From Haloarcula sp. H-GB4 (GTDB lineage: Archaea; Halobacteriota; Halobacteria; Halobacteriales; Haloarculaceae): a DNA stretch of 64,000 bases. The DNA lies in contig NZ_JAVDDX010000002.1 in assembly GCF_030848575.1 (NCBI RefSeq), forward strand, positions 248,001 to 312,000, written 5' to 3'. The translations under genes were made by a program, and so were the position numbers. The notes below the pieces were generated by a model. That model made no database searches. It was not told where the DNA came from and saw only the letters and a list, made by a program, of their open reading frames with translations. Positions 1 through 64,000 of this stretch are shown here, piece by piece. Each line of letters starts with the position of its first letter. Positions within the stretch are counted from its first letter, which is position 1.

Positions 1-174
1 ATACGACCAGAATAGCCACTGCCCGGTCGCTGGGGCGAGCGACAAGAAAGCGCCGACGGCCACGAGCATGACACCACCGACAAGTCCGAACTGTCGCAGC
101 CGTGGGTCGTTCAGGGCTTCGCTCAGGTCTGGGAGGGTCTCGGCCACGTGGCCGACATCCATGAAGCGATCCAT
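1..174 (-). CDS. small membrane protein, 3' end outside window
   Basis: An ATG at 174 opens a frame that runs off the window edge with 58 codons visible. The protein starts with a polar stretch (MDRFMDVGHV) and then has one hydrophobic segment at about residues 30-50 (LVGGVMLVAVGAFLSLAP), so it is probably a small integral membrane protein. It is divergent from pyrF. I do not recognise the family; the start is likely because it is the first ATG and follows non-coding DNA. Confidence 0.5.
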   Translation of the reverse strand, partial: MDRFMDVGHVAETLPDLSEALNDPRLRQFGLVGGVMLVAVGAFLSLAPATGQWLFWSY

Positions 175-296
175 ACGCGGGCTTTTGCCTACGGTGTGAA
201 ATAGACAAGGGGGGAAAATATCAAATCTGATTCCACCGAAGTGGGACACGATGCGAGAAGGAAACGCTTGTATCGCTGCCAGCCGCTGCGGTATCT

Positions 297-1130
297 ATGC
301 ACTTCTTCGACCGTCTCGCGGACCGCATCGCGACCGCCGACAGCGTGGTGTCGGTCGGCCTCGACCCGGACCCTGCCCGCCTCCCCGACAGCGTGCTGGA
401 CGCCGACCTCCCGCGCTGGCAGTTCAATCGCCGTATCATCGACGCGACCCATGAACACGCCGCCTGCTACAAGCCCAACGCCGCCTTCTATGAGGACCCT
501 GACGGCTGGCGCGCCCTCGAAGAAACAATCGCCTACGCACATGGGAAAGACGTACCAGTCCTGCTGGATGCAAAGCGGGGCGACATCGGCAACACCGCAC
601 GGCAGTACGCCCAGATTCTCGACGAGGATGCGGGACCCGCCGCCGACGCCATCACGGTCAACCCCTTCCTCGGCCGCGACTCGCTGGAGCCGTTCCTCCA
701 GCGCGCGGACAGGGGTGTGTTTGTCCTCGGGCGCACGTCGAACCCTGGCGGTGAGGATCTTCAGGACCTCGAACTGGCCTCTGGCGAAAAACTGTACGAG
801 CGCGTGGTCCACCTCGCGGACCTCTGGAACGGAAACGGGAACGTCGGCCTCGTTGTCGGCGCAACCAACCCCGACGAACTCGAGGAAATCCGCGAACTGG
901 TTCCGGACATCCCGTTTCTCGTCCCTGGCGTCGGCGCGCAGGGCGGCGATGCCGAGGCCGCCGTCGAGCACGGCCTCGCCGACGGCGTCGGACTCGTCAA
1001 CTCCTCACGGGGCATCATCTTTGCCGGCGAAGACGCCGATACGCGGCGCGATGACTCCGGTGACGCGTTTTTCAAGGCCGCCGGACAGTCGGCCAAACAG
1101 CTCAAGCAGCGGCTGAATCAGTTCCGCTAA
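297..1130 (+). CDS. pyrF: orotidine 5'-phosphate decarboxylase
   Basis: Decarboxylates OMP to UMP, the last step of pyrimidine synthesis, in the cytoplasm. The 277-aa protein is a TIM barrel of the longer OMPDC subfamily. SVGLDPDP lies near residue 19, the catalytic Lys/Asp cluster near residue 93 (VLLDAKRGDIGNT), the FLVPGVGAQGG phosphate loop near residue 205, and VNSSRGI near 235. The ATG at 297 is followed at once by family sequence (HFFDRLADRI). No pyrimidine gene is adjacent. Confidence 0.95.
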   Translation: MHFFDRLADRIATADSVVSVGLDPDPARLPDSVLDADLPRWQFNRRIIDATHEHAACYKPNAAFYEDPDGWRALEETIAYAHGKDVPVLLDAKRGDIGNTARQYAQILDEDAGPAADAITVNPFLGRDSLEPFLQRADRGVFVLGRTSNPGGEDLQDLELASGEKLYERVVHLADLWNGNGNVGLVVGATNPDELEEIRELVPDIPFLVPGVGAQGGDAEAAVEHGLADGVGLVNSSRGIIFAGEDADTRRDDSGDAFFKAAGQSAKQLKQRLNQFR

Positions 1131-1131
1131 C

Positions 1132-1332
1132 TCAGAAACGGTACGTGTCCACGCCGTCGGGCATGTTCTCCGGCGACTTCCGGTCGCCCGGCTGGCCGAC
1201 CTCCGCACCGCACTCGACGCACATCCCGATGTCCTTGTCCCAGTGGCGGTCACAGACGAGTCGCCCGCACCTGTCGCAGGTGTGGTCCACGTTGGGGCGC
1301 TCACAGATTTCACACAGTCCGGCTACGCTCAT
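1132..1332 (-). CDS. small zinc-ribbon protein
   Basis: A 66-aa protein converging on pyrF, which ends one base before it. Eight Cys/His residues are arranged as CEIC, CDRCG, CDRHW and CVECG, so two interleaved zinc sites of HIT or B-box type are likely in residues 6-45. The C-terminus is polar. ATG 1332 is preferred to the upstream in-frame start because Cys-rich sequence begins right after it. Function is unknown; a protein-binding or nucleic-acid-binding adaptor is an inference from the fold only. Confidence 0.7.
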   Translation of the reverse strand: MSVAGLCEICERPNVDHTCDRCGRLVCDRHWDKDIGMCVECGAEVGQPGDRKSPENMPDGVDTYRF

Positions 1333-1464
1333 GAGATGGTATAGCATACCTGATTGTTTGAATCTTTGGCGGCGTGAGCCCGAAGCGGTTCAGCAACCCC
1401 ACGCCAGGACAGTCTCGCCTGGCTGGCCACGAAGTATTTCCCCGTGGCCATTCCTATCTGTAGT

Positions 1465-1653
1465 ATGTTGCCACTCCTCCAGCTCGGATCGCTTCCATCA
1501 CTGCCAGCAATACTCGTCGGCTTGCTGGCTATCGCGGTGGTCCTGCTGGTCGGTCGGCTCGTGATGAAAGTGGCGTGGCGGCTCGTCATCATCGCTATCA
1601 TCGCCGTCGCCGTCCTCTGGATACTCGGAATGCTGGGCTTTCAGGTGCTTTAG
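1465..1653 (+). CDS. small two-helix membrane protein
   Basis: 62 aa from ATG 1465. Nearly the whole chain is hydrophobic: one segment at about residues 9-32 (ILVGLLAIAVVLLVGRL) and a second at about 35-60 (LVIIAIIAVAVLWILGML), separated by a short basic turn. It overlaps the end of trpG by 4 nt tail to tail. Small proteins of this type are common in haloarchaea; no function can be assigned. An in-frame ATG lies 21 nt upstream. Confidence 0.6.
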   Translation: MLPLLQLGSLPSLPAILVGLLAIAVVLLVGRLVMKVAWRLVIIAIIAVAVLWILGMLGFQVL

Positions 1654-2273
1654 AGGCCGGCGAGGAAGTTCCGGATCACGTCGTGGCCAACCGCGGTCAG
1701 GACTGACTCGGGATGGAACTGTACGGCTTCGATGGGGTACTCGCGGTGGCGGACGCCCATCACAAGTTCCGTGCCGTCCTCGGTCTCCGTCGTCGCGCTG
1801 ACGACGAACTCCTCGGGAACGTCCTCAGCGATGAGCGAGTGATAGCGCCCGCCCTGGAACCCCTGTTCCAGTCCCGCAAAAACACCCTTCTCGTCGTGGT
1901 CGATGGGAAACGCCTTGCCGTGAACCGGCTCCGGGGCACGACCGATGGTACCGCCGTAGGCGTACACCGCCGATTCGAGGCCGAGGCAGACGCCCAGCGT
2001 CGGCACATCGGGGCTGACCTCCCGGAGGACATCGAGCGTGACACCGACGTCCCGTTCGTTCTTCGGGTGGCCCGGACCCGGCGAAAGGATGATCGCGTCG
2101 GGGTCGAACGCCTCCACATCGTCGAGTGATGCTGTGTTCCGGACGACTTCGGTCTCGGCGTGCTCGGAGACGTATTCGACGAGATTGTACGTAAACGAGT
2201 CGAAGTTGTCGACGAACAGCACCCGGAGGTCGTCCCTGACGGCGTCCTCGCCGGCGGGCTGTGACGCGCTCAT
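1650..2273 (-). CDS. trpG: anthranilate synthase glutamine amidotransferase subunit
   Basis: Supplies ammonia from glutamine to TrpE for anthranilate formation. The 207-aa protein is a class I glutamine amidotransferase. VDNFDSFTYNLVEY lies near residue 20, ILSPGPGHPKN near 60, the nucleophile Cys in LGVCLGLE near 97, and the His/Glu pair in AVQFHPESVLT near 185. Last gene of the trpDFEG operon; its start overlaps the trpE stop by 4 nt, suggesting translational coupling of the two subunits. Confidence 0.95.
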   Translation of the reverse strand: MSASQPAGEDAVRDDLRVLFVDNFDSFTYNLVEYVSEHAETEVVRNTASLDDVEAFDPDAIILSPGPGHPKNERDVGVTLDVLREVSPDVPTLGVCLGLESAVYAYGGTIGRAPEPVHGKAFPIDHDEKGVFAGLEQGFQGGRYHSLIAEDVPEEFVVSATTETEDGTELVMGVRHREYPIEAVQFHPESVLTAVGHDVIRNFLAGL

Positions 2274-3907
2274 CGGGTCACCTCCTCGGGGCCGTCGGCT
2301 CCGGTCGCAGCCTCAGCGTCGTCAGCACTCCCAGCCGCGTCGACCGGTTCCCCTTCGATTTCTTCCAGCGCCGTCAACACGCCGTCCATTTTCTGCTCGG
2401 TCTCGACGTACTCGCTTTCGGGGTCGGAATCAGCAACGATGCCGGCCCCGGCCTGGACGGTAATGCGATCCCGGTCACCCTCGTCTTCGACCGTCGCCGA
2501 GCGGATGACGATAGCGAAGTCGGTGTCGCCGTCCCAGTCGAAGTAACCGACGCCGCCGCCGTAGGGACCGCGCGGCGAGCGTTCGAGTTCGTCGATGATC
2601 TCCATGGCGCGGATCTTCGGCGCACCGGAGAGGGTCCCTGCCGGGAACGTCGCGCGGGCGGCGTCAAAGGCATCCTTGTCTTCGGCCAGCCGACCCGTCA
2701 CGGTGGACTCAATGTGCTGGACGTGGCTGTACTTGAGGACGTTCATGAACTCCGGGACCCGGACGCTGCCGGCCTCGGCCACCCGTCGCACGTCGTTGCG
2801 CGCCAGATCGACCAGCATCGTGTGTTCGGCCCGCTCCTTCCCGTCAGCGAGCATCTCACCGGCGAGGCGGCGGTCCTCGACGGGTGAGTTCCCGCGCGGA
2901 CACGTCCCCGCGATGGGGTTCGAAACGACGTGGTCGCCCGCGACGGAGACGAGTGTCTCCGGGCTCGCGCCGACGATGGTCAGGTCATCGTAGCCCAGCA
3001 GGTACATGTATGGCGATGGGTTCACCGCCCGGAGCGCCTCGTAGAAGCCCAGCGGGTCGACCTCACCATGCAATTCCCGCGTTCGGGAGATGACGCCCTG
3101 ATAGATGTCACCCGAGAGGACGTACTCCTTTGCGCGTTCGACAGCGTCCTCGTACTCGTCTCTTGGGCCAGCAACTTCGTCTTCGCGGCGGAAGCCGCCG
3201 GTCGAAAGCGGTGACAGATCCGTAAGAACGGCCTCGACCCGCTCGGCTTCGGCGGCCAGTTCGTCGTAGCGCTCGCCAGCGTCCTCGCCTTGCCTGACAA
3301 CAGGCGTGAACACGAGCGAGACAGTGTCCTCGACGTGGTCGAACCGGACCGTCGACGTGGTGAGAACGAACTGCGCGTCCGGGAACCGGGAATCCGGGCG
3401 GTCTAAGCCAACCTCGTCGAGCCAGAGGTCGTAGACGGCGTCGTACGAGAGGAAGCCCACGAGGCCGCCTTCGAGGTGCTGGCGGTCCATCGCCGGGAAG
3501 TTCCGCAGCGCCACATCGGGCATCGCTGCCCGCAGGTCATCAACCACGTCGCCGCCGTCGGTCGTCACGAGGTCGGCGTAGCGGTCATCGAATGCCTCGA
3601 CCTCGCTCTCATCGCCGGTCACAGTAACTACGGCGCGCGGGTCGTAGCCGACGAAGGAGAAGCGGGCGTGTCGGTCGTCCGTCTCCGGCGCGAACGCGCC
3701 GTCGGGGTCACTGGAGGCGACCTTCTCGGCGCTTTCCAGCAGGAACGTGTAGTCGTTTGCGGCCACGTCGCTTGTGCGACCGGTCAGCGCTGCGTATGCG
3801 GTCAACGGCTCCACGTCGACATCGAGTTCCGCGGCGGTGCGGACGACGACTGGGCGGTCCGCCTTTGCGTGTTCGACGAACTCCTCGCGGGAGATATCGA
3901 GGGTCAT
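2270..3907 (-). CDS. trpE: anthranilate synthase component I
   Basis: Converts chorismate and ammonia to anthranilate with TrpG. At 545 aa it is a full-length chorismate-utilising enzyme. The N-terminal half has the regulatory domain. The C-terminal half has YMYLLGYDDLTIVGASPE, PIAGTCPRG, DLARNDVRRV, FPAGTLSGAPKIRAM and YGGGVGYFDWDG, the usual active-site blocks. The C-terminus carries an extra acidic, Ala-rich tail of about 30 residues. It overlaps trpF and trpG by 4 nt each. Confidence 0.95.
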   Translation of the reverse strand: MTLDISREEFVEHAKADRPVVVRTAAELDVDVEPLTAYAALTGRTSDVAANDYTFLLESAEKVASSDPDGAFAPETDDRHARFSFVGYDPRAVVTVTGDESEVEAFDDRYADLVTTDGGDVVDDLRAAMPDVALRNFPAMDRQHLEGGLVGFLSYDAVYDLWLDEVGLDRPDSRFPDAQFVLTTSTVRFDHVEDTVSLVFTPVVRQGEDAGERYDELAAEAERVEAVLTDLSPLSTGGFRREDEVAGPRDEYEDAVERAKEYVLSGDIYQGVISRTRELHGEVDPLGFYEALRAVNPSPYMYLLGYDDLTIVGASPETLVSVAGDHVVSNPIAGTCPRGNSPVEDRRLAGEMLADGKERAEHTMLVDLARNDVRRVAEAGSVRVPEFMNVLKYSHVQHIESTVTGRLAEDKDAFDAARATFPAGTLSGAPKIRAMEIIDELERSPRGPYGGGVGYFDWDGDTDFAIVIRSATVEDEGDRDRITVQAGAGIVADSDPESEYVETEQKMDGVLTALEEIEGEPVDAAGSADDAEAATGADGPEEVTR

Positions 3908-4548
3908 ACTGCGCCCTCCGACGCTCGCTTTGCGTTCCGGACGAACCGTCCAACTGCGTCGTGGTCTTTCGTGCCGCCAGCGGACTCCACGCCGCTCGCC
4001 ACGTCGACGGCGAACGGTGCGACCGTCTCGACGGCCTCGGCCACGTTCTCGGGAGTTAGTCCACCGGCCAGCACGACGGGAACGTCAAGCGAGTCAACGA
4101 GGTCACGCGTGCGCTCCCAGTCGTGTGTCTCGCCCGTGCCGCCGCCGCCGTCGGCGTCGACCGAATCGACGAGCAGGGCGTCGGCATGGGCGGCGTAGTC
4201 TGCAATAGTCGGTGCGTCCGTCCCAACCACAGCGATGATGTCTTGTGTGACTCGGCTGTTGAGGGCCCCAAGCTCCGCCGGCGAGAGGCTGTCATGGACC
4301 TGCACCGCATCGGGTTCGACCCTGTCGATGCGCCTGACGGCCTCCTGAACCGTCGTCGGCATCGTCACCAGCACGCTCGTCACGAAGGGTGGGACGCCCT
4401 TGACGAGCGTCTCGGCTGTTTCCTCATTGACTTCCCGCGGTGTGTCGACCGGGACGCCGTGGATGACGCCGACCGCGTCAGTACCGGCCCTAACGACAGC
4501 GTCGCGGTCCGCGCTGTCTGTCACGCCACAGATCTTCACGCGCGTCAT
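3904..4548 (-). CDS. trpF: phosphoribosylanthranilate isomerase
   Basis: Isomerises N-(5-phosphoribosyl)anthranilate to CdRP, step three of tryptophan synthesis. A TIM barrel of 214 aa: the catalytic Cys is in VKICGVTD near residue 7, PDAVQVHD lies near 95, ALLVDSVDADGGGGTG near 133 and VVLAGGLTPENV near 165 (phosphate grip), followed by DVASGVE. Four-nt overlaps on both sides (trpD upstream, trpE downstream). Confidence 0.95.
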   Translation of the reverse strand: MTRVKICGVTDSADRDAVVRAGTDAVGVIHGVPVDTPREVNEETAETLVKGVPPFVTSVLVTMPTTVQEAVRRIDRVEPDAVQVHDSLSPAELGALNSRVTQDIIAVVGTDAPTIADYAAHADALLVDSVDADGGGGTGETHDWERTRDLVDSLDVPVVLAGGLTPENVAEAVETVAPFAVDVASGVESAGGTKDHDAVGRFVRNAKRASEGAV

Positions 4549-5540
4549 GCACCGATCAGGTCGTCGAGTTTGTCGGCCGCCGCGCCCGACTCGATGGCCT
4601 GTCGGGCCTGTTCGACTCCCGCTTCATGCGTGTCGGCGACGTCAGCGACGTAGATGGCCGCGCCGGCGTTGGCGAGGATGATGTCCCGCTTCGCGCCGGT
4701 GACTTCGCCCGTGACGATGCCGCGAAGGTCGGCAGCGTTCTCTTCCGGCGATCCCCCGGAGATAGCCTCGATGTCACGTGTCTCAAGCCCCATGTCTTCC
4801 GGAGTGATGGTGTACTCCGCGATCCGGTCGCCGGTGACCTCTGCGACGACCGTCTCGCCGTGGATAGCGATCTCGTCAAGGCCGTCGCCGTGGACGACCA
4901 GCGCCCGCTCGACATCCAGTCGGGCCAGCGCCTCTGCCATCACGGGCACGAGGTCCGGGTCGTAAACGCCCAGCACCTGTGCGTCCGCGTCGGCAGGGTT
5001 TGTCAGTGGGCCGAGAATATTGAACACAGTCCGCATCCCGAGTTCCTTTCGCGGGCCGATGACGGCCTTCATCGCCGGGTGAAACACTGGCGCGAGCATG
5101 AAGCCGATGCCGTCTCGTTCGATCGTCTCCTCGACGTCCGGCGGTTCGGCCTCGATGTCGACGCCGACCTCTTCGAGCACGTCGGCGCTCCCCGAAGATG
5201 AAGAGACAGAGTAGTTTCCGTGTTTGGCGATAGGGACGCCAGCCCCAGCAGCGACGATGGCACTCGTCGTCGAGACGTTGATCGTGTTGTAGTCGTCGCC
5301 ACCGGTCCCACAGGTGTCGACAAGCCCCTCGCGGTCGGGCCGGATGGTCCGTGCGGCGTCGCGCATCCCCTCGGCAAAGCCGGCGATCTCGGCCTCCGTC
5401 TCCCCTTTCGCCCGCAGTGCCGTCAGGAGCGAACCGATCTGTGCCTCAGTTGCATCCTCGAAAACAGTCGTCGCAACGGCCCGAGCCTCGTCCTGTGTCA
5501 GGTCATCACCGTCAGTGACGCGTTCAATATACTCTTGCAT
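4545..5540 (-). CDS. trpD: anthranilate phosphoribosyltransferase
   Basis: Transfers phosphoribose from PRPP to anthranilate. From ATG 5540 the protein is 331 aa, the family length; a longer in-frame extension upstream has no family sequence and would cross the promoter. Motifs: DTCGTGGDDYNTINVST near residue 75 (PRPP loop), AKHGNYSVSSSSGSADVLE near 105, RKELGMRTVFNILGPLTNP near 160 and VHGDGLDE near 215. First gene of the trpDFEG operon; GGTGA lies just before the start. Confidence 0.95.
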   Translation of the reverse strand: MQEYIERVTDGDDLTQDEARAVATTVFEDATEAQIGSLLTALRAKGETEAEIAGFAEGMRDAARTIRPDREGLVDTCGTGGDDYNTINVSTTSAIVAAGAGVPIAKHGNYSVSSSSGSADVLEEVGVDIEAEPPDVEETIERDGIGFMLAPVFHPAMKAVIGPRKELGMRTVFNILGPLTNPADADAQVLGVYDPDLVPVMAEALARLDVERALVVHGDGLDEIAIHGETVVAEVTGDRIAEYTITPEDMGLETRDIEAISGGSPEENAADLRGIVTGEVTGAKRDIILANAGAAIYVADVADTHEAGVEQARQAIESGAAADKLDDLIGA

Positions 5541-5569
5541 TGTATTCACCAATGAACTCTTTCGTGTTG

Positions 5570-5600
5570 TGATGTACAAATCCGTACATTGACTTAAGCC
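5570..5600 (-). promoter_or_regulatory. trp operon promoter with TGTAC/GTACA operator
   Basis: Read leftward, an AT-rich TATA-like element (GGCTTAAG, about 5591-5598) lies roughly 55 nt before the trpD ATG, placing transcription start near 5570. Between them is TGTACA (5573-5578) and its mirror CGTACA (5583-5588): a 5-bp inverted repeat TGTAC-N6-GTACA. Position over the start region fits a repressor site. The half-site equals the TGTACA TRP box bound by TrpY in Methanothermobacter; that this is the same kind of regulation is an inference. Confidence 0.55.
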
Positions 5601-5718
5601 TATCGGGACCCCTGCTCGCTGACGAGTATGTGTGGGCAATCAACAGACAACGTGGCGATACGGAATTCGAAACCTTCAATTATACCCACCGGAAACAATG
5701 TGGTGTACCTCGCAGTGA

Positions 5719-5793
5719 GGGTTCGTGGTCTAGGTCGGTTATGACACCTCCTTGACATGGAGGAGGCCGGCGGTTCAAATCCGCCCGAACCCA
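5719..5793 (+). tRNA. tRNA-Val(GAC)
   Basis: Acceptor arms GGGTTCG (5719-5725) and CGAACCC (5786-5792) pair fully, with discriminator A at 5793. The anticodon stem CCTCC/GGAGG encloses loop TTGACAT, anticodon GAC (Val). The T arm is GGCGG-TTCAAAT-CCGCC. CCA is not encoded. Its 3' end is the left attachment site of the integrated element that follows. Confidence 0.95.
5780..5793 (+). other. attL core (tRNA-Val 3' end)
   Basis: TCCGCCCGAACCCA, covering the 3' half of the T stem, the acceptor strand and the discriminator base. It is identical to 25564-25577 and diverges immediately on both sides, as expected of a recombination core. The tRNA gene stays intact. Confidence 0.85.
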
Positions 5794-5871
5794 TCCTCTT
5801 AAGGCAGTTTCACTCCGAAGCGACAGGTCACTTCGTTACTGTCGTGTCACTTCGTTTGGAGGTGAGGGAGT

Positions 5872-5985
5872 GTGAGCCGGACTGTCGAACTCCGGCCGCC
5901 GATTTGCGACTACTGCGGGTGTTTCATCCACGACCGAGACCAGCAGTGTCCGGCTCGTGAGGACGGGAGGCGGTGTTATCCATGA
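5872..5985 (+). CDS. 37-aa zinc-finger protein, first gene of the element
   Basis: GTG 5872 lies about 7 nt after a strong GGAGGTGA site (5858-5866). The product has CDYCGCF near residue 12 and CPAREDGRRC near 26, giving a four-Cys zinc site in a very short acidic/basic protein. Its TGA overlaps the ATG of the primase gene by 4 nt, so the two are probably translated together. A nucleic-acid-binding partner of the replication protein is an inference from position. Confidence 0.65.
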   Translation: MSRTVELRPPICDYCGCFIHDRDQQCPAREDGRRCYP

Positions 5986-8900
5986 CCGCCGAGTGCCATC
6001 TCTGCGGCGGTCCCCCGGACAACATCGACGGCAACAGCTACCTCTGTGACGACTGTCTCGCCCGACTGGAGGGGCGTACCTCGGAGGAAACGACCGAAGC
6101 CGACGTCGACGAGACTGCCCCCTCTACCGTCGGGACGGGTATTCTCCCCACTAACCTCGAAGACCGTGAGCGCTGGATCGCCTGGAAGGAAACCGACGAC
6201 GGGCGAAAGGTCCCCCGGGCCCCATGGGAAACCGGGGGCGACGCGTTCGTCAGTGCCCAGGATTCCGATGTCTGGGTCGACCTCGCCACAGCTGAGGCCT
6301 GGCTCGACAAACTCTCCGGGTTCGACCTCGCGTACAACATTCCCGACAGGGACGACCACGAGACGGACCTCGTGCTCATCGACTACGACGACGCTCGGAA
6401 TCCGGAGACCGGCGACATCCACGCCACTGTTCGCGAGCACATCGACCGTGCCGACAGCTACGCTGACGTCTCGACGAGCGGGACTGGTGTCCACATCCTC
6501 TGTCGCGGCCAGCTGCCCGACGGGGTCAAATCTATCGAGGCAACGCTGCCCGAAGACGAGGCCTTCCCCGACGCCGAAATTGAGGTGTACGACTCTGCCC
6601 GGTTCGTCGCCATGACCGGCACGCACATCGCGTCAACGCCGGCGAAGACGACGCGGTGTCAGCAGTTCATCGACGACCTCGCCGACGACTACACGACCGT
6701 CGCCGAGGGTACGCCCGACGAGCTGATTCAGGAACCGGAGAAGACCGCTGCCGAAATCGCCGACGTCGAGACGACCAGCGACATGCAGGACGTCCTCGAC
6801 GCCATCCAGCACACGGGCCCGCGTGACATCCGCCTGCGGTCAACCGTCACACAGGAACGCTCCGACGGGACGACGTCGATGGATCCCTCCTGGGCCCAGA
6901 GCAAGAGCGGCACGCGCCTCGCTCAGGTCGGCGACAGCTGGGTCTATCGAAAGGGCATGGTCGGCCTTGATGCCCTGCAGGTCGTCGCCCTCGAGGAACG
7001 TATCATCACCACCGAGACAGAGTACCCCAGTGGCGAGGCCTTCTGGCAGGCCGTCGAAGCGCTTCGCGGCCGCGGTGCGCACATCCCCGAGTTTGAACCC
7101 AGCGAAGGTGACATTGACCACACGGCTGTGCTGCCCGATTCGCTGTCGATTGACACGTCACCGCCGACGTGGGACTGGCAGAACCCCGGTCACGACGACA
7201 ATCTCTCGATCGGCGATGCCCGCGCCCGGACGACAGAGAAGGTCGTCGGCGCCTACCAGCGTAACGACCAGGTTCTCATCGAGGCGCTGCCGACGATGGG
7301 CAAGTCCTACGGGTCAATCGCCGCCGCGGCCGAGACCGGCGAGCCCGTGACGGTCCTCACCGGCCGCGGGCGGAAAGAGCAGTACGCCCAGTTCAAGGAG
7401 TGGTGCGAGACCCACGGACTGACGTACAAGGAACTCCCGTCGTTCACCCACGACTGCCCGACAGCCGCCGGTGACCACGGTGAGGAGTGGCGCGAGACTG
7501 TGATGGACTGGTATCGCCGCGGTGCCACGCCGAAGGCCATCCACAAATTCGCCGAGGACGTCCTCGGGAAGCCACTGCCCTGCCAGGTCGACGACGAGGG
7601 CAATCACGTCGGCTGTCAGTACGCGCACCTGTGGAACTTCGACCCCGAGACCGACGGCAGTACCGACCCCGACGAGGATGTCGCGATTGACGTCCTCATC
7701 GGCCACTACACCCACGCCTACAAGGAGAAAGTCACCACCGGGCGGACGGTCGTGTTCGACGAGTTCCCCGACGGGGCCTATGAGACGACGCTTGCCGGCG
7801 ACTGGCTCCAGGGCGCGGTGAGTTACTGGCTGTCCACGGTCGACGCCGTCTCGTTCGACGACTACACCGACCTCATCGAGAACCGCGATGACGACGGACG
7901 GCGAGCCGACGCACTGGCGTGGTTTCTTGACGACAGTGAGGAGGCCCTCGACACAGCCGAGTCGCTGGTGTTCGATGACGACAGCGCTCACGCCGCGGCC
8001 CCACTGGCCGCGTTCGCGATCCTCGCCGGCGACGACCTCGGTAACGGCTTCGAGGCCGCCGACCTGCAGAACGTCGGCGCCGCCACATTCGACCGCGAGA
8101 CGGGGCAGGTGTCGCTGCTCCAGCCACCGAGCCTCGACTACACGAGTGGCATCGTCGCCCTCGACGGGACGCCGACGAAGCGGATGTGGGAGCTCTCGCT
8201 CGGCGTGCGGTTGCATCTCCGGCCTGTCCTCAGCAAACCTGAGCGGAGCGAGTACATCTCTGAGGTCCTGAACCTGAATCTCGTCCGGACGACCGACGCG
8301 GTCAAGCCCTACAACAGTGCTGACCACGTCACCGTCGAACAGGACGCCGCGCTGTTGGAGGGCATCGCCGACGCCCACGGTGAGCGACCGTCGCTCATCA
8401 CCTCTTCGACGGCCGAGGGCGAGTACGACGCTGCCGGAGTGGCCGACCTCGTCGACGAGACGAAACACTACGGGAACGTCCTCGGATCCAACGAGTTCAA
8501 AGAGAGGCGGCTGGGCGCTGTCATCGGGTCGAACCACTACGGCGACCGGTTCATCAAGAAGTGGGGCGCCTACGCCGGCGAGGCTGTCGAGCGCAATGCC
8601 GAGAAAGGCGCCGGCCTCTCCTACACCGGATTCGGTGACCGCGTGCTGACCCACATGCGCGAGCACGACACGCTCCAGGCAGCGATGCGGTTCGGCCGCG
8701 ACGGGAACGGGGCCGTCGTCTACGTCCACACCGACACGCTGCCTGACTGGGTTCCCATCGCCGACGAGGGGCACGTGCTCACCACCTGGAGCGATGGGAT
8801 GCGTCAGGTCGTCGCTGCGGCGGCTGACCTCAAGGAGTGGACGACTGCCGACCTCGCCGCCCATCCCGACGTCGACATCGGCGAGCGGCAGGTCCGAGCC

Positions 8901-9209
8901 CATCTCACGACACTCGCCGAGAACCACGACGTCGTCGCCCGCGAAGCCGAAGGCTGTGCGTTCGTCTGGCGCGACAACGGCCTCCACCGGCTGGGCGACC
9001 ACGGCGAGGTCAAGCTCACGCCCATCGACCTTGATGACCTCAGCAACGAGGAAAGTGCGGAACTCGCGCGTAGTAGTACCTATACGTGGCAGTTCCGCAC
9101 TCCAGTTGAAACGCAGGGGATGCCAACTCCTGACAGGGGTGGTTCGCCCGGGGCGAGCGACAATCACGCCGCGACGGGAGGTGGCCCACCGCCGAATGAG
9201 TCAGACTGA
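5982..9209 (+). CDS. AEP-type primase/polymerase with helicase-like region
   Basis: Likely replication protein of the element, 1075 aa. An N-terminal zinc finger (CHLCG...CDDC, residues 5-27) precedes an archaeo-eukaryotic primase-like domain: VLIDYDD near 130 (acidic metal site), STSGTGVHIL near 164 (SxGxGxH motif) and RFVAMTGTHI near 207. A P-loop-like ALPTMGKSY near 434 and VVFDEF near 589 (Walker B) suggest a helicase or ATPase region. A winged-helix-like segment (residues about 940-1005) and a Gly/Pro-rich tail finish the chain. Start ATG 5982 follows GGGAGGCGG; a GTG 9 nt upstream is possible. Assignment rests on motifs, not on a database match. Confidence 0.7.
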   Translation: MTAECHLCGGPPDNIDGNSYLCDDCLARLEGRTSEETTEADVDETAPSTVGTGILPTNLEDRERWIAWKETDDGRKVPRAPWETGGDAFVSAQDSDVWVDLATAEAWLDKLSGFDLAYNIPDRDDHETDLVLIDYDDARNPETGDIHATVREHIDRADSYADVSTSGTGVHILCRGQLPDGVKSIEATLPEDEAFPDAEIEVYDSARFVAMTGTHIASTPAKTTRCQQFIDDLADDYTTVAEGTPDELIQEPEKTAAEIADVETTSDMQDVLDAIQHTGPRDIRLRSTVTQERSDGTTSMDPSWAQSKSGTRLAQVGDSWVYRKGMVGLDALQVVALEERIITTETEYPSGEAFWQAVEALRGRGAHIPEFEPSEGDIDHTAVLPDSLSIDTSPPTWDWQNPGHDDNLSIGDARARTTEKVVGAYQRNDQVLIEALPTMGKSYGSIAAAAETGEPVTVLTGRGRKEQYAQFKEWCETHGLTYKELPSFTHDCPTAAGDHGEEWRETVMDWYRRGATPKAIHKFAEDVLGKPLPCQVDDEGNHVGCQYAHLWNFDPETDGSTDPDEDVAIDVLIGHYTHAYKEKVTTGRTVVFDEFPDGAYETTLAGDWLQGAVSYWLSTVDAVSFDDYTDLIENRDDDGRRADALAWFLDDSEEALDTAESLVFDDDSAHAAAPLAAFAILAGDDLGNGFEAADLQNVGAATFDRETGQVSLLQPPSLDYTSGIVALDGTPTKRMWELSLGVRLHLRPVLSKPERSEYISEVLNLNLVRTTDAVKPYNSADHVTVEQDAALLEGIADAHGERPSLITSSTAEGEYDAAGVADLVDETKHYGNVLGSNEFKERRLGAVIGSNHYGDRFIKKWGAYAGEAVERNAEKGAGLSYTGFGDRVLTHMREHDTLQAAMRFGRDGNGAVVYVHTDTLPDWVPIADEGHVLTTWSDGMRQVVAAAADLKEWTTADLAAHPDVDIGERQVRAHLTTLAENHDVVAREAEGCAFVWRDNGLHRLGDHGEVKLTPIDLDDLSNEESAELARSSTYTWQFRTPVETQGMPTPDRGGSPGASDNHAATGGGPPPNESD

Positions 9210-9390
9210 AACGGGCTCGCAGGGGGCTTCGGCCCCCACCGACGAGCCACAGCACTGTCCTGAAACCGCACCCGGCCAGTGCAAGGCCATCGCTGTCTCG
9301 ACGAGTCAGCGGTGTGAACGCGACGCACTGCCCGGGGTGGTCTACTGCACGCTCCATCTCGACCGCGTCGGCGAGGATTTCACGGGCTAA
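9196..9390 (+). CDS. 64-aa zinc-binding protein (DUF5763-like motif)
   Basis: ATG 9196 lies inside the end of the primase gene (14-nt overlap). The C-terminal half has CKAIA...RCERDAL...YCTLH, with the C-x10-C-x10-C-x2-H spacing found in DUF5763-type zinc knuckles. The N-terminal 25 residues are polar and probably disordered. It is probably co-transcribed with the primase. Role unknown. Confidence 0.6.
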   Translation: MSQTETGSQGASAPTDEPQHCPETAPGQCKAIAVSTSQRCERDALPGVVYCTLHLDRVGEDFTG

Positions 9391-9416
9391 GCGTGCTCGA
9401 AAGCGCCGCTCGTGGC

Positions 9417-9468
9417 AGTTCGTGAAAAACCATCCCCGAACTATGCAGGTGTGGCCTGTATTTCCTGC
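9417..9468 (+). promoter_or_regulatory. inverted repeats upstream of the winged-helix gene
   Basis: In the 89-nt gap before 9480 two imperfect dyads are visible: AGTTCG (9417-9422) with CGAACT (9437-9442), and GCAGG (9445-9449) with CCTGC (9464-9468). They precede a small winged-helix gene and could be its own operators. No convincing TATA box was found here. Confidence 0.3.
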
Positions 9469-9479
9469 CGAGGAGAACT

Positions 9480-9713
9480 ATGAGCACACTCGTCCCAAAG
9501 CGGGTCAAGGAGACCCCGGCCAGCGCACGGCTGGTCTACACCGCCCTCGACGTGAACGGGCCGCTGGAAAAGGAGGCCCTGATCGACGAGACGGGCATCG
9601 CGCGGCGCACCGTCAACAGCGCCCTTGCTGCACTTCGCGAGCGGGGGCTCGTCGAGGCGCGCGATCACCCGGTCGATCACCGGCGGCGACTGTACGCCGC
9701 CGCGGACCAATGA
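9480..9713 (+). CDS. winged-helix regulator (MarR/ArsR-like), 77 aa
   Basis: A compact winged helix-turn-helix: ARLVYTALDVNGPLEKEAL (helices 1-2), then IARRTVNSALAALRERGLV (recognition helix, residues about 40-58) and a basic wing DHPVDHRRRLYAA. The ATG follows GAGGAG by 5 nt. A likely transcription regulator of the element. Two dyad repeats just upstream (9417-9468) are candidate operators. Confidence 0.75.
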   Translation: MSTLVPKRVKETPASARLVYTALDVNGPLEKEALIDETGIARRTVNSALAALRERGLVEARDHPVDHRRRLYAAADQ

Positions 9714-9844
9714 CTACCCGCCACGACGCCGGTTCGAAGCCGAGGGCAAGCCGTGGCCAAGAGCGCATAAATTACACCAGGAGTGCTCGATCGTGCCGAT
9801 TTCGACCGAATGGCCGAGAAAAACGCCGGGGTGATCACCTATGA
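9710..9844 (+). CDS. possible 44-aa basic protein bridging two genes
   Basis: The ATG overlaps the stop of the winged-helix gene (ATGA) and its TGA overlaps the ATG of the next gene, so the frame exactly bridges the two. The predicted protein is very Arg-rich (MTTRHDAGSKPRASRGQ start), unusual in a halophile. A TATA-like CATAAATTA (about 9766-9774) sits inside it. The double overlap may be coincidence; the interval could equally be a promoter for the operon starting at 9841. Confidence 0.25.
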   Translation: MTTRHDAGSKPRASRGQERINYTRSARSCRFRPNGREKRRGDHL

Positions 9845-10137
9845 CCGATAACGCGAGCGCCCACGCCCGCGAAGCGGACGACGCCGGCGACTACGATGAC
9901 CTGCTCGCGACCCTCGACATGCTGGAAAGCGAGACCCTCCGGAAAGTTGAAAACGGCCGTGTGTACGACGCCAAGAACGAACGGGTGCGCATCAAGTGGA
10001 TCCGCATCGCGAAGGACGTCATTGCGGAGAAGAGAAAAGTCATGGCCGACCGCGATCTCCAAGAGTTGAGCGAGCGCATCGAGCAACTCGAAGAGCGTTC
10101 CGACGATCCCACCGGATCCAACAGGGGGCTGCCATGA
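9841..10137 (+). CDS. 98-aa helical protein heading the paralog operon
   Basis: Acidic, predicted mostly helical; DLLATLDMLESETLRKVENG (residues 20-39) and DLQELSERIEQLEERSDD (about 75-92) look like coiled-coil segments. A long complementary site GGGGTGATCACC precedes the ATG, and a TATA-like CATAAATTA lies about 70 nt upstream, so this may be the first gene of the 9841-15185 transcript. Its stop overlaps the first paralog by 4 nt. Family unknown. Confidence 0.6.
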   Translation: MTDNASAHAREADDAGDYDDLLATLDMLESETLRKVENGRVYDAKNERVRIKWIRIAKDVIAEKRKVMADRDLQELSERIEQLEERSDDPTGSNRGLP

Positions 10138-10349
10138 GACGGAGTAAACGTGAGCTGCATCGAGCATTGGACAACCTCACTGAGGATTCAGACAGTCCCG
10201 AGCCCAGTGAGGTTGTCTGGGAGGACGAGGCGGGCGAGTGGTACGATAGTCCCGACAAAGAGGGGAAGCCACTCGACCCCGACGCCGTCGATCCGGCGAT
10301 AGTCATGAGCGAAACCATCGTCGAGACTGACTGGGAACTCAACCAATGA
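10134..10349 (+). CDS. tandem paralog 1 of 6 (RRSKREL family), 71 aa
   Basis: Begins MRRSKRELHRALDNL, the shared N-terminal signature (M-T-R-[RK]-S-[KR]-R-E-[LI]-x-x-x-[VLI]-[DE]-x-L) of the six genes here, but lacks the Thr at position 2. The rest is acidic (VVWEDEAGEWYDSP; ends VETDWELNQ) and is the most divergent of the set. ATGA overlaps with the genes on both sides. Function unknown. Confidence 0.65.
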   Translation: MRRSKRELHRALDNLTEDSDSPEPSEVVWEDEAGEWYDSPDKEGKPLDPDAVDPAIVMSETIVETDWELNQ

Positions 10350-10573
10350 CTCGAAAAAGCAAGCGGGAGATCGAACGTAGGATTGAGGACCTCTCAGACT
10401 CTGAGGAAAGCCGGTTTAAGGACGTTTGGATAGCGAGCGCGAAGGATGAGGAGAAGCGCACCGAGCAAGAACAGCGGATGCTCGATGTCTTCGAGGACCA
10501 GGAAAATCTCTCAGATTGTGAACTCGCACGCTACCCGTGGTTTGGAACTGGAAGACATCATGACTCGACGTAG
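10346..10573 (+). CDS. tandem paralog 2 of 6, 75 aa
   Basis: N-terminus MTRKSKREIERRIEDL. The body (FKDVWIASAKDEEKRTEQEQ, then RMLDVFED) aligns with paralog 3 over the whole length, including a Lys-Asp, a Thr and a terminal [ER]RxL helix, so these are true full-length paralogs and not only a shared leader. The start overlaps paralog 1 by 4 nt; the end runs 14 nt into paralog 3. Confidence 0.65.
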   Translation: MTRKSKREIERRIEDLSDSEESRFKDVWIASAKDEEKRTEQEQRMLDVFEDQENLSDCELARYPWFGTGRHHDST

Positions 10574-10766
10574 TAGACGCGAACTCGAACGCGCCGTCGA
10601 CGAGTTGGATGGCCAGAGATCGTTCACCGTCGCTGACTTCATGTGGGCCGATTTGAAGGACTACCACGGCGGTCGGCTCACGCCAGCTGAGCGGCGGTTA
10701 CTCCAGGATCCAGAGGACCACCTTACGCCGGCAGCACAGACGCAGGTGGATACCGAAGAACGATGA
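10560..10766 (+). CDS. tandem paralog 3 of 6, 68 aa
   Basis: N-terminus MTRRSRRELERAVDEL followed by a hinge (DGQRS) and a second part with ADFMWADLKDYHGG and LTPAERRLL. The YxGG turn recurs in paralog 5 (EYNGG). It overlaps paralog 2 by 14 nt, the largest overlap in the series, and paralog 4 by 4 nt. Strongly charged, no Cys, no membrane segment. Function unknown. Confidence 0.65.
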   Translation: MTRRSRRELERAVDELDGQRSFTVADFMWADLKDYHGGRLTPAERRLLQDPEDHLTPAAQTQVDTEER

Positions 10767-10960
10767 CACGCAAGAGTAAGCGCGAATTGGAGCGCGCGGT
10801 TGACGACCTGCAATCGGCCGGCGGGGATACGATCGACTCGCAAGCCGAGGCCTACGCCGCACTTGTCGCGGCGGCCTGCGGGCATTCATCACATAGACCG
10901 GCCGAACTCGAGTGCGCATTCGAGCGCTGGCCGTCCGTCGCGGAGGTGCCTTCTCAATGA
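10763..10960 (+). CDS. tandem paralog 4 of 6, 65 aa
   Basis: N-terminus MTRKSKRELERAVDDL, then an Ala-rich helical body (EAYAALVAAACGHSSH) with a Cys/His cluster not seen in the other copies, and a short tail (FERWPSVAEVPSQ). Four-nt overlaps with both neighbours. The conserved basic leader and variable body are the pattern of the whole array. Confidence 0.65.
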   Translation: MTRKSKRELERAVDDLQSAGGDTIDSQAEAYAALVAAACGHSSHRPAELECAFERWPSVAEVPSQ

Positions 10961-11175
10961 CCCGACGCTCGAAACGCGAGTTGTCGAGTGCTGTCGATGC
11001 CCTTGACGACGGTGCCGACCCCCCGTTAGCGGGGCTGATTACAGTCATCTCGACGGAATACAACGGCGGTTCAGTCGAGTTCCTGAACGACGGGCCCGGC
11101 GCCGTCCTCATCAACGGCGAGCGACACCGTCTCACCGAGACCGCCCGCAACAAGCTCTTGGAGGGGTCGACGTGA
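10957..11175 (+). CDS. tandem paralog 5 of 6, 72 aa
   Basis: N-terminus MTRRSKRELSSAVDAL. The body looks beta-rich (STEYNGGSVEFLNDG, AVLINGERHRL) and closes with a helix (TETARNKLLEG). It resembles paralog 6 in this second half. The start codon overlaps the stop of paralog 4; an in-frame upstream extension is inside paralog 4 and is not needed. Ends overlapping the GTG of paralog 6. Confidence 0.65.
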   Translation: MTRRSKRELSSAVDALDDGADPPLAGLITVISTEYNGGSVEFLNDGPGAVLINGERHRLTETARNKLLEGST

Positions 11176-11363
11176 CCCGGCGTAGCAAACGGGAGTTGTC
11201 ACGTGCTATCGACGACCTCGATGGCCAGTCGTTGCCTGAGACCTCGATAGCCGAACTGCTCTCGGCTGACAACGTGGAGCATCGGGGCGACGTCGCCGCA
11301 TATGTCGACGGGCAACTCGTTGCGATTCCGTCAGCTGTCGCGGAGGTGCTCTTTAGCCGATGA
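11172..11363 (+). CDS. tandem paralog 6 of 6, 63 aa
   Basis: GTG start overlapping the stop of paralog 5. N-terminus MTRRSKRELSRAIDDL, then IAELLSADNVEHRGD and VAAYVDGQLVAIPSAVAEVL, a short version of the beta-plus-helix second half of paralog 5. Its TGA overlaps an ATG (11360) that opens a 19-codon frame ending at 11419, which may serve only to pass ribosomes to the next gene. Confidence 0.65.
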   Translation: MTRRSKRELSRAIDDLDGQSLPETSIAELLSADNVEHRGDVAAYVDGQLVAIPSAVAEVLFSR

Positions 11364-11427
11364 CCTTCGATCCAAGCCTCGCGGCGGGCGCACGAGAGGT
11401 GAGGAGGGACTGGAGGTGAGTTGCTCC

Positions 11428-11835
11428 ATGCCTCGTCCTGGGTCCCGAGAATCGGCGGCTGTCCGGCGGGCGCTCTCTAGGCGCTGGGGCGACTCCGCCA
11501 AGACGGCCGAGTCGGTGTACGGCGACAGCGACATCGTCACGGTGGTCTACGACCTCGGCCGGCCGATGTCCGGCACTGCTCACGCGGAGTGTCTCGGCGG
11601 CGTTGCGCACGCGCTGGCCGCCCTCGCTTCGAAGGGCACTGCGCCGCGTCTCCTTCGAGGCGTCTGTCACCTTCCGGATGAGCCGATCCCGCTAGTGTGG
11701 CTGCTCCGGCGCGAATGGGCCTGCGCGGAACAGACTGGCGAGATGGACGATGTCGACTTACTCGGGCGCGTCGCCGCCACGTCGCCACTGTTCGGCGATG
11801 TCGTTGACACCAAACCGCGACACGGAGTTCTCTAA
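11428..11835 (+). CDS. 135-aa protein upstream of the tape-measure gene
   Basis: ATG 11428 follows GGAGGTGA (11412-11419) at about 8 nt, the best-supported start; a GTG at 11416 in the same frame is possible. The protein has IVTVVYDLGRPMSG near residue 38, a helix ECLGGVAHALAALASKG near 54 and PLVWLLRREWACAEQ near 90. No family recognised. It ends 2 nt before the tape-measure-like gene, a position often held in tailed viruses by tail-assembly proteins, but nothing in the sequence proves that. Confidence 0.6.
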   Translation: MPRPGSRESAAVRRALSRRWGDSAKTAESVYGDSDIVTVVYDLGRPMSGTAHAECLGGVAHALAALASKGTAPRLLRGVCHLPDEPIPLVWLLRREWACAEQTGEMDDVDLLGRVAATSPLFGDVVDTKPRHGVL

Positions 11836-11837
11836 CA

Positions 11838-14800
11838 ATGGTATTCGATGAACTTGAGATCGGCGCGGAGATTGCGACGAAGGGCTTCACCAGCGGCGTT
11901 GACCGGATGGAGTCCGCCTCATCGGACCTTGATCGGGCGGCCAAGGAGTTGTCCACGTCCGCCCAGCGGGCTGCCGAAGGCCTAGACGATATCGGGGCCG
12001 AAGCCGTCTCGACGGCGGCGGCCACGTCGACCGCGGAATCCCGCACGGACGCACTCGGTGACGAGCTCACAGGGACGGCACGGCAGGCATCCGTAGCCGC
12101 GAACCGCCTCGACGCAGTCGGCGACGAGATGACCGAGCAGGCGGCGAAAGCGTCGACGGCCGCCACCGCCACGTCGGGATACGCTGGAACCACATCAACG
12201 GCTGCCCTCGCGTCGGGAGGGCTGGCAACGGCGATGTCGGCCTCACTCGTCCCGGCCTTCGCAAGTCTCGCCTCTATTGCCGGCCCGCTGGTGGCGACAC
12301 TCGGCGGCGTCGCGGCCGCGGCTGGCAGTCTGGCGACAGCCTTTAGCACCGTCATCGGGACGGGCGTCCTCGCGTGGGGCGACAAGCTAGCGACCCAGAA
12401 CAGCAAACGCCTCCAGCAGATCAACCGGCAGATCACTGAGTTGGAGGCGCTGGAAGACACCGAAAAGGGGCTGACCAAGGCCCAGCAACAGCAGCTCCAG
12501 TCGCTGAAAGACCAGCAGGACAAACTCGAAGATGCGACCGGCGCGGCGGGGGCACTCTCCCGTCGGTTCGGGAAGCTCAAAGACCGCATCGCCGAGATCC
12601 TCATCCCGCTGGGTCAGCAGTTCATCCCGTTGATCGAGGACGCTGTCGGTGCACTCCCCACCCTCGTCCAACGGATGGTCGACAGCATCGGCTCGCTGTC
12701 TGCATTCCATGACGAACTCCGACGACTCGGTGGCATTGCCATGGACGTAATTCCGTCGTTGACGGGCCTCGTCTTTGACTTCGCTCGGGCCGCGCTACCG
12801 GCCTTCCGTGACTTCGTCGGCCTCATCCGCTCGCGAGCGGGGCCGGCGCTGGACCGCATCGGGACAGTCGCGGCCGAAACCGGCCCTGAGTTCAAGGCGC
12901 TGGCGGGGGCCGTCCTCGGTCTTCTCGGCCCGATCACAACGCTGGGCGTGACGGCGACCAACACGCTCGTGCCGATCTTCACGGACATCATCGAGACAAT
13001 TACTGACGCCGTCTCGTGGTTCAACGAGCTGCCGGCCCCGATCCGCCGCGTTGCCGTCGTCGTCGGAACGCTCACGCCGGCTGTGACGGGGGCCGTGACA
13101 GCTATTGCTGGCCTCGCCTCGGCCGGGTCGGCAGTGACGGGCGCACTCACTGCTGTGAGTGCCGCTATTGCTGGGCTGTCGGCCCCGATCCTCGCGGCCG
13201 GAACAGCGGTCGCTGGCCTCGCAGTCGCCTTCAAGACGAATTTCCTGGGTATCCGCGACAGCGTCATGCGCTTGGTCGATGTGTTCCAGCAGCAGTTCGC
13301 CCCCGCGCTTGAGCAAGCCAGAGAGTTGGCACAGACGATCACGCGGACGATCCGCAACGTCTGGGCCAAACGCGGTGACGAAATCATGTCCCAGTTGCGG
13401 GATATCATCCAGCTCATCGAAGTCAGTCTGGCGGACGCGATGCGGTTCATCGCCCCGATTGTCAAAACGGTGTTGAGCGGACTCACCGCGCTCTGGAAAG
13501 AGCACGGCGAAGCAGTCTATACTGCGGTCGCTGACCTCCTTCTGGGGGCGCTGAACCTCTTGGAGACAGGCATCCGAAACGCCCGGACGGCCGTCAATAC
13601 GATTCTGGCGGCGTTGCGAGGCGACTGGGACACCGCCTTCCAAGGGATCAAGACCATCGTCACGCGGACGCTGGGGGCCATCGAATCGTTCCTGACGGGG
13701 CCGGCGAGGTCGTTCCTCACGACGGCCTGGAACGTCCTGACCGATCTCGCCGGCGAGGCCTGGCAGGCGCTGAAGACGACCATCATCGGCGACGGTGGCA
13801 GTGGCGGCATCGTCGGTGGCCTCATCACCAGCGTCAAGGACTTCCTGGCGGGTGGCGGGAAATCGCTCATCGATCAGGGCTGGACAGTCCTGTTGGAGGC
13901 CAGCGAGCAGGTCGTCACGACGTTCTTCACACTCGCAGGCCGGCTGGGGACCGTCATCAAGGACTTCATCGGCGCGGTGAAAGAATACTTCACCAGCGGG
14001 CAGGCGCTGACCGATCTCAAGGCCGGCGCGGAGGCACTGGGCACGGGCATCCGCACGGTCTTCCTCACTTGGTTCAACATCAACAAGAAACTCGGCCAGG
14101 TCATCAAGGACTTCATCGGTGCGGTGTATGATTACATTGCCACCGGCCAGGCACTGACGGACCTGAAAGAGGCGTTCGGCCTCCTCGGGCAAGGCGTGCT
14201 CGCCGTCGTCAAGACGTGGTTCAACATCAACCAGAAAATCGGGCAGGTTGTCAAGGACTTCATTGGCGACCTCTATGATTACATCGCGACCGGACAGGCA
14301 CTGTCGGACATGGAGAAGGCGTTTGGCATCCTGACCGATGCGATCATGGGCGTTTTCGAGTCGTTCGTCAAGGGTCTGTTCTACGGGTCGCTTATCAAGG
14401 ACCTGTTCGACGATATCGCCAGCTACGTCGGCGAGGGTGGCGACGGCTTCACCACCATCACCGGCGCGTTCGATGCGGTGGTTGGTGCGCTCACCTCCCT
14501 CTTCGAGGGATTCAAGAAGGCGATTGTTGGCGAGGGCGGGTCGGGCGGCCTCGTCGGGACGCTCGCTAGCGGCATCGAGGGCACGCTGGGGAGTATCGAT
14601 GTCTCCGGCGTCAAATCAACGCTGCAGGGCGTCATCGACAAAGCGGCGAAGGCTATCAGCAAAATCAAAGAGGCGACGGGGATGTCGATTGATAGCGGCG
14701 AGAGTGATGGTGAGGACGGCGGTGAGGAAGACGATGAAGGTGACGACGGCGGGAGTAGCCGCGACACAGACGTGTCGCCAAGCAACCCATCGCCGGACTA

Positions 14801-15185
14801 TAGCAATGGTGGCGATACCGATGTGTCGCCAGATATGCCAGCGCCTGGGTCTGGCGAAAGTGGTGATACGGTCGGCGGGGCACCCGTCAACGAAACGAGA
14901 GGCGGCGGCACAATCCCCGGCTTCGCCGAGGGCGGATACGTCACCGGCCCGACGGCGGCGATGGTCGGTGAGGGCAACGATGACGAGTTCGTCACACCTC
15001 GAAGCACGATGGAGCGCATCCTCGCTCGGGTCGCCGAGGAATCAATGGGCAGCGCTGGCGACGGTGGCGACACCTACCACTTCGACATTGATGTCGACGG
15101 CAGTAGCGACATGAGTGAACGCGAACTCACTCGGGTTGTCAAGCAAGACTTGGCCCGCGAACTTCAGCGACTCAGCACGCGATAA
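11838..15185 (+). CDS. tail tape-measure-like protein, 1115 aa
   Basis: Layout is that of phage tape-measure proteins: an N-terminal heptad/Ala-rich coil (residues 1-125), a long hydrophobic segment (about 128-185), a Gln-rich coil (about 195-235), more Ala/Gly hydrophobic helices (about 405-470), and a C-terminal GFAEGGYVTGPTAAMVGEG motif near 1030 typical of the family. Three 49-aa repeats (147-bp period, starting at 13944, 14091 and 14238) carry [LI]GxV[IV]KDFIG and GQAL. A Gly/Asp/Ser linker with two TDVSP motifs lies near 955-1010. In the family, repeat number sets tail length. No other tail or head gene is recognisable in the element. Confidence 0.75.
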   Translation: MVFDELEIGAEIATKGFTSGVDRMESASSDLDRAAKELSTSAQRAAEGLDDIGAEAVSTAAATSTAESRTDALGDELTGTARQASVAANRLDAVGDEMTEQAAKASTAATATSGYAGTTSTAALASGGLATAMSASLVPAFASLASIAGPLVATLGGVAAAAGSLATAFSTVIGTGVLAWGDKLATQNSKRLQQINRQITELEALEDTEKGLTKAQQQQLQSLKDQQDKLEDATGAAGALSRRFGKLKDRIAEILIPLGQQFIPLIEDAVGALPTLVQRMVDSIGSLSAFHDELRRLGGIAMDVIPSLTGLVFDFARAALPAFRDFVGLIRSRAGPALDRIGTVAAETGPEFKALAGAVLGLLGPITTLGVTATNTLVPIFTDIIETITDAVSWFNELPAPIRRVAVVVGTLTPAVTGAVTAIAGLASAGSAVTGALTAVSAAIAGLSAPILAAGTAVAGLAVAFKTNFLGIRDSVMRLVDVFQQQFAPALEQARELAQTITRTIRNVWAKRGDEIMSQLRDIIQLIEVSLADAMRFIAPIVKTVLSGLTALWKEHGEAVYTAVADLLLGALNLLETGIRNARTAVNTILAALRGDWDTAFQGIKTIVTRTLGAIESFLTGPARSFLTTAWNVLTDLAGEAWQALKTTIIGDGGSGGIVGGLITSVKDFLAGGGKSLIDQGWTVLLEASEQVVTTFFTLAGRLGTVIKDFIGAVKEYFTSGQALTDLKAGAEALGTGIRTVFLTWFNINKKLGQVIKDFIGAVYDYIATGQALTDLKEAFGLLGQGVLAVVKTWFNINQKIGQVVKDFIGDLYDYIATGQALSDMEKAFGILTDAIMGVFESFVKGLFYGSLIKDLFDDIASYVGEGGDGFTTITGAFDAVVGALTSLFEGFKKAIVGEGGSGGLVGTLASGIEGTLGSIDVSGVKSTLQGVIDKAAKAISKIKEATGMSIDSGESDGEDGGEEDDEGDDGGSSRDTDVSPSNPSPDYSNGGDTDVSPDMPAPGSGESGDTVGGAPVNETRGGGTIPGFAEGGYVTGPTAAMVGEGNDDEFVTPRSTMERILARVAEESMGSAGDGGDTYHFDIDVDGSSDMSERELTRVVKQDLARELQRLSTR
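13944..14370 (+). repeat. three 147-bp in-frame repeats in the tape-measure gene
   Basis: Units start at 13944, 14091 and 14238. Each encodes 49 residues beginning LGTVIKDFIG, LGQVIKDFIG or IGQVVKDFIG, with GQAL at about unit position 19; the first two end in TWFNIN. Units 2 and 3 are closest to each other. Whole-codon duplication keeps the frame. Confidence 0.75.
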
Positions 15186-15250
15186 GCGACAGGCTCGGGG
15201 ATTGGCAGGATTGGGTAGAAAACCCGTGTGGGATGGGGATTTGGGGGATG

Positions 15251-15276
15251 GCGGACACCGTGGTGAGAGTGTCCGC
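15251..15276 (+). terminator. hairpin after the tape-measure gene
   Basis: GCGGACAC (15251-15258) and GTGTCCGC (15269-15276) form a perfect 8-bp stem with a 10-nt loop, 66 nt after the tape-measure stop. No T tract follows directly, so it may be an mRNA 3'-end structure, not a classical terminator. The rest of the 15186-15432 gap holds a TATA-like GTTTTAACTA (about 15400) for the next gene. Confidence 0.35.
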
Positions 15277-15432
15277 GTGCGAGCGGACTCGGCGGTAAAT
15301 TAAGAGGGTTCTGGTCCGGCATAAGGAGCGCGTTTCACACGTCCCTGATGATAGTCATTCAACGAGGGGTGGGACACTCGAAAGAATGTCAATGCACCTA
15401 TGTTTTAACTACTATCTCTTTGAAATTTGTGT

Positions 15433-16872
15433 ATGTCTTTCACAGATCGCGTGCCATTGATGAAGCCGGGGGCAACGAAGCGCAATATTGCGTTGGGACT
15501 GATCTATGCTCTCTGTTTGCTGGTTATTTATCCGCTCCTGCCTTTCATCATCGGGATTATGGTGTGGGGAAACTGGTTGGGGACCGCGGAACGACTCAAC
15601 CTACTCCCGGGCATCAGCTCGGCTGGAGGATTCAAGGCTGGTGGAGTCGCGTTCGTCTACTTGTTCGTTCTCGTGGCGATAATCGGCGGTGTTTCTCCAG
15701 TCCCAGCCGACGGGACTACTGATAGCCAAACGACCATCGATTCACAGTCTGGCAGTGGGTCGCCTGGAACAGCAACAGCCACACCAACCGAGACGCTGAC
15801 GGCATCAACATCAGTGCCGACAGCCACGGCAACACCGACAGAAGAAGCGTCTCCAGTGACCTCATCGCCTGCTCCAGCAACGACGACACAGCCAACGGAG
15901 ACCGAAACGGAACTGGCTGAAATATTCGGAGACGAGACGGAAACACACGACACGTCAACCGAGTCCGTGAAGACGCCCACGCCCACACCAGAACCAACTT
16001 CGACACCAGAATCCACACCAACACCTAATCCGGAACCGCGGACTGAATATAGAGTTGCCATCGATCGCATTGTCGATGGTGACACAGTCGAGATTCGATA
16101 CCAGAACGGAACCACAGACACGCTACGATTACTCGGAATCGACACGCCAGAGGTACACGTAGAGACGGAGCCTGCCGAATGGGAGGGAATACCTGTCACT
16201 GATGGCGGGCGCGATCACCTGCGAGACTGGGGGCACAAAGCCAGCGAATACGCACGGGCAGAACTCGAAATCGGGGAGGAAGTCCGGATCGTTATTGACG
16301 ACGAAGCCGACCGCCGCGGCAGTTACGGACGGCTGCTTGTGTACGTGTATGATGATGGCGAGTTGTTCAATCTGGAATTAATTAATCAGGGGTATGCGCG
16401 ATTCTACGACACGACATTCGATAAGCGACCGCAGTTCCAGTCCGCCGAATCCGACGCCCAAGAGAATGATGTCGGTGTGTGGGACTATGGACAGGCGACG
16501 CCCACGGAAACGCCGACACCAACTCCTGTCCCAGATGGTGGGAGTGGGTTAGTAGTGAGTGAAATCCACGAAGACGCCGAGGGGAACGATCACGAGAACC
16601 TGAACGACGAGTATGTCACCTTCAAAAACACTGGTGATGAGACGCTGTCTATGGGTGAATGGACGGTCAGCGACGAAGCTGACCACGTCTACACTGTCCC
16701 GAACGGGTTCGAACTGGAACCGGGTGCTACCGTCACGCTCTATACTGGCGAAGGATCAAACACCGAGTCAGAACTGTACTGGAACGCCAGCGGCGCAGTC
16801 TGGAATAACGGTGGCGACACGATCATAGTTGAAGACGAAAACAGCGAAACGGTCCTTGAACGGTCCTATTGA
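15433..16872 (+). CDS. membrane-anchored thermonuclease with lamin-tail domain
   Basis: 479 aa. Two N-terminal membrane segments (about residues 20-50 and 72-92) are followed by a Thr/Pro/Ser-rich linker (95-203), a staphylococcal-nuclease domain (about 205-350) and a C-terminal lamin-tail domain (about 372-479). Nuclease signatures: RIVDGDTVEI, LRLLGIDTPE and RGSYGRLLVYVY, giving the Arg-Glu-Arg catalytic set. The linker suggests the nuclease sits outside the membrane, so it may cut extracellular or incoming DNA. AT-richer than the replication block. ATG 15433 lies about 30 nt after a TATA-like element, so the mRNA may be nearly leaderless. Confidence 0.8.
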   Translation: MSFTDRVPLMKPGATKRNIALGLIYALCLLVIYPLLPFIIGIMVWGNWLGTAERLNLLPGISSAGGFKAGGVAFVYLFVLVAIIGGVSPVPADGTTDSQTTIDSQSGSGSPGTATATPTETLTASTSVPTATATPTEEASPVTSSPAPATTTQPTETETELAEIFGDETETHDTSTESVKTPTPTPEPTSTPESTPTPNPEPRTEYRVAIDRIVDGDTVEIRYQNGTTDTLRLLGIDTPEVHVETEPAEWEGIPVTDGGRDHLRDWGHKASEYARAELEIGEEVRIVIDDEADRRGSYGRLLVYVYDDGELFNLELINQGYARFYDTTFDKRPQFQSAESDAQENDVGVWDYGQATPTETPTPTPVPDGGSGLVVSEIHEDAEGNDHENLNDEYVTFKNTGDETLSMGEWTVSDEADHVYTVPNGFELEPGATVTLYTGEGSNTESELYWNASGAVWNNGGDTIIVEDENSETVLERSY

Positions 16873-16874
16873 TC

Positions 16875-16900
16875 TTCGGTGTGATTTGACGACACCGGAA
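16875..16900 (+). terminator. possible hairpin after the nuclease gene
   Basis: TTCGGTGT (16875-16882) can pair with ACACCGGAA (16892-16900) with one bulge, 2 nt after the stop codon. It lies between two convergent genes and could end either transcript. Weak evidence. Confidence 0.25.
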
Positions 16901-17029
16901 TCTGGTCGAAAGCGGTAATTGATGGTTTTTAGAGCCGCCCATCTCGACAGTTAGAGCTGTCGTTTTCAGGCAATATAGCAGCACGCTGAAACGCAGTCCA
17001 ATCAGCAATACATGGTCGTTTGACGTTGG

Positions 17030-17848
17030 CTACAGTGAAATGCTTCGAACAAAATTGAGTATCTGGGATTCGCGGCGGTTGGGTTGGAGATCCAAGTCCA
17101 CGTTGACAGACATCGAGATCGCGTCAGACATAGAAACTTGGTCAGATTCTTCAAAATCTGCATCGGGGTAGACACCTCCTCCAGCAAGTATTGAGCCGTT
17201 CGATTTCCACCGGCCTGCAATTCCTTTGATTGGGAGTGTTCCCCCGCCGAAGCTCATTTTGTTACGGTCACTATGTGGAATATCTACTCCATCGATGGTT
17301 ACCTCCTGAATGGGGTAGTCACCACGGACCACTTCGAATGTCTCTGCAGGTGTGTTCTGTGCATCCATTGTTCCAGACTGTTGGACGTTTTGTACGCCAA
17401 AATCGTTCATTGCACTTTTCAGATTACCGAGTATCGCCGAGTCGATTTTTTCACTTTGTAACCCAGTCGCCATTGAGAAAGTATCAGGGAAGATATCGAC
17501 CCTAGCAGCGAATGCAACCGCGAATGGCCGGTCAATCTCTCCAAAGGTACTATCACTCACCTGCTGACGGAGTTGCACATCTTCGTACTGGGTGACGTGG
17601 CCGTGTGCAGTGTATTTGACCGGGCCTACAGATCCTTTTTGCAGCAACCGCGGTGACGAATCAGGTGTCGTGAGTTGCCACCTTTCTTTTGTATCGACAG
17701 ATGGTGCTGGAACATCCTTGTCTGAGGGCGAACCGACGTCCGTATCAGAGGTACTCCCACACCCTGCAAGCGCTGATGTCCCGGCCGCTCCAAGAATAGA
17801 TAAGAAGTGGCGTCGATTAACCCTTGTTTGGTTACCAGAGTCAGACAT
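17030..17848 (-). CDS. secreted lipoprotein (DUF6517-like)
   Basis: 272 aa. The N-terminus has a twin-arginine signal with lipobox: NRRHFLSILGAAGTSALAGC, so the mature protein would be a Tat-exported lipoprotein with Cys30 at its end. Thr/Asp/Pro-rich linker follows, then a soluble domain with VDIFPDTFSMATGLQ and FEVVRGDYPIQEVTIDG. Overall layout resembles haloarchaeal DUF6517 lipoproteins, a comparison from memory. AT-rich like its neighbours; probably cargo of the element. Confidence 0.65.
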   Translation of the reverse strand: MSDSGNQTRVNRRHFLSILGAAGTSALAGCGSTSDTDVGSPSDKDVPAPSVDTKERWQLTTPDSSPRLLQKGSVGPVKYTAHGHVTQYEDVQLRQQVSDSTFGEIDRPFAVAFAARVDIFPDTFSMATGLQSEKIDSAILGNLKSAMNDFGVQNVQQSGTMDAQNTPAETFEVVRGDYPIQEVTIDGVDIPHSDRNKMSFGGGTLPIKGIAGRWKSNGSILAGGGVYPDADFEESDQVSMSDAISMSVNVDLDLQPNRRESQILNFVRSISL

Positions 17849-17979
17849 ACGCTCAGTTACTATATTATATCACAAATGCCTTCGTCCAGTAGATAAATTT
17901 TACGTAGACGTAACAACTTGGAAACTATTGGTGGTAATTTTTGGACTACTACACCACTGGCTGGCAGTAGAGAAGCGGC

Positions 17980-18306
17980 TTACTCCCACGACCCGAAGAT
18001 GACTCGCCGGCAGTGGGGGTGAAGCACATACTCCTCGGATGCAACATCGCTATCGGTCCCATCGCTGACGGTAACCCGCTGGCACTCGATGTTAGGAACT
18101 TGCTGACCACAGACCGCACAATCACCCTCAACAGTCACGTACCCGTCATGGCGGCCATGATATGCGAGTCTATTTTCTCGCTGTAATTCAGTGAGGGCCT
18201 CCTCAACCACATCCTCATTCGCGTGTGATCCCGCGACCAGTTCCTCAAACCCCTGTGGACTATTCATCTCAAGTGTGCTTATGATGTTGCGTTTGACTGC
18301 CTTCAT
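17980..18306 (-). CDS. winged-helix protein with C-terminal zinc site
   Basis: 108 aa from ATG 18306 (a second ATG 9 nt upstream is equally possible). Residues 1-55 form a winged helix (VKRNIISTLEMNSPQGFEEL, then EDVVEEALTELQRENRL and a YHGRHDGYV wing). The C-terminal half has CAVCG near residue 65 and HPHC near 97, a Cys3His zinc ribbon. Likely a DNA-binding regulator within the cargo block. Confidence 0.65.
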   Translation of the reverse strand: MKAVKRNIISTLEMNSPQGFEELVAGSHANEDVVEEALTELQRENRLAYHGRHDGYVTVEGDCAVCGQQVPNIECQRVTVSDGTDSDVASEEYVLHPHCRRVIFGSWE

Positions 18307-18530
18307 ACGCGCCACTTCTCAAGCGATGACTGAAGCTTTTCGCCGGCCAGTATTCGAAAACAGACTGTGCGTGCGGTTCAGTGTGCTCTTTGCACGCGAA
18401 CACTCGTGTTCCCTATGAGCGATTGAAACTGCCACCAGCGAGGCAGTCGTTGGTCGTATACACCACATTTCACACAGCAAACAGACGAACCCAAACTCCA
18501 CGGGTTCTCCGCAACCTTTACCGATTAAAA

Positions 18531-18737
18531 TTATCTAAGCTGGACGACCGACTCTTTATCAGTGACATCAACTACCTGTCCGGGAGAAGTGTGAGCGTCA
18601 TGTCCGGGAGAAGTGTGAGCGTCAATTTCGACCTCACAGAATGCCCCCTCTTCAATTCCGTCAGTCCGCCCTTCGTTACAGACGTATGTGCTTTCGTCGA
18701 TTTTCTTCTTTGCGGTGAGTTGACATGTGATTTCCAT
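18531..18737 (-). CDS. 68-aa protein with an 8-residue tandem repeat
   Basis: Starts MEITCQLTAKKKIDESTYVC and has a third Cys in EEGAFCEVEID, a possible zinc or disulfide site. It then contains DAHTSPG twice in a row, encoded by a perfect 24-bp duplication (18577-18624). It lies in an AT-rich stretch without close neighbours. The reading frame is supported only by the Cys-rich N-terminus, so confidence is modest. Confidence 0.4.
   Translation of the reverse strand: MEITCQLTAKKKIDESTYVCNEGRTDGIEEGAFCEVEIDAHTSPGHDAHTSPGQVVDVTDKESVVQLR
18577..18624. repeat. perfect 24-bp tandem duplication
   Basis: Two identical adjacent 24-nt copies (18577-18600 and 18601-18624), beginning TGTCCGGGAGAAGTGTGAGC. 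The length is a multiple of three and preserves the leftward frame of the 68-aa protein. Confidence 0.9.
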
Positions 18738-18850
18738 GTTCAGTATTACCGTTTCAAGATTGATTATGCTTTGGTATTAGAAAACAGGGCCTACATAATC
18801 GTTTCTCTCAGGCCGATGCTTTTTCATTGCAGTCATATGTAGGAGATATG

Positions 18851-19582
18851 TTATAAAGGGGGCTCTACTTCATGATAGAAATGGTATACCGTTTCCCAAT
18901 CATTAATATTAGTTTGTTCAAAGTCACCACCAATGAAACTCACCTGCGCAAAAGGTTCGATGTCCTCACAGTTATCAGAGCCTTCATTCTTCAATTTTTG
19001 CTGGCAATCTCTTACATCATCCCTCCGCTGAGGATCTGGAGAGTCAGATGGTGGGTACCATTCATCGACAGACAAAAAGCCCACAGGTCCCCCCTCTGAG
19101 TCTTCAAGCTTGTTGAGCGTCATGCGTCCCAATTTCAGGGGGTAACGGAGGGGTTCTCCTGAAGGTTCCGTCACATCCCAAACACAGAGTTCAAATTTCA
19201 TTCCTTCCTCAACGAGCTCCAAGTGGTCTGGAAAACCCGCTCTAAAATTCCCATTCCCAATGATTTCAAGATCCAACTTCTCCACGTCTTTATCTTCAAC
19301 AAACTGGGAATAATATTGTTGAGCGCGATAATTTTGTTCTATTATTTGTTCTATTCGGTCATGTTCTATCCAATTATAAACTCTCTTTGATAAGTATTTT
19401 ATGATAGTATAATCTGACCCTAAAATAAGAGTCCCCAGACCGAAAATGAATGTGCCAAGTTCATCTCCAAGGGTCCAAGCAATCGGGATATTCTCGACTA
19501 AGAATCCGTTCTCTGTCATGGTTAACGACATCCACATAAGGACCAGTACAACAAAAGAGATGATTTGCTTTTTTCTGATCAA
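18851..19582 (-). CDS. two-TM membrane protein of the cargo block, 243 aa
   Basis: N-terminal membrane segments at about residues 6-24 (IISFVVLVLMWMSLTM) and 34-58 (TLGDELGTFIFGLGTLILG), then a long helical stretch (about 62-95, RVYNWIEHDRIEQIIEQNYR) and a soluble C-terminal domain with KFELCVWDVTEPSGEPLRYP. Two Cys near 195-205 may pair. Low GC content points to different ancestry from the rest of the element. Family unknown; a moron-type role such as surface or defence functions is speculation. Confidence 0.65.
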   Translation of the reverse strand: MIRKKQIISFVVLVLMWMSLTMTENGFLVENIPIAWTLGDELGTFIFGLGTLILGSDYTIIKYLSKRVYNWIEHDRIEQIIEQNYRAQQYYSQFVEDKDVEKLDLEIIGNGNFRAGFPDHLELVEEGMKFELCVWDVTEPSGEPLRYPLKLGRMTLNKLEDSEGGPVGFLSVDEWYPPSDSPDPQRRDDVRDCQQKLKNEGSDNCEDIEPFAQVSFIGGDFEQTNINDWETVYHFYHEVEPPL

Positions 19583-19841
19583 TTCTGATCACTCTGTGTT
19601 TCAGTTCTCTTAACTGACAGTATCAGCTACAGACAATATAACGAAGTTCTAATATAAATCAGTTACTAAATTATGTAAGTATTTTTATATTTCCCCAAAA
19701 TAAGTAATCAAAATACAAAATTAAATGAAAAACCACGAGTTAGTAACCATTAAAACATAAATTGCATTTTCGATAAGTGTATATTATAACTAAATATAAT
19801 ACAAATGGATGGTATTTTGCGCCTGAGCGTGCCTGACCAAA
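19583..19841. other. AT-rich intergenic stretch
   Basis: About 260 nt of very AT-rich DNA between the starts of the 18851-19582 gene and the end of the TnpB-like gene. It contains promoter-like A/T tracts for the leftward membrane-protein gene but no open frame of note. The sharp change in composition at about 19840 marks the edge of the cargo block. Confidence 0.5.
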
Positions 19842-20471
19842 CTATCTAATAGCTCGGTTAGCGATATTCACCGCCGCGTTGCAGTCCCGACAAACCCTCT
19901 CGACCGGACAGTCGTCGGTTGTGCACACAGCGACTTCGTCTCTAAGATGGCAGAGTTGTTCACAGACATGGCAGGCTTGACTGGTATACTTTGGATCGAC
20001 GTAGGACACGGGTAGCCCCGTATCAAGCGCAACCTCGGTGATCGCTTTCTGGAGAGCGGGCAGTAGCCATGCCCCCATCTCGCCGGCAGTGCGACGTTCC
20101 CATAACGATTCTCCAGGGTAGTTGAGGTCTTCGAGCACGAGCAACGGCGTCGCGAACTCACCGGCGTAGCGAACAACCTGAGCCGCGGCGTCACAGAGCA
20201 GCGCCTTCACGGGCGCGTACAGCGCCGCGAAAGCCTGGGCCTCGCCCGTCGTCGTGTCGAACTCCGCGGCCTGAAGCATCCGTATCGTCTCAACGAGGGT
20301 GTTGAGACGCTCCCGCAGTGGCTCGCCGTCGACGATGAATGCATCCTCGGGATCGGCGTCGGCCGGCGCAGCAGCGACGAGCCGCTTCTCGCCGAGGTCA
20401 ATGCCAATGGGCGTCACCGCATCGGGCTCAAGTGACGGGGCCGTCGTAGCGGCGGCGCTGTGGCTACTCAT
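19842..20471 (-). CDS. compact TnpB/OrfB-like RuvC-domain protein, 209 aa
   Basis: Contains the RuvC-like core of IS200/IS605 TnpB: PIGIDLGEKRLVAAA (catalytic Asp near residue 25), LLVLEDLNYPG (catalytic Glu near 114), and a C-terminal CHVCEQL...C..DCNAAVNIANRA with zinc cysteines and the last Asp near 199. So the D-E-D set looks intact. TnpB proteins are usually about 350-450 aa; the N-terminal helical and beta domains that bind guide RNA are absent. It is the last gene of a six-gene operon and has no visible TnpA or IS ends. Probably a domesticated nuclease or regulator. Confidence 0.7.
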   Translation of the reverse strand: MSSHSAAATTAPSLEPDAVTPIGIDLGEKRLVAAAPADADPEDAFIVDGEPLRERLNTLVETIRMLQAAEFDTTTGEAQAFAALYAPVKALLCDAAAQVVRYAGEFATPLLVLEDLNYPGESLWERRTAGEMGAWLLPALQKAITEVALDTGLPVSYVDPKYTSQACHVCEQLCHLRDEVAVCTTDDCPVERVCRDCNAAVNIANRAIR

Positions 20472-20853
20472 CGCTGTTCACCTCGTCGACGTACTCGCGG
20501 GGATCGACACCCTCAGCGTTCGGGTGGTCCGTCAGCTCCCACATGACGCCCCTCGGGATCTGGGGGAGTGGGTCACTCCACGGCTCCACCCCAGCAACTG
20601 GTGCGACCTGTTTCTCGACACGCTCTCGGGCCCGGTTCAGCGCCATCCGCAGAGCGATGACGTGCTCGGGCGTGATCTCACCCGGGTGCTCACCGTCGCC
20701 ACAGAGCGCCATTTCGGCGTCGTGGAACGACTCTTGGAGTTCTAACCGAAGGTTGGTCAGTTCATCACGCAGCAGTTTGCGGCCGACCTGTTCCCAGACC
20801 CTCGCACCCTCATCCTCATCGCCGTCAGCGGCGGTCACAGCACCGTGGGTCAC
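20464..20853 (-). CDS. 129-aa protein of the SWIM operon
   Basis: GTG 20853 overlaps the stop of the upstream gene (GTGA). Charged and helical: VGRKLLRDELTNLRLELQE near residue 24, PEHVIALRMALNRARERVEK near 65, then a Pro/Trp-containing tail. No motif known to me. It overlaps the TnpB-like gene by 8 nt and could be its partner. Confidence 0.6.
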   Translation of the reverse strand: MTHGAVTAADGDEDEGARVWEQVGRKLLRDELTNLRLELQESFHDAEMALCGDGEHPGEITPEHVIALRMALNRARERVEKQVAPVAGVEPWSDPLPQIPRGVMWELTDHPNAEGVDPREYVDEVNSDE

Positions 20854-21305
20854 GCCGACCCCTCCCGCCCCTTCTCGGCGTCGATAAGGTCGAGCCACTG
20901 TTCATGGGCGTCAGGGTCAGCCTTGAGGCCCCTGTAGGCGATATCGGAACCGATCCAAGCCGCGCAGTCACCACAGAGGCGGCCGGTCTTCAGTGCTGGT
21001 AGGTCCGCCTCGCCCAGCGGGTACTCCAGTTCGATGCCGAAGCCCGTGTCGACGGGCGCGCCGCATTGGTCACAGACATCGTCGGGCAGCGCGTGATTTT
21101 GGATGAACTGGCAGACAGCACAGATGTCGGCCTTGAGCGGGGTGATGGGCTGGACCGTCGTTCGGTCGACCATCTCGGCCGGCTTGTTGGCGCCACAGAT
21201 GTCGCACTCGACGGTCGTGGGGCCGTCATCGGGTGAGCCACTGCCGGCGGCCAGCGGCGTCGCGACGAGCGCGGCGGCTTCGAGGAACGCACGACGCTTA
21301 GGCAT
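20850..21305 (-). CDS. multi-zinc-finger protein with Tat-like N-terminus, 151 aa
   Basis: Begins MPKRRAFLEAAALVATPLAA, which looks like a twin-arginine signal, but then has zinc-finger pairs CDICG, CAVC, CDQCG and CGDC (residues about 33-115), which usually act inside the cell. Either the RR stretch is a chance helix, or a metal-binding protein is exported. In the middle of the SWIM operon, overlapping its neighbours by 8 nt and 4 nt. Confidence 0.6.
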   Translation of the reverse strand: MPKRRAFLEAAALVATPLAAGSGSPDDGPTTVECDICGANKPAEMVDRTTVQPITPLKADICAVCQFIQNHALPDDVCDQCGAPVDTGFGIELEYPLGEADLPALKTGRLCGDCAAWIGSDIAYRGLKADPDAHEQWLDLIDAEKGREGSA

Positions 21306-21588
21306 CCTCGCCCTCCTGGCAGACTTCGCGGCGGGCACGCGACACATCGGCCTCCAGGTCGACGCGTGGCGTCTCGGTATCAGCACGGGCCAGATAGCTG
21401 TCAATCACCGTGTCGGCAGTGAGGCCGAACTGGCTCTTCGTGCGTCGCCCCGTCGGCAGCGCTCGTGTCGCTGTCGTGAACCGCAGGACCCCGTCGTAGG
21501 GAATCTGCTTGCGGGCCTCGACCGCGCCATCGTCGGTCACGAGCAGCGTGAAATCCTCGTCACCGGCGTCTTCGACGACGAGCGTCAT
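21298..21588 (-). CDS. 96-aa protein of the SWIM operon
   Basis: N-terminal part is beta-like (MTLVVEDAGDEDFTLLVTDD), with a basic central region (ATRALPTGRRTKSQFG) and an acidic helical C-terminus. Starts by 4-nt overlap with the upstream 80-aa gene. No family recognised. Confidence 0.6.
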   Translation of the reverse strand: MTLVVEDAGDEDFTLLVTDDGAVEARKQIPYDGVLRFTTATRALPTGRRTKSQFGLTADTVIDSYLARADTETPRVDLEADVSRARREVCQEGEDA

Positions 21589-21827
21589 GCTTCCCCCTGC
21601 TGGACTTGGTAGAGCCCGTCGGCCAGTGCATCCAGCGCCTCCGCGTCAAGCGTAATCTCGACACGGACACCGTCGTCAGCCAGCCGAAGCGTGGCGTGTG
21701 GTTCGATGTTGGAGAGTGGCTGCCGGTCGGGCGTCTCCAGCCGCAGCGGCGTCTCAACCTCGGCGTTCATCGCCACACGGCCATCGACGATAGCGACCGT
21801 TGCGTCGACATGGTTGAGCTGCGTCAT
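21585..21827 (-). CDS. 80-aa protein of the SWIM operon
   Basis: From ATG 21827, which overlaps the stop of the SWIM gene. Two similar halves of beta strands (VDATVAIVDGRVAMNAEV and ATLRLADDGVRVEITLD) and a final helix (AEALDALADGLYQVQQG). Longer in-frame extension lies within the SWIM gene and is not supported. Function unknown. Confidence 0.6.
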   Translation of the reverse strand: MTQLNHVDATVAIVDGRVAMNAEVETPLRLETPDRQPLSNIEPHATLRLADDGVRVEITLDAEALDALADGLYQVQQGEA

Positions 21828-22423
21828 TCGTCGGCCCCTCCGACGTCGTGGAAGGTCGCGTGAGCGCTGTCGGGCGCGTAGAGCCAGCAGTTCGCACAGG
21901 GAAACTCCCCGAAGAACATGCCGCTGATGCCGGCACAGCGCTCGTGGCCGGCGATGCACGTCCCCGCGAGCGGGGCCTCGTCGTATTCCTCGCTCAGGTC
22001 GACGACGTCCTCGTCGTCCCCGTCGAGAATCTCGCCGTCGTCACCGGCGATAATAATACCACCGTCGGCAGCGGCGACCCGCAGCTCGGCGTCACAATGC
22101 TGGCCGAGGTCGGGGTCGACATCGCAGGCTGCGACGGCGTCGGCGGGGATCGCGTCAAGGCCCATCGCGAACCGGGCGCGGCGGATGTGCTTGCACACGA
22201 CGTCGCGGTACTCCGCATCCCGGCACTCACACCGGCCTTCAAGTGTATCAACGATGTATTCTGACCCGGATTGGCTCGTGACGAGGGCGATGCCCTCCGC
22301 GCCACGGGCCTGGCCGACGTCAGGCGTGACCGTCAAGTACTGCTCCAAGGCGCGTCTCGTTCGGTCGGCTATGCTGTCGGTCGATGGGGCAGTCTGAAGT
22401 GCCCCGGAATCGTAGGCTGACAT
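21824..22423 (-). CDS. SWIM zinc-finger protein, 199 aa, head of operon
   Basis: The SWIM motif CxCx(n)CxH is seen as CECRDAEYRDVVCKH at about residues 65-79, preceded by a strand (YIVDTLEG). C-terminal half has another Cys/His set (CIAGHERCAG, CANCW). SWIM fingers bind DNA or proteins and occur with recombination factors and transposases. First gene of the leftward operon that ends with the TnpB-like protein; transcribed from the divergent control region around 22530. Confidence 0.75.
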   Translation of the reverse strand: MSAYDSGALQTAPSTDSIADRTRRALEQYLTVTPDVGQARGAEGIALVTSQSGSEYIVDTLEGRCECRDAEYRDVVCKHIRRARFAMGLDAIPADAVAACDVDPDLGQHCDAELRVAAADGGIIIAGDDGEILDGDDEDVVDLSEEYDEAPLAGTCIAGHERCAGISGMFFGEFPCANCWLYAPDSAHATFHDVGGADE

Positions 22424-22519
22424 GCTGCTACCTGCAGCACGGTCGGGGGCGCTCCAACGCCCGTCGGCCAGTTTCTACGTGGCCGAACTCCCGTGCTTAC
22501 CTACATGTACATCTGCCCC

Positions 22520-22567
22520 CAACATAAAACTATGGCCGCCATAGCTTTATGTCAATGGCAGCCATAG
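22520..22567. promoter_or_regulatory. divergent promoters with two palindromic operators
   Basis: A perfect palindrome CTATGGC-C-GCCATAG (22530-22544) lies exactly between two opposed TATA boxes: leftward CCATAG-TTTTATG (SWIM operon) and rightward CCATAG-CTTTATG (RHH gene). A second palindrome ATGGC-A-GCCAT (22555-22565) is centred 23 bp away over the rightward start region. One regulator bound here could control both directions. The RHH protein encoded next to it is the obvious candidate. Confidence 0.6.
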
Positions 22568-22582
22568 AACTACGTGGACTTT

Positions 22583-22750
22583 ATGACTATACCGGACACC
22601 GAAGCCGCTATGGGCCGGACTACGATTCAGGTCAGTGACGAGTTAGCCGATGAACTGCATGATCGGAAGAGCCGTGGCGACAGCTACGAGGACGTGATCT
22701 GGCGGCTCATCGAGGAGCGAGACGGACAGGAGGATGGCAGCGATGAGTGA
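22583..22750 (+). CDS. ribbon-helix-helix regulator or antitoxin, 55 aa
   Basis: From ATG 22583; a shorter start at ATG 22610 (46 aa) is also good. RTTIQVSDELADELHDRK gives the ribbon and first helix, and SYEDVIWRLIEERDG the second helix, as in CopG/VapB-type proteins. Directly downstream of two palindromes, so autoregulation is likely. Overlaps the next gene by 8 nt. No toxin gene is recognisable beside it. Confidence 0.7.
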   Translation: MTIPDTEAAMGRTTIQVSDELADELHDRKSRGDSYEDVIWRLIEERDGQEDGSDE

Positions 22751-22850
22751 CGACGAAACTCTCCCCGACGGCGAGCCTGGGTGTCTCGGTCGCGGTGAGG
22801 CGGTTGACGCACCGGGTTTCGAGTATTTCACCGGCGGTGACCACTCGTGA
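22743..22850 (+). CDS. 35-aa acidic micro-protein
   Basis: ATG 22743 overlaps the RHH gene. Sequence starts MSDDETLPDGEPGCLG and ends FEYFTGGDHS. Its stop overlaps the GTG of the next gene by 4 nt. The overlap pattern is the main support; no domain is visible. Confidence 0.45.
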   Translation: MSDDETLPDGEPGCLGRGEAVDAPGFEYFTGGDHS

Positions 22851-22978
22851 CTCTCGAAGCGCCCGACATTACGGATGACTGGATACGGGAACACCAAGAA
22901 GAATTGCAGCGCGAAGCCAACAGCGATCTCCCACACGCCTGGGTCGCCCAACGGGAGCTTCAGTCTGTGGAGGAGTGA
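22847..22978 (+). CDS. 43-aa helical micro-protein
   Basis: GTG 22847 overlaps the previous stop (GTGA). The product is amphipathic and acidic: ITDDWIREHQEELQREAN and AWVAQRELQSVEE. It is the third gene of the small rightward operon started by the RHH protein. Function unknown. Confidence 0.45.
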   Translation: MTLEAPDITDDWIREHQEELQREANSDLPHAWVAQRELQSVEE

Positions 22979-23005
22979 AGGAATGTTGATGGGGGCTTCG
23001 AGATC

Positions 23006-23662
23006 TCAGGTGTCGTCTCCCCCCGCATCATCTAATTTGTCACGAACATACTGGCGGCGCGCCTCTTTTGCCGCTTCTAAATCATCCTCGTCCATTGCAG
23101 GACTCTCCCATTCCGTAGCAAACATCCGGTTGATGTCTTTAGTACTGATTTCTGAAGCATCATCAGATTCCAGGTCTTCAACAGGTCGAAGGTTCTCTAA
23201 TTCGATAGAAACAGTAACATCCGCCAGCATTCCTTTTCTTTTTGCGAAGTACTCTTCGAGCCCGATCTCTGCCATCATCGAAAAATCATGCAGGGCCGGT
23301 TGGTCTGCGCCCTCATTTGGAAACACCTGGGCATCATCAAGATCGTTCGCCCAAGCAAGAAAAGCGAGCATCTGTGGTAGTTGTATTTTAGCGGAGGGAG
23401 TATTGGCGACCTCTCGAGCGACTTCCTCTGTATCTCCTGACGAAGCTCGCGCCTCCATCTCTGTTTCAAAGATTTTCTCAATTTCGGCATGCTCTAAATA
23501 CCGAAACAAAATCACAAAATCACCTACAGCTGTTGCGACCCGTTTTCGAATCCGGTTCTTTATAGCGCGGGCTTGGTCTGAAGTCAGTTCTTCGTCCCCT
23601 ACTAACAGTTTCCGCTGCTTGCTGGTGAGGATTGCATTTGGCTTCGAATCTGAATCGGACAT
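23006..23662 (-). CDS. 218-aa haloarchaeal protein of unknown function
   Basis: N-terminus NAILTSKQRKLLVGDEEL followed by ARAIKNRIRKRVATAVGDF; an ILTxxQRxxLxG...RxxRxRIRxRV pattern I associate with many haloarchaeal plasmid and virus proteins of unknown role. The C-terminal half is acidic and helical (DLEAAKEARRQYVRDKL). Convergent with the RHH operon, divergent from a second RHH gene. Confidence 0.65.
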   Translation of the reverse strand: MSDSDSKPNAILTSKQRKLLVGDEELTSDQARAIKNRIRKRVATAVGDFVILFRYLEHAEIEKIFETEMEARASSGDTEEVAREVANTPSAKIQLPQMLAFLAWANDLDDAQVFPNEGADQPALHDFSMMAEIGLEEYFAKRKGMLADVTVSIELENLRPVEDLESDDASEISTKDINRMFATEWESPAMDEDDLEAAKEARRQYVRDKLDDAGGDDT

Positions 23663-23724
23663 GGCGAACGCTAATGCGTACGGTACGAACCACTATAAAC
23701 ACACAGGGAATACTATAGGGTACA

Positions 23725-23871
23725 ATGTCATCCTCGTCCCGTGAGGTAACGACCGTTCAAATTTCGCAAAAAACCCACCGGCGCTTGGTGGGGTTGAAAC
23801 CTTACGATTCGGTTTCGTTCGATGACCTCATCGACGAGATGGCCGACGTCTACGAAGAAAACCAGCAATGA
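23725..23871 (+). CDS. second ribbon-helix-helix protein, 48 aa
   Basis: VTTVQISQKTHRRLVGLKPY (ribbon and helix 1) and SFDDLIDEMADVYEENQQ (helix 2), a VapB/CopG-like layout. ATG 23725 is 62 nt from the divergent 218-aa gene. A following frame overlaps its stop (ATGA). May act as antitoxin or as regulator of the integrase module. Confidence 0.65.
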   Translation: MSSSSREVTTVQISQKTHRRLVGLKPYDSVSFDDLIDEMADVYEENQQ

Positions 23872-24065
23872 CTCGCAAAGTCGAATCGAACGGTGGTGAT
23901 GACCGGGCGTCACCAGCGCCCGCGAGCCACCGAAGTAAGCTGCGACGACGAGCACGACCGCCAAAGGCACGTACTCACGCTGGATTACGGACTCTAGCGG
24001 CTTACGCTTTTCGCGTGGTTCGTGCTCGGGGCGATTTTTCACCCCATGAGCGCACAGAGAACTGA
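23868..24065 (+). CDS. doubtful 65-aa frame after the RHH gene
   Basis: Overlaps the RHH stop by 4 nt, but the product is unusually basic (SHRSKLRRRARPPKARTHAG) and has no domain. A competing 32-codon frame in another phase (23899-23997, start MTGRHQRPRATEVSCDD) has a GGTGGTG site before it. I cannot choose between them; either or neither may be translated. Confidence 0.25.
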   Translation: MTRKVESNGGDDRASPAPASHRSKLRRRARPPKARTHAGLRTLAAYAFRVVRARGDFSPHERTEN

Positions 24066-24264
24066 GCCAAACGCCGAACAGTCCGTTGATCAACCCACTG
24101 ACGGCCGAAGCTTTCCCGCCGAGCGCGCGTTCTCAGGCCCGCATGATGAGCCGGCCTGGCGACGTGTCGAGTCCAGCCCCTCCGTCGGCTGGCAAGAGAT
24201 GTACCACGAGATGCACTGCGAATTACCCTACTTGGTCGATCCCGACGAGGTGACGAGTTCATGA
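24046..24264 (+). CDS. 72-aa protein upstream of the integrase
   Basis: From ATG 24046. Polar, with a compact C-terminal part (WQEMYHEMHCELPYLVDPDE). Overlaps the next zinc-binding gene by 4 nt, and that in turn overlaps the integrase, so these three form an operon. Possibly an excision or regulation factor by position; no motif supports this. Confidence 0.5.
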   Translation: MSAQRTEPNAEQSVDQPTDGRSFPAERAFSGPHDEPAWRRVESSPSVGWQEMYHEMHCELPYLVDPDEVTSS

Positions 24265-24437
24265 ACCACGCTGCCGCCACGATCACGCCGGTCTCCGAAC
24301 CGAGGCAGTGTACCGAACCAGGTTGTGACGTCGCCGAGCTGCTCGCACGCGTCGACCCGGACGCCGATGGAACCGACACGCGGGTGCTGTGCCCGACGCA
24401 TCGAGTCGAATACCTCCGCCAGGTGAGTGACCTATGA
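24261..24437 (+). CDS. 58-aa zinc-binding protein upstream of the integrase
   Basis: Has CTEPGC near residue 17 and LCPTHRVEY near 43, giving a C-x4-C...C-x2-H zinc site. Start and stop overlap the neighbours by 4 nt (ATGA). Translationally coupled to the integrase gene, so a recombination accessory role is plausible but unproven. Confidence 0.6.
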   Translation: MNHAAATITPVSEPRQCTEPGCDVAELLARVDPDADGTDTRVLCPTHRVEYLRQVSDL

Positions 24438-25552
24438 GCAAGACATCCACAGACGACGCACGTAGCTATCGTATCCAGATCGCCGGGACGCCCGACGGCG
24501 GCGACCGCGTGCCCGACCTGACGCCCCGCGAGGCCAGTGAGCGCTGGCTTAGCAAACTTCGGGTTTCAAAGGCTGAGTCGACCGTATCGAGCTACGAATA
24601 TCGCTTGAAACACCTAATAGAGTGGTGTGAGGATCAGGGCATCACAGAGATCAACGAACTCACCGGCTGGGACATCGAGAGCTTCGAGACCCACCGCCGG
24701 GAGCAGGGGCTCTCGCCGCTATCCTTGAACAAGGAACTTGGAACACTCAAAAATTTCCTCGAGTATTGCAGTCGCGTGGAATTAGTCGATGAGAGCCTAC
24801 CAGAGAAGGTCGACCCGCCGGATGTCCCACGGGACGACCACGTCGACGAGACACAGCTTCACGCCGACGACGCCGAGGCGCTGCTGGAGTACTACCGCAA
24901 TAACACGGACGACCGTGTCCGCTACTCACGAGACCACGCACTGCTCGCGCTGGCCTGGTACACGGGCGCCCGCCTCGGTGGGCTTCGGAGTCTTGACGTC
25001 AACGACTACAACGCCGAGGAGGAATACGTCCAGTTCACGCACAACCCCGACCAGGACACGCCGCTGAAGAACGGTCGGGATGGTGAGCGGATCGTCGGTC
25101 TGCCGAGTCACGTCTGTGATATCCTCGATGGGTACATCGCGAAGGAACGCCACGAAGTATTCGATGACTACGGACGCGAACCACTGCTCGCCAGCCAGCT
25201 CGGGCGGGTTTCAAAAAACGCCCTGAGAACGTGGATGTACCTCGCGACAGTTCCTTGCCTACACAGCGATTGCCCACACGGCAACGAGCGACCGACCTGT
25301 GAGTTCGTCGACTACAGCCAAGCCAGCAAGTGCCCGTCGTCACGATCGCCCCATCAGGTCCGGACGGGCTCGATTACGTGGCAATTGAATCGCGGCGTCC
25401 CGCCGCAGGTCGTGGCCGACCGCGTGAACACGAGCGTCCGCGTAATCAAGCGCCACTACGATCAACCGACGAAGCTCGAAGAGATGCGAGAACGCCGGCA
25501 GGACCACCTCGACAGCCTGGATTTCGACGATGAAGGGGGTGAGGGCGAATGA
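24434..25552 (+). CDS. tyrosine recombinase / integrase
   Basis: 372 aa. N-terminal SAM-like core-binding domain (about residues 30-125: WLSKLRVSKAESTVSSYEYR) and a C-terminal catalytic domain. Active-site residues visible: Arg in TGARLGGLRSL near 181, His-x-x-Arg in SPHQVRTGSIT near 307, and Tyr in RVIKRHYDQPT near 342. A Cys/His-rich insert (CLHSDCPHGNERPTC, about 275-290) may bind zinc. The gene ends 11 nt before attR, the usual place for a tRNA-specific integrase; it would catalyse recombination between the 14-bp cores. Confidence 0.95.
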   Translation: MSKTSTDDARSYRIQIAGTPDGGDRVPDLTPREASERWLSKLRVSKAESTVSSYEYRLKHLIEWCEDQGITEINELTGWDIESFETHRREQGLSPLSLNKELGTLKNFLEYCSRVELVDESLPEKVDPPDVPRDDHVDETQLHADDAEALLEYYRNNTDDRVRYSRDHALLALAWYTGARLGGLRSLDVNDYNAEEEYVQFTHNPDQDTPLKNGRDGERIVGLPSHVCDILDGYIAKERHEVFDDYGREPLLASQLGRVSKNALRTWMYLATVPCLHSDCPHGNERPTCEFVDYSQASKCPSSRSPHQVRTGSITWQLNRGVPPQVVADRVNTSVRVIKRHYDQPTKLEEMRERRQDHLDSLDFDDEGGEGE

Positions 25553-25563
25553 GAGAAGCGCTT

Positions 25564-25577
25564 TCCGCCCGAACCCA
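25564..25577 (+). other. attR core
   Basis: Perfect 14-nt copy of the tRNA-Val 3' end (5780-5793), just after the integrase stop. Flanks differ from attL on both sides. Confidence 0.85.
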
Positions 25578-25678
25578 CTTCTACTGTTGCTACCTCCCAA
25601 GCGAAGCGAGTCGGCAGTGACTGATGGATTCGAACCTGACGAGTCGTGTCCGCGCATCTCGACGTCCGTCACACCGAA

Positions 25679-25695
25679 TCCACCCGGACCCACTT
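25679..25695 (+). repeat. degenerate second attachment-like copy
   Basis: TCCACCCGGACCCACTT matches the attR region TCCGCCCGAACCCACTT (25564-25580) at 15 of 17 positions, 115 bp further right. It may be a remnant of an earlier integration at the same tRNA. The DNA between the two copies has no gene I can support. Confidence 0.45.
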
Positions 25696-25815
25696 TCGAC
25701 TATCCTCGAGGCAGGGCTTTTGACGCCCATGTAGTTTGACAGGGCTGACATGGAACTCCCAATCCGACAGGCTCATCCCATAGTTTCTTGCCCCAACCGC
25801 GTTAGAGTCATCTAT

Positions 25816-26169
25816 ATGAGAGATCAGGTCCAGTCGGCGGACGCATTCGAACAGTTCGTCCTACTGGCGGTTGCAGAACTCGAAACAGCCGGCGAAACGC
25901 CAACCCACTCGTATCATGTGACCCAGACGGCGAAGGCACATCTTGCGGATATTGACCGACAGCCGTTCGGCGGTGTCGAGCGCCAGAAAGTCATCTCGGC
26001 GCTGGGCCGACTCGCCGATAAGGGGCTGTTGCTCACCGAACAGACGAAGTCAGCAACGGGGAAAGGACGGCCGGGGTACAAGCTGGCCGGGGATCCCGAA
26101 GAAGTGCTTGAAGTGCTGTCGGCGACAGATGAGTTCGAACCGTACGTCGACGCGGTCTGGTCCTCGTAA
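25816..26169 (+). CDS. winged-helix transcription regulator, 117 aa
   Basis: From ATG 25816, after an AT-rich leader (about 25800-25815). Winged-helix layout: FEQFVLLAVAELETAGE (helix 1), ERQKVISALGRLADKGLL (recognition helix, about residues 58-75) and a basic wing TKSATGKGRPGYKLAG. Resembles PadR/ArsR-type haloarchaeal regulators. Outside the element. Converges on the next gene. Confidence 0.7.
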   Translation: MRDQVQSADAFEQFVLLAVAELETAGETPTHSYHVTQTAKAHLADIDRQPFGGVERQKVISALGRLADKGLLLTEQTKSATGKGRPGYKLAGDPEEVLEVLSATDEFEPYVDAVWSS

Positions 26170-26182
26170 CGGGTCCCACTCG

Positions 26183-26674
26183 TTAGATAGCGCTCACGCC
26201 GCTGCGCTCCTGATCGAGAGCGGGTGGCTGGCCCGCTTCGAGACGTTCGAGACGGTCTAGGATCGTGTGAACGACGTCATCTTTCGTACAGGGTGCGACG
26301 TGGACGAGTTCGTTGCCGTCGTACTCAGCCAACCCCATGACGGGCAGCGCCATGGCGTCGTACGCCGACTCCGCGACTTCTGAATCCACGGTCGTGTCCT
26401 GATAGAACGATTCGAGCGAGACATTGTTGCTCAGTGCCCACTGTTTGAATTCGGCGACACGGTTCAGAATGTACTTGCCTTCCTCCGTCCGTGCAGCGGC
26501 CGACTGTGGCGCGATCTGTTTGCCCCAGACGATGACGTTGAATCCGTCGATATGGTCGTTCTCCTTGAGCGTCTGGAGGCGGTCGATGACGTCTTCCTGC
26601 CGTTCGTGTGCGCCGTCAGGCAGCATCGACCGAACATACAGCTCGATATGAGATGTCGGGATAGTATCACTCAT
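26183..26674 (-). CDS. 163-aa haloarchaeal protein of unknown function
   Basis: Starts MSDTIPTSHIELYVRSMLPD, has QEDVIDRLQTLKENDHIDGF and a central VIVWGKQIAP, and a helical C-terminus with a heptad-like ILDRLERLEAG. Looks like a soluble alpha/beta protein. I recognise the pattern from haloarchaeal genomes but cannot name a function. The start is supported by a polar leader and leftward TATA-like CTATATGTG upstream. Confidence 0.65.
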   Translation of the reverse strand: MSDTIPTSHIELYVRSMLPDGAHERQEDVIDRLQTLKENDHIDGFNVIVWGKQIAPQSAAARTEEGKYILNRVAEFKQWALSNNVSLESFYQDTTVDSEVAESAYDAMALPVMGLAEYDGNELVHVAPCTKDDVVHTILDRLERLEAGQPPALDQERSGVSAI

Positions 26675-26855
26675 AGCTATCAGACGGCACTCTCGGCTGA
26701 CACATATAGATACTGTGAGAGATGTCTACATAGTTCAGATAGCGGTTTCACGACGTAATATGGGAGAAATCAGCCGTTTTGGTGAGCTGCGAAACTTCCA
26801 GTCGTAACGCTGGCTCGGGTGCGGTTAACAGCTGAAAACGATATCGGATCTCTAA

Positions 26856-27176
26856 CTATTCGCTGTTCGACCCGGACGAAAGACCGTGAAGATTCTCGTG
26901 AATACCGAGGATGAGCGCGGGAACGACGATCATGAAGATATGCTCCTCAATGGGAATCCCAAGGAAGTCGACACCGGTTCGGAGTTTGATTGCGAAGACA
27001 CCGACAGTCAGCGTGTACCAGTCCCAGACGTACGCAATTGGATAGAGCACGACGATGGTCTTGGCGGCCATTCGAAGAGCGCGCGCACGCCAGAGCAACA
27101 CGAGCGCAACAGTCCCCCATACCACTTCTGTGACCAGATACGTGTAGGGGCCGAAGACGCCGATGTCAGGCAGCAT
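26856..27176 (-). CDS. lycopene-cyclase-domain membrane protein, 106 aa
   Basis: Three membrane segments (about residues 12-28, 38-58 and 78-98). The motif GIPIEEHIFMIVVPAL near 73 matches the PIEExxF signature of the heterodimeric carotenoid cyclase family (CrtYc/CrtYd/CarR). Only one cyclase repeat is present; family enzymes carry two, fused or on two genes, so a partner or a different role is likely. Haloarchaea use such cyclases for retinal synthesis. Confidence 0.65.
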   Translation of the reverse strand: MLPDIGVFGPYTYLVTEVVWGTVALVLLWRARALRMAAKTIVVLYPIAYVWDWYTLTVGVFAIKLRTGVDFLGIPIEEHIFMIVVPALILGIHENLHGLSSGSNSE

Positions 27177-27284
27177 ACAGCCACCTTAGATCCAAGGGCC
27201 TAAAGCTTAGTTCGTCTCTTGGTTTCCGGGGACTAAACCAACCTTGATAACCCCACACGTCGAATCTACGAATTGTGAAGAACG

Positions 27285-28427
27285 ATGGATATTGCTGATA
27301 TCGCCACCAGAGAATTTGTCGAGGTTGACGCCAACAAGCGCTTGGGGAAAGTCCGGTCTATCTTCGAACGCGAGAATCCCAAGGGTATCATCGTCACGGA
27401 AGACGGTGACTACGCTGGCGTTATCACGCAGAAACAGCTGGTCCAGTCCCATGTCGAGGACAACGCGAAAGCGGGGGCGATGACGCGCTCGGCACCGAAG
27501 GTCGAGCGTACCGATGACGTGCGCGAAGTCGCGCGCGTCCTCGTCGAGGGTGGTGTCAAGCTCGCGCCGGTGTTCGAGGCGGGCGAGCTCTGGGGTATCG
27601 TCACCGAGGACGATATCCTCGATGCGGTTCTCGACAATCTCGACGCGCTGAGCGTCGAGGACATCTACACGCGAGATGTCATCACGGTGTCCGAAGACAC
27701 CAACGTCGGGCAAGTCGTCAATCTCCTCCGGAAACACGGCATCTCCCGGCTTCCGGTGCTCGGTGACGACGATGGCCTGACCGGGATGGTCACGCGCCAC
27801 GATATTGTCGATGTCGTCGTCCGAGACATGAACAAGACGACGCGGGGCGACCGCTCCGGCGAGATTGAGCGCGTGCTCGATATGCCCGTCTACGACGTGA
27901 TGAGCAGCCCGGTGGAGACGGCGAAACTCGGCGACTCTGTCGAGGACGCCGTTGCGCGGATGCTCGAAAACGACTTCGCCGGACTCGTCGTCACGCCGGA
28001 AGACGACGACACCCATGTCGCCGGCATCCTCACGAAGACCGACGTGCTCCGCGCACTGACGTACACCGAGGAGGAACACATGGACGTCCAGATCACGAAC
28101 ATCAAGCTGCTGGACACCATCTCCCGTGCGGACCTCCGGGCCGACATCGAAACGGTCGCGGACAAGTACGGAGCGATGCAGGTCCAGCACGCTCACGTTC
28201 GGTTCCACGAGCACAAGGAGAAGCTCCGTGGCACGCCGCTCATCCAGTGCCAGATCCGCCTGCGGACCAACAAGGGCCAGGCGGCCGGCTCCGGTGAAGG
28301 CTACGGCGCTGAAACCGCATTCAACGTCGCACTCGACAAGCTAGAGCGCAACGTTCTCGAACTGAAAGGCGTTCAGGCCGACGAGGAGTATCGCGGCCAA
28401 CTCCTCCGAAAACTCGGCGAACTATAA
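27285..28427 (+). CDS. CBS-domain protein fused to ribosome-hibernation-like domain
   Basis: 380 aa. Four CBS motifs in two Bateman modules (about residues 10-125 and 125-265: MTRSAPKVERTDDVREVARV, DVITVSEDTNVGQVVNLL, DVMSSPVETAKLGDSVED). The C-terminal 110 residues (MDVQITNIKLLDTISRADL, HVRFHEHKEKLRG) have the fold pattern of HPF/YfiA ribosome-binding proteins. CBS modules sense adenine nucleotides, so ribosome dormancy may be tied to energy state here. Monocistronic, with its own leader of about 30 nt. Confidence 0.75.
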   Translation: MDIADIATREFVEVDANKRLGKVRSIFERENPKGIIVTEDGDYAGVITQKQLVQSHVEDNAKAGAMTRSAPKVERTDDVREVARVLVEGGVKLAPVFEAGELWGIVTEDDILDAVLDNLDALSVEDIYTRDVITVSEDTNVGQVVNLLRKHGISRLPVLGDDDGLTGMVTRHDIVDVVVRDMNKTTRGDRSGEIERVLDMPVYDVMSSPVETAKLGDSVEDAVARMLENDFAGLVVTPEDDDTHVAGILTKTDVLRALTYTEEEHMDVQITNIKLLDTISRADLRADIETVADKYGAMQVQHAHVRFHEHKEKLRGTPLIQCQIRLRTNKGQAAGSGEGYGAETAFNVALDKLERNVLELKGVQADEEYRGQLLRKLGEL

Positions 28428-28445
28428 CCAGATAGTCTCTCTTTT

Positions 28446-29462
28446 CTACCGCTCGGCGACCTGCACGAGCTGCTTGCCGATGTTCTCGCCCTCGAACAGC
28501 CCGAGGAACGCGTCGGGCGCGTTCTCGATGCCTTCGGTGACGGTTTCTCGGTAGGAGATGTCCCCAGACGCGACCCACTGACCGAGCTGCTTCGTTCCTT
28601 CCTCGAACCGCGGCTCGAAGTCGGAGACAAGAAGGCCTTCGACGGTCGCCCGGGACTGGATGACCTGTGTCAGCTTGCGCGGCCCCACCGGTATGTCCTC
28701 GCTGTTGTACAGCGAGATCTGTCCGCAGACGGCGACGCGTGCGTCGGTGTTGAGTCGCGTGAACACCGCGTCGGTAATTGGTCCGCCGACGTTGTCGAAG
28801 TAAGCGTCGACGCCGTCCGGCGCGGCCTCATCCAGCGCGGCCTGATAGTCGTCGGTCGTTTTGTAGTTGATGCCCACGTCGAAGCCGAGGTCGTCTTCGA
28901 GGAACGAGACTTTCTCGTCGGAGCCGGCGAAGCCGACGACACGTGCGCCCTGAAGCTTGGCGAGCTGTCCTGCCACGGAGCCGACGGCCCCGGCGGCTCC
29001 GGTGACAACGAACGTATCCCCGGCGGACGGCTGTGCGACTTCTCGGGTGCCGAAGTACGCTGTCAGGCCCGGCATCCCCAGAACGCCGAGTGCTGTCGAA
29101 ATCGGTGCGAGTTCCGGATTGACCTCTGTCAGTACCGGTCCGGGTGCTGTGGCGTACTCCGCCCACTCTAGCTCACCGGTGACGACATCGCCTTCGTCGA
29201 AGCGCGCACCGTTAGATTCGACGACTTCACCGACGACGGCACCCTTGAGCGCGTCGCCCACGTCCCACGGCTCTTCATACGATTCGCTGTCTCGCATCCG
29301 GTCGCGCATGTACGGGTCGACAGAGAGGTACAGCGTCTTGATGAGTACCTCGCCAGGCCCCGGTTCAGGGATTTCTTCTTCGGAAAGTTCGAACGTATCG
29401 TGGTCGGGAGTCCCTTCGGGGCGCTTTGCTAGCCTGTAAACGCGGTTTGTGTTCGGCATCAC
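28446..29462 (-). CDS. NADP-dependent oxidoreductase (zinc-free MDR family)
   Basis: 338 aa, full length for the leukotriene B4 dehydrogenase / curcumin reductase branch. SVDPYMRDRM lies near residue 50, the dinucleotide loop VTGAAGAVGSVAGQLAKLQG near 152, GINYKTTDDY near 197, and YFDNVGGPITD near 220 (substrate-side motif). No zinc-site cysteines. It probably reduces alpha,beta-unsaturated carbonyls with NADPH; the substrate is unknown. Convergent with the CBS gene. Confidence 0.9.
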   Translation of the reverse strand: MMPNTNRVYRLAKRPEGTPDHDTFELSEEEIPEPGPGEVLIKTLYLSVDPYMRDRMRDSESYEEPWDVGDALKGAVVGEVVESNGARFDEGDVVTGELEWAEYATAPGPVLTEVNPELAPISTALGVLGMPGLTAYFGTREVAQPSAGDTFVVTGAAGAVGSVAGQLAKLQGARVVGFAGSDEKVSFLEDDLGFDVGINYKTTDDYQAALDEAAPDGVDAYFDNVGGPITDAVFTRLNTDARVAVCGQISLYNSEDIPVGPRKLTQVIQSRATVEGLLVSDFEPRFEEGTKQLGQWVASGDISYRETVTEGIENAPDAFLGLFEGENIGKQLVQVAER

Positions 29463-29646
29463 CCCTTATACACTTGTGACCCGAAAGGGGGCTTCGAAAG
29501 GAGAAACAAACACCGGTTTTATAGTTTATCTAATAATTATACACAGGTATTGTGCAGCCAGCCGAAAGTGCATCGCTGGTCGGGAACGCTGAAGTAGAAA
29601 AACACGTTTGAATCGCAGTGAGGGACAGGAATCGAGGTCGCCGGAG

Positions 29647-31872
29647 TTACTGGAAGCCGATCCGGCCACCGCTTCCGGCTTGGCGCTGCGGGCTGGAACC
29701 GCCTCTGAACTCCTCTTCCATCTGCTCGTAGTACTCGCGGATGTCGTCGGTGATGGTTGGCCGCACGCTGTCCATCGCCTGCCGGAAGTGTCGCATCTCG
29801 ACTTCCTCCGCGTCGTCGTCCTCACGGAGAGCCTCAATGGCGGCCTCCCGGGCGATGGATTCGAGGTCTGAGCCGACGAATCCGTCGCTGACTTCGGCCA
29901 GTTCTCGCAGGCTCACGTCGGGCGACAGCGGCGTGTCGTCCGTGTGGATCTTCAGGATCTGCTCGCGGCCCTCGATATCGGGCTCGCCGATCATCACCAG
30001 CCGGTCGAACCGACCCGAGCGGATCAGCGCTGGGTCGATCATGTCCGGCCGGTTGGTTGCGCCGATGACCATCACGTCCTCCATCTCTTCCAGCCCGTCG
30101 AGTTCGGTCAGGAGCTGATTAACGACACGCTCAGAGACGTTCGACCCCATCTCGCCGCCCCGACCCGGTGCCAGCGAGTCAAGTTCGTCGAAGAAGATGA
30201 TGGTCGGAGCGACCTGACGGGCCTTCCGGAACGTCTGCCGGATGGCCTTTTCGCTCTCGCCGACCCACTTGCTCAGCAACTGCGGGCCACGGACCGAGAT
30301 GAAGTTCGCGTCAGTCTCGTTGGCGACGGCTTTCGCCATGAGCGTCTTCCCGGTACCGGGTGGGCCGTACAGCAACACCCCAGACGGCGGCGTCACGCCC
30401 ATGCGCTCGAACTTCTCCGGGGAGTTCATCGGCCACTCGACGGCTTCCTGAACCTGCTCTTTGGGTCCGCTGAGCCCGCCAACGTTATCCCAGGACATCT
30501 TCGGGAGTTCGACCAGCACCTCCCGCATCGCCGATGGACTCACCTCGTTGAGTGCGCCCTTGAAATCGTCCCGTTTGATAATCATCCGGTCGATGAGACT
30601 CGGTGGGATGTCCTCCTCGTCTAGGTCAATCTCGGGGAGGTACCGCCGGAGCGCCTTCATCGCGGCCTCCTTGGTGAGACTCTCGATGTCGGCCCCGACG
30701 AAGCCGTGCGTGTCCGTCGCCAGCTTCGCTAGGTTCACGTCGTCGGACAGCGGCATGCCGCGGGTGTGAATCTGGAGAATTTCTTCCCGGCCCACTTCGT
30801 CCGGCACGCCGATCTCGATCTCGCGGTCGAAGCGGCCCGGGCGACGGAGCGCCGGGTCCACGCTGTCGACGCGGTTCGTCGCGGCGATGACGATGACTTG
30901 CCCCCGTGATTCGAGGCCATCCATCATCGTCAGCAACTGGGCGACGACACGGCGCTCAACCTCGCCGGTCACATCCTCACGCTTGGGCGCGATGGAGTCC
31001 AGCTCGTCGATGAAGATGATCGAGGGCGATTCCTCACTCGCGTCCTCGAATATCTCGCGTAACTGCTGTTCGGACTCACCGTAGTACTTCGAGATGATCT
31101 CGGGGCCGGCAATAGAGAAGAAGCTGGCCGAAGTTTCGTTGGCGACTGCCTTCGCAAGCAGCGTCTTTCCGGTGCCGGGTGGCCCGTGGAGCAACACCCC
31201 CTGTGGCGGCTCAATGCCGAGCTTCTTGAATATCTGTGGGTGTTTCATCGGCAGCTCGACCATCTCTCGCACCCGCTGGATCTCGTTTTGCAGCCCACCG
31301 ATGTCCTCGTAGGTGATGCCGCCGCCGGTCTTCTCGAAGCCGGAGATCGGTTCCTCGCGGAGTTCCACCTCGGTGTCTTCGGTGATGAGACAGACGCCTT
31401 CGGGCTCGGTTTCGACGGCGATGAGCGGGATGGCCTGTCCGGGCGAACGCATGAACGGGTGGTTCGTCGAGGACATCACCGGGACGATGTCGCGCTCGAC
31501 GACGGGCCGTTTCAGTATCTGCCGTTTCACCATCCCGGCGGCGTCGGAGCCGAACTGAACCGACGCCTCCTCGGGCGGGGCAAGCACGAGCTTGTCGGCC
31601 TTCTCGGCCTCGGCCTTGCGGATCGTGACGCGCTCGCCGATACCCACGTCAGCGTTCTGGCGCGTGAAGCCGTCAATACGGACAGTATCGGTGTTCCAGT
31701 CCTGCCGGTCGGCCCGCCACACCTTGGCCGCAGTCGTATCGCTCCCTTCGATTTCGATGATGTCACCGGGGGAGAGCTTGAGGTGCAACAACGTATCGGG
31801 GTCAAGTCTGGCGATACCGCGTCCCGAGTCGTTCGGGTACGCCTTCGCCACTTCCAATTGGACTTCGTTCAT
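29647..31872 (-). CDS. cdc48: CDC48/VCP-type AAA+ ATPase
   Basis: 741 aa. N-terminal double-psi barrel (residues 1-180), then two AAA modules: Walker [19 protein letters not shown] near 230 and [18 protein letters not shown] near 503, Walker [15 protein letters not shown] and [14 protein letters not shown], and SRH arginines in [19 protein letters not shown] and [19 protein letters not shown]. Hexameric unfoldase that feeds substrates to the proteasome. The C-terminal tail is Gly/Arg/Gln-rich and short. Alone in its operon. Confidence 0.95.
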
Positions 31873-32072
31873 AGTAGAGCCTGCTTACAACGAACTCGGG
31901 TAGCCCCGGAGATATGCTTTATGCTACCGGCGGGCAAGACGCACGGCGACGGGTTTATATGACACCTAATAACACACCGCACAGTAGGGGCAAATAGCTC
32001 CCGGCCTGGGTGCCGGTGACACAGGCTGCCGCCATCGCCGCGTTTCATAAGGCTGGACGCGATAGCGCCGAT

Positions 32073-32489
32073 ATGGTATTTCTTGTTCCCTTCGATGGGT
32101 CACCGCTCGCAGATGCTGCGCTCGACCGCGCCGTCACCTACGCTGATTCGCTTGACGAGGATGTCGTCGCTGTCGCATTTATCCCGACCGGCGCCAACTA
32201 CGCCGAGCGCCGCCGCCGCGTCGACCCGAGCGAGGACTTCGCCGCCGAAACCGCCGCTGACGACCTCCGGCGCAAGATCGAGGAGGCGACCGACGACTCC
32301 GAACTCCGGTACGACGACGTAAGCGCTCACTCCACCAGCGAACTGTCGACGACGATCAGACAGACCGCCCGCGATGTCGACGCCAGCGTCGTGTTCCTCG
32401 GCAGTGACGACACCGAGGACATCGTCGTCCCTATCGGCGAAGTCACAGACGGCGAAGACTACGATATCCACATCGTCCGCCGGACTTGA
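32073..32489 (+). CDS. universal stress protein family
   Basis: 138 aa from ATG 32073. VFLVPFDGSPLADAALDRAV is the family opening, and SVVFLGSDDTEDIVVPIGEV the C-terminal nucleotide-site region; it lacks a clear GxxGxxxxG ATP loop, so it may not bind ATP. An upstream in-frame ATG exists but family sequence begins at residue 1 of this start. 46 nt before larC. Confidence 0.75.
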   Translation: MVFLVPFDGSPLADAALDRAVTYADSLDEDVVAVAFIPTGANYAERRRRVDPSEDFAAETAADDLRRKIEEATDDSELRYDDVSAHSTSELSTTIRQTARDVDASVVFLGSDDTEDIVVPIGEVTDGEDYDIHIVRRT

Positions 32490-32535
32490 GGACGTAGCAA
32501 GAGGGCTTTTACTGGCGCGGTCTGACCCTCCGGGT

Positions 32536-33861
32536 ATGCGAACACTCGCTTTCGATGGCCGGATGGGCGCGGCCGGTGATATGCTTCTGGGGGCGCTGCT
32601 GGCTGCCGGGGCCGACCGCGAAGCCCTGTCGCCGATCGAGGACGTGCTGGATGTCGAGTACGCCGTCTCCGAAGTGGACCGTTGCGGGATTGCTGCAACG
32701 CGCGTCGAAGTGCTGTTATCCGACACCGCCGGTGATGGCGACGATTCCCACGACCACGCTCACAACGACCACTCGCATTCCCACTCCCACGACGAGGGAC
32801 ACGGCCACACTGGGGACGATGACGCACATTCTCACTCCCACGGCGACCACGACCACACCCACGCAGAGGGTCACGGCCCAAGCAGAACGTACGCCGAGGT
32901 CGTCGAACTCGTTGAGGGGATGGACCTGCCGGGGGCCGTCAGCGCGGACGCGCTGGCAATCTTCGAGATACTCGGCGAGGCCGAGGCGTCGGTTCATGGG
33001 ACAGATCTCGACGACACGCATTTCCACGAAGTCGGGGCCGACGACGCTATCGCCGACATTGTTGGTGCCTGTCTCCTGCTGGATGATCTCGACGTCGAGC
33101 AGGTCGTAACAACGCCGCTGGCGACGGGGGGCGGCACCGTGGAGATGAGCCACGGCACCTATCCAGTCCCGACTCCCGCGGTAGTCGAAATCGCTGAGCA
33201 GGCGGACTGGTCGCTACAGGGCGGCCCCATCGACAAGGAACTGGTAACGCCGACCGGGGCGGCGATTCTCGCGCACATCGCTGACGGGACCGAGTCGCTC
33301 CCGCCACTCGACATCGACGCGTCGGGGTACGGCGCTGGCGGGTGGAACCTTGACAACCGCCCCAACGTCTTGCGAGCGATGGTCGGCGATAGCGCGGGGC
33401 GGCTCCGGCGCGACGAAATCACGGTGCTCGAAACGAACGTCGACGACGCTCCGCCAGAGGTGCTTGGCGACCTCCAGCGCTCGCTCCCGGATGTCGGCGC
33501 ACGTGATGTGTCGATAGTGCCGACGACGATGAAGAAGTCACGGCCCGGCCACATCATCAAGGTCATTTGCAGACCGGAGGACGCCGAACGGGTCGCGCGC
33601 CACCTCGCCGAAGCGACCGGGACGCTCGGCGTGCGCGAATCCGGGGCCGGCCACCGCTGGGTCGCCGACCGGGAGTACGAGACAGTTGTGCTCTCCGCTG
33701 ATGGCGAGCAGTTCGAGGTCACGGTCAAGGTCGCAAGCGACACCGACGGCACGGTGTTCGACGTGAGCACGGAGTACGACGACGCCGCGGCCGTCGCGGA
33801 CGCGACCGGACTCCCCGTCCGCGAGGTGATGCAACGAGCCGAGCGGATGGTACAGGAGTAG
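32536..33861 (+). CDS. larC: nickel-pincer cofactor nickel-insertion protein LarC
   Basis: 441 aa in a single frame, covering both halves that Lactobacillus joins by ribosomal frameshift. N-terminus LAFDGRMGAAGDMLLGALLAAG is the family opening. A His/Asp-rich insert (about residues 70-115: DHAHNDHSHSHSHDEGHGH) would store or deliver nickel. HFHEVGADDAIADIVGA, GGTVEMSHGTYPVPTPA and ELVTPTGAAIL follow; ETNVDDAPPEVLG begins the second half. LarB, LarE and LarA are not in the window. Confidence 0.9.
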   Translation: MRTLAFDGRMGAAGDMLLGALLAAGADREALSPIEDVLDVEYAVSEVDRCGIAATRVEVLLSDTAGDGDDSHDHAHNDHSHSHSHDEGHGHTGDDDAHSHSHGDHDHTHAEGHGPSRTYAEVVELVEGMDLPGAVSADALAIFEILGEAEASVHGTDLDDTHFHEVGADDAIADIVGACLLLDDLDVEQVVTTPLATGGGTVEMSHGTYPVPTPAVVEIAEQADWSLQGGPIDKELVTPTGAAILAHIADGTESLPPLDIDASGYGAGGWNLDNRPNVLRAMVGDSAGRLRRDEITVLETNVDDAPPEVLGDLQRSLPDVGARDVSIVPTTMKKSRPGHIIKVICRPEDAERVARHLAEATGTLGVRESGAGHRWVADREYETVVLSADGEQFEVTVKVASDTDGTVFDVSTEYDDAAAVADATGLPVREVMQRAERMVQE

Positions 33862-33863
33862 CG

Positions 33864-34652
33864 CTATCTGTTGTCAGGTTCTCCCTCGCTGGTCGAACTG
33901 TCACTGCCGTGTTCGGCCAGTGCTTCCTCAACGGTGAGCGCGCCGGTCGCGACCTGCCTGGCGAGTTCCTCGCTGATCGCCCGGTTTGTATCGCTGGCCT
34001 CCCGCGAACGATCCTTGATCTTCTGGAGTTCGCCCGCGGTCGGCTCGATGGTTCGGCTTTCGATTTCCTCACCGTTGAGGCGGGCGATGTTGACCGCGGC
34101 TAGCACGTCACCCATCCCGCGCGCACCGGAGCCGAGATACGGCGTCGTTCCCGTTTCGTCGACCAGCTCGACCGGCACGGACTGGATCTCGTCGATGATG
34201 CGCGCGCCGACAAGTCGTGCGCCGTCGCCGATACGCACGACTGGTTCGACCGCGTCTTCGACTTCCTCGCGGACGATTTCGGTGATGTCCGCTGCGGGCA
34301 CTTGGAACGCTGCGACGACCATGTCGCCATGGAGAATCGCGACGCCTGGCCGCTCTCCGGGGTCGATACCGATGACGGTGCGACCGTCGCCACCCCGGAG
34401 CGTCGAGATAACAGCTTCGACGGCACGCCGCGGTGTATCTGGGTCCGCCTGCACGAGGTCGACACCGTCGGGGATTTCGACCGACTCCCCCGCCGCGATG
34501 ACCGCGACCTCTGCCTCCTCGGGCCATTCGTCACCCGGTTCCATGGTCGTGAACGCCACGCCACGGTCGCGTAGCTCGTTGACGACACCGTGGTACACTT
34601 CGAAGTCTTCGGTGACGACGACAATCACGACTGTAATTACTCCGCAACTCAC
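33864..34652 (-). CDS. RNase-H/RuvC-fold archaeal protein, 262 aa
   Basis: N-terminal alpha/beta part (VVIVVVTEDFEVYHGVVNEL, PGDEWPEEAEVAVIAAGE) and a C-terminal RuvC-like core with TVIGIDPGERPGVAILHGD near residue 92 (first-strand Asp), then EPVVRIGDGARLVGARII and a helix-rich DVLAAVNIARLNGEEI. Holliday-junction resolvase-like architecture, but whether it is catalytic cannot be told. A valine start 4 codons in is possible. Tail-to-tail with larC (2-nt gap). Confidence 0.7.
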   Translation of the reverse strand: MSCGVITVVIVVVTEDFEVYHGVVNELRDRGVAFTTMEPGDEWPEEAEVAVIAAGESVEIPDGVDLVQADPDTPRRAVEAVISTLRGGDGRTVIGIDPGERPGVAILHGDMVVAAFQVPAADITEIVREEVEDAVEPVVRIGDGARLVGARIIDEIQSVPVELVDETGTTPYLGSGARGMGDVLAAVNIARLNGEEIESRTIEPTAGELQKIKDRSREASDTNRAISEELARQVATGALTVEEALAEHGSDSSTSEGEPDNR

Positions 34653-34815
34653 TTACGCGTGCTGGCGTGTCAGGATGACCATCCCGACTCCGCTATCTAT
34701 GGTTGGGGGCTCCGCTCTCTACCGATGCTGTCGCGGCGGTACTCGTTGGATATGCCGGCCCGCCACAGGCAGACAGGTCGACCATTTTTTATTTTAGCAT
34801 AGTCATTTCTGAGAT

Positions 34816-35655
34816 ATGTCAACAATCGCCGCCAAGCGGGCTGACCGGAGCACTGACGGCATGTTTGCCTTCGTGCTTGGCCTGTTCGTTGCGCTGCTGG
34901 CCGTCGCGCCGACGGTCACGGCGACTGCGGTCTGGGGTGGCGTCGGTGCCGACGCTGCCCTCTACATCGTCGCGCTCCTGACTGTCGCAGTCGTCACCGG
35001 CCTCGGGTGGCTCGCGACGTGGCGACGGCCCGGTCTCGCGGTTGCGCTGGGGGGATCACAGGCCCGCTGGCTCCCGCTGCTTTTCGGAGCTAGCTATGCG
35101 ACCGGCGCACTCTTTTTTGCGCCGGAATACGGCGCTCTGGCGCTCGTTGGCTTTTTTTTCGGAATGCTCGCTGCGGTCGTCCCTGGTCTGGCGATGGGCT
35201 TCATTACACGCTCGCGCTACACTGACGTAGTTCTAGCCGACGTAACCGAGTACGAATCGTTTACCGCCGGCTGGCCCGACCGCGCCCGGAACCGGCTGGT
35301 CCTAACGATGCTTCCGGTATTCCTCGTTGGCTGTGCGAGTTCTGGTGTCGTATTCCTGACCGAACACAGCACGTGGCTCTGGTCGGTCGGTCAGTTTTTG
35401 CTCCCGGTTGCGACGATGCCGTTTAATAGAACCCAGGCACGTACCTACACCCTCAGTGGGGCCGGCATCGAGCGATCGATCCCATTCGGTAAGACAGTCA
35501 CCACATGGGACTCATTCAATGGCTACAGCACTACCGACGAGGGGATTGTGCTTCACCGGCACTGGGACCTCGACATGCGGTTCGCGAATGAGCAACTGGA
35601 TGACCCCGACGCTGTGAGTGAAACTATCGACCGTTTTCTCCCCCGCCGGGACTGA
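34816..35655 (+). CDS. six-TM membrane protein with C-terminal soluble domain
   Basis: 279 aa. Hydrophobic segments at about residues 16-40, 45-68, 76-95, 97-120, 155-175 and 180-200. The last 75 residues are soluble (RTYTLSGAGIERSIPFGKTV, WDSFNGYSTTDEGIVLHR), a beta-rich PH-like pattern. 42 nt upstream of radB on the same strand, but radB seems to have its own promoter. Function unknown. Confidence 0.7.
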   Translation: MSTIAAKRADRSTDGMFAFVLGLFVALLAVAPTVTATAVWGGVGADAALYIVALLTVAVVTGLGWLATWRRPGLAVALGGSQARWLPLLFGASYATGALFFAPEYGALALVGFFFGMLAAVVPGLAMGFITRSRYTDVVLADVTEYESFTAGWPDRARNRLVLTMLPVFLVGCASSGVVFLTEHSTWLWSVGQFLLPVATMPFNRTQARTYTLSGAGIERSIPFGKTVTTWDSFNGYSTTDEGIVLHRHWDLDMRFANEQLDDPDAVSETIDRFLPRRD

Positions 35656-35697
35656 GAGTTGCGAGCGTTTTTACCCGAACCTGCCCAACCACTGCCC

Positions 35698-36408
35698 GTG
35701 AGCGAGTACGTCCCGACCGGGTGTGACGCGATCGACGACCTCCTGGGTGGTGGGCTGGAGCGTGGCGCGGTCACGCAGGTGTACGGCCCGCCAGCGGCCG
35801 GAAAGACTAATTTCGCGCTGTCGGCGGTGATGGAAGTTGCCGCCGCCGGCGACGCGGCGCTGTACATCGACACCGAAGGGCTCTCGGCTGACCGGATGGA
35901 GCAGGTCGCAAGCGGCCGCGCACGCGGGACGGCCCAGACTGTGGACGACCTCGCCGGCCGACTCATTATTACAGAGGCACTGGACTACGACGAACAGACC
36001 GAAGCCGTCCAGGACGCCGCTGAGTTTGCTGCCGAAGTCGAACTCATCGTCCTCGACAGCGCGACCGGGTTCTACCGGCTTCGGCGGGACGACGAAGACG
36101 GTGGCGAGACACTACGGGACGTGGCCCGCCAGATTACCCACCTCCTCTCGCTGGCCCGTAAACACGACATCGCTGTTCTGTACACGAATCAGGTGTTTAC
36201 CGACCCGGAGAGTGACCGCTCGACGGCGCTTGGTGGCCACACCCTGAACCACTGGTCCGGCGCAATCGTCCGTCTGGACCGGTTCCGTGGCGGCAACCGA
36301 CGCGCCACGCTGGAGAAACACCGCGCCAAGCCGGCCGGCGACACGGCCCAGTTCCATATCACCGACTCAGGGCTTGTGGGCGACGACACGCCCGAAACGC
36401 CGCAGTAG
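35698..36408 (+). CDS. radB: DNA repair and recombination protein RadB
   Basis: 236 aa from GTG 35698; an ATG 39 nt upstream would add non-family residues. A RadA paralog of the RecA core only, without the N-terminal HhH domain. Walker A YGPPAAGKTNFAL near residue 30, Walker B ELIVLDSATGFYRL near 116, VLYTNQVFTDPES near 161 and LGGHTLNHWSGAIVRLDRF near 180. Recombination mediator in haloarchaea. TATA-like GTTTTTAC 25-30 nt upstream. Confidence 0.95.
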   Translation: MSEYVPTGCDAIDDLLGGGLERGAVTQVYGPPAAGKTNFALSAVMEVAAAGDAALYIDTEGLSADRMEQVASGRARGTAQTVDDLAGRLIITEALDYDEQTEAVQDAAEFAAEVELIVLDSATGFYRLRRDDEDGGETLRDVARQITHLLSLARKHDIAVLYTNQVFTDPESDRSTALGGHTLNHWSGAIVRLDRFRGGNRRATLEKHRAKPAGDTAQFHITDSGLVGDDTPETPQ

Positions 36409-36691
36409 GTCGCTCGATACTCGACAACGCACTCAGGCGCGCGCCGTCGCGGCGACGGCCGCGTCGCAAGCGCGAGGGACGAGTCGCACAGGCGAGCGAA
36501 GTGAGCCGAGCAACGCAGTCGGCTGGGGAGGCGTGTGGCTGTCGCGGTTTTGTGCTGCTATGGTCTGCAGGATGCATACCGCCCGAGCGGAGCGAGCGCG
36601 GTTTCACCGAGCACGGCGTGCCGTGCTCGGCCTTTTTCATGAACGTTTTTCGAGGAGTGGTCGCCTTCGGCGACCCGACGATGAAAAAGGT
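36409..36691. repeat. intergenic repeat-like region with palindromes
   Basis: No gene is seen between radB and phoU. The DNA is rich in short dyads: GAGCACGGC-GTGCCGTGCTC, GTCGCC-TTC-GGCGAC, and runs such as GCGAGCGAAGTGAGC. It looks like the palindromic intergenic repeats often found in Haloarcula chromosomes. T-rich tracts on both sides may terminate the convergent radB and phoU transcripts. Confidence 0.45.
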
Positions 36692-37372
36692 TCAGTAGAT
36701 GAGGTCGTCGTCGTTCTCGACCATGTACAGCGTCCGCGCGGCGATGTTGACGGCGTGGTCCCCGACCCGCTCGATGTCCCGGATGGTCAGCAGGAGCCGG
36801 GAGACGTCAGCCATCAGTTGCTCTATCTCGGCTTCGCTGGAGTCGGCGTCGATCTCGCGCTCGATGAGGTCGCGCACGACCGTCTCGGAGGCCGCCTCAC
36901 ACCGTTCGTCGACCTCGTCGTCGATGTCGGCGATGGTATAGCACTGGTCGGCGTCCTGATCGCTGTAGGCTTCCATGGCGTTTTCGACCATCTCGATGGT
37001 CACGTCGGCGACGTCCTGAATGTCGACCTCGGGGAACACGTCGCGTTCAGCAGTGAGCGAGTACTCGCCGAGGTTCGTGGCGAGGTCACCGATCCGTTCG
37101 AGGTCGGTGATGATCTTGAACGACGCAGCGATAAAGCGGAGGTCGGACGCGACCGGCTGTTGCAGCGCCAGCAGGTCGATACAGTCCTGTTCGAGGTCGA
37201 GATACAGCTGATTGATTTCGTGGTCGCCTTCGATGACTTCCCGGGCCATCTCTTCGTCTTTCTGTTCGAGCGCATCCAGCCCAAGGCGTAGCCGCTCGAG
37301 GACGATCTCTGACATATAGAGGACATCCTCGCGGAGCGAGTTCAGTCCCTCCTGATAGGAATCGCGTGGCAT
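36692..37372 (-). CDS. phoU: PhoU-type phosphate uptake regulator
   Basis: 226 aa from ATG 37372 (an upstream ATG adds nine residues). Two PhoU helical repeats: GLDALEQKDEEMAREVIEGDHEINQLY with FIAASFKIITDLERIGDLATNL, and the shorter second copy EVDERCEAASETVVRDLI with LLLTIRDIERVGDHAVNIAA. The E-R-[IV]-GD motifs are metal ligands in the family. No pst genes are beside it. Confidence 0.9.
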   Translation of the reverse strand: MPRDSYQEGLNSLREDVLYMSEIVLERLRLGLDALEQKDEEMAREVIEGDHEINQLYLDLEQDCIDLLALQQPVASDLRFIAASFKIITDLERIGDLATNLGEYSLTAERDVFPEVDIQDVADVTIEMVENAMEAYSDQDADQCYTIADIDDEVDERCEAASETVVRDLIEREIDADSSEAEIEQLMADVSRLLLTIRDIERVGDHAVNIAARTLYMVENDDDLIY

Positions 37373-37498
37373 AGTCCGGAATGTGCTGGTGGTATGCATC
37401 AGCCTTTCCCTTCTCCCAATATCTCCCGATACCGTCCGGCGTGACGGCAGTAGCGGGCGTGCTATGCAGGGACAGCCATACTCGACAGCGAGAAACGA

Positions 37499-37810
37499 CT
37501 ACTGTAGCACTGCCTCTGCGTCGTTACGGGGATGAATCCCAAGAATCGTTGCGTCGCCAAGTGCTGTTCCGCCCTCAACTCGTTCGACACGCAGAACCAC
37601 GTCTTGTGGTGTTGCACAGCCACAGCTTACGAACTCGTCCCACTCCTCGCCGACGGCCACCGGGCCGCCATGGGTGCGTCGGAGGTACTGTTGATAGGTG
37701 TCTCCGCGGAGTTCATCGGCGATCCACTCGGTATCGACGCCGGACCACGGGTCCCCATCGGCAGTGCTGGGGGCAAACGAGAGTACGACACGGTCCGCAA
37801 CGGAAGTCAT
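37499..37810 (-). CDS. 103-aa haloarchaeal protein of unknown function
   Basis: Contains SVADRVVLSFAPSTADGDPW, an amphipathic DTEWIADELRGDTYQQYLRR and a Cys pair in EEWDEFVSCGCATPQDVVL. Compact, soluble. Located between phoU and trkA on the same strand but with gaps of 60-130 nt. No family can be named. Confidence 0.6.
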   Translation of the reverse strand: MTSVADRVVLSFAPSTADGDPWSGVDTEWIADELRGDTYQQYLRRTHGGPVAVGEEWDEFVSCGCATPQDVVLRVERVEGGTALGDATILGIHPRNDAEAVLQ

Positions 37811-37867
37811 ACACTAGCTGAGGCGGGAGACAAGCTTAGTCCCTTGGGCACGGCTTCTTCGGAACGG

Positions 37868-39199
37868 CTACAATTTGTCGTTGACTGCTTCCAGACAGTC
37901 GGCGTCGACGAACACCACGACGTGATCACCGGGTTCGATGACGGTGTCACCACGAGGGATGACAAGTTCGCCGCCGCGGCTGATAGCCCCGATGACCACG
38001 CCGGTCGGCAGTTCCTGTACTGACTCCTGAATCGGCCGCCCAGCGAGGACACTGTCGGTGGATATCTCGATTTCCAGCACCTCCGCGCGGTCGGATTCGA
38101 TGATAGCAACCTTTGTTGCGTCGTACTCCCGGGTGAACCGTGTAATCTCTTCGGCAGTCGTTTCGCGGGGATTGACAGCCACATCGACGCCGACAGCCTC
38201 GAACAGGTCAACGTACTCGCCCGAGTTGACGACGGCGACGGTTCGCTCTGCACCGAGTCGCTTGGCCAGCAATGTCACTAGAAGGTTCTTTTCGTCGCTG
38301 TCGAGCGTCGCAACCACGGCGTCGGCGTCTGAAACGTGTTCCCGTTCGAGGAATTCGCTATCCGTTGCATCACTCTCCAGCACGGTTGTTCCCTGCAGGT
38401 CCTCCGCGAGTTCACGCGCCCTGTTGTGGTCTTGCTCGATGAGCCGCGGCTTGATGCCACGATCCTGAAGCAGTCGTGCGGTGTGATAGCCAACATCGCT
38501 TCCGCCGACGATGAGGACATTCTGCGTCGTCTTTGACTCCGGTGCGATTTCAGTCGCAAACAGACGAACGCTTTCGCAACTGCCGATCACAATGATGTCA
38601 TCGCCCTCTCTGAGAACGGTCTCTCCGCGTGGGATAATGACTTCGTCACCGCGTAACACGGCAGCGAAGGTCAGTGACTCGTAGCGGTCGGCCTCCGCGA
38701 CGGTCTGGTCCGCAATTGGGCTGGATGCACGCACCTCGAACTCACCCATTTGGACCTGTCCGTCAACGAATGTTTCTACGTCGCGCGAGCCAGGAAGCCC
38801 GATTACTCGGGCGATATTCTCTGCAGTGAGCAGGTTCGTCGCAACCATGTGATCCACGCCAAAGGCGCCCCCGGATTTCTCCCAGGTCCGGAGGAACTTC
38901 GCACTCTTCACGCGGGAAATGGTGAACGGGTCGGCGGCCGTTACTGCCGTCCCACAAGTGACAATATTCGTTTCGTCATCGTCGGTGCTGGCGATGAGTA
39001 CGTCGGCTTTGTCGATACCGGCCTCCGCGAGCGTGTCGAGTTCCGCGCCATCTCCTTCAACGCCGAGTACGTCGGCCTCGTACATCAGGCTCTCCACACG
39101 GTCTGGGTCGATATCTACGACGGCGACTTCGTGGCTTTCCGCGAGGCTTTCGGCGATATTCGAACCGACCTCGCCCGCGCCAACGATTACGATATACAC
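37868..39199 (-). CDS. trkA: Trk potassium uptake NAD-binding protein TrkA
   Basis: 443 aa from GTG 39199, where family sequence begins (VYIVIVGAGEVGSNIAESL); the longer ATG frame adds 34 residues of no similarity. Two RCK_N/RCK_C modules: Rossmann loops GAGEVG near residue 7 and VLIVGGSDVGYHTARLL near 230, each followed by a TrkA-C domain (GEFEVRASSPIADQTVAE; LEIEISTDSVLAGRPIQE). Peripheral regulator of TrkH/KtrB K+ channels, gated by NAD(H)/nucleotides. No trkH gene is beside it. Confidence 0.95.
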   Translation of the reverse strand: MYIVIVGAGEVGSNIAESLAESHEVAVVDIDPDRVESLMYEADVLGVEGDGAELDTLAEAGIDKADVLIASTDDDETNIVTCGTAVTAADPFTISRVKSAKFLRTWEKSGGAFGVDHMVATNLLTAENIARVIGLPGSRDVETFVDGQVQMGEFEVRASSPIADQTVAEADRYESLTFAAVLRGDEVIIPRGETVLREGDDIIVIGSCESVRLFATEIAPESKTTQNVLIVGGSDVGYHTARLLQDRGIKPRLIEQDHNRARELAEDLQGTTVLESDATDSEFLEREHVSDADAVVATLDSDEKNLLVTLLAKRLGAERTVAVVNSGEYVDLFEAVGVDVAVNPRETTAEEITRFTREYDATKVAIIESDRAEVLEIEISTDSVLAGRPIQESVQELPTGVVIGAISRGGELVIPRGDTVIEPGDHVVVFVDADCLEAVNDKL

Positions 39200-39358
39200 G
39201 GCTGCGCCTCCGCCTGATTCATATGCATCAGCTTTCCACCGATGGGTGAAGTGTATTGTCATCCGGTCAGCGGGACGGCCCCGTCGGGGCGGACAGGTCA
39301 CCGAACCCGGCCGTGTACAAGTGCCGACCCGCCAGTGAACATGTAGCCTGCGACCCGC

Positions 39359-39487
39359 TTACGGCTCATCTCGGAGTGGCACGTCTAACCAGGGACAGAG
39401 GGCTGACCGACGTTGGAACCGTTCGACCGAATCGAACGACTCTTTCGTCTCTTCGATCGCCTTTCGCATACTGGCGTAGTCGGTCAT
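39359..39487 (-). CDS. 42-aa small protein
   Basis: From ATG 39487: MTDYASMRKAIEETKESFDS, then VERFQRRSALCPWLDVPL. An amphipathic helix with a short hydrophobic tail. No domain. The frame is open further upstream, but the acidic sequence begins at this ATG. Unknown function, moderate chance of being real. Confidence 0.4.
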   Translation of the reverse strand: MTDYASMRKAIEETKESFDSVERFQRRSALCPWLDVPLRDEP

Positions 39488-39742
39488 ACGACACTCTCTC
39501 TGTCTCCCTACCGTTTGATTATATGCTTCTTTACGCCCGCTATCTTCCCGGTAGACGCGCACTTCTGCCGGTAAATTCAGGCAATTGCCGTCAAGAACTG
39601 CGACACGATAGCGACACGGGTCTTTCGTCTGCGGCCCTGTCCAACAGGCAGCGGCCGCCTGACGGACTGTTCAGTATAGTAACAGGTGACTACTATCCAT
39701 CGTTGGCTAGTGTGGGTGTTACTTCCGGCGATATAGACAGGC

Positions 39743-40291
39743 TTAGTAACCAATTGTGGACGCAAGTATAAGGATGAGACAGTGGACCGAAACGAGTCCG
39801 AAAAGCAGTACGGTTCTGGCCGCCGGCGGACTCACGACCGCAGCTGCGCCTATCGCCACCGTCAGGACGCGTACGATGGTCTCGGATCGAAAGCTGTCGC
39901 TCGACTGGTCCTCGGTTGTGCGGGCCGCTTCGAACTGATCTCTGATAGCATCGAATCTGGGGCCTTTGCGGACCCGCTTTCGGTCCTGCTCGTACTCTAC
40001 CAGTCCGACAGCGTCGAGCTTGGGCAGGTGTGTCTGACAGAGTGAAATATAGACACTGTCGTAGAGCTCGTCACTATCGGTCTCTGCATCGGCGACGACG
40101 TTCGCCACCTGCTGGCTCAGCGCACTGACAGATAGCGCTGTCTCGTGTTCGGCAAGACAGTGTAAGCATACGCGGCGGCGCTCGTTACCGAGAATATCGA
40201 ATATCGTCGCATCATCGAGGCCGGTCTGGTCTGGTGGCGCAGACGTTTCCCCGGTATCAAGGACGGCGCCGAGTCCCACTGCCGGTCGCAT
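39743..40291 (-). CDS. membrane-tethered winged-helix regulator (DUF7344-like), copy 2
   Basis: 182 aa from ATG 40291. N-terminal winged-helix: DATIFDILGNERRRVCLHCL, then YDSVYISLCQTHLPKLDAVG and VEYEQDRKRVRKG wing. The C-terminus has two hydrophobic segments (about residues 137-176: IVRVLTVAIGAAAVV, TVLLFGLVSVHCLILIL). Same architecture as the next gene upstream. Probable membrane-bound transcription regulator; the family name is from memory. Confidence 0.7.
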   Translation of the reverse strand: MRPAVGLGAVLDTGETSAPPDQTGLDDATIFDILGNERRRVCLHCLAEHETALSVSALSQQVANVVADAETDSDELYDSVYISLCQTHLPKLDAVGLVEYEQDRKRVRKGPRFDAIRDQFEAARTTEDQSSDSFRSETIVRVLTVAIGAAAVVSPPAARTVLLFGLVSVHCLILILASTIGY

Positions 40292-40347
40292 GGGCTTATG
40301 CCCCCTCGGATGTACCGCTGTGTGCACACATCTGTCCAGTACGTAGC

Positions 40348-41061
40348 TTACTGCTCCGTATCGAGAGCAGCACGTAGCCGGTCAGCAAGCGACTGCGGTG
40401 CCGACAGTGAAAGCCGATGGCTCGCCGCCAGTGCTACAAATACCACGCTCACGACGAGCGCGACTGCGACGCCTGACACTGTGGCCCCGCTGAGTGCGAG
40501 TCCACCGACCGCAAGCAGTGCCACACACGCGGTCCCGAGATACCGACCTGACCACCGCTCACCGGCCGACGTGTGGGAACCTGTCCGACCATGCTCAGTG
40601 ATAGACTCGGCTGACGGCGTCGATTCTGCAGTCGGCGCTGACAGAAGTGATGGTTCCTCGTCGAGATATTTGTTGAAGGAGTTCGCGAGCGCGGTCGCTT
40701 CGACGAGTCCCCGGTCCTGGTTGTAGTCGATAACACCCGCATCGTCCATCTTTGGGAGATGGGACTGATACAGCGCGATGTAGACGCGCTGGCGCTGTTT
40801 CGAGCGGAGTGAGTCGACCGTCGTGTCGTGTTCCAGCGCCGCGATGTGTTCTGCGATGTCGCTCATATCAGCCGGGTCATCGCCGGGATGCTCGTGGAGG
40901 TACTTGAGAACCAGACGGCGGCGGCGACACTGGAGAACGTGGAAGAGGTCGTCGCGGGTGAGCTCGTCGTCCGATTGGGAGTCCGTAGACGACGACTCGT
41001 CTGTCGCGGACTCCTCAGCCTCGGTTGCCGTGGGTTCGGAAGTCGTTTCAGCTATCGACAT
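40348..41061 (-). CDS. membrane-tethered winged-helix regulator (DUF7344-like), copy 1
   Basis: 237 aa. Acidic Ser/Glu/Thr leader (1-32), winged helix: LTRDDLFHVLQCRRRRLVLK with RQRVYIALYQSHLPKMDDAG and VIDYNQDRGLVE, then a linker and two C-terminal TM segments (about residues 172-215: GTACVALLAVGGLALSG, VVSVVFVALAAS). Clear paralog of the gene just downstream, 56 nt away. Confidence 0.7.
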   Translation of the reverse strand: MSIAETTSEPTATEAEESATDESSSTDSQSDDELTRDDLFHVLQCRRRRLVLKYLHEHPGDDPADMSDIAEHIAALEHDTTVDSLRSKQRQRVYIALYQSHLPKMDDAGVIDYNQDRGLVEATALANSFNKYLDEEPSLLSAPTAESTPSAESITEHGRTGSHTSAGERWSGRYLGTACVALLAVGGLALSGATVSGVAVALVVSVVFVALAASHRLSLSAPQSLADRLRAALDTEQ

Positions 41062-41533
41062 GTGCTCTCTCCTTCCCCAGCACCCGACATATACTGGGTC
41101 GACTGTTCCGCCGATTGCGACTGTTTCACCGATTTAGCGGGCCGGTAATGGCTGACTTACCCTGGAAATAATACGATTGAATCACCTCGTAAAGCGCTAA
41201 TACGCCTATATTGCGGTTTTTCTGCCAAGGTCTTACTTTCTATTACTGTTTCACGCACCATACCGAATTGTTTCACCGTTGCGACAGCAACTAGTATTCG
41301 AAAAAGTACAGATACGTGCTGTGGCAGATGTTGAATTTCGGCTGGTTCTACCGTTTTCCCGGCTTAGAAGGGATAAAAGTGGGAAAGAAGCGTACGTTTG
41401 CCTCTGCCGGACGGTGTTATGGGCCGATTCCCGACCATCGTGACAGCGGCGGACAGGTGTGTTTGGCGAAGACTCACCCCTCACTGTGCAGTGATGCCAC
41501 TAGCAACCCGGCTACCCCGATCCGTGAGCCGGC
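41062..41533. other. 472-nt intergenic region
   Basis: No gene supported. Three copies of TGTTTCAC are present (41122-41129, 41247-41254, 41269-41276), two of them followed by CG; they could be regulatory sites for the leftward wHTH gene starting at 41061. The remainder, downstream of the calcium-repeat gene's stop, looks like ordinary spacer. Confidence 0.4.
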
Positions 41534-43237
41534 TTATCCGCCAGGCGTCGGCGGCTTGATATCGTCCGCATGGGGTGAGTTCGCCGCTGCGGGCTTTGCC
41601 CGCTCTAGGCAGATGAGGTTCTCCCTGCCGAGACGGATTTTTACGACCTCATCATCGTCGACCATCCGCGAAAGGAGACGACTCACCTTCGCTTTCGACC
41701 AGTCCGTCGCCTCAACAATGTCACTCTGGTGCAGACGGCCGTTCTCGACTTGCAGCATCAGTTTCACGAGCTGCGCGTCAGGGGTGAGTTCCCGGTCGGC
41801 TTGCTCGAAGGCTTCAGCCGCGGTCTCAAGGTCAATGTCTGCACCGTCAGCTTCGACCACCCTGTCCGTTGCCTCGATTTCACGGTTGACCTCGATTATC
41901 TCCCGGTCCAGTTCGAGGCGGCGATATGTGACCAGTCTGACCACTGTGGAGAGCCTCGTGACCCAGCCACGCCTGATCGCCGCGACTGTCAGCCCGATCC
42001 CGATCAGGAACCCCAGAAGCGAACTTGTTACCCAGGCTGGCGTCAGCATGCTGTTCGGGTTCGTTCCCCAGGCAACTTCCTGCGGGTCGCTCAGGAAGTC
42101 ACCGTCCGAATCGGCCGCGAGCGGGTCCGTCCCAAGGTCCGAAACCTCTCGTCCATCGTTGAGACCGTCACCGTCCGTATCTGCGGTGGTCGGCGACGTC
42201 CCAGCCGCCAGTTCTTTTCCGTCGTTGAGACCGTCACTATCTGTGTCACTCTCGGTGGGTGCGGTTCCCGCCTCGAGTTCTGTCCCATCCGCTATCCCAT
42301 CACCGTCAGTGTCTGCGACCGTCGGGTCTGTTCCTATGGCCAGCTCCCTTCCGTCAGCGACCTCATCATCGTCAGTGTCGGCCTGTACCGGGTTCGTGCC
42401 GACCTCCAGCTCCCGACCGTCGACGACGCCGTCGTTGTCCGTGTCCGCGTCGGTAGGGTCGGTCTCGCCGGACGCCTCTCGCTGGTCGGACAGTCCATCG
42501 CTGTCAGTATCGGCGACAGTCGGATTCGTCCCGAGTGCCAGTTCGCGTTCGTCCGAGAGCCCGTCGCCGTCCGTGTCGCCCTGACGTGGGTCAGTGCCCT
42601 GTTGAATCTCAGTCCTGTCGGTGACACCGTCTTCATCAGTGTCTGCGGCCGTTGGGTCCGTCCCGTGCTGGTGGACCTCGGTCCCGTCCAGCAGCCCGTC
42701 GCCGTCAGTGTCAGCGCCAGTGAGGTTCGTCCCTCGGGCCACCTCGTTGCTGTTGTTGAGCCCGTCATCGTCAATATCACCGGCACGCTGAACCGGCTGC
42801 AAAGACGCCGACTGCGTATCTAGCGTGGCGTTGGAACTCGTGTTGCGGAGAGAGATAGAGAGATCATCGAGTCCCGCCATTCCGGGGGTCCTGAGAGCTG
42901 CAGTTCCGTTCGGACTGACCGACGTACAGGTCGCCGACTCGTTCGCACGCGCACAGACCGTGAGATTTTCTTGTGGTGAAGTAACTGTTACCGCGATCTG
43001 ATACCCACTGGCCTGCTCGCCGTCTATTTGTTCCCAGACGAACGCGTTCCCGTTCGGCCCGTCCGCGGTAGCCTGTGTTGGCTCAACCGACTGTATCGCT
43101 GGCATCGTTTCGTTGCCCGTCGTTGTGTATTCAGTATACTGCTCGGCATCCGCTGCGGTAGCGACACCTACGGAGACAGACGCGACTGTCAAGAGGAGGA
43201 GTAAAGCGCAGATCACGCTCACGATTCGGTGTCTCAT
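41534..43237 (-). CDS. calcium-repeat / TM / cytoplasmic winged-helix protein, 567 aa
   Basis: A signal peptide (residues 1-28) is followed by a soluble domain (30-150), eleven thrombospondin-type-3-like repeats of about 22 residues (150-395, consensus DTDGDGLxDxxExxxGTDP), one TM helix (about 408-428, LLGFLIGIGLTVAAI), a charged helical stretch (435-485) and a C-terminal winged helix (about 490-550, HQSDIVEATDWSKAKVSRLL then a VVKIRLGRENLICL wing). The repeats bind Ca2+ in relatives. The topology puts them outside and the DNA-binding domain inside, a one-protein transmembrane regulator. Confidence 0.8.
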   Translation of the reverse strand: MRHRIVSVICALLLLLTVASVSVGVATAADAEQYTEYTTTGNETMPAIQSVEPTQATADGPNGNAFVWEQIDGEQASGYQIAVTVTSPQENLTVCARANESATCTSVSPNGTAALRTPGMAGLDDLSISLRNTSSNATLDTQSASLQPVQRAGDIDDDGLNNSNEVARGTNLTGADTDGDGLLDGTEVHQHGTDPTAADTDEDGVTDRTEIQQGTDPRQGDTDGDGLSDERELALGTNPTVADTDSDGLSDQREASGETDPTDADTDNDGVVDGRELEVGTNPVQADTDDDEVADGRELAIGTDPTVADTDGDGIADGTELEAGTAPTESDTDSDGLNDGKELAAGTSPTTADTDGDGLNDGREVSDLGTDPLAADSDGDFLSDPQEVAWGTNPNSMLTPAWVTSSLLGFLIGIGLTVAAIRRGWVTRLSTVVRLVTYRRLELDREIIEVNREIEATDRVVEADGADIDLETAAEAFEQADRELTPDAQLVKLMLQVENGRLHQSDIVEATDWSKAKVSRLLSRMVDDDEVVKIRLGRENLICLERAKPAAANSPHADDIKPPTPGG

Positions 43238-43345
43238 ACAGTACGGGTGTCACAGCGGGACAATATCCTTTTTGGCACATAGTCTCCTTGTCACTTCAAC
43301 TCACACTTGATAATTCAGTGATAGTTGCCTGCGTGTCCCAACGAC

Positions 43346-44104
43346 TCACTCTTCGGATAGTCCGAGCTCCGACCCGACGACCTGATCCATTCCGCGCCGA
43401 ATCCGTTGTGACATCGCTGATGGTGAAATGTCGAGTTTGTCCGCCAGTTCAGCCTGTGAGATACCACGAGGCACGTTGAAGTACCCCTCTCTGTGTGCCG
43501 TTTCAAGTGCGACCTGCTGGTCTGCGGTCAATCCGCAGCCGCCGGCGTTTGCCTCCCCGGTAGTCCAGTACAGTCGGTCAAGTCTAAATGTGATGTTCCG
43601 TTCAGAACACTCGGATCGGAACTGCGACAGTGCTGCTCGCGACCGAAACTGTGCGTGCACCAGCCACTGTCCACCCGTTCCCTCCATGTCGAGCGCCCGG
43701 CCACCGGCACGGACGAGCGAGGGCGTGACCTGAATGGCACTGTCGGCTACCTCGATTCGATAGATACGGTTCGTCTCTGTCCAGTCTAATACAAGGGACC
43801 CACACACCGTGTTATCTTTCCGCAAGTCTGTTTCGAACTGGTCAAGGCTCTCACCCGCGACTTCGATCACCAGAAAATTCGACGTGCCGTCGTTGACCAT
43901 TTCCTCCGGACGGACTGTTACGTCCGGACTGCTCTCGATTGTATCGGTCAGAATCAGTTCCGGATGACTCAGACAGAGATCGACACCGAGACTTTTCTCC
44001 CGTGGCGTCCCATCTGCCTCCGATGGGCTTGCCGGCCCGTACCCAGCGCCATCGACTGGCTGGTCCGCCTCGGTCACTGACCCCTGGTCGCCGGTGTTGC
44101 GCAT
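43346..44104 (-). CDS. Bat-type regulator with HTH_10 domain
   Basis: 252 aa from ATG 44104; a longer frame adds 20 residues across a likely promoter. The N-terminal part is the bacterio-opsin-activator-like GAF/BAT sensor pattern (ELILTDTIESSPDVTV, LVIEVAGESLDQFETDLRKD). The C-terminal HTH_10 reads GLTADQQVALETAHREGYF, then ISQAELADKLDISPSAMSQR. A likely transcription regulator; the signal and targets are unknown. Confidence 0.85.
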   Translation of the reverse strand: MRNTGDQGSVTEADQPVDGAGYGPASPSEADGTPREKSLGVDLCLSHPELILTDTIESSPDVTVRPEEMVNDGTSNFLVIEVAGESLDQFETDLRKDNTVCGSLVLDWTETNRIYRIEVADSAIQVTPSLVRAGGRALDMEGTGGQWLVHAQFRSRAALSQFRSECSERNITFRLDRLYWTTGEANAGGCGLTADQQVALETAHREGYFNVPRGISQAELADKLDISPSAMSQRIRRGMDQVVGSELGLSEE

Positions 44105-45439
44105 ACGGACACCAAACGGATCACACACAAGGATATTCCCACTATACAGATAGTATTTGAACACCGATACACTATATTAATAGCCTCTTTGTGGAATCGA
44201 TTGCTTGACGGCCTGTCGATACAGCATGATATCGTCTGATAGAAAATCTCTCTATGGCAACCTTGGGTGGCTCCGCCGGTAGAATAGAATCAGGGGTCGC
44301 CGGCAGTCCCTAGATACCCATAGACAAGCAGAATAGACGGCCAAGTAGGTGGTGTTCACTCAGAAAGTAAGCAAACGGAGCGCTCCGTGGAGAACAGAAA
44401 TCACCGTGGCGATACATTTTAGATTAATAACTATTTCCAACCTTAGAACGGATCGCAAGACGTCACCTAGGGTTGGAACGTTGGGCTTGCACCACCTATC
44501 AAAATAACTGGACAAGTTTCGCTTCATTGGATTCTTATACTGGCACCGGGCAGGGTGCTGTCCTACGTATTCCGCCGTGTTAGCCGGTCAGATACAGTAT
44601 GCGTTGACCAGGATATTTCTCTATCTAGCCATGCTCGACAGCACTCATGAACCTTGTTCCGGTGGTAATGCCCTGGGTTGGACACCCGCAGATCGACAAA
44701 GGACGGTGTTCGGTCGATTTGTCGGTCCCAATTGACTCACTCCATCCTTGCAGGTCACACGGATTCGGGAGCTATATGCTGTCGAGCAGTTGAGTGAGAC
44801 TGTCCGACTCTTCAACTTCACCGTGTTGGCTGGGCGCGATCGAAGAAGCATTCTCAATCGTTTGAGACGAGAGCTACCTGTGGATTATCAAGATAGTTGA
44901 TGGGGCAGCCATGCGTTTTGAAATTCAACAGTCGGGGCGGATTCGCTTCGACGACCGAATCTTGTCTACGATAGCTCTGATGCGATGCCAGAGCCGTACC
45001 GCCTGTCTGACAGACCTGTGACAACCCTGACGGAGACGCGTACCGCCTAACCATGATCAACGAGATCGTCCCAGACACCCTGATTTATCAGACCTGGGCC
45101 GCCACTACGCGACGCTTTAGCGGTTTCGACAGCTTATGATTGAACTCAATAGCGCGGGCACGCAGTGATCATCAGACCTTCGACGAGCGAACTGTTGAGG
45201 ATATCGTTCGAGAAGGGTACAGGCGGTTGTGTCACGGATCATATCAAATCAGTATCTGAACGTTTCGTTCCGAGGTTGCAGCGTTGACTCGGGCGCGTAT
45301 GGATGAGCAGTAGGTGGATCGGGCTTCCCGTACAGGTTCTCCTTGCCGCCCGGTAACCTAGTTGAGGCCTCTTTCAGTCCCAGTGGCTCTCTTCTGTCCA
45401 CAGTGCTGTGGCAAATGCTTTTGCAACGTCTATGTGTAC
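44105..45439. other. 1.3-kb decayed region without a supported gene
   Basis: No frame longer than about 75 codons with sensible composition. At 45160-45330 (+) scattered frames read FDERTVEDIVREGYRRLC and SVSERFVPRLQR with stops between, which may be a dead gene resembling a three-helix-bundle domain; this is weak. The rest (44165-45150) shows nothing I can name. It separates the regulators from the glycan locus. Confidence 0.4.
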
Positions 45440-45823
45440 ATGAGTGTCATGATTGACCTCCCTTGGGGCCGTCGTAGCGACACTACCGCAGGCACCGAAT
45501 CCTCGGCCGAGCATCCGGACGCAGATGTTGTCTACGAGTTCCAGGATGGTACCCTGGCAGTCTACGAGGACCACATCGTGATTACGCGCGTCGCCCGCTC
45601 GAACTTCCAAGACCGGGAGATTCCAGTCAAGGAAATAATCGGTGTCGATTACGACAAAGGCATCACTATCGGCTACATCCAGATCGAACAGGAGGATGTC
45701 CCGGTCGAAAGTGGCGGCCTCTTGAGCGACCCCGTCAATCCGGACACGCTACATTTTGACCGCGGTGGCCGAGCGTGTGCGAAGAAGGATCGTGATGCGA
45801 TTTTAGAGCGAGCACGAGGGTAG
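45440..45823 (+). CDS. PH-like domain protein (DUF4429-like), 127 aa
   Basis: From ATG 45440 (or ATG 45449). After a polar leader the sequence VVYEFQDGTLAVYEDHIVIT, IPVKEIIGVDYDKGITIGYI and LHFDRGGRACAKKDRDAIL forms a beta-rich domain ending in a helix, as in DUF4429/bacterial PH proteins. Cytosolic. Positioned at the edge of the glycan locus, no clear partner. Confidence 0.6.
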   Translation: MSVMIDLPWGRRSDTTAGTESSAEHPDADVVYEFQDGTLAVYEDHIVITRVARSNFQDREIPVKEIIGVDYDKGITIGYIQIEQEDVPVESGGLLSDPVNPDTLHFDRGGRACAKKDRDAILERARG

Positions 45824-46006
45824 TGTACCCTCTATGTGGGTATTGTTATGACGGCCTGATGGCCTGCATCATGACCGATCGGTGGGCCATATCGACGCCC
45901 TTCCGAGCGTGGGTGATCCAATGCAGTCCGGAGTCGAGAACGGCCGCGGCCAAACGGCACAGCGAACAACGAAACACCCAAACCACTCGGAGGAAATGCC
46001 TACAGC

Positions 46007-47422
46007 ATGGCAGATAGTCGTTCGTCGGCCCTCCTCGACGAGAATGGGAACCTTTTCGGTCTCGTCAACGTTGTTGATGCGCTGGCCGTCCTGCTCGTCG
46101 TTGTGGTCGTCGTGGCAGGCGCTGCGCTCGTTCTCCAGCCGGAGCCAGAGCCACCGGAACCGAATACAACCAATGTCACCCTCGATCTCGGGACGCAACC
46201 GTCGTATATCGTCACAGAAATCACCGAAGGGGATACGTACAGTCCCGGCGGCAATTCGAATCTCACCGTCACAGATGTTCACCTGACACCACAGGACGAT
46301 CAGACACGCGTCATCCTTCGGGCCACACTACAGGGGACACCCGACGGTGACAGCCTCATATACGCGGATGCACCCCCTCGCCTTGGCCGGCCACTGACTA
46401 TCGCGACAAGTCGGTATGAAGTAAGCGGTCAGGTACGCACTGTGGGTGGTGACAACAGTCTCTCCCAAGAGGACACGACCGTGGTTCTCAGGGACACCAT
46501 GTCCACCGCCGAAGCCCGGGACGTTACCCCCGGTGACGAGATCAGACTCGCTGGTCGTACTGTTGCGACCATCGAAGACGTGGCTGCATACTCGGCTGGA
46601 AACACAACTGAACAGACCGTCTTTGTCGAAGCCGAACTCGACACCCACACACAGCAATCCGACCGTCGGTTCGGCGGTACCCAGGTTCGACGCGGCCAGA
46701 CGGTCACGCTCCCGGCCGAGGACTACACGTTCGATGGCCGCATCGAACAAGTCGACAGCGGTCTCCAGTCGGCGACTGCCGACGTGCTGCTCAAGACAAC
46801 CGTTGACTCCGAGACGGCTAACCGTCTCGCCGCCGGCGACATCGCCACTGTTGCCGGGTACGAGGCAGCCGAGGTGCGAACGGTCACGACGTACGCGACA
46901 CAGAACCCCGACCGCAAACGTATATTTGTCGGCCTCTCGCTGGCGACGCTCGAAAGCGGCGGTCAGCAACAGTTCGGCAGCACCACCGTCCAGCGCGGGA
47001 ACAACATCACCGTCTCGACCGAGAGCTACGAACTCTCCGGCACCATCGAACGCGTCGGCGCACTCGAACCACGTGGGACGCTCAGTAATCGGACAGTAAC
47101 TCTGCGGATGACAGACGTGCGCGTGGACATGGCTGATGCGATCAGGCCCGGCATGACCGAAACCAGTGATGGGACGACGGTCGCTCGCGTGAGTCGTGTC
47201 AGTACTGAACCGGCCATCATTATCACGACCGGCGAGAACGGCTCCGTCAACGTTGTCGATCACCCGTATCTGCGTGATGTCACCATCACGACAGAGCTCC
47301 GAGTCCGTGAAACGACAGGCGGTGTCCAGTTCAAAGGCGAGTCCGTCCAACAGGGCTCGACAGTTGTAATCAATCTCGGGACGATTACTATCGAAGCGAC
47401 GGTCGTGAGTGTTGGCCTCTGA
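46007..47422 (+). CDS. DUF4330-like membrane-anchored protein, 471 aa
   Basis: The N-terminus has DENGNLFGLVNVVDALAVLL, the opening of DUF4330, as one TM helix (about residues 17-43). The outer part has three to four beta-rich modules with recurring 'FG...VRRGQTVTL...YTFDGRIEQV' pattern (near residues 220, 320 and 440), each about 95 residues. DUF4330 proteins often lie in exopolysaccharide clusters, which fits the neighbours. Followed 49 nt later by a companion gene. Confidence 0.75.
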   Translation: MADSRSSALLDENGNLFGLVNVVDALAVLLVVVVVVAGAALVLQPEPEPPEPNTTNVTLDLGTQPSYIVTEITEGDTYSPGGNSNLTVTDVHLTPQDDQTRVILRATLQGTPDGDSLIYADAPPRLGRPLTIATSRYEVSGQVRTVGGDNSLSQEDTTVVLRDTMSTAEARDVTPGDEIRLAGRTVATIEDVAAYSAGNTTEQTVFVEAELDTHTQQSDRRFGGTQVRRGQTVTLPAEDYTFDGRIEQVDSGLQSATADVLLKTTVDSETANRLAAGDIATVAGYEAAEVRTVTTYATQNPDRKRIFVGLSLATLESGGQQQFGSTTVQRGNNITVSTESYELSGTIERVGALEPRGTLSNRTVTLRMTDVRVDMADAIRPGMTETSDGTTVARVSRVSTEPAIIITTGENGSVNVVDHPYLRDVTITTELRVRETTGGVQFKGESVQQGSTVVINLGTITIEATVVSVGL

Positions 47423-47471
47423 CCCACATCACAAACGATATCTTGGATCGCTCGAACCAATATATAATCGG

Positions 47472-47921
47472 ATGTCCGAGGAATCCGGGTCGTTGAGCCC
47501 TATTGAAGTTGTCGGAGAGAAAGTCAGCACGATTAGCGACGGGTCACAGATCGCTGGTGTCGGGCAAGTGATCGGTGCCCGTGCAAGTGAGTTCCTTCGG
47601 GAGTCGTATTGCTACCGTTGGCTCACGAAGGAACCTGAGCCTGAGGTCATCGTCATCGACCTTCGTGAGACGTACGCCGTTGGGCTATTTATAGCACTAC
47701 TTGACAGGCTCGTCCCACATATCGAAGACGCATGGCGACACTCGACCGTGGGGTCGGTCGCGAGACGCGCGTTCGAACAGCTTGCAGCGGACGTGTTCGA
47801 CCCGCTTTCGGAGATGCGAGGCTACGAACTCGCAGTCGCTCTCTTGACGCCACCAGAACCGCCGGAACAAAAGCGTACTGACAATGACGAGTCAGAACCT
47901 GCCGAAGACGACTCGTCCTGA
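47472..47921 (+). CDS. 149-aa protein of the glycan locus
   Basis: From ATG 47472. Soluble, helical: VGEKVSTISDGSQIAGVGQV, ARASEFLRESYCYRWLTKEP and VIVIDLRETYAVGLFIALLD near residue 65, with a Pro/Glu-rich acidic tail. It may be co-transcribed with the DUF4330-like gene. I recognise no domain. Confidence 0.55.
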   Translation: MSEESGSLSPIEVVGEKVSTISDGSQIAGVGQVIGARASEFLRESYCYRWLTKEPEPEVIVIDLRETYAVGLFIALLDRLVPHIEDAWRHSTVGSVARRAFEQLAADVFDPLSEMRGYELAVALLTPPEPPEQKRTDNDESEPAEDDSS

Positions 47922-48074
47922 CCTTACGACACAGCCAGGCTCCTTGCTGTATTTCATAGAGTACCACCATCAGGCCGCGGCGGTCAGAGAATACATTATA
48001 GACGTACTTCGTGAAAAGGTGGCAACGCAAGAGACCGCTGAGATCTTCAGATTCATACGATAAATTGTGTGGGC

Positions 48075-48520
48075 GGACGCTGTTCATGATCGTTCGTGGC
48101 CTCGTCAACGATTTGCTCCCGAAACACGCCAGTTGGGTTCCCAAAGCGGGGACTCGGGACCGGAGACGCGTTTGGCGAACTTACAGGCAATTAGACCGGA
48201 CCGATGACACTACATCGTCGTGTTTGACGAGATTGACGATATGGAGGTGGACGCACGCTTCTGTATAAACTGCCTCGTGCACGAGTGAACGGTCACTCTC
48301 AAAGATAAGGTCCGGGGTAGTTGGAATCAGCAACGACTACACGTTCCGACAGACGTTATCGCGAAAGTCAAAAATACGCTGATGGAAACCGAAATCCCTT
48401 TTATCCCATAGAAGCCGAGGAACTGTGAACGATCCTAAAGCACCGAGAGGAACGTGCTTTCGTAGACGGGGCGTGTGACAGATCAGCCATCGCTCGGCGA
48501 CTTCGATCTGTTCGACACCT
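48075..48520 (+). pseudogene. decayed orc1/cdc6 replication initiator
   Basis: Fragments in changing frames follow the Cdc6/Orc1 order: RGLVNDLLPKHASWVPKAGT (about 48100), YIVVFDEIDDMEVDARF (Walker B, 48210), GVVGISNDYTFRQTL (sensor region, 48325), KVKNTLMETEIPFIP (48370) and ILKHREERAFVDGACD (48430). At least three frameshifts and a stop interrupt it, and the Walker A part is missing. A dead copy of a haloarchaeal origin-recognition gene, likely brought by a plasmid-like element. Confidence 0.75.
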
Positions 48521-48544
48521 CGTGACGACGCGTGCTCACCACGT

Positions 48545-48790
48545 TAATCCCTCGTAGGTGATGCCAGTTCGGCGTTCGATGATGTTCCGCTCATCGATAA
48601 CAACGGGGTCCGCCATCTCATCGAGCTCCGAATCAAGTACACCGAACTTGTCCCAGTCGGTCACTACGACCACCCTGTGGACCCCTCTAATGCCGCAGCA
48701 GCACTATCAGCGTACGTCACGTCAGTGAATCGTTTGCGCATCTCGGTCGTTGCGACAAAGATGCCGGCGTTCACCGGCATTGAGCTCGAC
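48545..48790 (-). pseudogene. C-terminal fragment of a UDP-sugar dehydrogenase
   Basis: Leftward frames give [20 protein letters not shown], then [16 protein letters not shown] and [20 protein letters not shown], the end of UDP-glucose/GDP-mannose dehydrogenase. The N-terminal two thirds are absent and there is a frame change near 48665. These enzymes make sugar acids for surface glycans, so this is a lost member of the locus. Confidence 0.7.
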
Positions 48791-48929
48791 AAGTTTTTCG
48801 CGCGATGGTCGTCTGATGTGAGTATGACGTGAACGCAAAGACCTTCCAGCATATAGACAGTCGCTCTTGGGTAAGCAACTGTTGGTCGCGTCATAGTGCG
48901 GTTTGAAGAATAATTTTGAGTGCTTCGTC

Positions 48930-49306
48930 GCTAGATTTGCGACAGACACGCTGGCGTAACTAAAACGCTCTGAGGTAGGGGTGTGAGCTTGTCTTTGGAG
49001 ACACCACGGGGGCGAGAGCCACCGTCGCACCAGCGACAAGTGGCTGTCGCAGGTGTTGAGGTATACCTTTCTATCTTTATATTCTCCTCAGTATAAACGA
49101 CGCACTCCGGATTAAATGAGCGTCCTCATCAAGTGACTCTTAAGCCCGAAAGCCGTCGGTATAGACGGTCACCGACTCCTGTTTACGGTTGCCAGGCCGG
49201 AGTCGAATCGTCGATTCATCGGCAGCCTTCGCCGGGGGAACGTACGACTCTCCGGAACCGCGGTCAGTAATGATAAACAGCGGCGGCTTGCCCTCCTGAT
49301 ACGCTA
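48930..49306 (-). pseudogene. decayed IS1595-type transposase
   Basis: Leftward pieces: CDSHLSLVRRWLSP and RGVSKDKLTP (about 48950-49060), then AYQEGKPPLFIITDRGSG, PPAKAADESTIRLRPGNRK and VTVYTDGFRA (49140-49300). These match the DDE transposases of haloarchaeal IS1595 elements as I know them. Frameshifts and a large deletion inactivate it. It abuts the end of the flippase gene. Confidence 0.55.
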
Positions 49307-50815
49307 TTAACGATTAAACACCTGGCTTCGGTATTCGTCGATAATCTGCCGCTCCTCCGCTGAGGGAATTCCAAAGACGAAATACGCTATTAAGAACCCA
49401 AGCAGGGCAAAGAGATAGACTGAGAGAACCAGTTCAAACCCTCCGAGGAACGAATCAAACCCAACGTACGATATGCCAATAATTGGGAAATATACGAAGT
49501 ATGTTAGCAAATTATCTGTGGTAAGCGGGGTGATTTGATAGTCCCTGTACAACCGAATCGAGACTAACGAGTTTCCGATAGCGTACGACACCGCTGTCGC
49601 GACTGCTGCCCCCACTATCCCAATCCGAGGGATGAGCCAGATGTTGAGACCAATATTAATCACGGCGTTCACCAGCGTACTGAATAAGAAGAAATCGGAT
49701 TGACCAAGCATCTTTAGAGTCCCGCCATTAATCCCGAGACTGACGTGGAAAAAGAACCCGAGCGCCAGTATCACTAGTGATACCGACCCGGAGACATATT
49801 GGCTTCCAAATATGATGCGGAGAAAGACTTCGGGTTCGATTACTAGTAGAATCATCCCCGGCAACGTCAGAATGACAGTCCACCGGGCGACTATCGCGTA
49901 TATTTTGGGTATCTCCTGCATTTTGTCGCTTGCTTGCAAGTCCGATATCACTGGCGGGAAAATCACGTTCATAATCATTGGTGCAATAAATATTAGCCTG
50001 CCTAATGAATATGCTGCACCGTAGAAACCTACTTGATCAGAGGTAAGGAACGCGCCGATTAGAATCGTGTCCAACGAACTGTTGATGAACGACATGCTAT
50101 TAGCGAATAGCAGCGGGAGCGAAAACCTCAGTAGGTTCGTGTATTCAACGTCGGACGCGTTAGGGATCCCGAAGACAATATACACGTAGGCTGCACTGAG
50201 GAGGGCCATGAATGCATACCCGCCAACGTATGCCCACGCGATGCCAATCGTTCCGAACCCGAGAACGATTGCGCCACCGATGAACATGACCCGTGAGATC
50301 GGAAATGAAATATTCTCGATGAGGCTTTTCGATCTCGCGTCTTTCATGCCTTGGGCAACCGAGGCACCGAGCTGACCGAGAACGGCTAATGGTACGCCGA
50401 CAGCGACTATATTCAGTAGGGGACCCATTTGAGGGTCATTAAAAATATGCTTGGAGATAATATCGGAAGATAAAAACAAGAGTATTGCAACCGCGACGCT
50501 CGCGATCCCAGCTAAACGGACCGACGCGGTAACGACTCCAAGCTGATCGGTTTCAGTGTCGTGTCGAGATAAGTATCGAACCACACCGGTTCGAAGCCCT
50601 AGCGACCCGAAGATTGTAACCATACTCAGAAGCGATATCACCAAGATAACCTGCCCATAGCGACTTGGATTGAAGAACCGAGCAATCAGGACCTTCTCGC
50701 CGAGCCCAGCAAGCCGCATCACGGCAAGTCCAAAGAAAGAAATCACTGCCCCCGTCAGAATATCGCGCAAGGAATCCCCGATAGATTCAGCCGTGTCGTC
50801 GGTTTTATTAGTCAT
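49307..50815 (-). CDS. polysaccharide flippase (Wzx/MVF family)
   Basis: 502 aa with 12-14 hydrophobic segments. The N-terminus SLRDILTGAVISFFGLAVMR and PSRYGQVILVISLLSMVTIF, and the middle LRFSLPLLFANSMSFINSSL with DTILIGAFLTSDQVGFYGAA, are typical of the polysaccharide-export branch of the MATE/MVF superfamily. It would flip lipid-linked oligosaccharide across the membrane. Followed 24 nt upstream by a polymerase-like gene on the same strand. Confidence 0.9.
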   Translation of the reverse strand: MTNKTDDTAESIGDSLRDILTGAVISFFGLAVMRLAGLGEKVLIARFFNPSRYGQVILVISLLSMVTIFGSLGLRTGVVRYLSRHDTETDQLGVVTASVRLAGIASVAVAILLFLSSDIISKHIFNDPQMGPLLNIVAVGVPLAVLGQLGASVAQGMKDARSKSLIENISFPISRVMFIGGAIVLGFGTIGIAWAYVGGYAFMALLSAAYVYIVFGIPNASDVEYTNLLRFSLPLLFANSMSFINSSLDTILIGAFLTSDQVGFYGAAYSLGRLIFIAPMIMNVIFPPVISDLQASDKMQEIPKIYAIVARWTVILTLPGMILLVIEPEVFLRIIFGSQYVSGSVSLVILALGFFFHVSLGINGGTLKMLGQSDFFLFSTLVNAVINIGLNIWLIPRIGIVGAAVATAVSYAIGNSLVSIRLYRDYQITPLTTDNLLTYFVYFPIIGISYVGFDSFLGGFELVLSVYLFALLGFLIAYFVFGIPSAEERQIIDEYRSQVFNR

Positions 50816-50839
50816 AATGGCTGAAAATCACGGAAGCGG

Positions 50840-52129
50840 TCACTGTTCACTTCGCATAACTAATTTCACCTCAGGCAGCTTAAAAGCTATCAGTACCAAT
50901 GGAAAAATAAGGATAAACACGTATTTAATTCTATTGATGGGAGAGAGGAAGCCCTGAATCAAACTCCGTCCTAGCAGGCCCGAAACCACCGCGAATAACA
51001 CCACTGTCAGTGGTGTCTTCTGTATTCGAACGAACGCGATAAACGTGGTTTGTAAAAGAACGCCCCAAGCGAAGAGGCCAACCAGACCAAGCTTACCGGC
51101 GGAAAAATACAGCTTGCCGATAAATGTAGGTGGGAGAAATCCACCGTCCCCAGCAAACACCGTATCATACAACTCCTCGCCGAATGATTGGCTGTGTCCG
51201 TACCCGGGTAAGACTGAAACAAGTCGATCCAGAAAGAATTCTATCCCAAAGTATCTGTGCGTTCTCGGGAATGCAGTTAAAATGTAATTCACACTCGTTG
51301 CCTCCGACAAGAAAATCCGATTTCGAATCTGTCTCGCGCTCGCAATTAGTATATTTTCGAACGCCCCAGGCCGTGGATTCCGGATGAGCGATATTCCAAG
51401 AAAGAATGGAATGACGACCAGTGCACTCCCTAACAGTATACGCGTCATCTCGGAGTAACTCCTGAATCGCAAATAGGATATTAGGCAAATAGTCCAGATT
51501 CCAAAGTCAAGTACTGGATACCGCCGAGAGGTCAATATCATGAACGTCAAGGTAGTAATGAGTGCGATGATTCCGGCACACCATATGAGCGAGTCCTGCT
51601 GTGCGTACCCATAGACCAGCGTGAGGAGAGTAATAAACGGCAAGAAGAGTGTGATACCGACCAACGACCAAGAGTGAGTGGCAGCCCAAGCCCGGAATGA
51701 AATAGTAGACAGCAGTGGTGACCCGGAACGTAGATACACGGCTACAATCCATAATATTAGTACGCAGATTAGCGCCAGAACATATTTGTTCACATTACGA
51801 TTTGTATACATTACCGGTTCTTTGCTTGCATATTTTCGGGTCTCGTTGAATGGTTCAAACTCCAGCAGGTAATTAGGGGCGACTGTCCCGAGTGCGAACG
51901 CGAAAATTGCGCCGCCCAGAATGAGAGGATGGCTTTCTACTGGAACCGCATACCATAATGTGACACCGTAGTGGATGAGAATTGTCCCAACGTATATAAA
52001 GACGACAAATAATCCATAAAAGATTCCTGTGGGGGAAACGAAGCCAAAGAATCCACTGGAACTCAAGACAATCAGTCCAGAAAGGATGACAAAGAGTATT
52101 CCAAGTACTAATTCCAGGGACAGTAGCAT
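50840..52129 (-). CDS. O-antigen-polymerase-like membrane protein
   Basis: 429 aa, about 11-12 hydrophobic segments (for example VLGILFVILSGLIVLSSSGF at the start and PLTVVLFAVVSGLLGRSL near 385) with a large loop around residues 270-330 (TAFPRTHRYFGIEFFLDRLV, PGYGHSQSFGEELYD). This is the Wzy/oligosaccharide-repeat polymerase layout; primary sequence is poorly conserved in such proteins. First gene of the polymerase-flippase pair. Confidence 0.75.
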   Translation of the reverse strand: MLLSLELVLGILFVILSGLIVLSSSGFFGFVSPTGIFYGLFVVFIYVGTILIHYGVTLWYAVPVESHPLILGGAIFAFALGTVAPNYLLEFEPFNETRKYASKEPVMYTNRNVNKYVLALICVLILWIVAVYLRSGSPLLSTISFRAWAATHSWSLVGITLFLPFITLLTLVYGYAQQDSLIWCAGIIALITTLTFMILTSRRYPVLDFGIWTICLISYLRFRSYSEMTRILLGSALVVIPFFLGISLIRNPRPGAFENILIASARQIRNRIFLSEATSVNYILTAFPRTHRYFGIEFFLDRLVSVLPGYGHSQSFGEELYDTVFAGDGGFLPPTFIGKLYFSAGKLGLVGLFAWGVLLQTTFIAFVRIQKTPLTVVLFAVVSGLLGRSLIQGFLSPINRIKYVFILIFPLVLIAFKLPEVKLVMRSEQ

Positions 52130-52234
52130 CTATTACTTTGGAAGGGACAATGAGTGTAAACGTTGTTGTTTTTGATGCTATGAATCCGAAGCTACTTGCA
52201 AATCCTCAAGTAGTGTGGCTGTAGATAGCGTCAT

Positions 52235-52471
52235 ATGACTGAGCGGATCGCATTAATAGGACTTGATGGTGCAACTTGGGATTTTCTCCGCGGCTGGCTT
52301 GAAGGCGGGGCCCTCCCGAATCTCAAGCGTGTCTACGACAATGGCTTATGTCCGGATAATGGCGCGAACGTGCAAATGAGCACTTACGCTGGCGAGTTCG
52401 GGGCGACACGGATTAGCGAGGAGAAACAGGAGGAGATGGAAGAGTGGCTTGTGGATATGGGCTATATGTGA
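52235..52471 (+). pseudogene. phosphodiesterase remnant with internal deletion
   Basis: Residues 1-40 (IALIGLDGATWDFLRGWLEG, then LPNLKRVYDNG) are the start of the type I phosphodiesterase/alkaline phosphatase-superfamily proteins of glycan clusters (full length about 450-550 aa); the last 20 (EEMEEWLVDMGYM) look like their very end. The whole catalytic middle is missing although the frame remains open. A 78-aa product would not be active. Confidence 0.6.
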
Positions 52472-52482
52472 TCTTCTACAGA

Positions 52483-53676
52483 ATGATTGGCTCTTTACAT
52501 GTCGGGATATTTAACCCGAATACATTGTATCGGGCGAACGGCCAGTACACAACTGATGGGAGTGTATTAAATTTGTACCAGCGTTGGGAGGGTTATTTCA
52601 AGCAGATTGATATCTGTTCACCAGTTGTTCCGGGACAGAAAACTGGTTCTATTAATGTAAGCTCGGCATTTGATGTTATTCCCCTCCACCAATGGACGAA
52701 CCCATGGACTTTCCGAACTCTCGAACTGCCACCTCTATTATATGATATCTGGCAGGCATTCAAAAATCATCATCAGAATTGGGATTTTGTGTTAATTCCG
52801 ACAACGGATATTTTCGGGCAGGCTGTGTATTCAGTAGCCTCCTCGTTCAATATTCCTGTAGTCATTTACCTCCGTGGAAACATAATCAACGAAATTCTCG
52901 CTGGACACGAAGGAATCATAAGAGTAGTCGCACTCCTGTGGACCCAGTACTTGGATCGGGCAGTGAATCGTATTGTTCGGGACAGTGCTGTTATTACAGC
53001 CGGTGATAAATTGAAACAGGAATATAAAGAGCTAGCAGGATGTATTGAGTCGATCGTTCCCTCGCTCGTCAATCGTGACGACATCGTTACCCCGGACACA
53101 CGGACCTATCCAGATGGCGAGGACCCAATCAAAGTGCTCTATCTCGGTCGCCTTGTCAAGTACAAACGCGTACAGGATGTTTTGAAGGCGATGGCCGAAC
53201 TCCGCCCCCACCCACGTGCGTACGAGTTCGAAGTCGTCGGTGACGGTCCCTACCGGGAGGCACTCGAACGGACGGCCAACAATCTCGGTATTGCGGAGGA
53301 CGTGAGGTTCACGGGATACGTGAGCCATGATAACGTATATGATTCGTATGACCGTGCCGACATCTTCGTACTTCCATCGAGCAGTGAAGGTTCCCCCAAG
53401 ACCATCCCCGAGGCGCTCGCTCGGGGTTGTCCGGCCGTTGCGAGTGCGGTCGGGAATATCCCATCACTGCTCGCCGGCGAAACCGGCATCACCTACGACG
53501 TGGGAGACGTCGACGCACTGGTCGATGCACTGGACCGGTTGGGAACTGACGAGGAGTATTGGAGGACATTGGTCAGACGTGGTGTGGCACGGGCTAGTCA
53601 GTTCACAGCTGAAACACAGGTAAAGGCAATCGAACACGTGCTGTCGGACACGTACCCCGAACTGTGCGATTCCTGA
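52483..53676 (+). CDS. glycosyltransferase, GT4-like
   Basis: 397 aa from ATG 52483. GT-B fold: N-terminal acceptor half, then a C-terminal donor half beginning IKVLYLGRLVKYKRVQDVLK near residue 225, FEVVGDGPYREALERTA near 262, DVRFTGYVSHDNVYDSYDRA near 285 and FVLPSSSEGSPKTIPEALAR near 305 (E-x7-E motif). The N-terminal half has much lower GC and rarer codons than the C-terminal half, which suggests a recombinant gene. Adds a sugar to the surface oligosaccharide. Confidence 0.85.
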   Translation: MIGSLHVGIFNPNTLYRANGQYTTDGSVLNLYQRWEGYFKQIDICSPVVPGQKTGSINVSSAFDVIPLHQWTNPWTFRTLELPPLLYDIWQAFKNHHQNWDFVLIPTTDIFGQAVYSVASSFNIPVVIYLRGNIINEILAGHEGIIRVVALLWTQYLDRAVNRIVRDSAVITAGDKLKQEYKELAGCIESIVPSLVNRDDIVTPDTRTYPDGEDPIKVLYLGRLVKYKRVQDVLKAMAELRPHPRAYEFEVVGDGPYREALERTANNLGIAEDVRFTGYVSHDNVYDSYDRADIFVLPSSSEGSPKTIPEALARGCPAVASAVGNIPSLLAGETGITYDVGDVDALVDALDRLGTDEEYWRTLVRRGVARASQFTAETQVKAIEHVLSDTYPELCDS

Positions 53677-53700
53677 GAGCCAACGTGGCCGTTGGACTAT

Positions 53701-53833
53701 GGGTGTCGGGGTGCGCTCGTTCTACGTCTTGTCTATCCTTTTCTAATGTTTCCCTGAGAAGGTCAGCGAGTTTCATGGATAGAACTCACTACGACCTCCT
53801 CATTTCTCAAACTCGCTCAACTGGACAGTTTCA
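53701..53833 (-). mobile_element. terminal fragment of the IS found at 58076-58819
   Basis: Sequence runs parallel to 58679-58819 at roughly 70% or more identity: GTGCGCTCGTTCT against GTGCGCTCATTCT, and TTTCTCAAACTCGCTCAACT against TTCTCAAATTCGCTCAACT at the end. Only the right end with the first 25-30 codons of the transposase is left. The remaining 53834-53967 contains no gene that I can see. Confidence 0.6.
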
Positions 53834-53967
53834 CTACTGACTCATCGGAGGTCGATTTCATACATCAGCGGTCTTGATACGCCGGTTTCACCCACCAACT
53901 TATAAAAGACCTATCCACCGTCTCACGCTCTGTAAGAGATGCGAATAGAGCCCTGTACTTCCAAGCT

Positions 53968-55197
53968 TCAGCTCTGAGTACCCGACGTGCAGAGCTCCGT
54001 TGAGAGAATCTCCAGCAGTCGCTGTCTGTTCGCTTCGAAAGTCAACTGTGCCGCAGTTTTTTGTCCCTCCTTCGCGAGACGAGACCGAAGATCAGCGTCC
54101 CCCCGCACTGTTTCGATGGTGTCCATGAGTGCATCAACGTTCCTCGGATCAACCAGCATACCGTTTCGACCATGGTTGATTAGCTCGGGGAGCCCACCCA
54201 CTGCCGTCGTGACGACCGGTAAGCCACGGGCCATCGCCTCCGCGATGACTCGAGGAAGCCCCTCCGTTCGTGAGGGCAACACGAAGATATCCGCGTCATC
54301 GTAGTATGCCCACAAGTCGGGGCCCTTCGGAATAAACCCATGGAATGTTACCGCGTCGGTGACACCCAACTGGGCTGCTAACTGCTTGAGCTGGGTGGCA
54401 CTCGGCCCGGACCCGACAATGTGGAGGTGGACCGTATCGCCTCTCATGTTGAGTCTCCGGAAGACACGCAACAGGTCGTCTATTGCCTTCTCCTCGGAGA
54501 GCCGGCCCACGTAGAGCAGGTCTGTAGCATGGTCGGAGACGGTTGGTTCATCAACAAGCAACTCCTCGGAGACCAGCGGTGTGATTACGTGGGCGCTGTC
54601 GGCGTCGTAGCCGTAGCCCCCGATAGCGTCCGAGAGGTCGCCAATCGTCAGCAACACGACGTCATCGTTGAATGACATCCGTCCGAAGAGCTGGTCGTAC
54701 GCCTTGATTGGCGTCTCGATCAGCAGGCTACGCAGTAGTGCTCCGTCGGTTCTGGCCGCGACCGTCTTGCGTTTGTCCCCTCTCATAAGCAGGAAATGGG
54801 GTTTCCCGTAGACGTAGTAGGAGATAGGCACGGTAATCGCGCCAAGCGTACTCGGTGCGACCGTTCCAATGATGTCAGCCTGACGAACCGGCTCGGACTG
54901 GACGATACGCAGGAGGCGTGGCACCACACGATGGATTGACTGGAGGAGGTCAGTCGGACCATGGTAGAACGGAAGATGGATGATGCGCACATTCGCGGGT
55001 AGGTCGAGCGTCGTTTGCCCGCTACCCTCCCCGACGGGCATACAGATGTGGAGTTCCCTGAAAACGCTGCTGGCCTTAAAAAGGAAGTCGATGAGGTTCG
55101 TGTAGTCCGAACTGTACTGGTCGGTCGCCGGGTCGTACTTGATCTGCTGATTGACGAACAAGACTGCCCGACACTCCGCGAGTGGCTTCATGAACAT
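53968..55197 (-). CDS. glycosyltransferase, GT4-like
   Basis: 409 aa from ATG 55197 (ATG 55191 also possible). GT-B fold: LLYVGRLSEEKAIDDLLRVF near residue 230, LHIVGSGPSATQLKQLAAQL near 258, VTFHGFIPKGPDLWAYYDDA near 284 and IFVLPSRTEGLPRVIAEAMA near 304 with the E-x7-E motif, then PVVTTAVGGLPELINHGRNG. Retaining transferase using an NDP-sugar; substrate unknown. Upstream of it on the same strand is the GT2 gene. Confidence 0.9.
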   Translation of the reverse strand: MFMKPLAECRAVLFVNQQIKYDPATDQYSSDYTNLIDFLFKASSVFRELHICMPVGEGSGQTTLDLPANVRIIHLPFYHGPTDLLQSIHRVVPRLLRIVQSEPVRQADIIGTVAPSTLGAITVPISYYVYGKPHFLLMRGDKRKTVAARTDGALLRSLLIETPIKAYDQLFGRMSFNDDVVLLTIGDLSDAIGGYGYDADSAHVITPLVSEELLVDEPTVSDHATDLLYVGRLSEEKAIDDLLRVFRRLNMRGDTVHLHIVGSGPSATQLKQLAAQLGVTDAVTFHGFIPKGPDLWAYYDDADIFVLPSRTEGLPRVIAEAMARGLPVVTTAVGGLPELINHGRNGMLVDPRNVDALMDTIETVRGDADLRSRLAKEGQKTAAQLTFEANRQRLLEILSTELCTSGTQS

Positions 55198-55377
55198 CAC
55201 GTGACCACCTCGATATCTCGGTTCATTTCCACAGGGAACGGAACAGAGACAAGATCGGCGAGCACCGGTGAGCGTCGTCGGCACCGGGGTGGAGCGCGGG
55301 CCCGCTGGTGCCTCGTTTCCGGTGGGATTCCTGCGAACCCGTTCGTTGTGGGGTAACGAACTGACATTTCGCTCGGT

Positions 55378-56265
55378 TCACCCGCCCTTCAGCTCGTCCG
55401 ACGAGACATCCGTTTCGTGGCCGACACTCACCGGGCTGTCGACGGACGGTTCCGTGCGGAACAGCGTCTCGTAGACGTAAGCACGAATGGCATTCGGTAC
55501 GAAGCGAATCGGCACTCGGAGTGTGACGTTACGAAGCGCTTGCAACGGCGAAATGAAGCCGAACGCCACGAACTCCCGCTGGAGGCGCAGTTCTTCACGC
55601 GCATATCCCCAGCCGGAACGGCGCTCGTACATTTCCCCGCCCGTTCGTGCCTTGACCAATACCTCGGGAATGTTGGCGAACCGAGCGCCGTTGACAAGCA
55701 TCCGAACCCAGAGGCCGTAGTCTTCCATGCGTTCGACGTCGCGATAGTTCCCGGCGTCGAGGGCCGCAGCCCGTCTAAACATCGCTGTACTCTGGGACAC
55801 TGGCGAGCGGGTCTTCGCTAGGTCACGGATTTCCTCATGATCCCTTGGGAGCGTACGCACACCAAGCTTCTCGCCAGTCTCGGGGTCGAATTCGAGTAGC
55901 TGCGCTCCGACTACGTCAACCTCGGGATTGTCCTGCAGGTAGGTTGCCTGCCGCTCTAGCCGTGTGGGGACACAGAGGTCGTCGGCGTCCATCATCGCCA
56001 CGACGTCGCCCTGGCAGCGTTCCACCCCGACTTTTCGTGCGAGTGCTCGTCCTTGATTCTCTGCCAGCGAAACGTGCCACACGAACGAATACTCAGACTC
56101 GAAGTTATCGATGATTGTTTGATTGGCTTCCGGTACTGGCCCATCACGGACGATGACCAGTTCGTCGGGGACCCGTGTCTGGGAGACGATGCTCTCGATA
56201 GCTTCCCGCAGTGCATTCGGCTCATCACCGCCGTACGTGGGTAGGACCACCGAAATATTGACCAT
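55378..56265 (-). CDS. glycosyltransferase family 2
   Basis: 295 aa, GT-A fold. ISVVLPTYGGDEPNALREAI at the start, ELVIVRDGPV near 36, NQGRALARKVGVERCQGDVV near 72 and AMMDADDLCVPTRLERQ near 92 (DxD motif), VSQSTAMFRRAAALDAG near 155 and YGLWVRMLVNGARFAN near 184. No membrane helices. Transfers a sugar to a lipid- or glycan-bound acceptor. 180 nt before the next GT gene. Confidence 0.9.
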   Translation of the reverse strand: MVNISVVLPTYGGDEPNALREAIESIVSQTRVPDELVIVRDGPVPEANQTIIDNFESEYSFVWHVSLAENQGRALARKVGVERCQGDVVAMMDADDLCVPTRLERQATYLQDNPEVDVVGAQLLEFDPETGEKLGVRTLPRDHEEIRDLAKTRSPVSQSTAMFRRAAALDAGNYRDVERMEDYGLWVRMLVNGARFANIPEVLVKARTGGEMYERRSGWGYAREELRLQREFVAFGFISPLQALRNVTLRVPIRFVPNAIRAYVYETLFRTEPSVDSPVSVGHETDVSSDELKGG

Positions 56266-56431
56266 CGCAGGTTGCCAATCGATTTTCCAAGCAGGTTTAT
56301 AAAACCGCAGGTTTATTCCCTCTGAATCCGGCGGTGGTTAGCGGCGAGTATCGGCTGCATTCTAGGCAATCCTCAAATGGGTATCAGTACGTCCACCGCA
56401 CTTATCAACGACGGTAGTGATGTGTCGGGTG

Positions 56432-57250
56432 ATGACTACTCCACAGACGGTGCTTCTTCGCCACCGGGGGTCGCGGTTCGACCGGGAAGTAATCGGCCGC
56501 TGGCTTGCCGCGACGACTGATCTTGTCGGCGAGATTGTCATTGAGTCGGACTGGACACGACAGGTGAACACCCTGAAACACGAGTTGAGTCGGTCCGGCA
56601 TTATTGGCCTCATCGATGCCATCGCGTATCGGCTGTACTATGATGCTGTTCTCAATAACAAGGAAATGCCAAAGATTGACGCACTTATCTCGGACACCCA
56701 AGCGGAATATCCAGACTTTTCCGTGCCGGAGTACAGCGTCGCAGACGCGAATAACAAAGAAACGGCGGATATCCTCCGAAATCTGACTCCAGATCTGATG
56801 CTCGCCCGGTGCAAGGTGTTACTCTCTAAATCGGTGTACGCGATTCCCAACTACGGAACGTTTGTCATCCATCCAGGAATCTGCCCAGAGTACCGCAACC
56901 AGCACGGCTGCTTCTGGGCGCTTGCCAACGGCGACGACGACAAGGTGGGATTCTCCCTCATCCGCATTAACGATGGTATTGATACCGGGGAGATCTTCGC
57001 CCAAGATGGGACCACGTTCAACCCTGTGGATGACGAGCACATCTACATCCAGCTGAAGGTAGTTGCGGACAACCTTCCTTCACTCACGCCAGTGATTACC
57101 GCGGTTGCTAATGGAGAGGCAGAGGCGATTTCAACGGACGACCGACAGGGAGCACTCTGGGGGATGCCGAAACTGAGCGCGTGGCTGACTTGGAAGCGGC
57201 GTGTCCAACGGTTCGGAATCGGTACGTACAATTCAACACATGATTCGTGA
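56432..57250 (+). CDS. formyltransferase-fold enzyme of the glycan locus
   Basis: 272 aa from ATG 56432. C-terminal half has the formyltransferase signature: TFVIHPGICPEYRNQHGCFW near residue 148, GFSLIRINDGIDTGEIFAQD near 177; usual Asn-His-Asp set partly seen as His (IHPG) and Asp (DTGE). Relatives formylate amino sugars such as viosamine or act on formyl-folate. It overlaps the deacetylase gene by 11 nt, so the two probably modify the same sugar residue. Confidence 0.75.
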   Translation: MTTPQTVLLRHRGSRFDREVIGRWLAATTDLVGEIVIESDWTRQVNTLKHELSRSGIIGLIDAIAYRLYYDAVLNNKEMPKIDALISDTQAEYPDFSVPEYSVADANNKETADILRNLTPDLMLARCKVLLSKSVYAIPNYGTFVIHPGICPEYRNQHGCFWALANGDDDKVGFSLIRINDGIDTGEIFAQDGTTFNPVDDEHIYIQLKVVADNLPSLTPVITAVANGEAEAISTDDRQGALWGMPKLSAWLTWKRRVQRFGIGTYNSTHDS

Positions 57251-58031
57251 TCTCCTCAGCTCGCCCACCAGCGGCCTGGCGCTGTTGTATCACGATATCG
57301 TCCCACGAAAGGAGACAGACACCTCCGGCTTCGTCACGGATGGCTCGTGGCGATATAAGCTCGCCCCTGAGATGTTCGACCGCCATCTCTCAGTTATTGC
57401 TGACTCAGCGTTCGAACCGGCATTAATCACTGACAAGCCTCCAAACCGTCCTGTGTACCTCACGTTTGATGATGGAGGCCAGACGGCAATGGAAGCGGCC
57501 CGTCGATTGGAGGCTTACGGGTACCGAGGCCATTTTTTTATCGTGCTTGATCGGGTCGGAGAGGACGGCTTCCTTGACTGGAACCAGATCCATACCCTAG
57601 ACCAGCGAGGTCACTGTATCGGTAGTCACACAATGACTCACGCCAATCTGCTCAAGACAAATACACAAAGACGTCAGCAAGAACTAACAGAATCAAAGGC
57701 TGCTATCGCGGCAGAGCTCGGACAATGTCAGTCGCTCTCCATTCCACTGGGGGCATATAATGAAGAGGTTTTCAAGGCCGTCTATGAAGCGGGCTACGAG
57801 TATATATTCACCTCGGAACCTGTTCGGATTCCACAGGACCACCTGAACCAACGATTGGGGCGCTGGAACATCTGGTACGATACGGACCCTGATGAACTTG
57901 CGGCAATCCTCAGGGCGTCGCCACCTATCGTTCTTCAAACTGTGGTCCGCTGGTACGGCGTCAAGTTTGTCAAACAGCTGCTCGGTTATAACCGGTTCAT
58001 TCGAATCCGAGATGTAATCAGTTTCCAATAA
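57240..58031 (+). CDS. polysaccharide deacetylase (NodB-like, CE4)
   Basis: 263 aa from ATG 57240. LLYHDIVPRKETDT near residue 18, metal/catalytic motif VYLTFDDGGQTAMEAARRL near 71, YRGHFFIVLDRVG near 95, and the SHTMTHANLL zinc motif near 128 (His-x3-His). Removes N-acetyl groups from glycans or acts on lipid-linked sugars. No signal peptide, so it may act on the cytoplasmic side. Overlaps the formyltransferase-like gene. Confidence 0.85.
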   Translation: MIRDLLSSPTSGLALLYHDIVPRKETDTSGFVTDGSWRYKLAPEMFDRHLSVIADSAFEPALITDKPPNRPVYLTFDDGGQTAMEAARRLEAYGYRGHFFIVLDRVGEDGFLDWNQIHTLDQRGHCIGSHTMTHANLLKTNTQRRQQELTESKAAIAAELGQCQSLSIPLGAYNEEVFKAVYEAGYEYIFTSEPVRIPQDHLNQRLGRWNIWYDTDPDELAAILRASPPIVLQTVVRWYGVKFVKQLLGYNRFIRIRDVISFQ

Positions 58032-58075
58032 ATTATATTTTATATAACATCTAAATTAATTTCTATCTGTAAATG

Positions 58076-58819
58076 GGCACTGTCTATTTCTGGATGGCCT
58101 CAGCTGGCATTTTGCCGTCAAGCGCTTGATTCGGTCGTTGACGATTATAGTGGTGCCTGAAGCATCGTAACCACTGTTTCGCGCTGGATTGACTGGTCCT
58201 CCAATACGTGTAAAAGCGGTCGATTCGCATGGTCACAGTCAGGAACCACTTTCCATGTGGTTCCAGACTCGATAGTCGAGCCGACCGCTCAATTCCCGGC
58301 GATCGAGGGCAGTCAGATAGCCGCTAGCATCGACGAGAAACGCTGTCTCGACGACATTGTGTTTCTCGGTGAGTCGGTGCAGAAACGCCGCCGCAGGGTC
58401 GGTCCCATGGTGGCTGAATACGTCAACTTCGAGTAGCAACTTTGATTCGGTGTCGACAGCGGTGTAGAGCCACTTTTTCTCCCCGTCAACCTCGATTTGT
58501 TTCTCGTCGACCGCGACCCGCGACGGTTGGGCCATCGGCGGGTCACTCTGAGATTCGGCGAGTGTACGAACCCAATTCCGGACAGCACCGTGAGACCGCT
58601 TTACTCCCAGTACTTCTAAGATAGCAACCGTCTCCCTGATCCACAACCCCGCCGTATGGAGACGCACCCCAAACCGCCGGACGGGTGTCGAGGTGCGCTC
58701 ATTCTCCCAAACGTCTTCACTGTCCCCATCTAACTTCTCGCTGAGGAGGTCTGCGAGTTGCATGAACACTTCTCGCTACGGCCACCTCACTTCTCAAATT
58801 CGCTCAACTAGACGGTGCC
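58076..58819 (-). mobile_element. IS element (IS6-like), transposase broken by one base
   Basis: About 744 bp. Ends form an imperfect inverted repeat: GGCACTGTCTATTT (58076-58089) against GGCACCGTCTAGTT (complement of 58806-58819), 12 of 14. A single leftward transposase gene fills it. A fragment of a relative sits at 53701-53833. I saw no target duplication. Confidence 0.75.
58084..58763 (-). pseudogene. IS transposase with a single-base frameshift
   Basis: Start ATG 58763 (MQLADLLSEKLDGDSEDVWE), DDE-type core with SRVAVDEKQIEVDGEKKWLY (first Asp), HNVVETAFLVDASGYLTALD (second Asp), then the frame runs out at MESGS near 58240. One base earlier the frame +1 reads KWFLTVTMRIDRFYTYWRTS and HHYNRQRPNQALDGKMPAEA to a stop at 58084. 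Reading GGAAAGTGG as GGAAAAGTGG restores 226 codons. A true mutation, slippery-site frameshifting or a sequencing error are all possible. Confidence 0.7.
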
Positions 58820-59285
58820 GCCGCAACGGCGGTCCTGCGTCCGGGTACAATGGCGACCAGCGCAGCCGTTTCCGACTGGTCCCCCCGTAGCCACGCGACC
58901 CGTCAGCCACCAACTCTGCAACTAGTCACTCGAACAATTCGTTGGCGAGGACGGTCCTGAACTGCTTGGCCCTGTTCGCTGGTCGGGCGGCCCATTCGCC
59001 ACCCCTGTACTGCCAGCCGTACCGGCGTGTGCCTCGCTGAATGATCTTCTCAGTCTGGTCGACGGAATTTCAATCTAAATATATTGGTTCTAATATACAT
59101 TGATAATACGCCCATATTAAATATACTAATATGGTGGTTTCGAGTTCTCCCGCAAGGATTAGCACTTAGTGCTAATTGAAGAAGTTACACGATCGTGGTT
59201 AATTCACCCAGGGATCTGAAACAGGTTCCCCTAGAAGTAGACGCCATGCATCGGATTTTTGTCTCCGGGAGAGAGCATACCCGTA
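58820..59285. other. spacer with a leftward gene remnant
   Basis: At 58928-59070 a leftward frame reads SVDQTEKIIQRGTRRYGWQY, EWAARPANRAKQFRTVL and ANELFE before a stop. It looks like the C-terminus of a lost gene which I cannot name. 59070-59200 is AT-rich and may contain the promoter for the following pseudogene. No intact gene. Confidence 0.4.
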
Positions 59286-60315
59286 ATGAACCGAGAATGG
59301 GAGAGTGGGATAGTCGATGAGACCGTCAGTCGCATGATTACGATGCTGCTGGCCGGTGTCATCGCCCTCATCTCAATATACAGGTACGTCGTGTTCCGGT
59401 TTTCGGGTCGGGAGTTCCTCCACGACGCGCAAGTGTGGGCGCAAATTGGGGACGATGTGCTCGCGGGGATGGCTCTCTACGCCCAGGTCCCCGATAATAA
59501 GCCACCGCTCTGGGAGGCCGTGGTCATCGTCGCTGCCGCGACGCCTGTCCCTTTCCTGGTGATGCTCGCTGTGGTCGGAGTGGGAGGCGCTGCCCTAGTA
59601 TGGAACACACACACAGACTCGTCAAGACGGAACTGCGCCCGGAAGCAACGGTCGTCGCCGTTTTCTCGCTTGCCCTTGGTATTGTGTGGATGACGAACGG
59701 TTTCATAAACAACAAGATAGTCGCACTGGCCCTGCTGACCGCGGGGCTCGCTTCTGATCGTCCTTCTCGGAGCGGGCTTCTCTACGGACTGGGATGGCTG
59801 ATAGCCCAGCATCTACTGCTGGCAGCGCCGGCAGTAGCTTGGTGGGAGTGGCGCCGGCACGGCGACCGCGCCATCGTGGTGATCGGGAGCCTTGCACTGG
59901 GAACGGCGATTGTGGGGTACGTTATTGTCGGCCTGATTTGGGGGCTTGACGCGTCAGTTGGGCGGTCAGACAGACCCTGTTCGCGACGCCAGCGTACGCT
60001 GTGGCGGAATCGCAATTTCAGACCAGCGGCTCACTGCTGAAGGCTCCAGGGCGGTACCTACAGGTGGCGAACGAGCGGATCAGCGTCTATACGTTCCAAC
60101 TTGTACTCGCGGCGATCGGCGCGGCATATCTGCTATCGGCCCGCCGGGCGTCCCCCGTAGTCGGCTGGTTGGGTGTAGCCCTGACAACCACTCTGGGAAG
60201 TGCACTACTGGTACGGGTTTACCGGCACTACTGGCTGCTAATTCTCCCTGGTCTCGCGATTCTGGCCGGGCTCGGTGCTGATTGGTTACTCCCCGAATAC
60301 GGGGTGGATGAATAA
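59286..60315 (+). pseudogene. glycosyltransferase (GT39/RgtA-like) pseudogene
   Basis: Three frames in succession: 59286-59600 (GREFLHDAQVWAQIGDDVLA, VPDNKPPLWEAVVIVAAATP), 59600-59960 (VVAVFSLALGIVWMTNGFIN, GLGWLIAQHLLLAAPAVAWW) and 60001-60315 (VYTFQLVLAAIGAAYLLSAR, YRHYWLLILPGLAILAGLG). The DNKPPL motif and many TM helices are those of polytopic dolichyl-phosphate-sugar transferases. Two frameshifts plus missing middle (343 codons against about 500) mean it is inactive. Confidence 0.75.
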
Positions 60316-60324
60316 TTACTGGCG

Positions 60325-60804
60325 ATGTCATCTGCTATACACGGCACGATCACGAGAATTGCACGCCGGAGGGCAGTGATTGTTGTCGCGCTGGTCGTCT
60401 TCGTATTGGTTGGTATCTACAGTGAGTACTGGCTGGCAATCGTCGCGAATAACTGGCCGCTCGGTTACGATTTCAGTCTCTACTACGATGCTTATTACGA
60501 TGCAGTCAATGGACAGAACCCGTACGAATCACCGGCGATAGGCTAGAGCTTCATCTACCATCCGTTCGCGTTGATACTGGTTGCGGGAGTCGCCCTGATG
60601 CCCTCAACGCCAGCTCTTATTCTCTGGAGCGTTGGCAGTGCCGCGGCGTGGGTCACGACGATTGGACTCTCACTGCGTATCGTCGAACCGGATATGGATT
60701 CTAGCCGACTTGCGTTGAGTTGCATCCTGGGCCTCAGCTTTGGCCCGTTCCTCGAGACGATACACATCGAACAGATCAGCACATTTTTTATTTTGCGCTG
60801 GTAG
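60325..60804 (+). pseudogene. GT87/DUF2029-like membrane transferase, stop codon and IS truncation
   Basis: Frame 60325 reads RRRAVIVVALVVFVLVGIYS, WPLGYDFSLYYDAYYDAVNG and QNPYESPAIG, then a TAG at 60544-60546, and continues in the same frame with FIYHPFALILVAGVALMPST and ISTFFILRW. It is the N-terminal third of a polytopic mannosyltransferase-like protein; the rest was lost at the IS insertion at 60804. Confidence 0.7.
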
Positions 60805-61492
60805 TGTTTAGTTAGTGTCATTATGCCATCGAGCGAAGCTCCGCAACCAGTTTTCGGCGGTTTCCGGGTCGACGTGACTGAAGCAGTTTGAAAACACCGA
60901 GGTTCGACGCTTCAGCTCTCGAAAAATCCGTTCGATAGCGTTCCGATTTCCGTGGCGACACACCCGAAATCGGAGTCCAGCTCGTTGAAGTGCAGTTTGG
61001 AAGTGTTGAGCGCCATCGACGAGAAAGACGGCAGTTTCGATATCGTATTTTTGCCGAAGTTCACGTAGGAAAATTTCTGTGAGGGTGGTCGTAGTCGTCG
61101 CAAACAGCCGGACGTGAAGCAGTTCGTTCGATTGCGGATCGGCGGCAGCGTACAGCCAGAATCACTGATCGTTGACGCGAATCACTGTTTCGTCGAGCGC
61201 AATCTGATTCGAAGATTTACCCGAGCCTGGCTGTAGATCAGCTTTCTGAACCCAATCGTGGACAGCTTTTCGACTGCGTTGGACACCCAGTGAATCGAGT
61301 AATTCGACGGTATTCGATAATGAAATTCCCGCAACGTGCGATTGAATACCAACGCCATCGCGGACTCGGGTGTCCGCTCGCGCTCGATAAAATCCAAATC
61401 AATCCACTCTCTATGACCGTTGAGGCGGGACGATTTCTGCCATAGACCAGAAAGAAATTCTCCTGCCTCACTTTTCACGCTTAACTAAACGC
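60804..61492 (-). mobile_element. IS6-family remnant (ISH-type)
   Basis: About 690 bp bounded by inverted repeats GTGTTTAGTTA (60804-60814) and GCGTTTAGTTA (complement of 61482-61492). Contains one leftward transposase gene. It inserted into the membrane transferase gene and probably removed its 3' part. No clear direct repeat flanks it. Confidence 0.75.
60808..61478 (-). pseudogene. IS6-family transposase, frameshift plus stop
   Basis: Pieces in order: GHREWIDLDFIERERTPESA (frame a), then a shift near 61370 to SLSNTVELLDSLGVQRSRK and VHDWVQKADLQPGSGKSSNQ, ALDETVIRVNDQ followed by TGA, FWLYAAADPQSNELLHVRLF, VFLVDGAQHFQTALQ and NRNAIERIFRELKRRTSVFS. All DDE residues are in the text but one frameshift and one nonsense codon separate them. 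Confidence 0.75.
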
Positions 61493-61523
61493 GACCTTGC
61501 CACCAGGCCCAAACCAGAAATGG

Positions 61524-61664
61524 CTAGGACACCAGCACCAGCAGGCCGATAGTCAGCCAGATACCGAGTCGTGAGCAGAGCCACACGACGCGCCCCTACA
61601 GGGTCAGCGATGACTGGCTTGACTGTGACACGACGGTCGCGTTGGTGGTGGTCTTATTGGACAT
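61524..61664 (-). pseudogene. small one-TM protein with an internal stop
   Basis: ATG 61664 gives MSNKTTTNATVVSQSSQSSL, then a TAG at 61596-61598, and the same frame goes on with VVWLCSRLGIWLTIGLLVLV to a stop at 61524. A hydrophobic helix after a Ser/Thr-rich leader suggests a small membrane protein that is now broken. Overlaps the end of the RHH pseudogene. Confidence 0.4.
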
Positions 61665-61792
61665 GTTGACCCTCCAAGAGTTCGCGAACAGCGGTGCGGA
61701 CAGCTTCCGACCGGTTGGTACTCGCCGTTCTCGACGCGCTGTCCGAGCGCGGCCAGCATCCAGGCGGGCATCCGCGTGGTCTCGCGGTCCAT
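61654..61792 (-). pseudogene. ribbon-helix-helix gene with frameshift
   Basis: ATG 61792 gives MDRETTRMPAWMLAALGQRV and ENGEY, then the phase changes near 61715 and NRSEAVRTAVRELLEGQHV follows to the stop at 61654. Together these make a typical CopG/ParD-type RHH protein of about 45 residues. The extra base breaks it. Confidence 0.55.
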
Positions 61793-61834
61793 GGTCTCGT
61801 CTTCTTTGGCCAGCCGGTCGCCGTGGTCGCGGCC

Positions 61835-62158
61835 TCACTCATCGTGAACACCGCCCACGAGTCCGGACAGCACTTGTTCAGCATTCCGCACCCGGCGGGC
61901 GGCCGTCTCGTTGACCGGCGACGGGGCCTTCTCCAGCTGGCCGAGGGCGATCTCCGCGGCCTCCAGCGTGACACACACGTCGTCAACCTCGCGCACGCGA
62001 TGCAGGCTCTGGTAGGCCATCACGATATGCGGGCACTGGCCCGTTTCTAAGCCCACGAGTAGTCTTCGAGCCGCCGTGACGCGGTCCTCGACCGAGCGGG
62101 TGGCCTCCGTGGTACAGTAGACAGCCTGCTCGCTGGCAGACCGGAATCCGCCCATCAT
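61835..62158 (-). CDS. 107-aa helical protein of a mobile small-gene cluster
   Basis: From ATG 62158, which overlaps the stop of the zinc gene upstream. Helix-rich: FRSASEQAVYCTTEATRSVE, TAARRLLVGLETGQCPHIVM and VTLEAAEIALGQLEKAPSPV. Two Cys but no zinc motif. No family known. Its neighbours on both sides are small Zn or RHH genes as seen in haloarchaeal elements. Confidence 0.55.
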   Translation of the reverse strand: MMGGFRSASEQAVYCTTEATRSVEDRVTAARRLLVGLETGQCPHIVMAYQSLHRVREVDDVCVTLEAAEIALGQLEKAPSPVNETAARRVRNAEQVLSGLVGGVHDE

Positions 62159-62370
62159 GATTGCCCTCCGTCGGTTGCGAGGTCGGAATCGTAGCTGACT
62201 GGGTCTTTGCCGTTGCCCTGGCGCTTCGCCCGCGCGTTTCGAACGTCTGGCCCGTCTCGAATGAGGTCCTCGCAGTTGGGACAGCACCGTGGCTCAGTCG
62301 TACCGGCGGGCTCAAACACGCGCACGTAATCGTCGGTGACGTGAGCCCCGCAATTCTGGCATTCAGGCAT
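62155..62370 (-). CDS. 71-aa zinc-ribbon protein (DUF7563-like)
   Basis: MPECQNCGAHVTDDYVRVFE and CCPNCEDLIRDG give a CxxC...CxxC zinc ribbon in residues 4-33, close to the haloarchaeal DUF7563 pattern as I remember it; the tail is basic and disordered. Overlaps both neighbours. Similar solo zinc fingers are common on haloarchaeal plasmids and viruses. Confidence 0.6.
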   Translation of the reverse strand: MPECQNCGAHVTDDYVRVFEPAGTTEPRCCPNCEDLIRDGPDVRNARAKRQGNGKDPVSYDSDLATDGGQS

Positions 62371-62491
62371 GCTTGACCTCCGTCAGCGTCTGCTGGTTCT
62401 CGTCGGGCCGCTCGTCGCACCACTCGTTTTCGTGGCGGTTGAACTGCTCGTCCCACGGGATATTCTCCCCGCAGTGTTTGCACTCGGGCAT
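62363..62491 (-). CDS. 42-aa zinc-finger protein
   Basis: From ATG 62491: MPECKHCGENIPWDEQFNRH then ENEWCDERPDENQ. Cys pair with a later His and Cys, a single zinc finger. Its stop overlaps the start of the DUF7563-like gene by 8 nt. First gene of the leftward cluster; a TATA-like TTTTTATATTC lies upstream (about 62577-62588). Confidence 0.5.
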   Translation of the reverse strand: MPECKHCGENIPWDEQFNRHENEWCDERPDENQQTLTEVKHA

Positions 62492-62620
62492 TAGAGCATC
62501 CCGAGCAGGTAGCTCGCAGCGGCGAGTGCAATCAGCGCTCCAGTCCGTACGCAGAGATGTCATACGGTATTCTAATAGAATATAAAAAGGCCGAAGTATA
62601 ACTGCGTAATTATATTACAT

Positions 62621-62917
62621 ATGTGCGACTCCGAGGATGGAAAGATCGTAACTCTCACGAGCAAAGGTCAAATGACGATCCCCAAGGAGTTCCGCGACAA
62701 ACTCCAGATTGACCCACCAAGTCGAGTCCGGTTTGATGAAAACGAGAACGGAGAGATTGTAGTGCGGCCAGTCAAGCGCCCATCCGAGCTTCGAGGCGCG
62801 CTTGCATCGGAGAGCGAGACTCATGAACAAACTGCCACCCGCCAGCTCCGCGAAAGGCGAGCGAAAGACAAGCAGAGGGCCGATGATACGCATAGCTTGT
62901 CGAAGCAGGATAAATAG
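62621..62917 (+). CDS. AbrB/SpoVT-type DNA-binding protein, 98 aa
   Basis: The SpoVT-AbrB swapped-hairpin domain is at residues 7-50: KIVTLTSKGQMTIPKEFRDK and RVRFDENENGEIVVRPVKR. The C-terminal half is charged and helical (TATRQLRERRAKDKQRADDT). Such proteins are antitoxins or regulators; no toxin gene follows. Divergent from the zinc-finger cluster, sharing an AT-rich promoter region (62570-62620). Confidence 0.75.
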   Translation: MCDSEDGKIVTLTSKGQMTIPKEFRDKLQIDPPSRVRFDENENGEIVVRPVKRPSELRGALASESETHEQTATRQLRERRAKDKQRADDTHSLSKQDK

Positions 62918-63361
62918 CGGTTGTCTTCGGTGCCGGACTTTTCCTCGCCTTTTGATTTGGTGAGCGGGGAGCGGGCGAGGTGGAACGGTGATGGGTTCTT
63001 TTTATTTTGGACTCTCGGTTGGTGAGCGTAGTAGCGTCTCGTCGACTGAACGGCCCTGTTGTGCGTTGAAGCGGTATAATAGCCGTTGTGGCCTGGAATA
63101 CTGGCGGAGAGAGTGGCGATTGGTGAAAATAGCAGTTACGCTGGCAGCTTGAGGGTGGGTGAAAGAGGTTGAACTGAACGTGAGGTGCAGAACAGAACGT
63201 GAGGTTCAGAACTGAACGTGAGGTGGAACGGAGAATATCAAATTAACCCGCTTTATCAATCTTGACAAAGAGCGCCAGAAGCGTGGTCACTAATCAATCT
63301 TGAACAAATCAGGTAACCACTCGGTCAGAATAAAGCGGATAGGACCAGATTATTTGCTGAC
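62918..63361. other. 444-nt spacer before secY
   Basis: No gene is supported. It contains the direct repeats at 63171-63225 and some T-rich tracts (63000-63010) that may end the AbrB-type transcript. Confidence 0.5.
63171..63225. repeat. three direct repeats, 19-bp period
   Basis: GAAC[TA]GAACGTGAGGT[GT] at 63171, 63190 and 63209, each 17 nt long with a 2-nt spacer. Copies 1 and 3 are identical. Located in the spacer downstream of secY. Confidence 0.75.
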
Positions 63362-64000
63362 CTATCCAAACATCTGGCGCATCATCGGATGCATCTCCAT
63401 GAGCTGCTCTTCGGCGATCTCCTCGTACAGCTTGTACGTAATGGAGACCGTCAGCAGCAGCCCGGTACCGGAGACGCCGCCGATGGTACCCAGCATGTTG
63501 GCCATCACTGCGAGCAGCCCAACAAGGGCCCCTCCGATAACGGTCACTTGTGGAATATACCGCTCAAGGACCTTCTCGATGACGCCGACGTTCTGTCGGA
63601 AGCCGGGGATCTGCATCCCGGAGTTGTGGATCTGCTTAGCCGTCGCCTCTGGACCCATATCGGTGGTTTCGACCCAGAACACGGCGAAGACTGCGCCACC
63701 GACCAGCATAACGAACAGGTCGATGCCGACGCGGGTCAGGATCTGCCAGACCGGTTGCGTAGTTCCTTCCAGCCACCACATCCAGTCGCCACGGCTCTGA
63801 ACTGGGGCAAGGAAGTAGAACAGGCCGCCGGTTGGCTGGCCGTTGGCGTACGTGCCGAGGAACGCCGGCATTGAACCCAGCTGGGCGTCCAGAATCCGGC
63901 CCAGGAACTGGATGTTTGCCTGCAGCGCCCGGACGAGGATCATCGGCAGGACGCTCGCGTAGATGAGCTTGACCGGGAACCGGCCACGAGCTCCTTTCAC
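63362..64000 (-). CDS. secY: SecY protein translocase subunit, C-terminal part
   Basis: The 212 visible residues are the C-terminal half of the Sec61-alpha/SecY channel: KGARGRFPVKLIYASVLPMI (TM7 region), ALQANIQFLGRIL, FAVFWVETTDMGPEATAKQI near 108, IPGFRQNVGVIEKVLERYIP near 130, and TM10 LTVSITYKLYEEIAEEQLME. The 5' half lies beyond the window. Forms the membrane pore for protein export with SecE and Sec61-beta. Confidence 0.95.
   Translation of the reverse strand: MKGARGRFPVKLIYASVLPMILVRALQANIQFLGRILDAQLGSMPAFLGTYANGQPTGGLFYFLAPVQSRGDWMWWLEGTTQPVWQILTRVGIDLFVMLVGGAVFAVFWVETTDMGPEATAKQIHNSGMQIPGFRQNVGVIEKVLERYIPQVTVIGGALVGLLAVMANMLGTIGGVSGTGLLLTVSITYKLYEEIAEEQLMEMHPMMRQMFG

Follow-up and report, generated by a model that had tools for sequence, protein, structure and literature searches.

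The six-gene array and its element

Why should one small archaeal element carry six overlapping genes whose products share an N-terminus and differ in the rest? In the window, that is, the whole stretch of 64,000 nucleotides of Haloarcula sp. H-GB4 DNA that was analysed, six chained small open reading frames of 63 to 75 codons each are found at positions 10134-11363, and all six proteins begin with a common basic, amphipathic helix of 16 residues, referred to here as the leader. The part that follows the leader is called the body. The array and the genes around it are as follows:

5780-5793, + strand: attL, 3' end of tRNA-Val (TCCGCCCGAACCCA)
5973-9209, + strand: primase/helicase-like replication protein (PHROG DNA primase, 1.8e-22)
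9480-9713, + strand: winged-helix protein
9841-10137, + strand: hub gene, 98-aa 'GRVYD' protein; helices 3-38 and 44-87, conserved C-terminal coil DRDLQELSERIEQLEE
10134-10349, + strand: leader protein 1 (71 aa); body class A (GEWYD...VVETPWE), orthologue in Halorubrum halodurans (L054)
10346-10573, + strand: leader protein 2 (75 aa); no clear relative of its body
10560-10766, + strand: leader protein 3 (68 aa); body class B (WADLKxxYGGRLTxxER), orthologues in L126, L127 and L053
10763-10960, + strand: leader protein 4 (65 aa); no clear relative of its body
10957-11175, + strand: leader protein 5 (72 aa); body a weak member of class D
11172-11363, + strand: leader protein 6 (63 aa), GTG start; body class D
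11838-15185, + strand: tail tape-measure-like protein (phrog_58, 7.6e-37)
24434-25552, + strand: tyrosine integrase of the element
25564-25577, + strand: attR, 14-bp repeat of the tRNA-Val end, adjoining the integrase gene

The element is approximately 19.8 kb long and has tRNA-Val as its integration site in a Haloarcula-type genome; the genomes of Haloarcula salina and Haloarcula vallismortis were counted as belonging to the same genus. Like PICI-type satellites, it possesses an integrase with att repeats (14 bp, at tRNA-Val). It also carries a replication gene of its own, the primase-like gene, and a tape-measure-like gene. No capsid, portal or large terminase (TerL) gene was recognised among those open reading frames of the element that were scanned, and the tape-measure-like gene (11838-15185) thus belongs to an element in which none of these was detected. 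A similar combination, in this case with a TerL gene, is present at locus L059, which encodes a GRVYD hub, a tape-measure-like protein and TerL.

An earlier note, which was made from the sequence alone, had described six tandem genes sharing a leader, and these were confirmed. It had further stated that all six proteins begin with M-T; copy 1 starts with MRRSKRE and lacks these residues, while the shared leader itself stands. Overlaps are indeed present at every junction and are of the ATGA or GTGA type, with the exception of copies 2 and 3, which overlap by 14 nt. Left out of the note was the upstream hub gene (9841-10137), whose stop codon is overlapped by the start of copy 1. Synonymous sites among the six leaders are close to saturation (pS 0.80, pN 0.25), indicating that selection acts on the peptide and that the DNA itself is not conserved. 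Recent gene conversion of the leaders is ruled out by the same values. Neither the hub nor any of the six proteins could be convincingly assigned to a family in Pfam, PHROG, NCBIfam or PADLOC (the NCBIfam search covered three of the six), and Foldseek searches with leader protein 6 and with the hub matched nothing significant. The AlphaFold model of copy 6 consists of a separate leader helix (residues 6-16) followed by a small body, modelled with modest confidence, of a β-hairpin and a helix.

Leaders and bodies

The earlier note regarded the array as a gene family expanded in place, in which the bodies of copies 2 and 3 and of copies 5 and 6 could still be aligned. In shuffle tests, both pairs scored no better than shuffled sequences (Z 0.6 and 1.3), and the closest body relatives that could be detected are encoded in other elements and species: the body of copy 1 is closest to L054 (Z 12), that of copy 3 to L126 (Z 24) and that of copy 6 to L056 (Z 8), all by shuffle test. 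The bodies of copies 5 and 6 do share similarity with the same class known from other loci, class D (Z about 4 and about 8, respectively). The leader is moreover found on unrelated proteins, namely TerL and a family of ~215 aa, and expansion in place is therefore not supported. Comparison of the bodies suggests that the six in the window may sit on separate ancient branches. Very similar bodies even occur under two different hubs, with a GRVYD hub in L057 and with a helix-turn-helix (HTH) hub in L172.

The leaders follow a different pattern. They are nearer to those of their own-locus neighbours than to those of same-body orthologues (31 versus 12, p=0.005), and they covary modestly with the tail of the hub when the hub core is taken into account (partial Mantel r=0.20, p=0.005, for loci that share ancestry). 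Greater likeness within a locus would also be expected if the genes had arisen by plain tandem duplication and merely kept a slowly evolving N-terminus without any common partner. However, the bodies align across species and not within the array, and the leader occurs on unrelated proteins and is associated with coil-tailed hubs, as described below, which makes this explanation highly improbable.

Distribution of leaders and hubs

Across Halobacteria, about 98 leader proteins were counted at 43 loci by chaining the genes downstream of hubs, with one to six copies per locus; the array in the window is the largest. Leaders and reading frames are kept in many elements, so that the observations named in the earlier note as refuting it were not made. 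With a profile of the six proteins, arrays were recovered from further genomes of the same family, and a hub gene was present directly 5' of each genuine match (E below about 0.005), encoding either a GRVYD protein or, in genomes G015 and G050, an HTH protein. With a profile of the GRVYD protein, hubs were detected in 41 of 391 Halobacteria genomes, and further GRVYD hubs are encoded on plasmids of Halorientalis, Halalkalicoccus, Haladaptatus and Natronococcus. Leader arrays are also present on plasmids of 7-18 kb.

The link between leader and hub was also seen in an unbiased search, which started from a degenerate DNA pattern of the leader. In the 391 genomes, this pattern had 31 matches compared to 4 for the reversed pattern, the genuine ones being gene starts. 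All 13 genuine loci had a hub directly upstream (10 of the GRVYD type and three of the HTH type), whereas none of six chance matches did. Neither the leader in a phage collection nor the hub in phages gave a match; a search of viral_contigs returned a single hub locus, L059, which is one of some hub loci without an adjoining leader gene. In G050, a 55-kb contig and the chromosome carry similar elements (L041-L044: four on the contig, plus a chromosomal copy). The leader arrays of these elements do not contain the same genes, which points to recent gains or losses.

A leader at the N-terminus of TerL

The N-terminus of TerL itself is a leader in L094-096, L104, L106, L108 and L119. In the ten GRVYD-linked TerLs, the alignment starts at query residues 1-7 and about 80-88 residues precede the Walker A motif; in TerL homologs without a GRVYD hub, it begins only at about residue 43 or further on, and Walker A is preceded by about 35-51 residues. 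The TerLs of isolated haloviruses lack the leader extension. One TerL homolog, in L225, has no clear leader, yet a GRVYD match lies nearby on the other strand. The automatic table of the TerL survey (6/5/0/14) understates the link between leader and hub, because leaders escaped the script in L203 and L205, where the wrong open reading frame was picked, and in L209/L211, which have a variant spacing. No portal or capsid gene was recognised beside the leader-bearing TerLs, and these terminases may therefore not package DNA.

TerL is not the only larger protein that starts with a leader; families of ~215 aa (L105, L113, L114, L116, L118) and of ~190-200 aa (L049, L120) do so as well. A leader-bearing family of about 208-325 aa follows either type of hub, often near an Orc1-like gene (L105, L109, L111, L113, L114, L116-L118, L184, L185, L187). 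In addition, cassettes of an Orc1/Cdc6-like gene, a GRVYD gene and TerL are found on chromosomes or large contigs that show no virion genes (L094-L096, L104, L106, L108, L119); they are possibly satellites or domesticated terminases.

The hub in the position of TerS

GRVYD proteins, which are ~95 aa in size, lack an N-terminal HTH; the hub in the window is predicted to form a two-helix hairpin ending in a coil (pLDDT 82). The second hub family corresponds to phrog_15023 and shows weak HTH matches. Relatives of both families are encoded directly upstream of TerL: GRVYD genes overlap TerL or immediately precede it in L094-096, L104, L106 and L108 and are located closely 5' of it in L098/L099 and L119, and homologs of the HTH-type hub precede TerL at five loci (L192, L195, L197-L199). 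Those of the neighbouring TerLs that were tested were confirmed by PHROG (and Pfam). We infer from this position, which is that of the small terminase TerS, that the hub is TerS-like; the position is seen in relatives only, as the window element yielded no TerL. Against known TerS families in PHROG, Pfam and NCBIfam, the GRVYD hub had no sequence match and the HTH type only one to phrog_57 at E 0.06, and a PDB profile search with the hub returned matches at chance level. The hub structure matches TerS of phage 44RR with Z 9.1; however, this is one among many matches at Z 9 and does not discriminate because two-helix hairpins are common.

In the HTH family, a short C-terminal coil is present in place of a long tail where leader-type genes follow. 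The strict leader pattern was found after 8 of 13 coil-tailed HTH-type hubs and after 0 of 17 without a coil (p=2e-4, with patterns that were chosen post hoc and loci that are related by descent). By eye, leader-type genes follow all 13 coil-tailed hubs, which are likewise not independent; the automatic tail and leader patterns miss acidic leader variants (L183-L186, L188). For the GRVYD family, the patterns give no contrast because nearly every hub has the tail. The phrog_15023 proteins of the haloviruses phiCh1, phiH, HHTV-2 and HCTV-2 are homologous to the HTH-type hub, but, unlike the leader-linked hubs, have long non-coil tails and are not followed by leader genes.

Many of the loci are plasmids or elements with a primase or Orc1 and without recognised virion genes, and the hub comes after the replication gene. 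The hub might thus be a DNA-binding or a partition or replication protein of small replicons, the leader proteins replaceable regulators and the link to TerL a later fusion. Such a plasmid function appears rather unlikely to us, as proteins related to either hub family are encoded immediately 5' of TerL and the coil-tail contrast lies inside a family that is otherwise found in the TerS position.

A probable docking helix for a TerS-like hub

In phages, the site for TerL binding is located on the C-terminus of TerS, and in P22 the first 23 residues of TerL form the contact (PMC9611059). The leader also begins TerL in relatives of the window element, which suggests that it serves as a plug: it could be attached to many different small proteins and would connect them to the packaging-type protein encoded next door. 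The reading that we consider probable is that the leader is a TerL-type docking helix that putatively binds a TerS-like hub and that has been reused, in elements resembling satellites or plasmids, on numerous small bodies unrelated to one another. We infer physical binding, a satellite lifestyle and functions of the bodies along the following lines. The leader helix would pair with the short C-terminal coil of the hub encoded directly upstream (9841-10137 in the window), by analogy with the docking of the TerL N-terminus on the TerS C-terminus in phages, and since the leader fits the TerS-binding role of TerL, the small proteins would dock on the hub as TerL would. The window element, with its own primase and integrase, has this helix on six different small bodies, so that several partners could be bound or swapped on a single hub oligomer. 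Most likely, a satellite-like element would control DNA packaging in this way: some bodies would link the hub to packaging parts of a helper virus, and others would block the contact between the helper's TerS and TerL.

It is tempting to speculate, although we hold this only tentatively, that interchangeable small proteins with a TerL-type helix constitute, together with a TerS-like hub to which they attach, a plug-in system that allows archaeal elements without capsids to steer or block DNA packaging by several helper viruses. To our knowledge, no such modular adaptor system is known in any domain of life.

Alternatively, the leader proteins could be decoys, which copy the TerS-binding helix of TerL and block packaging of incoming tailed viruses, thereby providing immunity, while the bodies merely stabilise or regulate them. 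In favour of decoys, the leader is the N-terminus of GRVYD-linked TerLs, and the PICI proteins Ppi and Rpp act on helper packaging, Rpp via TerS (PMC6739421). We judge decoys unlikely, however, because leaders match their own locus best, bodies are kept as distinct classes that pure decoys would not need, and the TerLs of isolated haloviruses are without this helix.

Relation to known systems

The proposed pairing resembles TerS-TerL docking in lambda (gpNu1-gpA), P22 and RcGTA (gp1-gp2), where the C-terminus of a small hub likewise meets the N-terminus of the next gene's product. The TerS of RcGTA has 107 aa, lacks an HTH and uses its C-terminal helix (PMC6854486), and thus shares a size of about 100 aa and the missing HTH with the GRVYD hub. 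Different from phages, the helix is also present here on up to six small proteins without a recognised enzymatic domain, in elements without a found TerL. A high-resolution structure of a phage TerS:TerL complex was still lacking according to a 2022 review (PMC9611059), and the loci described here would offer natural variants of this contact.

The nearest known analogues are the internal proteins of phage T4 and PICI Rpp/Ppi. The latter are also small satellite proteins acting on helper packaging, and Rpp binds the small terminase (PMC6739421). Rpp, however, binds the N-terminal DNA-binding part of the helper TerS and resembles TerS, whereas the leader proteins resemble the TerL N-terminus, form arrays and would pair with the hub of their own element. 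Virus satellites of haloarchaea are the subject of a 2025 paper cited in PMC13107129.

The earlier note stated that no system with this structure had been described and thereby overlooked the T4 internal proteins, different small proteins that carry a short constant N-terminal capsid-targeting sequence (PMC9026906). A constant N-terminus followed by variable bodies is the same design, and the leader could accordingly target small proteins into a virus head. We consider this very unlikely: the T4 tag targets the prohead core, but the elements examined yielded neither the capsid nor the protease genes expected of a T4-type virus and include several plasmids of 7-18 kb with leader arrays, and the leader also starts TerL, which is itself not head cargo. 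Overall, the interpretation given in the earlier note is partly supported: the present data agree with an invariant docking helix joined to variable partner regions, as proposed there for adaptors, decoys or inhibitors, the likely partner being the C-terminal coil of the upstream TerS-like hub.

If the docking reading holds, unannotated small haloarchaeal proteins would be united as parts of one system, and archaeal virus-satellite packaging would become open to testing. The combination of leader and coil-tailed hub would provide a sequence tag for finding further cases.

Other genes of the window element

Two further genes were observed in the window. The region 15427-16872 encodes staphylococcal-nuclease and lamin-tail domains and matches the candidate defence family PDLC01096 of PADLOC (8e-26). 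A TnpB-like gene with a Cas12f1-like TNB domain is located within the element at 19842-20898 and is apparently split into two open reading frames.
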